44,788 nt of DNA from Bacteroidota bacterium (lineage in GTDB: Bacteria; Bacteroidota; Bacteroidia; Bacteroidales; VadinHA17). A model generated the notes under the pieces. That model worked only from the letters and a program-made list of their open reading frames with translations. It had not been told where the DNA came from and ran no database searches. Of the stretch, positions 1 through 44,788 are shown piece by piece. The stretch is from the NCBI GenBank assembly GCA_012729475.1, contig JAAYDB010000093.1, positions 1 through 44,788 of the forward strand. Direction: 5' to 3'. Position 1 is the stretch's first letter. Each line of letters begins with the position of its first letter. Position numbers and translations under genes: made by a program.

Positions 1-66
1 ACTCTTCCTGCAGGCCTCCACGTGAGCGAACATCTCAGCCTGGGTGTGTCGTTGGATTTTTCTCAT
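1..66 (-). CDS. Partial N-terminus of an IS66 TnpA-like accessory protein (runs off window)
   Basis: On the minus strand an ATG at 66 opens a frame that continues to the window edge, giving 22 residues (MRKIQRHTQAEMFAHVEACR, then KS). The style, a short basic start followed by 'EMFxxVExxxxS', resembles the small IS66-family accessory protein TnpA of Bacteroidota, which normally continues into a helix-turn-helix with a 'GxSQxxFC' motif. That part lies outside the window, so the call rests on 22 residues and is weak. A hairpin-forming inverted repeat (76-115) lies just upstream of the start, where the end of an insertion element would be expected. It could instead be an unrelated small gene. 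Confidence 0.35.
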   Translation of the reverse strand, partial: MRKIQRHTQAEMFAHVEACRKS

Positions 67-75
67 GATCCAAAG

Positions 76-115
76 CTACGAACTAAGCTGCCATCAAAAA
101 AGATGGAGTTCGTAG
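76..115. repeat. Inverted repeat with nested hairpin near a putative element end
   Basis: The 9-base arms CTACGAACT (76-84) and AGTTCGTAG (107-115) are perfect inverted copies. Inside them CCATC and GATGG form a second 5-bp stem around six A residues. A separate 8-base pair, AGGCCTCC (12-19) and GGAGGCCT (129-136), flanks the whole. It may be the subterminal structure of an insertion element or a stem-loop in its leader. No target-site duplication can be tested because the other end is outside the window. Confidence 0.4.
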
Positions 116-241
116 GACGGATACTTTTGGAGGCCTAAAAACCGCACAAAACAGGAAAAAGCACTTGAAATACTGAATGATACTCAAACATACAATAATA
201 CACTTGGAAACAGGCAGAAGGCAATGGTCGCAATTGACTGA
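116..241 (+). pseudogene. C-terminal remnant of an unidentified protein
   Basis: After a stop at 113-115 an open frame runs to a TGA at 239-241 and encodes about 41 residues with protein-like composition. It contains KALEILNDTQTYNNTLGNRQ and ends in AMVAID. It has no usable start codon near its beginning, and its upstream border coincides with the inverted repeat beside the putative transposase gene. It is best read as the tail of a gene cut by an insertion. The family is not recognised. Confidence 0.35.
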
Positions 242-247
242 CCGGTA

Positions 248-679
248 TCAGCCAATCTTGTTTCCGGTGAGGATATATTCATACATTATAGCCATATCTT
301 TATCATCAGCTTCTTCATAAGATATTATCAGGGTGCTGCCGTTTATAGTAACTTCACATTGCAGATCAGATTCAAATTCCGTTAGATTGCTGATTACAAG
401 GATGGAATCATTTAATGTCCATGTGAAGCTATGTGATTCACTGTCTTTGTAATATGAACCTGAGCCTCCATCTTCAAAGCGAAAAATGATTTTATTCTTC
501 TCCAGATATTCCGTGTGAGATTCTTTCCTGACCCCTTCCTTGTATATATCTACAGTTAATTCCTGTATTTCCCATTCTCCTGTTAAGGCATTGATCAGGG
601 GACTGTCTTTTTCACAGGATGTTATTGTCATTAGTATAATTAATGACAGGGTAACAGGTATAATATTAAGTTTTTTCAT
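248..679 (-). CDS. Lipoprotein with a probable lipocalin-like domain
   Basis: A 143-residue protein. The first 22 residues form an SPII signal peptide (basic MKK start, hydrophobic core, lipobox ending ITSC at Cys22), so it is a predicted membrane-anchored lipoprotein. After the linker, 'LTGEWEIQELTVDIY' begins a small beta-rich domain of the kind found in Bacteroidota lipocalin-like lipoproteins, which typically start with a 'GxW' strand. The remaining sequence alternates strands with polar turns, as expected for a small barrel. The ligand is unknown. It is transcribed divergently from the methyltransferase at 770, with about 90 bp between them. The lipoprotein call is firm; the domain call is inference from the GEWEI start and size. 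Confidence 0.75.
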   Translation of the reverse strand: MKKLNIIPVTLSLIILMTITSCEKDSPLINALTGEWEIQELTVDIYKEGVRKESHTEYLEKNKIIFRFEDGGSGSYYKDSESHSFTWTLNDSILVISNLTEFESDLQCEVTINGSTLIISYEEADDKDMAIMYEYILTGNKIG

Positions 680-769
680 TAATATTATAGTTGATTGCCA
701 TTGTTATAATTAACTTTTGCAAAATAGCAAAATATAAATGTCAGGTCAAATAACTACTTTTACCCATTT

Positions 770-1924
770 ATGGAAACATTCGTAGCAAAGACCTTATACG
801 GGCTTGAAAATGTCCTTGCTCTGGAATTGAGGGAGTTAGGAGCTTCTGACGTACGACCTTCGAACAGGGCGGTATATTTTGCCGGGAACAGAGAGGTGAT
901 GTACAGGGTAAATTATTGTGCCAGAACAGCTGTATCTGTTTTACTTCCTGTAGCTACTTTCTCTATCGGATCAAAAGATGACCTCTATCACGGTGCTTTA
1001 CGTGTACGCTGGTCAGATTTTTTAGACTCCGGTATGACTTTTTCCATTGTACCGGTTGTCAATTCAAAACTTTTCGGACATACCGCATTTCCCGCCCTTG
1101 TCCTGAAAGATGCAATAGCAGATTATTTCAGGAAAAAAACAGGAAAAAGACCGGATGTGGATACTCACAACCCTGATGTTCTGATTAATCTTCATATCAG
1201 CAATTCAAAAGTAAATATCTCACTAGATTCTTCTGCAACCCCGTTATTTCAGCGCGGTTACAGAGTGGAGCAGGGGAAGGCACCCATGAATGAAGTCCTG
1301 GCAGCAGGAATACTTATGCTCGCAGAATGGAATGCTTCCGTCGATCTTATTGATCCAATGTGTGGTTCAGGTACACTGATCACTGAAGCCGGATTAATAG
1401 CAAAGAAAATACCTCCGGGTTTTTTCCGGAGTTCTTTCGGTTTTACAAGATGGAAAGATTTTGATAAGGATATTTTTATAAAGGTTAAGGATGAATCGGA
1501 TAACAAAATAAAACCATCATCTATACATATCTATGGAAGCGATATATCGAAAACTGCAGTCAGAATAGCAGCAGCCAACCTTAAAAGTGCAGGTCTGAGT
1601 GATATTGTGTCTCTTAATGTTGCAGATTTTAAGGATGTTAGACCTCCGGGCATTCAGGGGTGTCTTGTTTCTAACCCTCCGTACGGAAAGAGGATAAGCC
1701 CCCCGGAAATACACAGCCTTTACAATATGATCGGTTCTACACTGAAACATAATTTCTCCGGTTATAAGGCATGGATCATTACCTACGGTAAAGAATTCAT
1801 CAATAATATCGGTCTTAAACCCTGCGCAAAATATGTACTCTTTAACGGTTCTTTGCAATGTATTCTGGCAGGATTCGAATTATATGAAGGAACTAAGAAA
1901 AACCTGTCTGACAGGCGGTCATAG
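770..1924 (+). CDS. THUMP-domain 23S rRNA guanine-N2 methyltransferase (RlmL-type, COG0116)
   Basis: A 384-residue class I SAM-dependent RNA methyltransferase. Residues 1-155 form the N-terminal ferredoxin-like and THUMP RNA-binding region. The catalytic Rossmann domain follows, with the SAM-binding loop DPMCGSGT (195-202), an acidic motif at GSDIS (256-260) and the N6/N2-methyltransferase motif NPPYGKR (302-308). This combination defines the RlmL/YpsC group, which methylates guanine N2 in large-subunit rRNA (G2445 in E. coli). It is shorter than E. coli RlmKL because it lacks the C-terminal RlmK half, which is usual outside gammaproteobacteria. The start at 770 gives the family's 'METFVAKTLYGLE' opening. 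The exact target base in this organism is not shown by sequence. Confidence 0.92.
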   Translation: METFVAKTLYGLENVLALELRELGASDVRPSNRAVYFAGNREVMYRVNYCARTAVSVLLPVATFSIGSKDDLYHGALRVRWSDFLDSGMTFSIVPVVNSKLFGHTAFPALVLKDAIADYFRKKTGKRPDVDTHNPDVLINLHISNSKVNISLDSSATPLFQRGYRVEQGKAPMNEVLAAGILMLAEWNASVDLIDPMCGSGTLITEAGLIAKKIPPGFFRSSFGFTRWKDFDKDIFIKVKDESDNKIKPSSIHIYGSDISKTAVRIAAANLKSAGLSDIVSLNVADFKDVRPPGIQGCLVSNPPYGKRISPPEIHSLYNMIGSTLKHNFSGYKAWIITYGKEFINNIGLKPCAKYVLFNGSLQCILAGFELYEGTKKNLSDRRS

Positions 1925-2010
1925 CATTTTTGGTGTTTGTCATAATAATACTGCTGATTCATCAAAAAAACCACCCTTTTAGGATAAACCTATATGCAGA
2001 AAAGTTATAA

Positions 2011-2040
2011 TTTGGTAACTTCACATTTTTATTATATTTG
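2011..2040 (+). promoter_or_regulatory. Bacteroidota-type promoter of siaB-siaC
   Basis: TTTG at 2011-2014, an 18-bp spacer and TATATTTG at 2033-2040 closely match the Bacteroidota primary sigma factor consensus (TTTG, about 19 bp, TAnnTTTG). Transcription would start near 2047, about 30 bases before the siaB ATG at 2077. Confidence 0.7.
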
Positions 2041-2076
2041 TTTTGTAATAGAATCCATACCCAAAAAAAAGCTTAA

Positions 2077-2634
2077 ATGGGCTTTAATATAGAGAGTTAT
2101 TTACCAGACCAGTCGAATAATAATGTTATTCTTTTTTATAAGGGTAACGTGGATTCGGATGTCATTAATCAGATACTTGATAAAGTTGAAGATAAGATGA
2201 TAATGGTAAATGATCAGTCAAAACTCCGTAAAAAAGTTTATAACGTACTTGTCGAAACCCTCCAGAATCTGTATCATCACGTTGATAAGGTGCCGGAAGA
2301 TTATGAAGACCAGATGTCTGATAAGTTTGGTATCCTGCTTGTAACAAAAATTGATAACGGATACAAAATAACTACAGGAAATTTTGTCAAATCAATTAAT
2401 GTCGATAAGCTCAAGGAGAAGATTAATAAAATAAATAAATCCAGTCACGAAGAAATTAAAGAACTTTACAAATTTATATTGAATCATCAGAGGATATCCG
2501 CAAAAGGTGGCGGTGGTCTTGGCCTTGTTGATATAGCCAGAAAAACAGGAAATAAACTTCATTATTCTTTCAAAGAATATGATGACCGTTATTCCTTTTT
2601 TTTCCTGGATGTTTTAGTAAATAAGGATAATTAA
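2077..2634 (+). CDS. SiaB family protein kinase (DUF6272)
   Basis: A 185-residue cytosolic protein of the SiaB family, GHKL-type kinases that in Pseudomonas aeruginosa phosphorylate SiaC on a threonine. The N-box region is visible at residues 60-64 (ETLQN), with a glycine-rich ATP-lid/G-box at 144-150 (GGGGLGL). No sensor, HAMP or receiver domain is present, so it is a bare kinase domain. The next gene, 36 bp downstream, is the DUF1987 substrate SiaC. The genes for SiaA (PP2C phosphatase) and SiaD (diguanylate cyclase) are not next to it. A near-consensus promoter lies at 2011-2040. Family assignment is strong; the input signal and output partner are unknown here. Confidence 0.85.
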   Translation: MGFNIESYLPDQSNNNVILFYKGNVDSDVINQILDKVEDKMIMVNDQSKLRKKVYNVLVETLQNLYHHVDKVPEDYEDQMSDKFGILLVTKIDNGYKITTGNFVKSINVDKLKEKINKINKSSHEEIKELYKFILNHQRISAKGGGGLGLVDIARKTGNKLHYSFKEYDDRYSFFFLDVLVNKDN

Positions 2635-2670
2635 CCCCCGGAAATCAGATAACCTTAAATTTTATATAAA

Positions 2671-3051
2671 ATGGAACCGATCAATATTGAAGGAACACCC
2701 AAAACACCTACCGTAAGATTTGATGCCAGAGAAGGTGTATTTGAGATCAGAGGACGGTCAATCCCCGAAAATTCAGTAGAGTTTTATAAACCTATTGTTG
2801 ACTGGCTAGATAATTACAAAGAATCTCCTCTTCAAAAGACGGTTGTAAATATCAGACTGGAGTATTTTAATACCAGTTCATCAAAATGTATCCTTGATGT
2901 CTTCAAAAAACTTGAAGCAATACATAAAGCTAAAAATGATGTCGAGGTTAACTGGTATTATGAGGAAGATGATGAAGATATGCTTGAAGCAGGAGAAGAT
3001 TATGAATCCATTATCAGAGTGCCTTTTAAAATGGTAGAGATAGTAGAATAA
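2671..3051 (+). CDS. SiaC family regulatory phosphoprotein (DUF1987)
   Basis: A 126-residue protein of the SiaC/DUF1987 family. The opening 'IEGTPKTPTVRFD' and the central 'LEYFNTSSSK' match the family. The threonine of FNTSSSK is Thr68, the same number as the threonine that SiaB phosphorylates in P. aeruginosa SiaC. In that organism unphosphorylated SiaC binds and activates the diguanylate cyclase SiaD. The acidic stretch EEDDEDMLEAGEDYE (about 97-111) is a visible oddity. It is co-transcribed with the SiaB kinase gene and ends before a strong terminator (3084-3124). What this SiaC controls is unknown, since no SiaD-like cyclase lies in the window. Confidence 0.87.
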   Translation: MEPINIEGTPKTPTVRFDAREGVFEIRGRSIPENSVEFYKPIVDWLDNYKESPLQKTVVNIRLEYFNTSSSKCILDVFKKLEAIHKAKNDVEVNWYYEEDDEDMLEAGEDYESIIRVPFKMVEIVE

Positions 3052-3083
3052 CTGTTTTCAGATTTTTACAGATCGGTTATCAG

Positions 3084-3124
3084 GATAAGAAAAAGGGTGT
3101 CTTTGAAGGCACCTTTTTCTTATC
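3084..3124 (+). terminator. Intrinsic terminator after siaC, probably bidirectional
   Basis: GATAAGAAAAAGG pairs with CCTTTTTCTTATC around a short inner stem and loop (GTGTCTTTGAAGGCAC, one bulged G). The A-rich left arm and T-rich right arm allow it to work in both directions, serving siaC and the convergent transporter gene ending at 3213. Confidence 0.8.
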
Positions 3125-3212
3125 TGCTAAACATTGTAACATAATTGCTGATGATCCGGTAAGCCCTCTGCCTCATCAATGGTGTTTAAAACATGACAGT
3201 CAGATAAGGAAT

Positions 3213-6200
3213 TCAACCATTATCTGTTTTATAATCTATTTCAGCCTGGCGGTTCTTTTTTCTGAATAAGCGTTCTCCCGAATCAAGTAATTTTTTAAGA
3301 AGTCTGAAATACAATGCTATATATAGCACAAAGGACATAAGCCATAATACTATGATGTTAACATAGAAGGTGTCTGCTTTATAGCCAAAGAACATTTTTA
3401 CAGGAGAATAAAAATGTGCCTTTATAAATGGATATGCGGGATCCATAAATACCGGATCAAGCTTTTGTATCAATTCTCCTCTGAATTCAAGAATTTTGAC
3501 CGTTTCATTTTTATTTGTTACAAACTCCTCCAGAGATTCATTGGAGTGGTCATCCCTTAATTTTAAAAATGCCTTATTGTCAATATTTTGCAGAGATGTT
3601 ATAAGCGCATCTTTTTTGTTCTTTGCGTTGTTCGAATAAGCAACATAATATTTTCTTATGTACTCCAGCCAATCGAGAGCTTCTTCCACCGTTTCATCTG
3701 TTACATATTCAGGCGTCAGCCCCTCAGTATTTTCGAACAGGAGTGCAGGATTAACCTTAGCCAGTTTCCGGAATTCATTATATGCAACTAACAGATTGTT
3801 ATTAAAATTTTCGCTTCTTGTGTTATCTGCCAGATCATTCTTAACATTCTCCAGATTTCCCTTAACCTCAATATACCAGTAGTCTTTCCGGTATTTTGCC
3901 TTGCTCATTGCCTCATCATAAATGTATAATTGCTTTTCATACTGATTATCTTTAAACTGTTTAACAGCAAGAGCCTCGTAACCCCATCTGGCTGAAATAA
4001 ATTCACCATATAATGGTATGGATGCAGGTGAAGACAGTTTGGGATTGAGTTTTTCAAATTTAACCATCACCCCACTGAGGATTATTTGCGGTATAACCAG
4101 AAAAGGGATGAGTATATATATTGTCACTACAGCTTTGAAACTGTCCGAAATCAGCAATCCCATAAGATTGGCTCCTGCCCAGCAAGAAAACAGAACAAGC
4201 CAGTACTCAAAAAACATACCTTTTATTCCTGTGATGGCATTACCAATCAGAACAAAAGTAAAAGCCTGGATTGCAGAAATACCAAGTTGGACAAATATTT
4301 TGGATATGAGATAACTGTTCCAGCTGAGATTCAGAAAGGCCTCTCTTTTCAGTATCTTCCTGTCTTTAATGATTTCTTCTGCACTTACTGTTAAGCCCAT
4401 AAATATTGCTATTATCACCGACATGAAGATATATATGGGAAGATTGCTGTTTTCATACAGTGTGTAAGTGGGATTAACAGAACTTTCATCGAAATATCTT
4501 ATCAGAAATGATAAAGCTGCCGCCAGAACTGGAGCTTCCAGTAGTGTTATCATAAGATATTGAATATCTGATATCTTGGACAGAATATCCCTTTTGATAA
4601 AGACGCTGATCTGCTTAAGTGGACCCGGAGTCTTGAAATTTATATCCGGCAGCGTTTTTTCAGGTTCTATAATATCTTCCTTTTTCTCTGATTTGTAGAG
4701 ACTACTCCAGTCAGAAGGAGACAATCGCCTGGTGTCGGTAGGATGCCCGCTCTCAGTAAAAACACGGGCCTCTACAATATTGAAAATCTGTTCGGGATTG
4801 ACATTGCCACAAACGTAACATTCACTTTCGTTGTAATTGGCCTGCCCAATCTTCTTTTTAAAGTATTCAATAGATTCGATCGGATTACCGTTATAAATAA
4901 GGTACCCTCCGGTGTCCAGGAAAATAAGCTTATCGAACATCTTAAATATATCAGAAGATGGTTGATGGATGACAATGAAAAGAAGCTTGCCTTTACGTGT
5001 AAGTTCCTTAAGAAGGTCGAGTATATTCTCAGAATCACGCGATGATAATCCGGAAGTTGGTTCGTCAAGAAACATAATTGCCGGCTCACGTATCAATTCA
5101 AGAGATATATTCAGTCTCTTTCTCTGTCCACCGCTAATATTCTTATTCAATGGACTGCCGACTTTCATATCACGTATTTCATATAAACCGAGATTCTTCA
5201 GGATAATGTCTACTTTTTCTTTGATTTCATTATCAGAGAGGTCATCAAAACAGAGCTTGGAATTATAATAGAGGTTTTCAAATACAGTCAATTCTTCTAT
5301 TAAGAGGTCATCCTGCGACACATAACCTATCAGACCCTTTAGTTCATCTTTCTTGTTGTGAATACTAACACCATTGATCAGTACCTCTCCGTCGTTTGGT
5401 GGGTTGGTCCCGTTCAGAACACTTAAAAGTGTTGATTTCCCTGCACCGCTTGCCCCCATAATACCAACCATTCTGCCCGATTCTGCCTTGAAACTCATGT
5501 GATGAATACCTACTTGTCCCGATTTAAATCTGTATTCAATATTGTTTACCTCATAAACAACTCTTGAAGATTTAAAGACTTCTTTGAGGAACTGCATCGT
5601 TACATCCCAGAAATAGACAGGCTTGATCTTATAACCTTTTATTGACGATCCCGGACTGAAAGGGTATACCTTATCTTCCTGAAGAAGCTGACCTTTCATC
5701 GATAGCTCCCCCGACCCGGCATAACGGAGATAATAGAGCCTTACTGACGGTAAAAAAAGGATCCATATTTGTCCTTTGAGGTTTTCTTTGTATATGTGCC
5801 TGGCTTCCTTTAGATATGAATTCTTCTCTCCGTTGATAAGCAGGAAGTTATGATGATCTGGAAAATCTCTGAAAGGACTTAAAACAAACTTTTCGATTGA
5901 ATGGAATTCTTCTTCTGTGATATTAAGGCCTTCTGCAAGTGTACTGATAAAACCAAGTTCCAGCTTACTTATCTCATCATCTCCCGATTTGCAAAACTCA
6001 AGAGCTTGTATCACAGCAACTATTCTTTGTTCCTGATCAAGTTGTCCCTGTTCATTGATCTCATTACACAGTTTCCTTATCCTGATGGCTATAGCTCCTT
6101 CACGGCGTTCTGTACTGCTCTTTTCAAGCTTCTTCCTGGCTTCATTGTAGGCCATGTCATATTTTGAAAGATACTTGTTCGTCAACTCCTGATTCAGAAG

Positions 6201-6308
6201 CCTCTTCAGAAATGCCTCAACAATACCTCTTCTCTCCAGATCATTCGCATGAGGCTTTGCTATTATGGCAAAGAGTTGTATCAGAGTCTCAAGTATCTTT
6301 TCACTCAT
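3213..6308 (-). CDS. ABCG-type ABC transporter, fused ATPase and permease with N-terminal TerB-like region
   Basis: Residue numbers count from the longest start (6398, 1061 aa). Residues 31-200 are helical and acidic and resemble the TerB-like domain seen before such transporters. The ATPase follows, with Walker A GASGAGKST (315-323), signature ISGGQ (421-425), Walker B IMFLDEPTSG (441-450) and the switch histidine in VIHQPSSD (His478). This ATPase-first order and 'DEPTSGLSS' are typical of ABCG/White-type transporters. After a linker containing CYVCGN (527-532), membrane segments begin near 615 and continue to the C-terminus, interrupted by a soluble region of about 200 residues (820-1010). 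I prefer the start at 6308 (MSEKILETLIQLFAIIAKP), because a -7 box (6360-6367) lies inside the longer version. The substrate is unknown. Confidence 0.88.
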   Translation of the reverse strand: MSEKILETLIQLFAIIAKPHANDLERRGIVEAFLKRLLNQELTNKYLSKYDMAYNEARKKLEKSSTERREGAIAIRIRKLCNEINEQGQLDQEQRIVAVIQALEFCKSGDDEISKLELGFISTLAEGLNITEEEFHSIEKFVLSPFRDFPDHHNFLLINGEKNSYLKEARHIYKENLKGQIWILFLPSVRLYYLRYAGSGELSMKGQLLQEDKVYPFSPGSSIKGYKIKPVYFWDVTMQFLKEVFKSSRVVYEVNNIEYRFKSGQVGIHHMSFKAESGRMVGIMGASGAGKSTLLSVLNGTNPPNDGEVLINGVSIHNKKDELKGLIGYVSQDDLLIEELTVFENLYYNSKLCFDDLSDNEIKEKVDIILKNLGLYEIRDMKVGSPLNKNISGGQRKRLNISLELIREPAIMFLDEPTSGLSSRDSENILDLLKELTRKGKLLFIVIHQPSSDIFKMFDKLIFLDTGGYLIYNGNPIESIEYFKKKIGQANYNESECYVCGNVNPEQIFNIVEARVFTESGHPTDTRRLSPSDWSSLYKSEKKEDIIEPEKTLPDINFKTPGPLKQISVFIKRDILSKISDIQYLMITLLEAPVLAAALSFLIRYFDESSVNPTYTLYENSNLPIYIFMSVIIAIFMGLTVSAEEIIKDRKILKREAFLNLSWNSYLISKIFVQLGISAIQAFTFVLIGNAITGIKGMFFEYWLVLFSCWAGANLMGLLISDSFKAVVTIYILIPFLVIPQIILSGVMVKFEKLNPKLSSPASIPLYGEFISARWGYEALAVKQFKDNQYEKQLYIYDEAMSKAKYRKDYWYIEVKGNLENVKNDLADNTRSENFNNNLLVAYNEFRKLAKVNPALLFENTEGLTPEYVTDETVEEALDWLEYIRKYYVAYSNNAKNKKDALITSLQNIDNKAFLKLRDDHSNESLEEFVTNKNETVKILEFRGELIQKLDPVFMDPAYPFIKAHFYSPVKMFFGYKADTFYVNIIVLWLMSFVLYIALYFRLLKKLLDSGERLFRKKNRQAEIDYKTDNG

Positions 6309-6359
6309 TTGTCGTCTGAATTTATTTCGATATGAAGGTATAAAATAAATACTTTGATG

Positions 6360-6367
6360 CAAATTTA
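6360..6367 (-). promoter_or_regulatory. Candidate -7 box for the ABCG-type transporter gene
   Basis: On the minus strand TAAATTTG matches TAnnTTTG exactly. Transcription starting about 7 bases downstream would exclude the ATG at 6398 and support the ATG at 6308. No clear -33 element is seen. Confidence 0.4.
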
Positions 6368-6501
6368 TTGCAGCAACTGCACTCATCTGCGGTTTCATTA
6401 CTTGTCAGTTTGGCATGATCAATACCCGGTAATATGCCAATTCGTCTTTATCAGCCTGTTGGCAGATATTTTGATATCACTAAACAAAAATATGTAATAC
6501 T

Positions 6502-9087
6502 ATGAATCTGAATAATTTCACACTTAAAGCCCAGGAATCATTCCAACAGGCATCGAATATAGCAGAATCAAAAGGACAACAGGCTTTGGAATGTGCTCAT
6601 TTGCTGAGAGGAATTATCAGCGAGGCAGAAGGTATATGCGAATTTATTTTTGGGAAAATGGGGGTTTCAATACAACCACTGATACGCGATCTGGAAAAAC
6701 TAATATCTTCTTATCCGAAAGTCACCGGGGCAGAAACCTATATCTCACCCTCAGTCTCTGAGGCAGTAAGAAAAGCAAATAAGTATGCTTCAGAAATGAA
6801 AGATAAATTCATTACAACAGAACATCTTATTCTGGGAATATTTGACACCACTAATGATGTGTCTCATGTACTTAAAGATCATGGCGTTACGCTTAAGGCC
6901 CTGAAGGCTGCCATAGAAGAGTTGCGTAAAGGCGCAACTGTCGATAGTCAGACGGCAGATGATACTTTCAATTCACTTAACAGATATGCTATAAACCTTA
7001 ATGAAAGAGCACATTCCGGAAAACTGGATCCCGTTGTGGGAAGAGATGAAGAAATCAGAAGAATACTTCAGATACTGGAACGCCGTACAAAAAATAATCC
7101 TTTGATGATTGGTGAACCAGGCGTGGGAAAAACAGCTATAGCTGAAGGTATTGCACACAGGATAGTGAGAGGAGACGTGCCTGAGGATCTAAAATCAAAA
7201 ATTATATATTCTCTCGACATGGGAGCTCTTATAGCAGGAGCAAAATACCGTGGAGAATATGAAGAGAGACTTAAATCGGTAGTCAACGAGGTTATCAGTG
7301 CAAATGGCAATATAGTGCTTTTTATTGACGAGATACACACTTTGGTTGGTTCAGGGAAAACAGACGGGGCAATGGATGCGGCCAATATACTGAAACCCCC
7401 GCTGGCCCGGGGAGAATTAAGGGCAATAGGCGCTACAACTCTCAATGAATACCAGAAATATTTCGAGAAAGACAAAGCTCTTGAAAGAAGATTCCAGGTG
7501 GTGATGGTCGATGAACCAGATCGTGATGATACAGTATCAATACTGAGAGGTATCCGTGAAAAATATGAGGCCCATCATAAAGTGATTATAAGAGATGAAG
7601 CTATTATTGCAGCTGTTGACCTGTCAACCAGATATATCACCGACAGGTTCTTGCCTGATAAGGCCATTGATCTCATTGATGAAGCAGCTGCACGACTAAG
7701 ACTGGAAATGAATTCCGTTCCGGAAGAAATAGATGAGACAGAGAGGATTATCACCCGGCTTGAAATAGAAAAAGAAGCTGTCAGACGTGATGGAGATAAC
7801 GAGAAAGAGGAATGTATAGCCCGTGAATTGAGTGAATTACAGTCTAAAAGAAGTGAACTTAAAGCAGCCTGGGCTTCCGAAAAGGAAATGATAGAAAACG
7901 TACAGATAAAGAAGGAAGAAGTTGATTCTCTTCGCTTCGAAGCCGAACAGGCCGAACGATCAGGTGATTACGGAAAAGTGGCGGAAATTCGCTACGGTAA
8001 GATAATACAACTTGAAAATGAAATAAATGATCTCAAGGAAAAAATTGAAAAGAAAAGATCCGGCGGCTCTCTCATCCGTGAAGAAGTTAAGTCGGAAGAT
8101 ATAGCAGAGATAGTCTCAAAATGGACAGGCATACCTGTCTCGCGTATGCTGGAAAGTGAAAAAGAAAAACTATTGCGTCTGGAGAGCGAATTACATAAAA
8201 GAGTAGTGGGACAGGATGAAGCAATAAACGTCGTGGCAGATGCTGTCAGACGATCAAGAGCCGGCTTGCAGGACCAGAAAAGACCCGTAGGATCATTTAT
8301 ATTTATTGGAACCACAGGTGTGGGAAAAACCGAACTGGCAAGAGCTCTCGCGGAATTCCTCTTTAATGACGAAAACCTTATGACAAGGATCGATATGTCG
8401 GAATATCAGGAACGACATTCAGTATCGAGACTGATCGGAGCACCTCCCGGATATGTCGGTTATGAAGAGGGAGGTCAACTAACCGAAGCTGTAAGACATA
8501 AACCTTATTCTGTAGTACTTCTCGACGAAATAGAAAAAGCTCACCCCGACTTGTTTAACCTTCTCCTTCAGGTTCTCGATGAAGGAAGACTGACTGATAA
8601 TAAGGGTCGTACAGTGAACTTCAGAAATGTCATTATAATAATGACTTCCAATCTGGGATCTGAAATAATCAGAGACAGAATGGAAAAATGGAATAATCAA
8701 ATGCCTGAAGAGGAAGAAGAAAAATTGCGCAAAGAGATATTCTCACTTCTGAGACATTCTTTACGTCCTGAATTTCTTAATCGCGTCGATGAAATAGTCA
8801 TGTTCAAACCTCTTATATTCGAACAAATAATAGAAATAGTGGGAATACAACTTAAAAATGTGAAAAATTTGCTGCAGAATAATAATATTGATCTGGAAAT
8901 CACTGACGAAGCTATGTTATGGCTGGCTGAAAAAGGCTACGACCCTCAGTCAGGTGCTAGGCCTGTGAAAAGGATCATTCAGAAAGAAATAATTAGTGAA
9001 TTATCCAGAGAGATTATTGCCGGAAACATCCACAGAGACTCCAGTGTTAAGGTGTCTGTGAAAAACAATAAACTTGTCTTCAGTTAA
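6502..9087 (+). CDS. clpB: ATP-dependent disaggregase ClpB
   Basis: An 861-residue Hsp100 chaperone of normal ClpB length, which works with DnaK to pull proteins from aggregates in the cytosol. In order: Clp N-domain repeats (1-145), first AAA+ module with Walker A GEPGVGKT (204-211) and Walker B FIDEIHT (274-280), the coiled-coil middle domain (about 405-525) that separates ClpB from ClpA and ClpC, the second AAA+ module with Walker A GTTGVGKT (603-610), and the C-terminal D2-small domain. There is no ClpP-binding IGF/L tripeptide in the usual loop that I can recognise. It is divergent from the transporter at 6308 and ends only 7 bp before the convergent STAS gene. No CIRCE element or clear heat-shock promoter is visible upstream. 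Confidence 0.97.
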
Positions 9088-9094
9088 AGAATAG

Positions 9095-9430
9095 TTATTG
9101 CATTAACCTGATGCAGGTCTCACGATCATCGTGTATTTCCAGTATGGTATTCAGATGAAGAGTCCTGAATACTTCCATTACCTCAGGAGTAATACCGGTG
9201 AACTTTATTATACCAAGATTATCTCTTGCTGCCCTGTTTATCTGAAGTAAACAACCATATCCGGTACTGTCAATGTATTTTATATTAGCCAGATCAATAA
9301 CCACCCTTGAATTGCCGGCTTCAAGGGTCTTAATTATCTGGTTTTTTATTTCATCAACGTTCAGAGCATTGATGTTGTCAGTGTTGAATGTTATAATAAC
9401 AATCCTGTCCTTACTCTCAATGCTAATCAT
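9095..9430 (-). CDS. STAS-domain protein (anti-sigma factor antagonist type)
   Basis: A 111-residue single STAS domain of the SpoIIAA/RsbV type. The phosphorylatable serine is in the conserved loop 'IKYIDSTGYG' (Ser55), preceded by the strand VVIDLAN. Such proteins bind anti-sigma kinases when dephosphorylated and release a sigma factor or another effector. It overlaps the upstream Hpt gene by one base (TGATG), so the two are translationally coupled. No RsbW-type kinase or PP2C phosphatase is adjacent. The SiaB kinase at 2077 is the nearest GHKL kinase in the window, about 6.5 kb away. The family call is firm; the partner is unknown. Confidence 0.88.
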   Translation of the reverse strand: MISIESKDRIVIITFNTDNINALNVDEIKNQIIKTLEAGNSRVVIDLANIKYIDSTGYGCLLQINRAARDNLGIIKFTGITPEVMEVFRTLHLNTILEIHDDRETCIRLMQ

Positions 9431-9792
9431 CAGGTTTTATTTAACCGGCAAATAAGTAAATGATCAAGTTCTTTTACAGCCCCTGCAGTGTCGTTGCCAA
9501 ACTTGTTGATATAGTTTCCGTACTTTTCAGGATTAAGCCCTTCCTTTGCTTCAAGCTCAAATGTTTTGAGGATAGAAGCAAGTTCGTCCATGCCCATTAT
9601 GGCTACTGACGACTTTGCTTTATGGGCAAGAAGACCAAGAGAGTAATAATCCTTTTCCGACAGGAGTTGTTGCATCTCATTCTTTATCTCAATAACCTGT
9701 TCCCTGAAAATATCTATCAATTCCGATATTACAGTATCATCATCCCCGGATACCGAATCTAGATATTCAGTGTTGATATATTTATATTCCAT
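9430..9792 (-). CDS. Histidine phosphotransfer (Hpt) domain protein
   Basis: A 120-residue free-standing Hpt protein. The phospho-accepting histidine is in 'LLAHKAKSSVAIMGMDEL' (His57), with the usual small residues one helical turn later. Hpt proteins carry phosphoryl groups between response-regulator receiver domains, usually from a hybrid histidine kinase to an output regulator. No receiver or histidine kinase gene is in the window, so its partners lie elsewhere. It is the first gene of a two-gene unit with the STAS protein, and a TATATTTG -7 box lies about 45 bp upstream. Confidence 0.85.
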   Translation of the reverse strand: MEYKYINTEYLDSVSGDDDTVISELIDIFREQVIEIKNEMQQLLSEKDYYSLGLLAHKAKSSVAIMGMDELASILKTFELEAKEGLNPEKYGNYINKFGNDTAGAVKELDHLLICRLNKT

Positions 9793-9837
9793 ATTATTAG
9801 GAAGATAATATTACGGTTTACAGCCTGCATAGTTGAA

Positions 9838-9845
9838 CAAATATA
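9838..9845 (-). promoter_or_regulatory. Candidate -7 box for the Hpt-STAS operon
   Basis: Minus-strand TATATTTG is an exact TAnnTTTG match about 45 bp upstream of the Hpt start codon at 9792. A TTTG lies upstream but at a shorter spacing (14 bp) than the consensus. Confidence 0.45.
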
Positions 9846-9948
9846 AAATATTTTTTGGCCAAAATGCTCTATTTTCCTGTATGATGACCCGGTTTTTTTT
9901 AAAGAAGTAAATTAGTGTTAATTTTATGATTCGAAAAAAGTAAGATAT

Positions 9949-12060
9949 ATGAAGTATAATTTATGCATTTTTGTTTTGTTTATAGTATTCTGTTCTTCAC
10001 CCTCAGTGGCACAGACAGATGTCCGGATAAAGAAAAGTGAATTCAGAAAAGAAAAAGATGGTTTCAACCAGGCCTGGAAACACATTACCGATGGTGACTC
10101 TTTTTTCAGGCTGGGAGGTATATGGTATGCTTATGCCTTTGAAGAATATAAACAGGCAGCTCTATACAATGATCTTAATCCTGACCTGAACTACAAAACA
10201 GGAGTGGCGGCCTTGTTATCAGATGAAAAGGATAAAGCCCTCCAATATTTTATTAAAGCCTCAGAACTCACAGATGATTTGCCGGAGGATTACCTTCTGA
10301 TGACTGGACGTGCCTTACAGTATACGGGTAATTACAGAGAAGCAGCGGAAAAAATTAATTCCTATCTGCTGTCTGAAAGTGAAAAAACAAAAGAAGCAAC
10401 AGATAAGGCCACCAAATATCTGTCAGAATGTAATAATGCTCTTTCTCTTATGAATGATAGCCTTGAGGTTATGATAGAAAATATGGGTGAAAAGATCAAC
10501 TCTGTTGCAGATGATTATGCTCAGGTACTTACTGCTGGCCGTGATTCAATGTTTTTTGCCTCTCGCCGGAAAAATTCAAAATCACCCACAATATATAAGG
10601 ATTCGAAATATGATGAGAATATATTCTTTTCAAAATTACTGTCAGATGAATGGGAACATGCAACCACTGCAGGCGATGAACTGAATACTCAATATTGCGA
10701 AGCACCTCTATATATTAATGCCCCGGGCGATGAGCTGTATATATATGCCGGTTATCAGCGCAGAGGAAATATCATGGTTTCAAGGATGAAAAATGGAAAA
10801 TGGAGTAAACCGGGGAAAGTACCATTCAAAATAAATACAAGAGATTCTGAGACTTCCTTCACTTTTTCTCCTTCAGGTAATGAAATATGGTTTGTCACTG
10901 ACAAAGGAAAAGATTCGTTTGGAGGGAAAGATATTTATTTTGTCAGACAAACAGGTGAAAATAAATGGTCTGAACCTCAAAATGCAGGCCCTAAAATAAA
11001 TACCGCATTAGATGAGGAATCTCTCAGGTTCTCTTCAGGTGGCGATACTCTCTGGTTCAGTTCAAAAGGTCATAATAGTGTTGGAGCTTACGACATATTT
11101 TATAGTGTAAGAGATTCGGCCGGTATATGGGGAGAAGCTGTGAATTATGGAATACCGGTTAATACTCCATGGGATGAACTGTTCTTTTTCCCACCTGAAA
11201 AACAATACGATCATTTTTATTTCAGCTCAAACCGACCAGGCAGCCTTGGCGGAATGGATATCTTCACAGGACGGATCCTTCCTCCTGAACCGGATACCTC
11301 TTTTCTTGAAGTAGTACAGGAGCCTCCGGAGCCTGTGTTGCCGGATACAGTGATTGTAAGAGATACTGTGGTAGTAATTAAAGAAATAACCCAGACAGTC
11401 CCGGTACCTGAGCCTGCTCCTGAACCTGAAGAAAACATTTTTGTTTATCTTACAGGCCGGATAACTGATTCAGAATCCGGCGATCCCATAATGGCTAAAA
11501 TTGATCTTATAGATATAATGACAGATATTGTGGTTACAACTACTGCAAGCTCTGATATAGACGGGTCTTACAGGATCAGATTACCAGAAACCAAACCCTG
11601 GATGATAGATATACGCGCCGGGGGGTACCTTTCTGAAATGAAAAGGGTTATCATACCCGATAATCTCACAGAAGATTTTATACGCCTCGATGTGCCCGTA
11701 ATTAAAGTGAAAGTAGGAAAAAAGGTGGTTCTTAATAATATACTATTCGAAACAGGAAAATCTGTGCTTACTCCTGGTTCTTCAGCTGAACTTGACCGGT
11801 TGACAGATATTCTGGAAGAAAACGAACATATGAGGATTGAAATATCAGGTCATACTGATAATACTGGCAGTGAATCACTTAACTTCCGCCTGTCGGAAAG
11901 CCGGGCTAAAGCTGTGGTTGATTTTCTTGTAAAAAACGGTATCGATATTGCCAGACTTGAATACAGAGGATACGGACCACAGCAGCCAATAGCGGATAAC
12001 ACAACAGCCGAAGGACGATCACGTAACAGAAGAGTGGAATTTAAAATTCTTGAATTCTGA
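9949..12060 (+). CDS. PorE-like outer-membrane protein (TPR, PD40 propeller, carboxypeptidase-regulatory and OmpA domains)
   Basis: A 703-residue exported protein. The signal peptide covers about residues 1-22 (hydrophobic core, then SSPSVAQ). TPR-like helices follow (about 35-170), then a PD40/WD40-like beta-propeller (about 180-450) with recurrent 'FSSGGDTLWFSSKGH' and 'YFSSNRPGSLGGMDIF' blades. A proline-rich linker leads to a carboxypeptidase-regulatory-like domain (about 500-580, 'LTGRITDSESGDPIMAKI') and a C-terminal OmpA peptidoglycan-binding domain ('ISGHTDNTGSESLNFRLS'). This architecture is that of PorE, a type IX secretion component of Porphyromonas gingivalis that links the machinery to peptidoglycan. 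PorE itself is a lipoprotein, whereas here a lipobox is not convincing. Bacteroidota encode several such paralogues, so a T9SS role is inference. Confidence 0.82.
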   Translation: MKYNLCIFVLFIVFCSSPSVAQTDVRIKKSEFRKEKDGFNQAWKHITDGDSFFRLGGIWYAYAFEEYKQAALYNDLNPDLNYKTGVAALLSDEKDKALQYFIKASELTDDLPEDYLLMTGRALQYTGNYREAAEKINSYLLSESEKTKEATDKATKYLSECNNALSLMNDSLEVMIENMGEKINSVADDYAQVLTAGRDSMFFASRRKNSKSPTIYKDSKYDENIFFSKLLSDEWEHATTAGDELNTQYCEAPLYINAPGDELYIYAGYQRRGNIMVSRMKNGKWSKPGKVPFKINTRDSETSFTFSPSGNEIWFVTDKGKDSFGGKDIYFVRQTGENKWSEPQNAGPKINTALDEESLRFSSGGDTLWFSSKGHNSVGAYDIFYSVRDSAGIWGEAVNYGIPVNTPWDELFFFPPEKQYDHFYFSSNRPGSLGGMDIFTGRILPPEPDTSFLEVVQEPPEPVLPDTVIVRDTVVVIKEITQTVPVPEPAPEPEENIFVYLTGRITDSESGDPIMAKIDLIDIMTDIVVTTTASSDIDGSYRIRLPETKPWMIDIRAGGYLSEMKRVIIPDNLTEDFIRLDVPVIKVKVGKKVVLNNILFETGKSVLTPGSSAELDRLTDILEENEHMRIEISGHTDNTGSESLNFRLSESRAKAVVDFLVKNGIDIARLEYRGYGPQQPIADNTTAEGRSRNRRVEFKILEF

Positions 12061-12124
12061 GCAATAGTTTTTTTTTGAAAAAAGGATTTATAAAAAACAT
12101 ATTCATACTAATAATAATTAACCA

Positions 12125-13231
12125 ATGAAAAGCACTCCTTTTACTGAATTTCATAAAATGGCCGGAGCAAAAATGGTAGCTTTTGCCGGATATAATATGC
12201 CTGTAGAATACTCAGGAATAAATGATGAACATATTAATGTGAGAAAAGGAGTTGGAGTTTTTGATGTATCACATATGGGAGAATTTTGGGTAAAAGGATC
12301 AAATGCCCTGGATTTTCTTCAGTATATTACTTCCAATGATGTGGCTCAGCTTTATGACGGAAAAGTACAATATAGCTGTTTCCCCAACGGCAGAGGAGGT
12401 ATTGTGGATGATCTTCTGATATACAGGTTTAATGAAGAGAAATATTTACTTGTTGTTAATGCTGCCAATATCGCAAAAGATTGGGACTGGTGCGTACAAC
12501 ATGCCGGGAAGTTTGGATTGAAAGAAGGCAGTGACCTTCTAAATGCTTCTGACAGCATAGCTCAACTCGCCATTCAGGGACCACTTGCTATGAAAACAAT
12601 ACAGAAGCTTACTGATACTCCTGTTGATAAAATGGATTATTACACATTCAAAGAAGTGAGTCTTGCCGGCATCACCGATGCAATATTTTCAACTACAGGT
12701 TATACCGGTGCAGGAGGATGTGAAATATATGTAAAGAATGAGGACGGAGAGAAACTTTGGAAAGCGGTTTTTGATGCCGGAAAGGAATTTGAAATAAAGC
12801 CAGCCGGACTTGGAGCTCGTGATACCCTGAGACTTGAAATGGGATATTGCCTCTATGGAAATGATATAAACGACAATACTTCTCCCTTAGAAGCAGGACT
12901 AGGTTGGATCACAAAATTTGCAGATGAAAAGGATTTTATTGATAAAGACTTTCTGCTGAAACAAAAGAAAGAGGGAGTATCGAAAAAACTTAAGGGATTT
13001 GTAATGATTGACAGAGGTATCCCGAGACAACATTATGAAGTAGTCGATTCTAAAGGTAATGTGATAGGAGAAGTGACATCGGGCACTATGTCGCCCATGC
13101 TCAGACAGGGAATAGGTATGGCCTATTTGTCGGATAGTCACTGGAAGGCTGATACAGAAATATTTATTCGCATCAGAAATAAGGATCTCAGAGCAAAAGT
13201 TGTTATTCCTCCTTTTTATAAATCAGTATAA
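12125..13231 (+). CDS. gcvT: Glycine cleavage system aminomethyltransferase (T protein)
   Basis: A 368-residue T protein that transfers the one-carbon unit from the aminomethyl group on lipoylated GcvH to tetrahydrofolate, releasing ammonia. Family features are the start '[23 protein letters not shown]', '[11 protein letters not shown]' near residue 50, '[13 protein letters not shown]', '[17 protein letters not shown]' and the C-terminal '[19 protein letters not shown]'. Length is normal. gcvH and gcvP are not adjacent. It lies 64 bp after the PorE-like gene. No glycine riboswitch is seen upstream, where there is too little room for one. Confidence 0.96.
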
Positions 13232-13258
13232 TATCAGAAACTTTTTTTCCTTTCAAAG

Positions 13259-13284
13259 TTTAATGATCACTTTTGATCATTAAA
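13259..13284. repeat. Perfect 10-bp inverted repeat between gcvT and comB
   Basis: TTTAATGATC (13259-13268) and GATCATTAAA (13275-13284) are perfect inverted arms around ACTTTT. The following A-run would not make a strong forward terminator, but the arms are AT-rich with T-runs before them. It may terminate gcvT transcription weakly or be an operator, since it lies just upstream of the comB promoter. Confidence 0.55.
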
Positions 13285-13294
13285 AAAGATTATT

Positions 13295-13325
13295 TCTGAA
13301 AATTCTTACTTCCATGTTATATTTG
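13295..13325 (+). promoter_or_regulatory. Bacteroidota-type promoter of comB
   Basis: TATATTTG (13318-13325) matches TAnnTTTG exactly, and TCTG (13295-13298) lies 19 bp upstream in place of TTTG. The comB ATG is at 13371. Confidence 0.5.
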
Positions 13326-13370
13326 TTCCCTGAAAACTGAATAGTGATTCTTCTTAATATTATATAACAA

Positions 13371-14093
13371 ATGAATTACAGAAAACTTGAAACCTGTTTT
13401 TCTCCATTACTCTTTGAGCCTGAAAACCATAAGGGTGCAATAGTGGTTATTATTGATATCTTAAGGGCAACATCAGCTATATGTACTGCATTCGGGCACG
13501 GAGCAAAATCAATCATTCCGGTCAAAACGACAGAAGAAGCAAAAGAATATAAAAAACAAGGTTATCTTGTTGCAGCAGAAAGAGATGGTTATGTCCTCGA
13601 TTTTGCAGATTTTGGTAATTCACCTTTCAATTTCACTCGTGATAGGGTAGAAGGCAAAACAATCGTTTACAGTACAACCAATGGGACAGGTATTATTAAA
13701 CAGGCTTCAGGATCAGGATCTGTAGTAATAGGGTCTTTTCTTAATTTCTCTTCTCTTATAAGATGGATACTGAATAGAGATAGTGATGTTGTCCTTTTTT
13801 GTGCAGGATGGAAAGACAGGTTCAATCTTGAGGATACAATATGTGCCGGGGCTTTTGCAGAGAGATTAATGCAGAGCTCCAGATTCGTAACAGACTGCGA
13901 TTCAACACTCGCAGCTCTTGATTTATGGTCTGTGGCAAAGCCTGATCCTAAATCTTATATTGATAAGGCAGCCCAGAGATCAAGATTGCGCGATAAAGGT
14001 CTGGATGATTGTATAGACTTTTGCCTTACAATGGATTATACAGAAAAGATCCCTGTAATCCAAAATGATATTCTTGTTGATAATATTTTATAA
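13371..14093 (+). CDS. comB: 2-phosphosulfolactate phosphatase family protein (ComB)
   Basis: A 240-residue protein of the ComB family, Mg-dependent phosphatases that convert 2-phosphosulfolactate to sulfolactate. Family motifs are the N-terminal 'IIDILRATSAICTA' (about 27-40), 'AAERDG', 'LDFADFGNSPFNF' and 'STTNGTGII'. ComB was defined in methanogen coenzyme M synthesis, yet many Bacteroidota carry the gene without that pathway, so the physiological substrate here is uncertain. It stands alone with its own promoter about 100 bp before serC, on the same strand. The location beside phosphoserine synthesis suggests a link with sulfonate or three-carbon phosphoester metabolism, but that is inference. 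Confidence 0.88.
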   Translation: MNYRKLETCFSPLLFEPENHKGAIVVIIDILRATSAICTAFGHGAKSIIPVKTTEEAKEYKKQGYLVAAERDGYVLDFADFGNSPFNFTRDRVEGKTIVYSTTNGTGIIKQASGSGSVVIGSFLNFSSLIRWILNRDSDVVLFCAGWKDRFNLEDTICAGAFAERLMQSSRFVTDCDSTLAALDLWSVAKPDPKSYIDKAAQRSRLRDKGLDDCIDFCLTMDYTEKIPVIQNDILVDNIL

Positions 14094-14142
14094 TTATATA
14101 ATTTTACTGTTATTTCTTTAACAATTAAGTTCATTTTTTAAT

Positions 14143-14150
14143 TATTTTTG
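14143..14150 (+). promoter_or_regulatory. Candidate -7 box for the serC-serA operon
   Basis: TATTTTTG matches TAnnTTTG exactly, 47 bp before the serC ATG. The -33 position is only T/A-rich (TTTAACA). Confidence 0.45.
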
Positions 14151-14196
14151 CGAAGCTTAAAACAGATTTTTTACCTTAAATAAATCAAACCATATT

Positions 14197-15267
14197 ATGA
14201 AAAAGCACAATTTTTATGCAGGACCTTCAATTTTACCACAGTATACACTTGATAAATCAATTGAGGGAATCAAGGATTTTGCAGGTACCGGATTATCTAT
14301 TCTTGAGATTTCACACCGGAGTAAAGAATTCATAGCTTGTATGAACGATACTATATCTTTATGCAGGGAATTGTTGGATATTCCTTCCGGTTACCAGGTG
14401 GTTTTCCTTGGTGGTGGCGCCAGTACCCAGTTTGCTATGGTCCCTATGAATCTTATGGTTAAAAAATCAGCATATTTAATTACCGGTTCATGGGCCAGTA
14501 AAGCTTTCAAGGAAGCTGGTTTCTTCGGTGAAGCTGTTGAGGTTGCTTCTTCTAAAGACAAGAATTTTAATTATATCCCCAAAAACTATAGTGTTCCTTC
14601 TGATGCCGATTATTTTCATATAACAACAAATAATACAATATTTGGAACTGAGTTGAAAAAAGAACCGGATGTAGCTGTTCCCCTGGTGGCAGATATGTCT
14701 TCCGATATATTCAGTCGCCCGGTTGATGTATCGAAATATGCCGCTATTTATGCCGGTGCCCAGAAGAACCTTGCCCCGGCAGGTGTAACTATGATAATAT
14801 TAAAAGAAGATCTTCTCGGAAAAGTTGATCGTCCGATACCTTCAATGTTTGACTACAGAACTCATATAAAAGCAGAATCAATGTTCAATACTCCTCCTTG
14901 TTTTGCTGTTTATGCAGCCCAACAGACACTGCAATGGTTAAAGGACCTCGGAGGTGTTAGAGTAATGCAGAAAAAAAATGCAGAGAAAGCTGCTATTCTT
15001 TATGATGAGATCGACCGCAATAAATTGTTCGTGCCTACAGTAACCGATCCTGAAGACCGTTCCGTAATGAATATCTGTTTTATTATGGCTGATGAGTATA
15101 AAGAACTGGAAAAACCTTTTAACGAATTTGCAAAATCAAAAGGTATGATAGGAATAACAGGGCACAGATCTGTTGGTGGCTTCAGAGCCTCAACATACAA
15201 TGCCCTTCCGAAAGAGAGCGTTCAGGCTTTGGTTCAGGTTATGAAAGAATTTGAGAATAATAATTAA
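14197..15267 (+). CDS. serC: Phosphoserine aminotransferase
   Basis: A 356-residue class V PLP aminotransferase that converts 3-phosphohydroxypyruvate and glutamate to O-phosphoserine. It opens with '[11 protein letters not shown]', the usual SerC start, and carries the glycine-rich phosphate loop '[11 protein letters not shown]' (71-81). The PLP lysine is Lys190 in '[13 protein letters not shown]', and the C-terminal '[15 protein letters not shown]' binds the substrate phosphate. Length is standard. It is 14 bp upstream of serA, with which it forms an operon that continues into the DUF1015 gene. Confidence 0.97.
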
Positions 15268-15281
15268 AAAAATTTATCAGG

Positions 15282-16202
15282 ATGAAAATACTTGTAGCAA
15301 CAGAAAAACCATTTGCACCCCTCGCAGTAAATATGATTCGTGAAGTAACTGAAGCAGCAGGACATGAGCTGGCATTACTGGAAAACTATACAGATGTTGC
15401 AGATCTCCTTTCTGAAGTAGCTGATGCAGATGCTCTTATTGTCAGAAGCGACAAGGTTACAGCCCAGGTATTGGATGCTGCCAAAAATCTGAAGATTGTC
15501 GTCAGAGCCGGTGCCGGTTATGATAATCTTGACCTTACAGCCTGTTCAGCTAATAATGTAGTAGCAATGAATACCCCGGGCCAAAACTCAAATGCAGTAG
15601 CTGAACTGGCATTTGAAATGATGCTATATCAGGCCAGAGGCGGATTTGCAGGAAAAGCTGGTACAGAACTGAGAGGAAAAACCCTCGGATTGATGGCATT
15701 CGGAAATGTTGGGAAATATATGGCAAATATTGCAAAAGGATTCGGGATGGATGTCTACGCCTTCGATCCTTTCCTTAGCGGAGAAGCCATTGAAAAAGCC
15801 GGAGTAAAAGTATGTAAGACAGTTGATGATCTCTTTTCAAAATGTCAGTACGTATCTCTTCATATACCTGCTAATGATGAAACAAAAAAATCAATAGGCT
15901 TTGAACTTCTTAAGAAAATGCCTAAAAATGCTGTATTGATTAATACTGCAAGAAAAGAAGTCATAGATGAAGACGGACTACTTAAAATCTTTGCCGAACG
16001 AGGTGATATCAGCTATCTCTCCGATGTCGCCCCCGATTGTAAAAATGAATTCGAAGAAAAATATAAAGACAGATTCATCTTTACTGCAAAAAAGATGGGA
16101 GCACAGACCAAAGAAGCGAATATAAATGCCGGAGTAGCAGCTGCAAGGCAAATTGCTGATTACTTTAAGACAGGAAACGAAACGTTCCGGCTTAATAAGT
16201 AA
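15282..16202 (+). CDS. serA: D-3-phosphoglycerate dehydrogenase, short form with active-site lysine
   Basis: A 306-residue NAD-dependent 2-hydroxyacid dehydrogenase, the first enzyme of serine synthesis. Visible features are 'VVRAGAGYDNLDL' (73-85), the Rossmann loop 'LMAFGNVGKYM' (137-147) and the catalytic arginine in 'NTARKEV' (Arg224). It has neither an ACT nor an ASB domain, so feedback inhibition by serine through ACT is not expected. The usual catalytic histidine motif near the C-terminus (PHxGA) is replaced by 'TAKKMGAQT' (268-276), with lysine at or next to the histidine position. Such lysine-type short enzymes are described in Bacteroidota and Entamoeba. Its place between serC and DUF1015 supports the assignment. 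Confidence 0.93.
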   Translation: MKILVATEKPFAPLAVNMIREVTEAAGHELALLENYTDVADLLSEVADADALIVRSDKVTAQVLDAAKNLKIVVRAGAGYDNLDLTACSANNVVAMNTPGQNSNAVAELAFEMMLYQARGGFAGKAGTELRGKTLGLMAFGNVGKYMANIAKGFGMDVYAFDPFLSGEAIEKAGVKVCKTVDDLFSKCQYVSLHIPANDETKKSIGFELLKKMPKNAVLINTARKEVIDEDGLLKIFAERGDISYLSDVAPDCKNEFEEKYKDRFIFTAKKMGAQTKEANINAGVAAARQIADYFKTGNETFRLNK

Positions 16203-16219
16203 AACATAAAACATATTAT

Positions 16220-17470
16220 ATGGCTATCGTTAAACCTTTCAGGGGATTGAGACCTCCCCATGAAGTAGTAAGCTCATTGGCCTGCCTGCCATATGACGTT
16301 ATGAATACTGAAGAGGCTACAGCTATGGCCCTGGGAAAAGATTGCTCTTTACTACATATCACCAGAGCTGAAATAGATCTGCCCCAGGAAACAGATATTC
16401 ATTCCGAAGAGGTATATAAAAAATCCTTTGCTAACTTTCTGCTGTGGCAGAAAAAGGGCTGGCTCATCCAGGACAGGAAACCTTCTTATTATATCTACGG
16501 ACAAACAATGAAGGGCAAAACCCAATATGGTATCGTTGGCTGTGCGGCTGTCGATGATTATCTTAATGGTGTTATTAAAAAACATGAACTCACCAGACCC
16601 GATAAAGAACAGGACAGAATGATCCATATACGTACCAACAATGCCAATATGGAACCAGTCTTTTTCGCCTATCAGCCTGTGGAAGAACTAGATCTGATAG
16701 TAAATAAAATAATTAGTGAAGAAAAACCTGAATATGATTTTGTGGCAGATGATGGGTTCGGTCATCATTTCTGGGTTGTCAATGACCTTGCCACAGTTAG
16801 GAAAATTGAAAAACTTTTTGCTGAAAAAGTGCCTTGTACTTACGTAGCTGATGGCCATCATAGAACTGCTGCTGCCGCCCTTGTAGGAAAAGAAAAGAGA
16901 GAAAATAACCCCGGTAATACAGGTAGTGAAGAGTATAATTTCTTTATGGCAGTTCATTTTCCGGCAAATCAGCTTAGAATAATTGACTATAACAGGACAA
17001 TAAAAGACCTGAACGGGTTGACTTCGTCTGAGTTCATATCTAGACTTGAAAAAAGTTTTTCAGTTAAGGAAAAAGGAACTAAAACATATAAACCCACAAG
17101 GCTGCATAACTTCTCAATGTATCTTGACGGAAAATGGTACAGCCTTACAGCTAAGAAAGAAACTTACGATGATAATGACCCTATTGGAGTTCTCGATGTT
17201 ACAATACTTACCAATGAAATACTCGCACCTGTTCTCGATATACAGGATCTGAGAAGATCAAAACGTATTGATTTTATTGGGGGTATTCGCGGACTGAAAG
17301 AATTGAAAAAAAGGGTAGATAGTGGAGATATGAGAGTCGCTTTTGCCCTGTATCCTGTTTCAATGGAACAACTTATTACTATAGCTGACTCAGGAAATAT
17401 AATGCCACCCAAGACAACCTGGTTCGAACCGAAACTGCGGAGTGGACTGGTGATACATAAACTGGACTAA
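16220..17470 (+). CDS. DUF1015 family protein of the serine operon
   Basis: A 416-residue DUF1015 protein. Conserved features are the start 'VKPFRGLRPP', 'KHELTRPDKEQDR' (121-133) and the signature 'ADGHHRTAAA' (210-219), with His-His-Arg probably forming a catalytic or phosphate-binding site. DUF1015 genes recur next to serA and serC in Bacteroidota and Clostridia. A role in serine or phosphoserine metabolism, such as serine kinase or phosphatase chemistry, has been proposed for some members, but I cannot show this from sequence. It begins 17 bp after serA and ends the operon, since the next gene has its own promoter. Confidence 0.88.
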   Translation: MAIVKPFRGLRPPHEVVSSLACLPYDVMNTEEATAMALGKDCSLLHITRAEIDLPQETDIHSEEVYKKSFANFLLWQKKGWLIQDRKPSYYIYGQTMKGKTQYGIVGCAAVDDYLNGVIKKHELTRPDKEQDRMIHIRTNNANMEPVFFAYQPVEELDLIVNKIISEEKPEYDFVADDGFGHHFWVVNDLATVRKIEKLFAEKVPCTYVADGHHRTAAAALVGKEKRENNPGNTGSEEYNFFMAVHFPANQLRIIDYNRTIKDLNGLTSSEFISRLEKSFSVKEKGTKTYKPTRLHNFSMYLDGKWYSLTAKKETYDDNDPIGVLDVTILTNEILAPVLDIQDLRRSKRIDFIGGIRGLKELKKRVDSGDMRVAFALYPVSMEQLITIADSGNIMPPKTTWFEPKLRSGLVIHKLD

Positions 17471-17486
17471 AATATCCGGGAGAAAT

Positions 17487-17516
17487 TTTGTCTGAGGCCG
17501 GGTTAAGTTATTTTTG
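17487..17516 (+). promoter_or_regulatory. Bacteroidota-type promoter of the yggS-like gene
   Basis: TTTG (17487-17490), an 18-bp spacer and TATTTTTG (17509-17516) match the consensus as well as the siaB promoter does. The ATG follows at 17537. Confidence 0.65.
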
Positions 17517-17536
17517 CCTTTATTAACAGGTAATCT

Positions 17537-18205
17537 ATGTCGGATATTGCCGGAAATATAATTGCTGTAAAAAAACAGATACCCTCACATGTTAAATTGG
17601 TAGCTGTTTCGAAACTGAAACCGCCTGAAGATATACGTGAAGCTTATAATTTTGGTCATAAGATATTTGGAGAAAACAGAGTTCATGAACTGACCGGAAA
17701 AGCTGTCATTCTTCCCGATGATGTTGAATGGCATTTTATTGGTCATCTGCAAAGCAATAAGGTGAAATTCATTGTCCCTTTTGTACACATGATACAATCC
17801 GTTGATTCCTTTAAACTTCTGAAAGTAATCAATAAAGAAGCATATAAAAATAGCAGAGTAATTGATTGCCTTCTGCAGTTTTACATAGCAAAGGAAGAAA
17901 CGAAATATGGTTTCAGTCCTGAAGAAGCAGCAGAGATGCTGCAGTCAGATGAATTCCGGGAACTAATGAATGTAAGAATTTGCGGTGTCATGGGTATGGC
18001 ATCCTTTGTTGATGATCAGGAACAGGTAAGAAATGAATTTATTAATCTGAGAAATATCTTTCAAATATTGAAAGATGAATATTTTTCCGGTAATAAGGAA
18101 TTCAAAGAAATATCTATGGGAATGTCCGGTGATTACAAGATAGCTGTTGAAGAAGGCAGCACCATAATACGGCTGGGAACAATGATCTTTACAAAAATGA
18201 GTTAA
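17537..18205 (+). CDS. YggS/PLPBP family pyridoxal phosphate homeostasis protein, copy 1
   Basis: A 222-residue fold-type III PLP-binding protein without known catalysis, which helps balance free PLP and amino/keto acid pools. The PLP lysine is Lys26 in 'LVAVSKLKPPEDI', followed by 'IFGENRVHEL', 'EWHFIGHLQSNKVK', 'ISMGMSGDYKIAVEEGST' and 'IRLGTMIF', all family hallmarks. It has its own promoter and stands downstream of the serine operon. A second, diverged member lies at 43126-43803 on the other strand. This copy keeps the 'GENR' version of the second motif and looks like the usual Bacteroidota protein. Confidence 0.93.
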   Translation: MSDIAGNIIAVKKQIPSHVKLVAVSKLKPPEDIREAYNFGHKIFGENRVHELTGKAVILPDDVEWHFIGHLQSNKVKFIVPFVHMIQSVDSFKLLKVINKEAYKNSRVIDCLLQFYIAKEETKYGFSPEEAAEMLQSDEFRELMNVRICGVMGMASFVDDQEQVRNEFINLRNIFQILKDEYFSGNKEFKEISMGMSGDYKIAVEEGSTIIRLGTMIFTKMS

Positions 18206-18266
18206 TTTGGAAGCTTATTCCTTTTGTCAAAGTATGATACAAAGAGTTTAAAAACAACATTATTAA

Positions 18267-19472
18267 ATGTCTGCTGTTCTATCGTTGTGGGAGAAACTTA
18301 CAGAAAACAAATACAGAATTTATTTATTCGGATATTTCATTTCCTTTCTGATAGTTTTAAAGGAAGTCTCGCGGTTGACGCATAATAATTTCCAGATATT
18401 TTCTTATGGTTCCCTGGATTTTTGGGCCGGAATCAACCCCTACATTAACTGGGACCATTTATCCCTCCTGCGAGAACCTCTTGACCTATTTCTTTATGGC
18501 CCGCTCTTTTCTATTTTATTTACTCCTTTCGCCCTTCTCCCTGAAATGCTCGGACCTTTCCTATGGAATTTATTTACTTATTCTCTCTTTTTTCTTTCTG
18601 TCTTCACTCTCCCCTATAAATTCGATTTTTCAGATAAAAAATTTATATTCTTTTTCTCAGCACTGACTCTGGCATGTACTCTCTTGTCGGTTCAATATAA
18701 CCCGGTTATTGCAGCTTTGTTTCTTTTTTCATTTACTCTCCTTGAGAAAAATAAAGGTTTCTGGGCTGTATTACTGATCCTTCTGTCTGCTTTTACCAAA
18801 GTATATGGTATTTTTCAGCTTTCAATGCTTTTATTCTATCCTGAATTCCGGAAAAACATACTGTATGCATTGGCTATAGGTATGGTTATGCTCTTCCTTC
18901 CCCTTGTTAATATGTCCTTTCCAGAGCTTTATGACTATTATCTTTCATGGATAATGACAGTAACAAACCATTCCGATGCCTCAAGATTCTACAGTATTTA
19001 CCGTCCGCTTTGTATTTATTTTAAATCTATCGAACCATATATGGGGTTTATTTCACTTGGGATATTCATGCTTATTTTTTCTTATACACTGCTTAAAATA
19101 AAAGCTTTCCGCGAATCATTCCGCCTACGGGCACAGTATCTTGGAATAATAATGAGTTGGATTATCCTGTTCGGTCTTAGTTCGGAACGTCATACTTATG
19201 TAATTGCATTGGTTGGCTATGCTATATGGTATCTGAATATTCAAGCAGTTAAGCTTGACAAGATTCTTTTATGGACTAATTTCGTGCTGCTTGGCATAAT
19301 GCCTGTAGATATTATTTGTCCGCCATTTATTTCATCTCTTATTTTGGGAAAATTACATTTGGGAGTAATAGTATTTGCCATAACATGGTTTATTATGGTA
19401 TATAAAACGTTTGCCATTCATCTCCGCAAAGAGAATAAGAATTTACAACGTTTTTTATTTACTCCTCAATAG
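18267..19472 (+). CDS. Multi-pass membrane protein, probable GT87-type (DUF2029) mannosyltransferase family
   Basis: A 401-residue integral membrane protein with about nine to ten hydrophobic segments spread over its length. After the first segment comes 'YGSLDFWAGINPYINWDHL' (near 48-66), which matches the 'D(F/L)xxYYxxA..G.NPY' region of DUF2029/GT87 polyprenol-phosphate-dependent glycosyltransferases, where the acidic residue is catalytic. 'FLYGPLFSILFTPFALLP' and 'SVQYNPVIAALFLFSF' also fit. It would transfer a sugar from a lipid carrier outside the inner membrane. The acceptor is unknown. It lies 61 bp after the yggS-like gene, and no glycan cluster surrounds it. Confidence 0.7.
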   Translation: MSAVLSLWEKLTENKYRIYLFGYFISFLIVLKEVSRLTHNNFQIFSYGSLDFWAGINPYINWDHLSLLREPLDLFLYGPLFSILFTPFALLPEMLGPFLWNLFTYSLFFLSVFTLPYKFDFSDKKFIFFFSALTLACTLLSVQYNPVIAALFLFSFTLLEKNKGFWAVLLILLSAFTKVYGIFQLSMLLFYPEFRKNILYALAIGMVMLFLPLVNMSFPELYDYYLSWIMTVTNHSDASRFYSIYRPLCIYFKSIEPYMGFISLGIFMLIFSYTLLKIKAFRESFRLRAQYLGIIMSWIILFGLSSERHTYVIALVGYAIWYLNIQAVKLDKILLWTNFVLLGIMPVDIICPPFISSLILGKLHLGVIVFAITWFIMVYKTFAIHLRKENKNLQRFLFTPQ

Positions 19473-19474
19473 AT

Positions 19475-19482
19475 TATATTTG
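19475..19482 (+). promoter_or_regulatory. Candidate -7 box for the DHODH-like gene
   Basis: TATATTTG matches TAnnTTTG exactly, 29 bp before the ATG at 19511. The -33 region is T-rich (TTTT) rather than TTTG. Confidence 0.45.
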
Positions 19483-19510
19483 AAAAGATAAAACACCTAA
19501 ACCTATTTAT

Positions 19511-20488
19511 ATGGAAAGACTTTCTGTAAAATATCTTGGCCTGGGTCTGAAAAGCCCTCTTATTGTAAGCAGCAGCGGACTGACATCAAGTCTCGGTAAC
19601 CTGAAAGAAGCTGAAGATAGCGGGGCCGGAGCTGTGGTACTTAAGTCATTGTTCGAAGAGCAGATTAACAGACATGTTGGCTTCATGTCATCTGCAACCG
19701 GATATCCCGAGGCCGATGATTATCTGGCCGGCTATATTAAATCACATTCTGTTGATGAGTATCTTAATCTTATAAGAAAAGCAAAAGAAATATTAAAAAT
19801 ACCTGTGATACCGAGCATTAACTGTTTTTCATCGGAAGGATGGATTGGTTTTGCAAAAGATATTTCAGAAGCCGGTGCAGATGCTCTTGAGATAAATGTA
19901 TTTTTTCTTCCTTCCGACAGGAAGAAATCATCTGGCGATTCTGAAAAAGTGTATTTCAACCTTATAGAAAAGCTTAAAAAGACAATAAAAATCCCGATTG
20001 CCATAAAGATTGGCTACCGTTTTTCCAATATCCTTTATATGATTGATCAGTTCTATCTGAGAAGAGTAGAAGGTGTGGTAATGTTCAACAGATTTTTTGA
20101 GCCGGATATCGACATTAACCAAATAGATGTTGTCCCTGCATCAGTATTCAGTACTGATAGTGAGAGAAGACTGGTGCTTCGCTGTATAGGGATGGCCAGT
20201 GCCCAGGATATTAAGATAGATATCTCGGCATCCACAGGGGTTCATAGTGGTTCCGATGCCATCAGATACCTTCTTGCCGGAGCTGATTCTGTTCAGGTCT
20301 GCTCAGTACTGTATGATAAGGGAATAGCTTTTCTGAAACAAATGAACGGGCAGATCATAAACTGGATGGATAGAAATAAATTCGAAAGTATTAATGAGTT
20401 TAAAGGACGGTTGAATTATAAAAATTATTCTAAACCTTTTCTCTTTGAGAGGACTCAGTTTATGAAGCATTTTGCTTCTCACGAATAG
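19511..20488 (+). CDS. Dihydroorotate dehydrogenase-like FMN oxidoreductase
   Basis: A 325-residue TIM-barrel flavoprotein of the dihydroorotate dehydrogenase superfamily, from the 'DHODH-like' group common in Bacteroidota. It starts 'LSVKYLGLGLKSPLIVSSSG' and has 'AGAVVLKSLFEEQI', 'IPSINCFSSEGW' and the FMN-phosphate loop 'STGVHSGSDAIRYLLAGAD'. The true PyrD active-site motif (N-x-S/C-x-PN) is replaced at 'LEINVFFLPSD', so it is probably not the pyrimidine-pathway enzyme. The substrate is unknown. It has its own -7 box and is convergent with the gene at 20610. Confidence 0.85.
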   Translation: MERLSVKYLGLGLKSPLIVSSSGLTSSLGNLKEAEDSGAGAVVLKSLFEEQINRHVGFMSSATGYPEADDYLAGYIKSHSVDEYLNLIRKAKEILKIPVIPSINCFSSEGWIGFAKDISEAGADALEINVFFLPSDRKKSSGDSEKVYFNLIEKLKKTIKIPIAIKIGYRFSNILYMIDQFYLRRVEGVVMFNRFFEPDIDINQIDVVPASVFSTDSERRLVLRCIGMASAQDIKIDISASTGVHSGSDAIRYLLAGADSVQVCSVLYDKGIAFLKQMNGQIINWMDRNKFESINEFKGRLNYKNYSKPFLFERTQFMKHFASHE

Positions 20489-20609
20489 ATCTTTTATATC
20501 CTTTACCAGCCAATTGTCAAGGATTTGAAGAATACAAGTTCATGCAATGGTTTTATACACACCTGTGACTTGTCAGGATCGTTTAACAGGCACTTGTTCC
20601 GAACCTTGC

Positions 20610-21125
20610 TTATTTTTCCAGTATCGAAATAAGCTCCTGGGTAAGACTGTTTTTTTCATGTGTGAAAGCCAAAGCACTGTTCTGAATAATACTGATGATT
20701 TTATCTTTTTGTTCTCTGGAGCTCTTATTAACTGATTCTTCTATCAGTGTAAGACATTCAATGGCAGTGCAATAGTCACCATTAAGGAATATGGCTGTAA
20801 TATCAGAAAGGTAATCACTGTAATCAAGACCTGATTGCCAGCATGATGAGACCAGCATGCTGATTGTGTCCTGCTTCCATGGCTTACATATTTCTTCAAT
20901 TATCTCCGGGCACACCGCCTGGTGTTTTATATCATTAAAAAATTCCTGAATAAGTTTTGAAAGAGACTTGTCAATATTTGAGTCATAAAGTTTTACAAGC
21001 AGGGAAATAGCACCGGAAAAAGGCTCCTCATCCCTTAGCTTTCTTATCGCCTGATCGATATCAATATTATTCCCCTTTGAGAGGACAGTATCCAGTTCTT
21101 TTAGTTTTTTATCTGATTTTATCAT
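20610..21125 (-). CDS. Hypothetical all-helical protein
   Basis: A 171-residue soluble protein with no signal peptide or membrane segment. Leucine/isoleucine periodicity and short helical repeats such as 'AISLLVKLYD', 'LSKLIQEFFND' and 'ISMLVSSCWQSG' suggest a HEAT-like alpha-solenoid. I do not recognise a named family. Codon use and composition resemble its neighbours, and the frame is intact, so it is a probable real gene. It is divergent from the lipoprotein gene at 21245 and convergent with the DHODH-like gene. Confidence 0.72.
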   Translation of the reverse strand: MIKSDKKLKELDTVLSKGNNIDIDQAIRKLRDEEPFSGAISLLVKLYDSNIDKSLSKLIQEFFNDIKHQAVCPEIIEEICKPWKQDTISMLVSSCWQSGLDYSDYLSDITAIFLNGDYCTAIECLTLIEESVNKSSREQKDKIISIIQNSALAFTHEKNSLTQELISILEK

Positions 21126-21244
21126 GCCGCTTAAATTTTCACAAAGTTAGAAATAGACTCAATAACCTTTTACTCTTTTTGAAAAATTAAATTATTATAC
21201 TAATTTAGTCGTAGATTTACACTCTACACTTAAATATTTTTATC

Positions 21245-22159
21245 ATGAATAGGAAGTACGGTATTGGTTCAGGTATTTTGTTGTTATTCATGTTTGTCAT
21301 GATTCTTTTCAGTGCTTGCAGGGGAGGGAAGAAGAGCGGACAGGAAGAATTTACTGTTGATATTGATGACAGAGATGCAATACTGGAAGATATAAGGCAG
21401 GCAGAAAAAATTTTTCAGGCATTACCTTCACCTCTGGAGTCGGCTATGCTCATCAAATCTGCCGGAGCAGGATTTGATCAGAAACTGCTTAATCCTGTAT
21501 CAAATGTAAATAATTATGTTACAAGCAAATCAATGGCTCTTAATCTGGGTATATATACCTGTGACCTGAGTTTTGCCAGTTTGCATGAACAAACCCAGTT
21601 GCTTATTGATTACATGGAAGCTGCAAAAAAGATGGCTGACGGTCTGGGAATCCTTGAAGCTATTGAACAGGAAGATATTGATGAACTGGAGGAAAATATT
21701 AATAACAGTGATGTAATTATGAGGATCGTTTCTGAAACATTTATGAACTCAAATTCGTATCTTGAAGAAAATGATCAGCCGGCTACTGCTGCTATGGTAC
21801 TTGCAGGAGGATGGATTGAAGGTCTTTATATCTCAACCCAACTGGTAGATATGGATAATTTCAACAGTAATAAACTTGTAAGCAGAATAATCGACCAGAA
21901 ACTTTCCATAGACATCCTCCTTAACCTGTTGAGCAGCAGCAAGGGTAATCCTGCAGTTGATGAGCTGATGGTACAGGTTGTTAAACTGAAGAACGTGTTT
22001 GATAAGATTAAACTCGATACTAGTCCTGTCAGACCTGAATTTGATCAGGTATCCGAAACAACTGTACTGAAATCAGAGGTTAAAACAGATATGACTCCCG
22101 AAGTATTCAGAGAGCTTTCTGAGACGGCTGCTGAAATAAGAAATTCATTTGTTAAATGA
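21245..22159 (+). CDS. Hypothetical lipoprotein, helical
   Basis: A 304-residue predicted lipoprotein with a long hydrophobic signal segment ending in 'ILFSACRGG' (Cys25 as the lipidated residue). The mature part is helical and acidic, with 'LSFASLHEQTQLLIDYMEAAKKMADGLG' in its middle and no catalytic motif I can identify. The style matches a conserved family of Bacteroidota lipoproteins of unknown function. The stop codon is 7 bp before the next gene's ATG (22167), so the two exported proteins are probably made from one mRNA and act together in the envelope. Confidence 0.78.
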   Translation: MNRKYGIGSGILLLFMFVMILFSACRGGKKSGQEEFTVDIDDRDAILEDIRQAEKIFQALPSPLESAMLIKSAGAGFDQKLLNPVSNVNNYVTSKSMALNLGIYTCDLSFASLHEQTQLLIDYMEAAKKMADGLGILEAIEQEDIDELEENINNSDVIMRIVSETFMNSNSYLEENDQPATAAMVLAGGWIEGLYISTQLVDMDNFNSNKLVSRIIDQKLSIDILLNLLSSSKGNPAVDELMVQVVKLKNVFDKIKLDTSPVRPEFDQVSETTVLKSEVKTDMTPEVFRELSETAAEIRNSFVK

Positions 22160-22166
22160 TATAGCT

Positions 22167-22613
22167 ATGAGAGCATTGAAAATAATACCTGTAATTGTAT
22201 TTCTGTTATTTGTCTCCTGGGAGTCTTCCAGTGCACAATGTAAAGCTTTTGCTAAAAGAGATTGCCTGCCAAAACTCAGTGGTTATACCCATGACGGGAA
22301 TTATCATGCAGCTGTACTTGTGGAAGGAGAAGAAGCAGAACTTTACAAGACATTCTATTCAGATATGGATTACAGGGTTGCAATAGTGGGAGATGAAAAT
22401 CTGCCACCGGTCGAATTCAGAGTCCTTGACGCTAACAAGAATGTTCTCTATACCAATAAAGATAAAAATTATGCCAATACCTGGGATTTTAAACTGGAAT
22501 CCAGCCAGCAGCTTAAATTAGTTATAAAAGTAACATCTTCAGGTCAGTCGGCCGGCAGTTCACCAGCAAACGGATGCGTGGCAATAATGTTCGGTTTTAA
22601 ACTGAATAATTGA
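22167..22613 (+). CDS. Hypothetical small secreted protein
   Basis: Starting at ATG 22167 the protein has 148 residues. A signal peptide (MRALKIIPVIVFLLFVSWES, then SSAQ) precedes a mature domain of about 120 residues that begins 'CKAFAKRDCLPKLSGYTHDG' and is rich in beta strands, ending 'NGCVAIMFGFKLNN'. Three cysteines remain in the mature part. An upstream TTG at 22149 would overlap the previous gene and prepend residues before the signal peptide, so I reject it. Function is unknown. It is paired with the upstream lipoprotein gene and followed by a terminator. Confidence 0.78.
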   Translation: MRALKIIPVIVFLLFVSWESSSAQCKAFAKRDCLPKLSGYTHDGNYHAAVLVEGEEAELYKTFYSDMDYRVAIVGDENLPPVEFRVLDANKNVLYTNKDKNYANTWDFKLESSQQLKLVIKVTSSGQSAGSSPANGCVAIMFGFKLNN

Positions 22614-22648
22614 TTATATTAATAATCAGATAGATAGTTGTTGTATAG

Positions 22649-22675
22649 AAGGGTTAATTCAAAAGTAACCCTTTC
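22649..22675 (+). terminator. Intrinsic terminator after the secreted-protein gene
   Basis: AAGGGTTA (22649-22656) pairs with TAACCCTT (22666-22673) around a 9-base loop and runs into a T-rich tail. It also lies at the 3' end of the convergent uvrA gene. Confidence 0.65.
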
Positions 22676-25459
22676 TTATTTCAGCTTGTTTTTCATGAAA
22701 GAGCCTGTATATGATTCTTTGCATTTAACCAATGCTTCAGGTATACCTTGAAAAACAATATTTCCGCCAGCCTCTCCGCCCTCCGGACCAAGATCAATGA
22801 TCCAGTCACAACTTTTTATCACTTCCTGATTATGTTCTATAAGAATAACTGAATGACCGTGATCAACTAATGCATTTAACGACTTTAATAATTTGTTGAT
22901 GTCGTGAAAATGAAGCCCTGTCGTTGGCTCATCAAAAATAAAAAGTATATGACCTTTCTCTCTTTCCTGACTCAGGAAATAAGCAAGCTTTACTCTCTGG
23001 CTTTCACCGCCCGAAAGAGTACTTGATGACTGACCCAGTTTGATGTATCCCAGTCCTACATCAGAAAGAGGCTTCAGTTTGTCAATGATCCTGCTTTCTG
23101 TTTTGCCATTTTGACTGCCGAAAAAACTGATAGCATCATCAATAGTCATTTCAAGAATATCATAAATATTCTTCCCACGATATTTTACTTCCAGTATTTC
23201 TTTCCGGAATCTCATTCCCTTACAAGCTTCACAAGTCAGTTCAACATCAGCCATGAACTGCATTTCCACTCTTATGATACCTTCACCCTGACATTCTTCA
23301 CAACGACCACCATCTACATTGAAAGAAAAATGTGAAGCTTTATAGTTATTCTGTACAGAAGCCTGTTGCTCTGCAAAGAGTTTTCTTATTTCGTCATATG
23401 CCTTTAAATAGGTGACAGGATTTGAACGGCTTGATTTTCCGATAGGATTCTGATCAACCATCTCAACACCTGTAAGAGTGTTTATATCACCAATTATTTC
23501 CCTGAATTGCCCGGGTTTTGTATTACTGCCGTTGATCTTTTTGTCCAGACAGGGATATAGAATATCTGATACAAGACTTGATTTGCCCGATCCGCTGACC
23601 CCGGTAACGGCAGTGATGACATGCAGGGGAAATTTAATATCAATATTCTTAAGATTATTTTCCCGGGCACCAGTTATCTTTATAAAACTATTCCATTTTC
23701 TTCTGATAGGAGGTATAGCAACTTTGAGTCTGCCATTAAGGTATGATGCAGTAAGCGATTTATTTTCAACACTGCTGTCAAGACTGCCCTGGAATACAAT
23801 TTCTCCCCCCAGCCTGCCAGCCTCCGGTCCCATATCAATGATTAAGTCGGCTGCACGCATTATCTCTTCTTCATGCTCAACAACAATGACCGTATTGCCC
23901 ATGTCACGTAGATCTTTCAAAACCTTTACCAAAAGGTTTGTATCCCTGGGATGAAGACCAATACTGGGTTCATCTAGTATATACATCGAACCAACAAGAT
24001 TACTTCCCAGTGCTGTAGCAAGATTTATCCTCTGTGATTCTCCACCGGATAGACTTGAAGATAACCTGTCAAGTGTCAGGTAGGAGAGGCCTACATCAAT
24101 TATTAACTGAAGCCTTACATCTATCTCCCTGAGTATTCTTTCAGCAATTTTTATATCTGAAAGGTTAAGAGAAATATTTTGAAAATGTTCATAGAGCTTA
24201 TCTATGGGAAGACTTACCAGTTCCTGTATAGTCTTTCCGGCCACTTTTACAAAGCCGGCTTCTTTTCTCAGTCTTGACCCACCACATTCGGGGCAGATCG
24301 TTTTACCCCGGTAACGGCTCAGTAATACCCGGTATTGTATCTTATATTTCTTTTCTTCCAGATGGTCAAAAAAACGATTGAGACCATAGAAATATCGGTT
24401 TCCTTTCCAGAGAAGAGCCTTCTGTTCTTCAGTAAGCTGATAGTATGGCTTATGTACAGGAAAACCAAAATGTTCGGCGTTCGAAATAAGCCTCTCTTTC
24501 CATTTTTTCATCGTTTCACCTTTCCAGCAAACAATTGCATCTTCATAGACAGAAAGATTCTGGTCGGGAATGACCAGATTGGGATCTATGCCAAGTATTT
24601 TGCCATAACCTTCACATAAGGGGCAGGCCCCCAGTGGATTATTAAAACTAAAAAGGTATTCTGAAGGTTCCTCGAATAAAATCCCGTCTTCCTCAAATTT
24701 ATTGGAGAAACTCTCCCTTCTAATTTTATCATTATTGTATACCAATACCTGACAGTATCCCTTACCCGTCTGAAATGCTGTCTGAGCTGAATCTGCTGCC
24801 CGGCTGAAATTATCTGATGAATGACTGATAATAAGCCTGTCAACAACTATGTTTATCTTCTGTCCGGCCTGAAAGATCCCATAATCTTCTATCTCATCAG
24901 TTCTTATAATACTACCCTTTAACTCTATTCTGTTAAACCCTTGTTTTTCAAGAAAGATGAAATACTCATTAACGGACATCTTTGCAGGTATCTCACCACA
25001 TGATGAGATAACAACCTTGGTGCCTTCCGGTAAGGATGCCAGATAATCAACAATGTCGTCAGTAGTATGCTTCCTGACTTCTTTGCCCGATATCGGTGAA
25101 TAAGTCCTGCCTGTCCTGGAATAAAGAAGCCTCAGATAATCATATATTTCAGTTGAAGTACCTACCGTGGATCGGGGATTACGAGAGCTAACCTTCTGTT
25201 CTATTGCAATAGCCGGAGGAATACCGGTAATAAAATCCACATCAGGTTTGTTCATCCTGCCAAGAAATTGTCTTGCATAGGAAGAAAGACTTTCAATATA
25301 TCGTCTCTGGCCTTCAGCATATATGGTATCGAATGCCAGAGATGATTTCCCCGAACCCGATACTCCGGTTATCACTATCAACTTGTTTCTTGGTATCTTA
25401 AGGCTGATATCCTTTAAGTTATGTACCCTGGCACCACGGATTTCTATACTACCGTTCAT
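22676..25459 (-). CDS. uvrA: Excinuclease ABC subunit A
   Basis: A 927-residue UvrA, the damage-recognition ATPase of nucleotide excision repair, acting with UvrB on DNA. Two ABC modules are complete: Walker A GVSGSGKSS (32-40), signature SLSGGESQR (469-477), Walker B YILDEPSIGLH (493-503), then a second Walker A GVSGSGKSS (620-628), TLSGGESQR (814-822) and IFDEPTTGLH (841-850). The C-terminal zinc module is intact (CEEC 720-723, CEAC 743-746). The first zinc module keeps only CPLC (279-282); its usual first CxxC pair is replaced by a stretch containing FSNKF. A -7 box on the minus strand is at 25501-25508. It is monocistronic and divergent from the sigma factor gene. Confidence 0.97.
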   Translation of the reverse strand: MNGSIEIRGARVHNLKDISLKIPRNKLIVITGVSGSGKSSLAFDTIYAEGQRRYIESLSSYARQFLGRMNKPDVDFITGIPPAIAIEQKVSSRNPRSTVGTSTEIYDYLRLLYSRTGRTYSPISGKEVRKHTTDDIVDYLASLPEGTKVVISSCGEIPAKMSVNEYFIFLEKQGFNRIELKGSIIRTDEIEDYGIFQAGQKINIVVDRLIISHSSDNFSRAADSAQTAFQTGKGYCQVLVYNNDKIRRESFSNKFEEDGILFEEPSEYLFSFNNPLGACPLCEGYGKILGIDPNLVIPDQNLSVYEDAIVCWKGETMKKWKERLISNAEHFGFPVHKPYYQLTEEQKALLWKGNRYFYGLNRFFDHLEEKKYKIQYRVLLSRYRGKTICPECGGSRLRKEAGFVKVAGKTIQELVSLPIDKLYEHFQNISLNLSDIKIAERILREIDVRLQLIIDVGLSYLTLDRLSSSLSGGESQRINLATALGSNLVGSMYILDEPSIGLHPRDTNLLVKVLKDLRDMGNTVIVVEHEEEIMRAADLIIDMGPEAGRLGGEIVFQGSLDSSVENKSLTASYLNGRLKVAIPPIRRKWNSFIKITGARENNLKNIDIKFPLHVITAVTGVSGSGKSSLVSDILYPCLDKKINGSNTKPGQFREIIGDINTLTGVEMVDQNPIGKSSRSNPVTYLKAYDEIRKLFAEQQASVQNNYKASHFSFNVDGGRCEECQGEGIIRVEMQFMADVELTCEACKGMRFRKEILEVKYRGKNIYDILEMTIDDAISFFGSQNGKTESRIIDKLKPLSDVGLGYIKLGQSSSTLSGGESQRVKLAYFLSQEREKGHILFIFDEPTTGLHFHDINKLLKSLNALVDHGHSVILIEHNQEVIKSCDWIIDLGPEGGEAGGNIVFQGIPEALVKCKESYTGSFMKNKLK

Positions 25460-25500
25460 CTGTCTCTTAAACTGCTATTGTTAAAAAATTGATAAAAAAT

Positions 25501-25508
25501 CAAAAGTA
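25501..25508 (-). promoter_or_regulatory. Candidate -7 box for uvrA
   Basis: Minus-strand TACTTTTG matches TAnnTTTG exactly and lies 42 bp upstream of the uvrA ATG (25459). No LexA-type palindrome was seen near it. Confidence 0.5.
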
Positions 25509-25621
25509 CTATTTTAAGATTAAAAAAATTTTGTTTTCTTTGATGTTGTATTCAATAAATAATTAAAGGAGGACTGCCTATAAAACAACTCTACTCTTGT
25601 ATCTAATAAAAGAATAGAGCT

Positions 25622-26209
25622 ATGAATAGAATGATTCCCGATTATGAACTTATTCAAAGGTTCATTAAGGGTGAGGAGTCCTGCTTTGAGCAACTAATCA
25701 ACCGTCATAAAAATAAGGTTTTTGCGTATATAAGCTTGTATATACGTGATCAGGCATTGGCAGAAGACCTCTTCCAGGATACTTTTATGAAAGTAATCCA
25801 GTCTGTTAAATCAGGAAAATATCAGGATAACGGGAAATTTATTTCCTGGGTAATGCGTATCGCCCATAATCTGATAATAGACCATTTCAGGAGAATTAAA
25901 CAGATGAACACTGTTTCAAATGATGACTATGATTCTGATCTCTTCAATTCAAAAAAACTTTCGGAAGCAACCATCGAAGACAGTATGATTAAAAAGCAAA
26001 TCCAGAAAGATATCCGAAGAATGATAAGTGAACTTCCCGATGATCAGAAAGAAGTTGTAGTGTTAAGACATTATGCAGGCCTGAGTTTCAAAGAGATTGC
26101 AGAAATAACGGATGTAAGTATTAATACTGCTCTCGGTCGAATGCGATATGCCCTGATAAACATGAGAAAAACAATGGAGGAAAAAAAGATAAGCCTTACT
26201 TTGAGCTAG
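25622..26209 (+). CDS. ECF-type (RpoE-like) RNA polymerase sigma factor
   Basis: A 195-residue group 4 sigma factor. Region 2 spans about 10-90, with 'YIRDQALAEDLFQDTFMKV' (region 2.2) and 'FISWVMRIAHNLIIDHFRR' (regions 2.3-2.4, -10 recognition). Region 4 spans about 135-185, with the helix-turn-helix 'LSFKEIAEITDVSINTALGRM' recognising the -35. The linker is acidic and variable. No anti-sigma factor gene follows: the next gene is a convergent ABC exporter whose stop overlaps by 4 bp. It may therefore be controlled by a distant partner or by its level. A purine-rich AGGAGG lies about 50 bp before the ATG, too far to be its ribosome site. Confidence 0.92.
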   Translation: MNRMIPDYELIQRFIKGEESCFEQLINRHKNKVFAYISLYIRDQALAEDLFQDTFMKVIQSVKSGKYQDNGKFISWVMRIAHNLIIDHFRRIKQMNTVSNDDYDSDLFNSKKLSEATIEDSMIKKQIQKDIRRMISELPDDQKEVVVLRHYAGLSFKEIAEITDVSINTALGRMRYALINMRKTMEEKKISLTLS

Positions 26210-27957
26210 GCAGTCTTTCTTCTTTCTCCTATCTGTTGTCTCCACATAGCATAATAGAGACCTTTTCTCTCTATCAGTTCTTCGTGTCTGCCCATTTCAA
26301 CTATGCGACCCTTTTCCAGAACATAGATGCGGTCGGCATGCATAATGGTTGACAGCCTGTGTGCTATCATTAACACAATTTGTTTTTTCCCTGCCGATAT
26401 CTCTCTGAGAGTAGCAGAAATCTCTTCCTCTGCTATGGAATCGAGAGACGATGTGGCTTCGTCAAATATCAGAATATTTGGATTTCGTACCAGTGCCCTG
26501 GCTATTGCCAGCCTTTGTTTTTCACCTCCCGATACTTTTTTCCCTCCTTCCCCAAGAACAGTATCAAGACCATCCGGAGAATTTTCGGCAATTTTTAAAG
26601 CTGAAGCCTTCTTTAAGGCAGTATATATCTCCTCATCATTAGCATCCGCTTTTACAAAAAGCATGTTTTCCCTTATAGTGCCTGAAAATAACTGGGTATC
26701 CTGGGTAACAAAACCTAATTGCCTTCTTAAACGGTTAATACGAATATCTTTTGCAGAAATATCATCATAGAAGATTTCACCCCGGGTAGGTGAATATAAC
26801 CCTACAAGAAGCTTTACCAGAGTCGATTTGCCACAACCGGAAGGTCCTGCAAAAGCAATTGTCTCTCCTGTTTTTACCCTGAAAGAAAGGTCCTCAATAG
26901 CATTATGCCCTGACTTTTCGTAACGAAAACTAACACGTTCAAAACACAAATGTTCTATATTGCCTATTTCAACAGGATCTTCAGGCCTGTATTCAGTTTC
27001 TTTCTTCATCAGATCGTTAAATATCTGAAGTGATGCTTCAGCTTCCCGGTATGACATAATTATTGAACCAAGATTCCTTAATGGAAACATTATTCTCGTC
27101 GTAATGAACTGCATTGATATGAGCTCACCTGTGGTGAGAAGATTTCTGAAAATTAACCATAACAACATGAAAAGAACAGATTCTTTAATCAATAGAAGTA
27201 CACTGCTCTGAAAAAAAGAAAGTTTCCTTATCTTCCTTACCTTATTCATTTCAAGATCAAAAATCTTTCTTGTAAATATCTTCAGCCGCTTTATTTCAGG
27301 CCAGGTAAGTCCCAGACACTTAATTAGTTCTATGTTTCGTAAGGATTCAGTGATAGCACCTCCCATCTTGTTTGTTTCCTGTATTACCGAGCGCTGCACA
27401 GATCTGATTTTTTGACTGAGCATACCTGTCAGACCCCCTAATACAAAAACTCCTGTAAGAAAGACAGGTATGAGAGCCCAGTGCATGGTGACAGCATACC
27501 ATATAAGAAAAGCCATTCCGACAACCGTTGAGAAAAGAGAACTGATAAATGAACTGATAAAACGTTCATTATCATTTCTTACTTTCTGAAGAACAGATAA
27601 TATATGGCCGCTGCTTGTTTCTTCAAATTCATGATAAGGGAGACGAAGAGTGTGCTTAAGACCTTCATCAAAAATGGAAAGACCGAACTTCTGGACAACA
27701 AGCCTGGTCACATAATCGGTAAAAGCCTGTGCCAGCTTCGCCATAAGAGCTATAAAAACTGCCAGAGCAAGAAGCCTTAAAACACCTGTTGTTAGTGCTT
27801 CCTGACTACGCCCGTCAATGTTGACAGTATAATTATCTATTATCTTCCCAAAAATAATTGGATCAATAAGCTCAAGAACCTGAGCTATGGCAGCAAGTAA
27901 CATTGCAAGCAACAACCAGTTACGTAATGGACTCAGATATTTCCAGATGATTTTCAT
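26206..27957 (-). CDS. ABC exporter half-transporter (MsbA/LmrA type)
   Basis: A 583-residue type-I ABC exporter with an N-terminal six-helix membrane domain (about 12-305) and a C-terminal ATPase. The ATPase has Walker A GPSGCGKST (371-379), Q-loop in 'LGFVTQDTQLF', signature VSGGE (475-479), Walker B ILIFDEATSS (495-504) and H-loop 'MIAHRLSTI'. Such half-transporters dimerise in the inner membrane and flip lipids or export drugs or peptides. No peptidase domain or substrate partner is visible, so the substrate is open. Its start codon is 3 bp from a perfect 9-bp inverted repeat (27961-27991) that could affect its expression. Confidence 0.93.
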   Translation of the reverse strand: MKIIWKYLSPLRNWLLLAMLLAAIAQVLELIDPIIFGKIIDNYTVNIDGRSQEALTTGVLRLLALAVFIALMAKLAQAFTDYVTRLVVQKFGLSIFDEGLKHTLRLPYHEFEETSSGHILSVLQKVRNDNERFISSFISSLFSTVVGMAFLIWYAVTMHWALIPVFLTGVFVLGGLTGMLSQKIRSVQRSVIQETNKMGGAITESLRNIELIKCLGLTWPEIKRLKIFTRKIFDLEMNKVRKIRKLSFFQSSVLLLIKESVLFMLLWLIFRNLLTTGELISMQFITTRIMFPLRNLGSIIMSYREAEASLQIFNDLMKKETEYRPEDPVEIGNIEHLCFERVSFRYEKSGHNAIEDLSFRVKTGETIAFAGPSGCGKSTLVKLLVGLYSPTRGEIFYDDISAKDIRINRLRRQLGFVTQDTQLFSGTIRENMLFVKADANDEEIYTALKKASALKIAENSPDGLDTVLGEGGKKVSGGEKQRLAIARALVRNPNILIFDEATSSLDSIAEEEISATLREISAGKKQIVLMIAHRLSTIMHADRIYVLEKGRIVEMGRHEELIERKGLYYAMWRQQIGERRKTA

Positions 27958-27960
27958 TTG

Positions 27961-27991
27961 ATTACAGATTATTATTTCGATGATCTGTAAT
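27961..27991. repeat. 9-bp inverted repeat between divergent genes
   Basis: ATTACAGAT (27961-27969) and ATCTGTAAT (27983-27991) are perfect inverted arms with a 13-bp spacer. It lies immediately upstream of the ABC exporter start and about 30 bp before the 77-residue gene. It fits a dimeric repressor operator or a hairpin in the exporter mRNA leader. Confidence 0.5.
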
Positions 27992-28022
27992 GTAATTATT
28001 TTAAGTAAATAAATACAATTTT

Positions 28023-28256
28023 ATGATCATATGTACGTTTGAAAAAATAAACAAAACAATGAAGCCTATGGGATTAACCTCTACACCTTTTCTTTCATAT
28101 CGTGATATTGATACCACAGGAACTGATCTCTATGACGATGCCTGGGGTTTTTATCCTCAGTTCAGCGATGTGATAGAAACACTTAAAATTCTTAAACCTG
28201 CACCGGATAAAGTGGTAATCCGAAGATTGTTTAATAAGCTAAGGCAGGTGAAATAA
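28023..28256 (+). CDS. Hypothetical small protein (77 aa)
   Basis: A 77-residue soluble protein with no signal peptide, rich in aromatic and acidic residues ('DLYDDAWGFYPQFSDVIETL') and with a basic C-terminus ('VVIRRLFNKLRQVK'). The internal Met13 (28059) is a possible alternative start that leaves the more protein-like part intact. I recognise no family. A strong terminator begins directly at its stop codon, which argues that it is a real transcribed unit. It is divergent from the ABC exporter. Confidence 0.6.
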   Translation: MIICTFEKINKTMKPMGLTSTPFLSYRDIDTTGTDLYDDAWGFYPQFSDVIETLKILKPAPDKVVIRRLFNKLRQVK

Positions 28257-28294
28257 AAAAAGAGGGTGTCTCTTATGAGACATCCTCTTTTTTT
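28255..28294. terminator. Strong bidirectional terminator
   Basis: An 18-bp stem (seven A, then GAGGGTGTCTC, pairing with GAGACATCCTC and seven T, one G-T pair) with a 4-base loop. It begins in the stop codon of the 77-residue gene and overlaps the rsmE stop codon, so it can end transcription from both convergent genes. Confidence 0.9.
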
Positions 28295-29024
28295 AATGTT
28301 TTTGTTCAGGGATGCTTTCCTCCTGATTTAAAAAATATATGGAATGGCAGGCAGCAACACCTGCCGTTTCACTTCTTAACCGGCTCTTACCAAGATGAAC
28401 AGACTTATACCCATTCCGGAGGGCGAGAGATATCTCATCATTGGTAAAATCACCCTCAGGCCCTATAAGTATAACAGTATCTTCACCCTTTTTATATGTG
28501 TCTTTGATACTTTTTCGGTCAATATCATTGCTGCAATGAGCAATCATAAGTGATTCGCTGTTCACATAATTAATAAATTCCTCAAAATTCACGGGCTCCT
28601 GTAATAAGGTCAGTCTGGTTTTTAATGATTGCTTCATTGCCGAGATGATCAATCCCTTTATCCTTTCACTTTTTATTCCGGGTTTCTCTGTACGCGAGCA
28701 AATAACAGGAGTTATCTCATCAACTCCAATCTCGACGCTTTTTTCAATAAACCATTCAAACCTTTCCATATTCTTCAATGGAGAAATCGCAATGTGAAGA
28801 GAATAATCCCTTTTCTCAAAATCATTTGTTACAGAAGTAATTTCTATGATACACCTCCGGGAATCAGGTTCTTGAATCACGCCTTCAAATAAAGAGCCTC
28901 TCCCATCAATAAGGTTTACAATAGTCCCCTTTTTCATCCTTAATACCTTTACACAGTGCCTGGACTCTTTTTCATCAAGAGAATAGTATTTATCAGTAAT
29001 ATCAGGAGCAAAAAAAATGTGCAT
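28293..29024 (-). CDS. rsmE: 16S rRNA (uracil1498-N3)-methyltransferase
   Basis: A 243-residue SPOUT-class methyltransferase that methylates U1498 of 16S rRNA with SAM. The N-terminal PUA-like part includes 'RHCVKVLRMKKG'. The C-terminal knotted SAM site is shown by 'VILIGPEGDFTNDEISLA' and 'LGKSRLRSETAGVAA', both diagnostic of RsmE. Length is normal. It is the last gene of a minus-strand run that begins with tmk, 27 bp downstream of the 1503-residue protein, and its stop codon lies in a strong terminator. Confidence 0.96.
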   Translation of the reverse strand: MHIFFAPDITDKYYSLDEKESRHCVKVLRMKKGTIVNLIDGRGSLFEGVIQEPDSRRCIIEITSVTNDFEKRDYSLHIAISPLKNMERFEWFIEKSVEIGVDEITPVICSRTEKPGIKSERIKGLIISAMKQSLKTRLTLLQEPVNFEEFINYVNSESLMIAHCSNDIDRKSIKDTYKKGEDTVILIGPEGDFTNDEISLALRNGYKSVHLGKSRLRSETAGVAACHSIYFLNQEESIPEQKH

Positions 29025-29051
29025 CGATAAGAAGAAAGATTAAGATAAATA

Positions 29052-32000
29052 TTATTGAACCAGTCTGTCGAGATTTAAAACTTCATCCTCCGGCAGATCG
29101 TTATTTGTCATTCTCATTATGAATCTGTTTATTCTGTCTTCAGCAGAGAGCATATAGGAATAAGGTTTGCGTGAAGATGAATCGGGATGTTTCCTGGCCC
29201 TGGACCGGATGCTTCCAAGCAGTATGTTGTAATTGCTGTTGCCTGAATAGCTCATCATATTACCCCTTACATAGGAGAAATAGTAAAATGTTGATTCACT
29301 TGCCTGAAGATATATATCAAACATGTCGCCTGATCTGCGGCGCTGAATCTCAACCATTCCGTCAACGTACACATTCAATGGCTGTTCTCCAATATAGCCT
29401 ATTCCAATTTTTCCTTTTGATCTGAACGAGGACGTGGCTTCATTCCAATAAAGGGTCACATCATTGAGGAGAATTTCAAAATTAAACTCCTTTGGAAGAT
29501 CGCCGGAACCTCCAAAAAGATCGAGCTGTTCTTTTACTTTCATGGCAGCTTCAATACCTATGAGATCTTCCATCCCGTTTTTATAGGTCTGATTGTTGAG
29601 ATTAACTGTTTTTAGTGATGGCATAAGCCTTATCTCATCACTCATTATTTTAAGGGCATCAGATGAAAAATGGAAATCGAATCCAAGCATGGTTTTTATT
29701 TCAATTTTACCGGAGTCCATCTTATGGGAAAAGCTACCACCCCCCGTCAGATTCACAAAATCAAAAGAAGTCCCCAGATTTATCCTGCCTTCACCTGATA
29801 ATGTACAATTAATATTGTCATATGCTATCATGTTACCTGAAAGACCTGGGTCTGCAATTTTTTCCAGGGATGCAATAAGATACCTGTTTTTTACTTTATC
29901 ATAGTAAAGATACCCCTGTGAGTTAACCAGTGCGACATCGGACCATGATTTTTGTGGAGAGAGGAAGGCTGGATAAATATGCACTGAATCGATATTTATA
30001 AATGATCCTGTGAAAAGAAGATTATCATTTATATCGCGTGGTTTTTCACTAACGGGTATCATAACTCTTTCAGGATCAATTTCTGCCTTAAACTGAACAG
30101 GATAAGTCCGGAATGTATTACAGTTGTTTACTATTCCCGCAGCGCCGGAAAAAAGCAGACTGTCTTTATCAGCATAGAGATTGACATCCCCGGAAAATGA
30201 AAATGCCGGACTAAGTCTGAATCCCTGGTTTTCAGGGATGAATCCCCGTGCACTGGTAGCCATTGATTCCACAGTTATATCAGAGATATTAATACCCTGT
30301 ATCTCTTTATTTTCGTCGATATAATCGTAAATGCCACTGCCGCTGTATTTTTTTGTTGATTCGATATCTACTTTTGCAGAGTGTAATATATGTTTTTTGT
30401 TAACAGCGATCAGGGCATTCTGTAACTGGTCTATACGGCCCCTGCGATTAATCATCATTTTCCCTTTATCCGGCTGAATGAGGGCATCAGCTATATGTAT
30501 ATAGTTAATATTCTCAGCTTCAATATATTCCTGGTCAACATGGTAGCTTGCCCTGGACGATGAGAAGGAAATGGTGTCGTCAATAACGTTGGTTGCGTAG
30601 AAAGTTGGTTTCTCCAGCTGTGCAGGGTCTTGTGCGAGCAATTCTTCACGAGTGAGAAGTTCTGATCCCGATTTCCCTGCCTGTTCCATTGAAAGAATTC
30701 TTGTTCCCTGATTATATGTAAAATCGGTCATTGTGCATATATATTGAATCTCAGGGAATTTAACCATTGATGTGTCGGTGTTAAGATGAAACCTTGTTTC
30801 CATCAGATCGAAGTTTATTTCCATCTGGGTATCTTCTGCTATAAAGGCATAACCACTGGTGGAGGGAGATTTGAAATTATAATCACAGGAGTCGGCTGTA
30901 ATCGAATTAGAGCTGAAACTGTATGTGTTTGATGTCACTCGTGAGTCGGTAGTGTTAATTATACCTCCTCCCTTAACACCGGAAGGGGTAATAACAAGGT
31001 TCCCGTCCAAAGTTGTGCCATTATCGAACATATTGAAAGAATTGTCCATACTGTTTACAGCATACAGTTCATCATCGGGAATCAACCATCTTATAGCAAC
31101 TTCCCTGCTTGAAAGGATGGGATACAATCCGGTAGTATCCCTGTCCATGTTGAATTGTGATGCCTGAGTTATAAGAGAGTCAGGATAGATCTTCATGTTC
31201 TCGGCAACTATAGTGGAAGTCAGATGCTTCAACGTACCTGTAGCCAGAAGTCCCTGATTGCTCATACTGAAAGTATTGTATAACTTTCCCTTATCTCCGT
31301 AGATATCAATGCCTTCTTCCGGGATGATTACATTAATGCCAAGAGAATTGTTTTGCTGGATAGTCATATATTGGCGGGTCGGTTTAAAAATATTCCCGGC
31401 AAAAAACTCTCCTGACAGCTCAACGTCATCAATTGTGAAGTGATCAATATTTTCGTATGTAAAAGGATCAATGATGAAATAGAAATCTTCTTTTGGATAT
31501 ATGTTTTCAAGTCCCGGAATATCGTCAAAGAAGATATATGAACTTTCCAGAGCATTGATTATTGGGTATTGTTTAAGACTTCTGAGACCTGATTTATTGT
31601 TCGGATCATCAATATAAAGTTCAGCAGATGCAAGTTGGATTATATTTCCGATATTCCTTATTAGAGGGTTGCCATAAATGTCTTTATTTTCTGTTTCCAC
31701 AGCAAGACGTATTGAATCAATTTCTGCCAGGTTTATTTTAAAGGTATCGTAATTAAATGCAAAATCATGTCCGAAGAAAGTCATAAGTCCGGCTTCAATC
31801 ACTCCATCAAAACGTATACTTCTGTTATTGCCAATAACTAACTGACGATCATAGGGGTAAAAAGCTACTCTCTGTGAATCGGACAGATAAACACGTGAGA
31901 CTCCGTTAATTTTAAGATCAAAGCTCTTAAGATCCAGTATGGCATTGTCAAGCGGAGCTTTTGTCTCACTGTAAATTCTGATTACATCGTAGTCCTGTTT

Positions 32001-33563
32001 TTTACTGAAGGAGTTTAGATAGTCGTCAACTTTTGGTTTGAGTGTAATTTCATTGAATTTACGGTCATAGAAAACAAAACCTTTATTAGCCATATCGATA
32101 CACAAACCTGTAACAGCGTCAACAGGTTTGTTCAGCCATCTTGCAAATTCTTCAACAGGGAATGTAGTTGAATAATAATATTCGGCGAAATTTTTGAACC
32201 TGACCAATGGATGATAATCATCAATACCTGCCAGTTTCATGAAATAATCTGCATTAAAGAATGACACAGATTCAAATTCAGCTTGTCCCAAAGCAGCTCC
32301 TTTTGCTCTGGAAAGAAGTACTTTGGACTCTTTCATATTCCATGATAGGAGTTCGAAATACATGTCGAGCCTGTGAAATGAATCAAAATACGGGCTTTTT
32401 GAAACAGGATTATTTGCCCTGAAAAGGTTTACCTGTTGTTCTGAAGCGTTGAAAGAAAAACCCAGGTTTGAGTGAAAGATCGAATCTTTATCAAGATAGA
32501 GTGACATTGATACTTCTCCACTGGCCAGTCCGTCTCTTGTAAAAAGAAATTCTCCGGATCTTATTCTGAGATAGAGAGTGTCATTTCTGTGAAATGTCAG
32601 TTCAGCTGATAAGTTTTCTCCACCACTGCCTTTGACCGTTGAGCCTTCAAAAGCCAATCCTCCTGTGTAATTTATCCCTTCGTAGATATTTTCCAGTCTG
32701 AAACTTTTCGTGTAGGTTTCAAAGCGGGGATAATTAGCTCTGGCAGGATTGGTGATTGGTACCGTTTGCTCAGAAAGAAAACCTTCAATAGGCGTTTCAA
32801 AATATGTTTTGTGAGTTAACAATACCGAATCGGCTGTGAAACTGTTTTTTGCAGTGTTAATGAAGAAATTTCCAAGATCAGCATATACTTCATCAGCTGA
32901 ATAGCCGGCCTTTTCCCAGGTGACTCTCCCGCTGGTTCCATGAAATTGCTGGAACTCAGGATAATAAGTTCCTGATACATTGTATATCTCGCTACTGTCT
33001 TTCTGTGAATAACAGGTAAGGGTGGCATTGTTAATTATTGCTTTAAATACTGTGTCATGAAGGAAACTGAGTTTGCTGTTTTTTACTTTCCATTGCATTC
33101 CGGATATATCAGAAATAATATTGTCAGTGATCATTAAACCGGTATTTTTTATATACCTGTCTATATTCTCAGAAGGATATCTGGGGTCAAATACTATTTC
33201 ACTTAAACCCGTAAGCCAATTGCTTAAGAACTTCGGATCAGTTTTCCATTCGATGAATTTATTCAGAGTTATCACGAAATTGTTAAAATGGGGAACAGGT
33301 CTCATAAAACGGCCATAAAGCTGACTTATAATGTCAATTATCTTTACTTTGTTTTCTTTATTGTAAACAGTGCTGTCCCATTTGACCAGAAAAGCTTCAA
33401 GACTTGCCTTTTGTTCATCATTGAGGTTTGGCCCCATAAAGCTGGTGAGTTCCGTCCGGAACTCAGAGAAATCACCTGAAAAAGGTGATTTGACCTGAGC
33501 CAGCAAATCGCTCCCTGAAAAAACCAGGAAAACCAGAAAGAGCAAGGTGTATTTCTTAAGCAT
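29052..33563 (-). CDS. Very large secreted protein of unknown function (1503 aa)
   Basis: A 1503-residue exported protein with a signal peptide at about 1-23 (MLKKYTLLFLVFLVFSGSDL, then LAQ). The rest is almost entirely short alternating beta strands with polar turns, with recurring units such as 'GRVTWEKAGYSADEVYADL', 'SFSSNSITADSCDYNFKSP' and 'IEAENINYIHIADALIQPDKG'. These resemble the repeated jellyroll units of OstA/LptA-LptD-type proteins or AsmA-like bridges, but no motif proves it. No T9SS C-terminal domain, protease or sugar-binding motif is seen. It lies in a conserved-looking run with tpiA, tmk and rsmE, which suggests a core envelope role rather than accessory cargo. Confidence 0.8.
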   Translation of the reverse strand: MLKKYTLLFLVFLVFSGSDLLAQVKSPFSGDFSEFRTELTSFMGPNLNDEQKASLEAFLVKWDSTVYNKENKVKIIDIISQLYGRFMRPVPHFNNFVITLNKFIEWKTDPKFLSNWLTGLSEIVFDPRYPSENIDRYIKNTGLMITDNIISDISGMQWKVKNSKLSFLHDTVFKAIINNATLTCYSQKDSSEIYNVSGTYYPEFQQFHGTSGRVTWEKAGYSADEVYADLGNFFINTAKNSFTADSVLLTHKTYFETPIEGFLSEQTVPITNPARANYPRFETYTKSFRLENIYEGINYTGGLAFEGSTVKGSGGENLSAELTFHRNDTLYLRIRSGEFLFTRDGLASGEVSMSLYLDKDSIFHSNLGFSFNASEQQVNLFRANNPVSKSPYFDSFHRLDMYFELLSWNMKESKVLLSRAKGAALGQAEFESVSFFNADYFMKLAGIDDYHPLVRFKNFAEYYYSTTFPVEEFARWLNKPVDAVTGLCIDMANKGFVFYDRKFNEITLKPKVDDYLNSFSKKQDYDVIRIYSETKAPLDNAILDLKSFDLKINGVSRVYLSDSQRVAFYPYDRQLVIGNNRSIRFDGVIEAGLMTFFGHDFAFNYDTFKINLAEIDSIRLAVETENKDIYGNPLIRNIGNIIQLASAELYIDDPNNKSGLRSLKQYPIINALESSYIFFDDIPGLENIYPKEDFYFIIDPFTYENIDHFTIDDVELSGEFFAGNIFKPTRQYMTIQQNNSLGINVIIPEEGIDIYGDKGKLYNTFSMSNQGLLATGTLKHLTSTIVAENMKIYPDSLITQASQFNMDRDTTGLYPILSSREVAIRWLIPDDELYAVNSMDNSFNMFDNGTTLDGNLVITPSGVKGGGIINTTDSRVTSNTYSFSSNSITADSCDYNFKSPSTSGYAFIAEDTQMEINFDLMETRFHLNTDTSMVKFPEIQYICTMTDFTYNQGTRILSMEQAGKSGSELLTREELLAQDPAQLEKPTFYATNVIDDTISFSSSRASYHVDQEYIEAENINYIHIADALIQPDKGKMMINRRGRIDQLQNALIAVNKKHILHSAKVDIESTKKYSGSGIYDYIDENKEIQGINISDITVESMATSARGFIPENQGFRLSPAFSFSGDVNLYADKDSLLFSGAAGIVNNCNTFRTYPVQFKAEIDPERVMIPVSEKPRDINDNLLFTGSFINIDSVHIYPAFLSPQKSWSDVALVNSQGYLYYDKVKNRYLIASLEKIADPGLSGNMIAYDNINCTLSGEGRINLGTSFDFVNLTGGGSFSHKMDSGKIEIKTMLGFDFHFSSDALKIMSDEIRLMPSLKTVNLNNQTYKNGMEDLIGIEAAMKVKEQLDLFGGSGDLPKEFNFEILLNDVTLYWNEATSSFRSKGKIGIGYIGEQPLNVYVDGMVEIQRRRSGDMFDIYLQASESTFYYFSYVRGNMMSYSGNSNYNILLGSIRSRARKHPDSSSRKPYSYMLSAEDRINRFIMRMTNNDLPEDEVLNLDRLVQ

Positions 33564-33605
33564 ATTTTAGTTTTTTTCCACCCTTTTAATTACCCTGACA
33601 GTTTC

Positions 33606-34364
33606 TTATCCTGCTTCAACAATAGCTACGAAATCATCTTTTTTCAATGAAGCACCTCCTATAAGACCACCGTCAACATCAGGATTGGAGAATATCTCAG
33701 CTGCATTTGAAGGTTTGCAGCTGCCCCCATATAAAATCGTCATATTATCCGATACAGAATTACCGTATTTATCTCTGACAAGACTCCTGATGTGTTTATG
33801 CATCTCCTGAGCCTGTTCAGGAGTAGCCGTTAGTCCTGTACCTATTGCCCATACCGGTTCATAGGCAATAATAATTTTCTCCATTTTCTCAGCATCCAGA
33901 TTGAAGAGTCCTTCCTCCAGCTGACATTTTACTATATTGAAATGTACTCCCGCTTCTCTTTCATCCTTAACTTCACCACAGCAGAAAATTACATTTAAGC
34001 CTGTGTCCAGAGCTATTCCGGTTTTCTTGCTCAGCATATCATTATCTTCATGGTAATAACTACGTCGTTCAGAATGACCGATAATGACATATTCAGCACC
34101 AGTGCTTTTTATCATTGATGCAGACACTTCTCCTGTAAAAGCACCGGAAACCTCTGAAGCACAGTTTTGTGCTCCCAGTTTAATGCTGCCTCCTTTTATA
34201 ATATCAGAAACTCCCGTAAGATGGATGAAAGGAGTACATATTATAACCTCTGTTTTTCCCGATGGGGTATTCCTGAAATACTGATCCAATGATCTGGCTA
34301 AAGAAAGCCCCTCTTCAAGATCCATGTTCATTTTCCAGTTACCGGCCACAATAGTCTTTCTCAT
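33606..34364 (-). CDS. tpiA: Triosephosphate isomerase
   Basis: A 252-residue TIM-barrel enzyme interconverting dihydroxyacetone phosphate and glyceraldehyde 3-phosphate in glycolysis. All catalytic residues are visible: Lys11 in 'GNWKMN', His97 in 'IIGHSERR' and Glu169 in '[11 protein letters not shown]', which is followed by the phosphate-gripping loop. The C-terminal '[13 protein letters not shown]' and 'GGLIGGASL' complete the phosphate site. Length is normal. It lies 29 bp after the BT_3928-like gene and 42 bp before the large secreted protein on the same strand. Confidence 0.98.
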
Positions 34365-34393
34365 AAGTCTTTTCTTTAAAATTAGTTATTTTA

Positions 34394-35500
34394 TTATCTT
34401 TTTATAATTTGTCCAATTCTTTCGGGTGAAGGTATATTAGCCCATGACCACTTATCAATAATTGTACCTTCTTTTAAGAGCATATAGCCCGGATTAGATC
34501 TTATCATCGTTTTTAGTGTTGTTTCATCAGCCTGACAGTAGATCATTTCCTTATTGTATTTATTGATTTCTTCTGTAACTGAAGCAGTAACAACATAGAA
34601 ATCAATACCTTCCTTTTTACAGTAATTACCCAGTTCAAATCCCTTGATGAGATTATCACTTTCAGCTTCCTGAAGTTTAGTTGAAATCATGAGTATTAAA
34701 GGTTTTTTTGAACTGAGAATATGTTCGGTAATATTTTCATTTTTTATGGTGCTTATAACGAAATCGTGAATAGGAGGCTGGTATCCCTTCGACACGAGAA
34801 TGGATTTCTGATCAATAAATTTCCATGTTGTATCGTCGGAAGGATAATTATCGAGGGTGAATTCCTGTCTTTTCCCGTTTTTTTCGTATATGAATGTTGT
34901 TTCGTATCTGTCAAAGGAACTTCCTTCCGGAACTACCATTTTATCAGGTATATAAGTGCCTTTTTTATAGGGCAGGAAGTCTATGGCAGGAAGATGCCTG
35001 AGATTATAAAGAATAAATACTATGATCAGGATTGTACTCAATAGTATTATAATCATTTCTTTTCTGAAACCGTTGAAAGATATATGTTCGTGGCGTTTGA
35101 TGAAGAGAAACAGGACCGGAATCAGAAGGATGATATTTTTAGCGAAGGTTTGCCAGTTGGTAAGGTGTATGGCATCTCCGAAACATCCACAATCAGAGAC
35201 CGGATTTGTAAGTGCAAGGAAAAGAGTAAGTGGTGTGAATAATATCATCATAATTGCGACGAGCCAGATGCCGGTTCTCTGGCGTACATTGAACAATACT
35301 GATATTCCTGCAGTAAACTCCAAAGTGCATAAGGCCACAGTGAAGAACAGACTATATTCTTTCAGAAATTCCAGATTAAAGGCAGTGAAATAATCCTGAA
35401 ATTTGTAGGTTGTCCCAAGAGGATCTACCGCTTTTACTGTACCCGAGAAGATAAATACAACACCTGTTATTATTCTGCTTATGTATTTCAGCATAGTCAT
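34394..35500 (-). CDS. BT_3928-type DoxX/MauE-family membrane protein with thioredoxin-like C-terminus
   Basis: A 368-residue protein. Residues 1-165 hold four or five membrane segments of the DoxX/MauE redox-associated family, including 'VSDCGCFGDA' with Cys104 and Cys106, the family's likely redox pair. Residues about 170-368 face the periplasm. The last 110 residues ('KKPLILMISTKLQEAESDNL' to the end) look like a thioredoxin fold without a CxxC motif, so that part is probably structural. The start is one base after the tmk stop codon, showing tight coupling. The family is conserved beside tpiA in Bacteroidales. Its role in envelope redox or folate-related enzymes is unproven. Confidence 0.86.
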   Translation of the reverse strand: MTMLKYISRIITGVVFIFSGTVKAVDPLGTTYKFQDYFTAFNLEFLKEYSLFFTVALCTLEFTAGISVLFNVRQRTGIWLVAIMMILFTPLTLFLALTNPVSDCGCFGDAIHLTNWQTFAKNIILLIPVLFLFIKRHEHISFNGFRKEMIIILLSTILIIVFILYNLRHLPAIDFLPYKKGTYIPDKMVVPEGSSFDRYETTFIYEKNGKRQEFTLDNYPSDDTTWKFIDQKSILVSKGYQPPIHDFVISTIKNENITEHILSSKKPLILMISTKLQEAESDNLIKGFELGNYCKKEGIDFYVVTASVTEEINKYNKEMIYCQADETTLKTMIRSNPGYMLLKEGTIIDKWSWANIPSPERIGQIIKR

Positions 35501-35501
35501 T

Positions 35502-36188
35502 TCAGAGCAGCCCTCTTTCTGTTATTAATTCAGTAATCATTGAAGATATTTTTTCCGGACTTAGCATTTTCCCTTTCCCGTTTTTGCAATCAATAACACA
35601 GAGTTGTTTATCCGTTTTTGAAACTTTCACATACATATCCCTGACTTTTTTCTGGAAAGCTAAAGAGTCCTCGTGAATATCTTTTGTGCCGTTAAGGTAA
35701 TTACGGTCTTCTCCTGACCGTGAAGAAGAGAGTTTATCTTCAGTGAAGGAAAAAGGAACGTCCAGAAAAACACTAAGGTCAGGGCGTGGTATGGCAAAAT
35801 GACGGAACTCAAGATCGTTTATCCATTTATACAAATCTTCTTGATCTTTTTCTTTGTCAAGTTTTGCACACTGATAGGCAATATTGGAGTAAGTGTATCT
35901 GTCAAGGAGAACCATCTTGCCTTTTTTAAGCCATTTTTTTATTGTTTCTGAAGCATCTTTCCTGTCGCCGGCATAAAGCATGGCAACCAGCCATGGGTCT
36001 ACCTGATCAAGAGCTCCAAATTCTCCTCTGAGAAAACGGGCTATCAGTTCTCCAAAAAACGGAGCATTCGTACGGGGAAAATGAAGATATTCACAATCGT
36101 ATCCCTTTTCCGACAAATAATGCCTTAATAATGCTATCTGAGTTGATTTTCCTGATCCGTCTATGCCTTCAATGACAATTAGCTTCAT
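35502..36188 (-). CDS. tmk: Thymidylate kinase
   Basis: A 228-residue dTMP kinase producing dTDP for DNA synthesis. The P-loop 'IEGIDGSGKSTQIALL' (5-20), the DR(Y/F) motif in 'LLDRYTYSNIAYQCAK' and the 'LDVPF' strand are visible. The length is a little above the usual 205-215 residues, with the extra in a lid region around 'SSRSGEDRNYLNGTKD'. It is the first gene of the minus-strand run, with a TACATTTG -7 box about 20 bp upstream. Confidence 0.95.
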   Translation of the reverse strand: MKLIVIEGIDGSGKSTQIALLRHYLSEKGYDCEYLHFPRTNAPFFGELIARFLRGEFGALDQVDPWLVAMLYAGDRKDASETIKKWLKKGKMVLLDRYTYSNIAYQCAKLDKEKDQEDLYKWINDLEFRHFAIPRPDLSVFLDVPFSFTEDKLSSSRSGEDRNYLNGTKDIHEDSLAFQKKVRDMYVKVSKTDKQLCVIDCKNGKGKMLSPEKISSMITELITERGLL

Positions 36189-36209
36189 CCTTAATAATTA
36201 CTTTATGTG

Positions 36210-36217
36210 CAAATGTA
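36210..36217 (-). promoter_or_regulatory. Candidate -7 box for the tmk operon
   Basis: Minus-strand TACATTTG matches TAnnTTTG exactly, 22 bp upstream of the tmk ATG (36188). No TTTG lies at the consensus distance. Confidence 0.4.
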
Positions 36218-36424
36218 ATAAGCCCGTCCCAAAGTTTAAAACGAAAGAAATGCATAATTGTGATTACTTTTAAGCACTTATCAACCTCTTTCACTTTTCA
36301 GGCTGGAAAAAACCTGTTATTATATTATATTATATGCATCCATGGATAAATTATTTAATAATACATACTATCCTTCCCACTGTTTTTGATAAATTCATTA
36401 ATTTCGGCAATTATTATTTGAAGC

Positions 36425-37270
36425 TTGAAAGATAAACCCAGATATATTAATGCGGGAGGCAGACTTCTTGACCTCAGTAGTCCGAGAGTGATGGGAATAC
36501 TGAATGTTACTCCTGATTCCTTTTATAGTGGCAGTCGTGTTATGGCTGAGAATGAGATTGTTAAGAAAGCCTTTCAGATGTCAGAAGAAGGAGCGGATAT
36601 TATTGATGTGGGAGGTTATTCCTCACGGCCCTATGCTGATCAAGTGACGGCAGAGGAGGAGAAGAGAAGGGTGTTAAAGGCAATAAAAATAATTAAACGT
36701 GAACTGCCCGGTATAATAATTTCAGTTGATACTTTCAGGTCTGAAATTGCCAGAGAAGCTGTATCCGTTTGCGGGGCAGATATGATCAATGATATATCAG
36801 CTGGCAATATGGATGAAGAGATGTTTAATCTCATTGAAGAGCTCAATGTCCCTTATGTCCTTATGCACATGCAGGGTACCCCAGTAACTATGCAGGAAAA
36901 TCCGTTTTATGAGGATGTTGTTGCAGATATATTGAAACAAATGAGTCATAAGATAGTCAGACTTAAGTCTGCCGGCGTGAAGGATGTAATATTTGACCCG
37001 GGTTTTGGCTTTGGAAAGACAATTAAACATAACTTTGAATTGCTGAGAAGATTAAATGAGTTTGAAATAACTGATCTGCCTTTAATGGTTGGAGTGTCAA
37101 GAAAATCAATGATCTGGAAGACTCTTTCGATAACACCCGGCGAGGCTCTTAACGGGACTGTCGTTCTGAATACTGTAGCTTTGCTTAACGGAGCTGATAT
37201 TCTCAGAGTTCATGACGTTAAAGAAGCAGTTGAGGCAGTAAAACTTGTAAATGAATTAAAAAAAAGCTGA
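36425..37270 (+). CDS. folP: Dihydropteroate synthase, TTG start
   Basis: A 281-residue TIM-barrel enzyme joining p-aminobenzoate to the pterin pyrophosphate in folate synthesis; it is the sulfonamide target. The family signatures 'MGILNVTPDSFYSG' (23-36), 'GADIIDVGGYSSRP' and 'DPGFGFGKTIKHN' are intact. The start is TTG at 36425, preceded in frame by a stop at 36419, so no longer start exists. The next ATG (residue 23) would cut into the first signature, so TTG is very likely used. It is followed after 30 bp by cdaA, a pairing common in Bacteroidota. Confidence 0.95.
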   Translation: MKDKPRYINAGGRLLDLSSPRVMGILNVTPDSFYSGSRVMAENEIVKKAFQMSEEGADIIDVGGYSSRPYADQVTAEEEKRRVLKAIKIIKRELPGIIISVDTFRSEIAREAVSVCGADMINDISAGNMDEEMFNLIEELNVPYVLMHMQGTPVTMQENPFYEDVVADILKQMSHKIVRLKSAGVKDVIFDPGFGFGKTIKHNFELLRRLNEFEITDLPLMVGVSRKSMIWKTLSITPGEALNGTVVLNTVALLNGADILRVHDVKEAVEAVKLVNELKKS

Positions 37271-37300
37271 TATTTACAGCATATATAAGTACAATAAACA

Positions 37301-38077
37301 ATGCTAGTACCGGTTACCTTCCTTGATGTTCTTGATATTTTAATAGTTGCTTTTATTTTGTATCAACTGTATAAAATAATCAAAGGCACTTCTGCTGTCA
37401 GTATCTTTATTGCTGTATTCTTTTTGTACCTGTTCTGGCTTATAGTGAAGGCATTGAATATGCAATTGGTTAGTTCGTTGCTTGGTCAGGTGATGGGTGT
37501 TGGAGTTATTGCTCTTATAGTTGTTTTTCAACAGGAAGTGAGACGCTTTCTTCTTGTTATTGGAAACAGATACATACAGAATACAAAATATTCACTCAAG
37601 AAATTTTTTAATTCAGGCACAGAAGAACAACCGGCACTGGCTATTGCCGATGAACTGGTCAGAGCATCAGAGTCGATGGCCCGTAAGAAAATTGGTGCAC
37701 TGATTGTGATAAGTCGCGAAAGTAAACTCACAATGTATTCTGACGGAGGAGAACTAATTAGGGCCCAGATAAGTGCTGAATTACTGGAAACGATTTTTTT
37801 TAAAAATACTCCTTTACACGATGGAGCAGTAATAATTGAAGATAATTTGATTATGGCAGCACGATGTCCGCTGCCTGTTACTGACCAACTGGTACTCTTA
37901 CCCCACCTTGGGATGAGACACAGGGCAGCAATAGGAATGTCTGAACAGACAGATGCTCTGGTAATTGTTATTTCAGAAGAAACAGGCCGTATATCAGTGG
38001 CTGATTCCGGAGAACTGAGAGAAAATGTCAAAGCAGATGAACTGAAAAATATTCTCCTGATGGAAAAAGTATGGTGA
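37301..38077 (+). CDS. cdaA: Diadenylate cyclase CdaA (c-di-AMP synthase)
   Basis: A 258-residue membrane-bound DAC-domain enzyme that makes cyclic di-AMP from two ATP. Residues 1-80 hold three membrane helices, a coiled linker follows, and the DAC domain carries DGA (174-176) and RHR (206-208), the two catalytic motifs. This is the CdaA/DacA arrangement, which in Firmicutes responds to osmotic and cell-wall state. The gene follows folP, rather than the cdaR-glmM neighbours seen in Bacillus, and no CdaR (YbbR) gene is seen. It is convergent with the secreted unknown at 38138. Confidence 0.96.
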   Translation: MLVPVTFLDVLDILIVAFILYQLYKIIKGTSAVSIFIAVFFLYLFWLIVKALNMQLVSSLLGQVMGVGVIALIVVFQQEVRRFLLVIGNRYIQNTKYSLKKFFNSGTEEQPALAIADELVRASESMARKKIGALIVISRESKLTMYSDGGELIRAQISAELLETIFFKNTPLHDGAVIIEDNLIMAARCPLPVTDQLVLLPHLGMRHRAAIGMSEQTDALVIVISEETGRISVADSGELRENVKADELKNILLMEKVW

Positions 38078-38137
38078 GAATAATGTGGGTTTTGAGAATA
38101 AGAAATACTTTCTCTATAGAAATTATATAATCGGATA

Positions 38138-38872
38138 CTAGAACTCTTCCAAAAGTGATACGACAAGATTTTCAAGCTCTTCTTCGGTACTTTTTTTACC
38201 TGCCCTGGCAAAATTCCTGGAAATTATTTCTTTTTTTCCGGGAAAGAGTTTTATAAGTGATCTTCGCGTTAGTTGTACCTGATAAAATACTCCTCCAGGT
38301 CCTTCAATGAAATATTTGTTTTCCGGACGGTATTCATCAAATCGACGGTCAATGGTGTAGGGACCTTTATATTCTGCCTGAATAAATAATTTATCTGGTA
38401 CCTTGATGAACTGATTTGGACTATCTTTTAAAACCTGGTAGAATTTATCCTCTTTCATGGTCTTTTCAAAGCTGATCTCACCTGTGGTTCTGAAGATTAT
38501 ATCTCCTCTGTCTGTGCTTATTATCAGTTCTTTAATATTATCTGAAGATAATTCCATAAGTACACCTGTTCGGGGATGGAGAAACAGCACATTATTATTC
38601 ACTATATCCAGATCACTCAAAAACTGAATGTATTTTTCATCTCCCCGGGGAAGCATAAGAGAAGCAAATAGCGTATCGAAAAGTCTCGGACTCCCTTGTA
38701 CTCCTTCATATCTGTTATCAAAACTGACAGCTCCCGCTGAGCTTGGATTAAGACTCCCGATAGCGCGCAGATTGAGGTCGCCATTGATGCCACCCTGATA
38801 GGTGCTTGCTGATTGTGGAAATACAAGACAACAGGGAAAAAACAATACAATGAAAAGAATAATACTTCTCAT
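38138..38872 (-). CDS. Hypothetical secreted protein
   Basis: With the start at 38872 the protein has 244 residues and opens with a signal peptide (MRSIILFIVLFFPCCLVFPQ). An upstream ATG at 38917 would add 15 residues before the signal and is less likely. The mature part is mixed alpha/beta, with 'LRAIGSLNPSSAGAVSFDNRY', a strand-rich middle ('MELSSDNIKELIISTDRG') and a C-terminal helix 'STEEELENLVVSLLEEF'. No known motif is seen. It is convergent with cdaA and about 400 bp from the divergent DUF386 gene. Confidence 0.75.
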   Translation of the reverse strand: MRSIILFIVLFFPCCLVFPQSASTYQGGINGDLNLRAIGSLNPSSAGAVSFDNRYEGVQGSPRLFDTLFASLMLPRGDEKYIQFLSDLDIVNNNVLFLHPRTGVLMELSSDNIKELIISTDRGDIIFRTTGEISFEKTMKEDKFYQVLKDSPNQFIKVPDKLFIQAEYKGPYTIDRRFDEYRPENKYFIEGPGGVFYQVQLTRRSLIKLFPGKKEIISRNFARAGKKSTEEELENLVVSLLEEF

Positions 38873-39266
38873 CAGTCTGAAATATTTATTCACTATAAAA
38901 GGGTTGTGTTCTGACATATACTTAAAATAAATTGGATGGTTACGAAATCCCCTAAAAATAGTCTTGTCCGTTTTGTCTGTTATATAACGTTATCATTATG
39001 TCAAAGCTAACAAAAATATCCTCTTAACTTGTATACGTTGAGACATATTCCGCATAATCTTTAATGCATATTGATCATTGTTTGTTACTTCATACAATAA
39101 AAAATCAAGGATAGAAAAGATTTATTTAAATTCTGTCTTTTGTTCTTACTTCATTTGCCAGCCACATTTCACAATTATTGTTTTTTTCTTATATTGTGAT
39201 CCTGAATAAATAATTAATCAACAAGGTTTATACAAGTATAATCTTAATATTTTAAATCATTTACAA
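38873..39266. other. Intergenic region without a gene, with a 10-bp palindrome
   Basis: About 390 bp, very AT-rich, with no ORF that looks coding. It contains the perfect palindrome ATAACGTTAT (38984-38993). No exact TAnnTTTG box with a good -33 was found before the DUF386 gene. Its size and divergent flanks make it a likely control region. Confidence 0.4.
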
Positions 39267-39881
39267 ATGCAAAACTTATTCTCAAAAATCATGGTAGTGA
39301 CTGTTTTTTTAGGCCTGTTTGGCTGTAATGGCTCCGATGACCCATCAACATGGAGTGAAAAAAAAATTGATGAATGGTTTGAAAAAGGCGATTGGCTTAA
39401 TGGTTGGCAGGTCCAGCCTGACGCTACTACAAACCGTAAAGAAATGGTAATATCCTATTTCAAACATAAAGAAAGATGGGATAAGGCTTTCCAGTGGCTG
39501 AAGAATACAGATCTGCAAAACCTCGGGAAAGCCCGTATTGATATTGATGGAGATAATGTTTATGCCTTACCCAGTGAGTATATCTCAAAAAATGAAGAAG
39601 ACACACGTTTTGAAGCACATGAGGTATATGCAGATATACAGTATGTTATTTCAGGGAAAGAACTTATTGGTGTGACTCCGAAATCTGAACTTAATGAAAT
39701 AACAGAACCTTATAATCCTGCCGGGGATATTGTTTTTATGACTGTTAATAATTTCAAAGATTGTCCGGCTAATCCGGATAAAGTATTTGTTCTGTTCCCC
39801 GATGATCTTCACAGACCCGGACTGAAAGACGGAGAAAATGCACCTGTTAAAAAAGTTGTACTTAAAGTTAAGTTAAACTAA
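39267..39881 (+). CDS. YhcH/YjgK/YiaL (DUF386) family lipoprotein
   Basis: A 204-residue protein with an SPII signal peptide ending 'LGLFGCNGS' (Cys20), followed by a DUF386 cupin-like domain. The domain motifs are 'EAHEVYADIQYVISGKELIGV' (about 117-137) and 'VLFPDDLHRPGLKDG', with histidines placed as in the family's metal site. Most DUF386 proteins (TabA, YhcH) are cytosolic and linked to sialic acid or other sugar use; this one carries an export signal and is predicted to sit in the envelope. A D-lyxose isomerase-type gene follows 250 bp downstream. The substrate is unknown. Confidence 0.85.
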   Translation: MQNLFSKIMVVTVFLGLFGCNGSDDPSTWSEKKIDEWFEKGDWLNGWQVQPDATTNRKEMVISYFKHKERWDKAFQWLKNTDLQNLGKARIDIDGDNVYALPSEYISKNEEDTRFEAHEVYADIQYVISGKELIGVTPKSELNEITEPYNPAGDIVFMTVNNFKDCPANPDKVFVLFPDDLHRPGLKDGENAPVKKVVLKVKLN

Positions 39882-39886
39882 AAGGT

Positions 39887-39957
39887 AGCTCAAATCTTTA
39901 TTTGGAGCTTTCTTTCAAAGCTATTCTTTCCTTTAATCACAGAAAAGAATAGCTTTG
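39887..39957 (+). terminator. Tandem hairpins after the DUF386 gene
   Basis: A first hairpin pairs AGCTCAAAT (39887-39895) with ATTTGGAGCT (39900-39909), one G bulged, followed by TTCTTTC. A second pairs CAAAGCTATTCTTT (39916-39929) with AAAGAATAGCTTTG (39944-39957), a perfect 14-bp stem with T-rich sequence after it. Together they should stop transcription before the isomerase gene. Confidence 0.7.
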
Positions 39958-40088
39958 ATTTTGATTCAAATGCTGCTGTCTTTAATGACAGAATAAATAT
40001 GTTCAACTTTTATTCGGTAACCTGTTGTGTTATGCCTGGGCCTGAATGGATAATATTTATGATATTAATAAGCCGAATATAAAGATTT

Positions 40089-40096
40089 TATATTTG
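40089..40096 (+). promoter_or_regulatory. Candidate -7 box for the lyxose isomerase-type gene
   Basis: TATATTTG matches TAnnTTTG exactly, 33 bp before the ATG at 40129. No TTTG is seen at -33. The inverted repeat CTGTC/GACAG (39976-39991) lies about 100 bp upstream. Confidence 0.45.
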
Positions 40097-40128
40097 ATTA
40101 AAGTAGATTTTTGCTTTAAAACAACTGA

Positions 40129-40809
40129 ATGCCAATGAAGAGAAGCGAAATAAATCACATAATAAAAGAAGCTGTAAGGTTTTTTACAAGCCATCAATTT
40201 ATGCTTCCCGAGTGGGCTTTCTGGTCGCCTGATAAATGGAAGGGTTCTTATAATAAATGTTCTGAGATAGTTGACAACAAACTTGGTTGGGATATCACTG
40301 ATTTTGGAAGCGGTGATTTCTGGAAAACAGGTCTTACATTATTTACTGTCAGAAACGGTAATCTACAGACTCATAATAAGGTTTATTGTGAAAAAATCAT
40401 GATATCGGGTGAGGAACAGGAAACACCTGTTCATTTTCACTGGAACAAGACAGAAGACATTATTAACAGGGGAGGAGGGAACCTTGTAATTGAACTATGG
40501 CACGCCACACCTGATGACAAACTTTCGGATGAGGATGTGATAATTAGCATAGATGGAATAAGAACAACAGTGAAACCCGGAGAAAGGCTAATTCTTTATC
40601 CCGGACAAAGCGTTTGTCTGCCCCCACGTCTGTATCATAAATTCTATGGAGAAAAAGGACTTGGCAAAGTACTTATTGGAGAAGTCAGTGTGGTTAATGA
40701 TGATGATAATGATAACAGGTTTTTTGATAACATAGGAAGATTCCCTCAAACAGAGGAAGATACAGAACCCGTACACCTGCTCGTTAAAGATTATCCGAAC
40801 TATCTTTAG
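40129..40809 (+). CDS. D-lyxose/D-mannose ketol-isomerase family protein (cupin)
   Basis: A 226-residue cupin-fold isomerase of the D-lyxose isomerase family (EC 5.3.1.15), which interconverts D-lyxose and D-xylulose and often D-mannose and D-fructose. The metal-binding set is visible: His102 and His104 in 'VHFHWNKTEDIINRGGGNL', Glu109, and His170 in 'LPPRLYHKFYG'. Length is normal. The ATG at 40129 and the one two codons later are both possible starts. It lies downstream of the secreted DUF386 protein and upstream of a Nudix gene. No sugar transporter or kinase is nearby, so the natural sugar is inference. Confidence 0.87.
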   Translation: MPMKRSEINHIIKEAVRFFTSHQFMLPEWAFWSPDKWKGSYNKCSEIVDNKLGWDITDFGSGDFWKTGLTLFTVRNGNLQTHNKVYCEKIMISGEEQETPVHFHWNKTEDIINRGGGNLVIELWHATPDDKLSDEDVIISIDGIRTTVKPGERLILYPGQSVCLPPRLYHKFYGEKGLGKVLIGEVSVVNDDDNDNRFFDNIGRFPQTEEDTEPVHLLVKDYPNYL

Positions 40810-40855
40810 AACAAAGGATCATCTTTTCAAACAAAGTTTAGCTCAATAATATTAC

Positions 40856-41257
40856 ATGAGAAAGATAGCTGCAATCATTCTGGAAAATGATAAAAAAGAA
40901 TTATTGTTATATCTCCGTGATAATAAACCTGATATTCCTTTTCCTGATTGCTGGGACTTGATTGGAGGTCATGTAGAAGAAGGAGAAACACCGGAAGAAG
41001 CTCTGATCAGGGAGATAAAAGAAGAATTGGACTATGAAATCAGAGAATATAGTTTCTTCCGTAAATATTATTGTTTTGAGGGAGATGCTTACCCGAATAT
41101 AAAATTTATCTATTCCGGGAAAATAGACCTTCCAATTGAAAAAATAACCCTTTACGAAGGAGTGAGAGCTTGCTTTTTTAACGTTGAAGAAATAAAACAT
41201 ATAAAATTTGCAAATATCATTAAGAGTATAGTGATTGATTATCTTGATAACAAATAA
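40856..41257 (+). CDS. Nudix hydrolase
   Basis: A 133-residue Nudix protein. The Nudix box runs from about residue 37 ('GGHVEEGETPEEALIREIKE', then ELDYEI), containing the REIKEE core that binds divalent metal; the family's usual glycine after 'EE-x' is Asp here. The nearby 'DCWDLIGGH' is typical of enzymes that hydrolyse nucleoside diphosphate derivatives such as oxidised dNTPs, although the substrate cannot be read from sequence. It lies 47 bp after the isomerase gene and may be co-transcribed with it. Confidence 0.9.
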   Translation: MRKIAAIILENDKKELLLYLRDNKPDIPFPDCWDLIGGHVEEGETPEEALIREIKEELDYEIREYSFFRKYYCFEGDAYPNIKFIYSGKIDLPIEKITLYEGVRACFFNVEEIKHIKFANIIKSIVIDYLDNK

Positions 41258-41439
41258 AACTGAACAGTGCATTGTGAAATCTAATTATTATATTGATCTC
41301 TGCAATAGCACTTTCTAAATAATCACCCCGGATTGCTTTATTCTCGTTAATATTTAACAGGATAACTTATAATAGCTTAATTTTGTTAAAGTGTTGCTTC
41401 TTTTCTAGATTGTTTCATCCTTATTAATACGGTATATAT

Positions 41440-41865
41440 ATGGCAAATAAAGAAAAAGTTACAGTAAGATGGCTGGACAATATGGCCTTTGAAGCAGGGA
41501 TTAATAACCATAAAATTATTCTTGATGCAGAACGTGCTGTAGGTGGAGAAGATCGTGGGCCTCACCCCAAACCATTTATGCTTATAGCCCTGGGAGGTTG
41601 TACCGGGATGGATGTTATTTCTATCCTTAAAAAAATGAGAGTGGAAGTTGAAAAATTTGATCTGTATATTGACGGTGAACTGACAGACGAACATCCAAAA
41701 CAATTTACAAGCATCCATGTGGTATATGAATTTACAGGTAAAAACCTGCCATATGATAAAATAAAGAAAGCTGTGGATCTTTCTGAAGAAAGGTATTGCG
41801 GTGTAACAGCCGTTTATAAGAAAGTAATCGATATGTCTACTGAAATAAAAATTATTCAATCATAA
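41440..41865 (+). CDS. OsmC family peroxiredoxin-like protein
   Basis: A 141-residue OsmC-fold protein. The two conserved cysteines are Cys54 in 'LIALGGCTGMDVI' and Cys120 in 'EERYCGVTAV', the pair that reduces organic hydroperoxides in OsmC/Ohr proteins. The start 'VTVRWLDNMAFEA' is a typical first strand. It belongs to the YhfA-like/SACOL1771-like part of the family rather than to Ohr proper. It has 180 bp of upstream sequence and is convergent with AmrS, with only a weak hairpin between them. Confidence 0.9.
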   Translation: MANKEKVTVRWLDNMAFEAGINNHKIILDAERAVGGEDRGPHPKPFMLIALGGCTGMDVISILKKMRVEVEKFDLYIDGELTDEHPKQFTSIHVVYEFTGKNLPYDKIKKAVDLSEERYCGVTAVYKKVIDMSTEIKIIQS

Positions 41866-41990
41866 AAGATTAAGGAAAATAATCATAATCCTTATCTGCT
41901 GAAACAAATTGGGTTATTATAATTTTTGCTTTGTTAAACTGAGCATGGCTGAAAAGTGATAGTTTCAGTCTTTTCATAGATAAATTTTCA

Positions 41991-43001
41991 TTATAGACCT
42001 TTACCGGATACATGTGTTCCACAATCCGGACAATGGCTTTTTTTAATGAAATTATGTGATACACCAAAGCCCGTACGCTCGATGAGCAGAGAACCACATT
42101 GAGGGCATTTGGTACATGAATCGTTAGCTGATAATACATTGCCAACATAAACGTAATATAGCCCCGCCTTTAATCCGGTTTCTTTTGCACTTAACAGGGT
42201 TTCAACCGGTGTCGGTGGAACTTCTTTCATCTTATATGAAGGGAAAAAGCGACTGATATGCCATGGTACATCGCTCCCAAGTTCGTCAGAGACAAAAGCA
42301 GCCATATCGCTTATCTCCGCAGGATCATCATTAACCCCAGGAATAATCAGACTGGTAACCTCGAGCCATATACCCAGCTGTTTTATCTTTTTAAGATTAT
42401 CCAGAACAGGTTGTAGCTTTGCCCCCGTGAAATGTCTGTATGTTTTATCACGGAATGCCTTTAAATCAATATTGACTGCATCAAGATACGGATGAATCAT
42501 ATCTAGCATCTCGTAAGTCATATAACCATTCGATACATATATGTTTTTTAATCCGTTTTCTGTTGCCAGACGTGCAGTGTCAAAAGTGTATTCAAAAAAA
42601 ATAGTTGGCTCTGTATAAGTATAGGCAATGCTTGTGCAACCTGATCGTATCGCATCACTTACAATTTGTTCCGGATTTGCTTTTCGCCCTGCTGTAAGAA
42701 AATTCTTATCTGTTAACTGCGAAATATCACAATTCTGACAAAAAATACAATGAAAATTACAGCCGGGTGTGGCAATACTATAAGCCATTGAACCGGGGAA
42801 AAAATGGTACAGGGGTTTTTTTTCAACAGGATCAACATGACTGGCTATAGTACGGCCATAAACCAGAGTATACAGTGTCCCGTTGTTGTTTATGCGTACA
42901 TTACAGATGCCGGCTTTACCTGACGGTATGACACAACGATGGGAACAAAGATTACAGATTACCTTTTTATTATCTTTTTTCTGATATAAAAGTGCTTCCA
43001 T
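41991..43001 (-). CDS. amrS: AmmeMemoRadiSam system radical SAM enzyme AmrS
   Basis: A 336-residue radical SAM protein. The cluster-binding motif is CNFHCIFC (Cys81, Cys85, Cys88), followed by 'TYTEPTIFFEYTF'. The N-terminus has an extra cysteine set (Cys16, Cys19, Cys23, Cys33), and the C-terminus a zinc-ribbon-like group (Cys299, Cys302, Cys324, Cys327). These features match AmrS, which co-occurs with Memo and AMMECR1 proteins in many prokaryotes. Neither partner gene is in this window, so the system is either split or reduced. The reaction is unknown. It is preceded by a minus-strand TACCTTTG box at 43069-43076. Confidence 0.92.
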   Translation of the reverse strand: MEALLYQKKDNKKVICNLCSHRCVIPSGKAGICNVRINNNGTLYTLVYGRTIASHVDPVEKKPLYHFFPGSMAYSIATPGCNFHCIFCQNCDISQLTDKNFLTAGRKANPEQIVSDAIRSGCTSIAYTYTEPTIFFEYTFDTARLATENGLKNIYVSNGYMTYEMLDMIHPYLDAVNIDLKAFRDKTYRHFTGAKLQPVLDNLKKIKQLGIWLEVTSLIIPGVNDDPAEISDMAAFVSDELGSDVPWHISRFFPSYKMKEVPPTPVETLLSAKETGLKAGLYYVYVGNVLSANDSCTKCPQCGSLLIERTGFGVSHNFIKKSHCPDCGTHVSGKGL

Positions 43002-43068
43002 AGTGTTTCCGGGTAAATGATTACGATTTAAAAGGACAAATAACTTGTTACGGACTAGAGCAACAAAC

Positions 43069-43076
43069 CAAAGGTA
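43069..43076 (-). promoter_or_regulatory. Candidate -7 box for amrS
   Basis: Minus-strand TACCTTTG matches TAnnTTTG exactly, 68 bp upstream of the amrS ATG (43001). No convincing -33 element is present. Confidence 0.35.
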
Positions 43077-43125
43077 TTAAGTATTTACATTTGTATTCGT
43101 GAATATGAGAATTTTGATTTCCTGG

Positions 43126-43803
43126 TCAGGAATCTCTTTCTCCAAACAATATAGTTCCAATGCGCACTATGTTTGCACCTTCTTCAATGGCTATTTTATA
43201 ACTATTACTCATTCCCATTGAAAGATAGCGCATTTCTACATTGGCAATATCTGAATCTTTGATTTTTTCAAATACCGATCTTGTGGCCTTAAAGTAGGGT
43301 CTTGCGTCTTCAGGATTTCCAAAGCGTGGGCCCATGGTCATGATACCCTGAATTTTCAGATTTGGTAAATTGCTTATCTGGTGAATTAACTTTTCAACAT
43401 TCTCAGGTAAAACCCCTGTTTTATTCGATTCTTTTCCACTGTTAATTTCAATAAGAACAGGCATTATTTTCCCTTCTGCCACACATTGTTTATTTACTGC
43501 CTGAGCAAGTTCAACAGAGTCAATAGTCTCAATCATGTCGAAAAGCCTGACGGCTTTCTTTACTTTATTCTTTTGCAAATGTCCTATCATATGCCATTTT
43601 ACGGATGTCCCGATTATCTCATAAATGCGTTCGGCTTCCTGTACATAATTGTATCCTAATGTGTTAATGCCTGCACTAATAGCAGCCTTTACTTCTTCAG
43701 GTAAACGGGTTTTCGCTGCTGCAACCAGTAAAACACCTGGTGGTAACGAATGTAGAATCCTGGTTATTCTCTCTTTAATGTTGTTTAAGTAGCTGTCATT
43801 CAT
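43126..43803 (-). CDS. YggS/PLPBP family pyridoxal phosphate homeostasis protein, copy 2
   Basis: A 225-residue PLP-binding protein of the YggS family. The PLP lysine is Lys31 in 'LLVAAAKTRLPEEV', then 'LGYNYVQEAERI', 'KWHMIGHLQKNKVKKAV', 'PVLIEINSGKESNKTG', 'LSMGMSNSYKIAIEEGAN' and 'VRIGTILFG'. It differs from copy 1 (17537-18205) in almost every variable stretch: its 'YNYVQE' replaces 'ENRVHE', it has the 'SGKESNKTG' and 'GIMTMGP' versions, and it looks like the form common in Deltaproteobacteria, Clostridia and archaea. It may have come by transfer. The intact active site suggests function. Confidence 0.92.
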   Translation of the reverse strand: MNDSYLNNIKERITRILHSLPPGVLLVAAAKTRLPEEVKAAISAGINTLGYNYVQEAERIYEIIGTSVKWHMIGHLQKNKVKKAVRLFDMIETIDSVELAQAVNKQCVAEGKIMPVLIEINSGKESNKTGVLPENVEKLIHQISNLPNLKIQGIMTMGPRFGNPEDARPYFKATRSVFEKIKDSDIANVEMRYLSMGMSNSYKIAIEEGANIVRIGTILFGERDS

Positions 43804-43880
43804 TGGGTATTATTTAATGTTTCTTATCGTTTCTCACTTTCTTAATTTTGGAAAAAGCCGATTTGTTTTTTACGGTATCA

Positions 43881-44024
43881 TCAAAATGCAGGGGCTGCTA
43901 TCTCTGAAATAAAAAGTTGTGCAATATTATAAGGAAGCCCCAGTACAATTTCCTGTTCCTTTATTCCTCCATATTTCCTTGATTCAGACCATCTCAGTTT
44001 GCATATTTCATCATTTGAATTATT
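43881..44024 (-). pseudogene. Protein-coding remnant in frame after the VOC gene
   Basis: After the VOC stop codon the same frame stays open for 47 codons to a TGA at 43881-43883. The product is protein-like: 'CKLRWSESRKYGGIKEQEIV' followed by 'LGLPYNIAQLFISEI'. The string LGLPYNIA recalls the thymidylate synthase motif LG(V/L)P(F/Y)NIA, and the residues before it are placed roughly as in that enzyme, but the rest diverges and the frame ends early. It is best seen as a decayed fragment of a ThyA-like or unrelated gene. There is no start codon of its own with a plausible context. Confidence 0.3.
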
Positions 44025-44402
44025 TTATTCCTGTATTTCTTTTATCTCAAAAACATTGCCGCTTTTATCGCTTATAAAGTATGTGTCATTGACCGGATTC
44101 CTTTTAATCAGAACCTTGTAATTACTTTCAACTGCCTTTTTATAAATAGCTTCTGCTTTAGAATAGCTGAGACAAATATGTGAGAATACCTTGGTTTCTT
44201 TTCCCTTACTATGAAATATTTCGAACTGAGTACCATCATGGTCCATAAGGTATACATCCGCCGCTTTTTTATGGTTAAAGAAATACATGGCTGTTTCACT
44301 GTTTATGGAAAACTTTTTTTTCAGGCTGAAAAGCAGTATTTTCTTAAAGAAATTATTTATGTCTTCAGGCTCATTTACTGTTAAGGCAATATGTGTTAAC
44401 AT
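44025..44402 (-). CDS. VOC family (glyoxalase/bleomycin resistance fold) protein
   Basis: A 125-residue protein with two beta-alpha-beta-beta-beta modules of the vicinal oxygen chelate fold. It opens 'LTHIALTVNEPEDINNFFKK', carries 'VYLMDHDGTQFEIF' in the first half and 'HICLSYSKAEAIYKKAVESN' and 'DTYFISDKSGNVFEIKEI' in the second. Histidines and glutamates at the usual metal positions (His4, Glu near 62, His in 'FSHICLS', Glu near the end) are present. The substrate cannot be told. It lies in a degraded stretch at the right edge of the window. Confidence 0.82.
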   Translation of the reverse strand: MLTHIALTVNEPEDINNFFKKILLFSLKKKFSINSETAMYFFNHKKAADVYLMDHDGTQFEIFHSKGKETKVFSHICLSYSKAEAIYKKAVESNYKVLIKRNPVNDTYFISDKSGNVFEIKEIQE

Positions 44403-44511
44403 AACATGTGTTTACCGACAAAATTATATGAACTTTTGTTCAATAAAAAATTATTTAGATTAATTTTAAATAAAGACAGGACTGCTCATATGAAATTCAT
44501 GGAGTTAATAA

Positions 44512-44613
44512 ATGAGGAATTTTAAAATTATTAAGACTAGGATAGTAGCTGTACCAGCATCGGATAAAAACATTGATTCATTGATAGATGAACGTTTTGC
44601 TTGTAATGAATAA
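44512..44613 (+). pseudogene. N-terminal remnant of a NifX/NifB-type iron-molybdenum cluster-binding protein
   Basis: An ATG at 44512 opens 33 codons ending in TAA at 44611-44613. The product contains 'RIVAVPASDKNIDSLIDERF', which matches the start of the dinitrogenase iron-molybdenum cofactor family, where the pattern is an IAVPA strand, an '(L/I)DSxxDERFGR' turn, then a cysteine and 'YF'. Here FGRC is replaced by FACNE and a stop, so about 80-100 residues are missing. It is too short to work and is best called a broken gene. The bases that follow (to 44788) do not restore the family in another frame that I can see. Confidence 0.5.
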
Positions 44614-44788
44614 TGAACAAACTATTAGTGAGACAATTGATTTGTTAAAACCATTTTCGCTATTACGGGTTTTATGAATAAAATATTCAAGATGATTACC
44701 TTCGGTGATCCGTCCTTATCCTCACTTCGTTCGGAATATGGATTTTGTTTTTACGCTTATAAAAGCAGAACTTTTAACGCTTAAAAAA
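44614..44788. other. Right-edge sequence without a recognisable gene
   Basis: The last 175 bases are AT-rich. An ATG-led frame of 36 codons (from about 44674) ends near the edge but has no known motif. No RNA gene or terminator is seen. Confidence 0.3.

Follow-up and report, generated by a model that had tools for sequence, protein, structure and literature searches.

A SiaB-SiaC pair beside an ABCG-type transporter in Bacteroidia, probably part of a switch independent of c-di-GMP

INTRODUCTION

Partner switches of the RsbW-RsbV-RsbU and SpoIIAB-AA-IIE kind are built from a HATPase kinase, a STAS-like substrate and a PP2C phosphatase. The system considered here has the same kinase, substrate and phosphatase classes, differing in that its substrate is of the SiaC family, and its closest described counterpart is SiaABCD of Pseudomonas aeruginosa, in which, according to the reports on it (PMC7647112, PMC8457831, PMC7278518), a SiaB-type kinase adjoins a SiaC with Thr68. 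Two of these papers have SiaC binding its target only when unphosphorylated (PMC7278518; PMC8457831), and the authors of the SiaC-SiaD structure propose that SiaC (DUF1987) proteins are general modulators of adjacent proteins (PMC8457831). On the transporter side, a likeness is offered by Rv1747-PknF of Mycobacterium tuberculosis, where the gene of an exporter-type ABC transporter with an FHA domain lies next to a Ser/Thr kinase gene (PMC3908365, PMC5549992); that kinase is of another family and no SiaC is involved, whereas in our case the FHA-like domain, discernible from its fold only, comes after a TerB-like part. Among the open-literature matches listed, as represented by titles, abstract beginnings and passages, we found none that links the SiaB/SiaC phosphoswitch to Bacteroidota or to an ABC transporter.

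Here we analyse a siaB-siaC pair in a 44,788-nucleotide stretch of DNA (the window), which is an entire contig of a 187-contig Bacteroidota genome (2.97 Mb, 97% complete). Its closest relatives by SiaC are mainly MAGs labelled Bacteroidales or Bacteroidetes, and some of their isolate names, as we read them, hint at sediment, fen or digester sludge. Distributions were taken from an even sample of 296 genomes of the phylum and from 395 genomes of the class; neighbourhoods were read in 18 phylum genomes, 80 nearest named relatives and 60 class genomes, these last 60 loci having been chosen among the top-listed SiaC matches, with a single locus per genome.

RESULTS

The siaB-siaC pair

The 185-aa product of siaB (2077..2634, plus strand) is by profile matches a SiaB-family (DUF6272) HATPase-type protein kinase, scoring 130 bits against DUF6272/PF19788 (Pfam cut-off 26.6) and 149.9 bits against the SiaB_fam_kinase model NF038262 (cut-off 85). 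After a spacing of 36 bp it is followed on the same strand by siaC (2671..3051), encoding a 126-aa STAS-like phosphoprotein that reaches 160.2 bits against the Pfam SiaC family PF09345 (cut-off 24.5). Its predicted acceptor, Thr68, stands between Asn67 and Ser69, and in the alignment it falls on the NTSS motif of the P. aeruginosa protein; the initial annotation was thus right to place a SiaB-SiaC pair with Thr68 at 2077-3051. SiaB retains E60 and N64 of the N-box and the glycine box GGGGLGL, which we take to be the catalytic boxes of the HATPase fold; in an alignment of 173 SiaB domains the N-box Glu was present in 171 and the Asn in 169. The PDB sequences matched well were 6kko alone for SiaB, and 6kko, 6kkp, 7e6g and 6k4f alone for SiaC. 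By analogy with the P. aeruginosa proteins, SiaB would phosphorylate SiaC here too.

Both proteins fell below narrower models, SiaB below the P. aeruginosa-type model (73.3 vs. 225 bits) and SiaC below the equivalog NF038265 (103.7 vs. 150 bits). Scores under equivalog cut-offs, together with the failure to find SiaD described below, would suit a functionless remnant of a lost SiaABCD pathway, a reading that we consider very improbable: catalytic and acceptor residues are retained, no more than 300 bp separate siaB and siaC in 133 of the 134 loci with room, and SiaC copy number has expanded (median 4 in 61 genomes).

Other Sia components of the genome

The initial annotation had recognised neither SiaA nor SiaD and had taken kinase and substrate to be all that was present. 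For SiaD this held: no GGDEF domain was found in the whole genome, by a search that was positive in 8 of 14 control genomes, so SiaD is missing and not just distant, and the output must, as proposed, differ from that of P. aeruginosa. Nor was any SiaD-like stalk found in this genome at E ≤ 1, with a model that was positive in 10 of 65 genomes. For SiaA the claim failed in part. The window contig yielded no PP2C, in agreement with the earlier statement that none is near, and yet the genome encodes six SpoIIE-type PP2Cs, four of which align to the SiaA model over its catalytic half (E 1e-47 to 1e-56, far below the whole-protein cut-off). We therefore reject the absence of SiaA; looking for a SiaA/SiaD pair elsewhere in the genome returned the SiaA-like half of it. 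Two of the six PP2Cs carry Reg_prop sensor repeats (Pfam), and Pfam called no HAMP domain on any of them; this genome differs from SiaABCD also in lacking a HAMP-bearing PP2C SiaA in the operon, its phosphatases being unlinked and having other sensor parts.

Nor are kinase and substrate single. The genome has seven SiaC genes, the window copy included, all seven retaining Y65, N67, T/S68 and S70, and three SiaB domains in two genes, the second gene being a tandem double; seven SiaC genes and a double-domain SiaB point to a network, in which the SiaC copies may cross-talk. The double-kinase protein has 372 aa and its gene stands alone (L050:3837-4955, contig C139); in another class genome a double SiaB gene lies immediately upstream of a siaC (L080:4720-5814). 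For each of the six other siaC genes 16-20 kb of surroundings were read, and neither a SiaB gene nor a stalk gene was found there. Two of these copies are convergent, 0.65 kb apart, near NapC/NirT-type cytochrome and cytochrome c552 genes (L041:6836-10864, contig C72), and an orphan siaC begins 12 bases past a MacB/FtsX permease gene (L042:8553-10208, contig C175), a second transporter-siaC pairing.

Two further observations on the window belong here. A CdaA-type c-di-AMP cyclase gene (DAC and CdaA_N domains) at 37301-38077 provides for another cyclic dinucleotide in this genome without a detected GGDEF, and a 1503-aa protein without Pfam match is encoded at 29052-33563, flanked by RNA methyltransferase and triosephosphate isomerase genes.

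Spread of the switch and of GGDEF domains

SiaC and SiaB (over cut-off) occurred in the identical 18 of the 296 phylum genomes. Five of these belong to the class of the window, with a GGDEF match in none; all 13 SiaC genomes outside the class had GGDEF matches, with 6 to 10 strong ones in each of six genomes from one family and a lone, weaker match (E 1e-11 to 1e-18) in each of the other seven. Within the class, SiaC was found in 213 of 395 genomes, and GGDEF in one (G370) of the 61 SiaC-positive genomes searched (60 plus our own); what had been noted as a lack of GGDEF genes nearby is therefore a stronger absence than claimed. A GGDEF model built from two true GGDEF proteins matched four ORFs, one each in L100 and L101 and a further two, both pieces, in L103; it matched nothing in the 140 loci from the class and the near relatives. 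Multiplicity of SiaC is common, with at least two copies in 52 of the 61 genomes, at least five in 22, and as many as 11 or more in one genome, scoring having been capped at 11. SpoIIE PP2Cs were present in all 65 SiaC-positive class genomes searched, and in 17 of the 60 class-wide loci a PP2C gene lay no more than six genes from siaC. We hold a c-di-GMP-free Sia-type network to be very probable in our genome. A lipoprotein-like product of about 280 aa is encoded near siaB, mostly between the PP2C gene and siaB, in 15 of the 60 class-wide loci (e.g., L221:8300-9118).

The transporter gene next to siaC

Downstream of siaC lies a minus-strand gene (3213..6308) for a 1031-aa protein with ABC_tran followed by ABC2_membrane in one chain (Pfam), which is the ABCG half-transporter architecture, behind a TerB-like and FHA-like head; we treat it as the candidate output. 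Relatives back its annotated start at 6308 over a longer ORF reaching 6398. The two genes are 161 bp apart, with a hairpin bearing an A-tract and a T-tract between them (3084..3124; region z -2.72) that is a probable bidirectional terminator, although a simple pattern scan for terminators yielded no terminator-like site and did not list this hairpin. Because the genes converge on this probable terminator, co-transcription of siaC and the transporter gene in the window is unlikely, and siaBC and the transporter gene are probably separate transcription units.

In each of the five SiaC genomes that the phylum sample includes from this class, the ABCG transporter gene is the next one downstream of siaC; the five proteins have 1023-1036 aa, the others being 41-44% identical to that of the window. 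Three of these genomes (family f10) share the same-strand order HAMP-GAF-PAS-PP2C, siaB, siaC, transporter, where the PP2C with its HAMP, GAF and PAS domains looks like a sensor phosphatase (one of them, scanned against the SiaA model, scored 224 vs. 700 bits); in the remaining two the transporter gene converges on siaC. Allowing up to 1.5 kb downstream of siaC, we found the transporter gene in 62 of the 80 nearest named loci (60 of the 72 having that much room), and class-wide in 16 of 60 loci, or 17 counting L268 with overlapping genes. Locus L152, where siaC escaped ORF calling, is counted as not adjacent. The siaBC-transporter neighbourhood is thus conserved among close relatives and partly so across the class. 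With all samples pooled, adjacency extends to 15 families.

Taking as presence a match to the head search profile at E 1e-15 or better, we found the transporter head in 199 of the 395 class genomes: 190 had both SiaC and transporter, 23 SiaC only, 9 transporter only and 173 neither (Fisher p 6e-73, uncorrected for phylogeny), i.e., the transporter was in 190 of 213 SiaC genomes against 9 of 182 without SiaC. Adding 17 weaker head matches changed these counts to 192, 21, 24 and 158, respectively. Adjacency and co-occurrence make this transporter, already named as a linked candidate by the initial annotation, the best one.

The same neighbourhoods can be read otherwise, namely that the switch is real and free of c-di-GMP, that the transporter is its neighbour by inherited gene order, and that SiaC acts on other proteins, for example products of genes flanking the orphan siaC copies, the MacB/FtsX permease among them. 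Upstream of siaB, 28 of the 60 class-wide loci keep a methyltransferase gene and 24 a ZIP permease gene, each more than keep the transporter gene; since these genes are seemingly unrelated, the siaC-transporter adjacency may likewise be inherited, and old gene order can persist here without evident function. Moreover, in 20 genomes whose best siaC lies elsewhere, neither siaB nor siaC was found near the transporter gene (0 of 20 loci), nine genomes have the transporter without SiaC, and seven SiaC copies, one directly following the permease gene, suggest several targets. Against this, the transporter gene stays by siaC despite differing upstream contexts and in two orientations, and transporter and SiaC co-occur across genomes even when not adjacent. 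We hold inheritance of gene order to be a serious possibility, somewhat short of an even chance.

At 16 of the 20 transporter loci without siaB and siaC (among L295-L314), two small genes of about 140 and 300 aa are present instead, and for this reason these may be the closer partners of the transporter. Their products have signal- or lipoprotein-like starts by eye and no Pfam or NCBIfam match, and they accompany the transporter across the class (also L193:13523-14855).

The Hpt and STAS genes

The initial annotation had put forward an Hpt-STAS pair as a second linked candidate. Pfam confirms both genes on the minus strand, STAS at 9095..9430 and Hpt at 9430..9792, the STAS protein carrying a DSTG acceptor-like motif. 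Regulation of this pair by SiaC, or the feeding of a phosphorelay, would fit its recurrence downstream of siaBC among the closest relatives (STAS in 29 and Hpt in 28 of the 80 loci), where it is a conserved neighbour; neither gene was found near siaBC in any of the 60 class-wide loci, and in the window the pair is separated from siaBC by the transporter and clpB genes. We therefore rejected the pair as a general output, and regard its control by the SiaC of the window as highly unlikely.

Architecture of the transporter head

We modelled the head (residues 1-285) from 48 sequences at a mean pLDDT of 84.6, with helical residues 1-143 and beta residues 155-232. The first part (residues 1-143; 5880..6308, minus strand) is all-helical and tentatively TerB-like, the best structural matches that take it in being 2h5n (unknown function, Z 7.7) and 2ou3 (titled tellurite resistance protein, Z 7.5), values that are weak for helices. 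The second (residues 146-252; 5553..5873, minus strand) is a beta domain, tentatively FHA-like: modelled alone it reached pLDDT 87, Foldseek returned mainly FHA domains (best E 0.005, prob 1.00), and by VIA the Z was up to 8.4, most of the 50 listed structural matches being FHA by title. Pfam called neither an FHA nor a TerB domain on the transporter, and inspection of the conservation line of the head by eye did not pick out the phosphothreonine-contact residues of FHA.

Stalk partners of SiaC in other Bacteroidota

In 12 of the 13 SiaC genomes outside the class (the exception being G109), a protein with a coiled-coil stalk is encoded near siaC, within 150 bp save for one of two in G283, at 2 kb. 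Its core reads Tyr..Leu...Tyr..Leu-Leu followed by (Ile/Val)-(Ser/Gly/Ala)-Asp-x-x-Gln and, matched by eye, recalls Ser82, Asp83 and Gln86, the residues of SiaD reported to make contact in the SiaC-SiaD complex (PMC8457831). The stalk is joined to GGDEF in three genomes (Pfam on one, model matches on the others), to a class III adenylate/guanylate cyclase domain in G275 and G283, and to histidine kinase domains (Pfam on two, others by similarity); further forms are fused to PP2C, to a membrane segment (by eye), or consist of the stalk alone. The stalk-class III cyclase genes lie right downstream of siaC (L095:10793-11863, L097:10832-11902), and there the Sia switch may drive another nucleotide messenger. 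One family has two tandem stalk plus membrane-segment genes after siaC (L256:8792-9775, L274:10031-10994), possibly membrane-anchored SiaC partners without an enzyme domain. On contig C16 of G272, in the GGDEF-type family, the siaB, stalk-GGDEF and PP2C genes beside siaC read as pieces (L103:8660-11516). These loci resemble that of the window in having siaB-siaC followed by a putative SiaC target, and differ in that their target bears a SiaD-like stalk, of which our genome gave no example.

Within the class, stalks are rare, being found in 10 of 65 SiaC genomes at E 0.01 and in 8 at E < 1e-10. In these eight the transporter head was absent (three) or matched at E 1e-15 to 3e-53, whereas 55 of the other 57 matched at E 2e-62 or better, the exceptions being G610 (59% complete) and G335; the cut of 1e-60 that separates close from divergent transporters was set after the data were seen, at 1e-10 five of the eight stalk genomes count as having the transporter, and genomes were counted without phylogenetic correction. 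Two of the 55 (G417 and G421) have weak stalk matches (E 0.001 and 0.003) plus close transporters, and the explanation for the eight stalk genomes may be no more than a greater distance of relationship. The idea that the transporter head conceals a stalk was unsupported (hhalign probability 0.2%, no profile similarity).

Residues of SiaC also appeared to follow the partner: of the 84 transporter-linked proteins, 83 have Ala at position 107 and 67 have Pro at position 10, whereas of the 24 stalk-linked ones 19 have Thr or Ser at the first of these positions and 14 have Lys or His at the second. We dropped these positions as a partner-specific interface because SiaC proteins from loci with neither partner resemble the transporter group; they may mark lineages only.

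DISCUSSION

We propose that siaBC is the core of a Sia-type switch independent of c-di-GMP, and that the likeliest target of the window SiaC is the adjacent TerB-FHA-ABCG transporter, a combined claim to which we give an even chance; that SiaC acts on the transporter at all we rate at about even odds, or slightly under. In such a switch, both SiaB kinases would phosphorylate Thr/Ser68 of up to seven SiaC proteins, and SiaA-type PP2Cs with differing sensor parts, encoded elsewhere in the genome, would take the phosphate off. Unphosphorylated SiaC would then bind its target protein and set its state, so that, carrying over the P. aeruginosa logic, the window SiaC would bind its target while a SiaA-like sensor phosphatase is active. 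Compared with SiaABCD, this genome has no detected SiaD or GGDEF, seven SiaC genes, and an ABCG transporter by siaC.

Among Bacteroidota, the TerB-FHA-ABCG transporter would take the place of the stalked SiaD-type partner found elsewhere in the phylum. An ABCG half-transporter is expected to dimerise, and by analogy its dimer would offer a dimeric platform, as the dimer of the SiaD stalk does. More tentatively, and at somewhat less than an even chance, we suggest that the SiaC switch of Bacteroidia has exchanged a nucleotide-messenger enzyme for a membrane exporter, with SiaC, either unphosphorylated or (via the FHA-like domain) phosphorylated, docking on the TerB-FHA head of the ABCG dimer and gating export, and with few SiaB kinases and several sensor phosphatases serving many SiaC adaptors, each with its own target. 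Contact of SiaC with the head and direct control of the transporter are inferred, and the adjacency could be explained by inherited gene order.

The proteins encoded next to SiaC can now be named across the phylum: a portable stalk on several outputs (diguanylate cyclase, class III nucleotide cyclase, histidine kinase, PP2C), and in Bacteroidia an exporter. This sets the Sia switch apart from c-di-GMP, reveals SiaC families of up to 11 or more members per genome, and makes SiaC and the transporter a directly testable partner pair.
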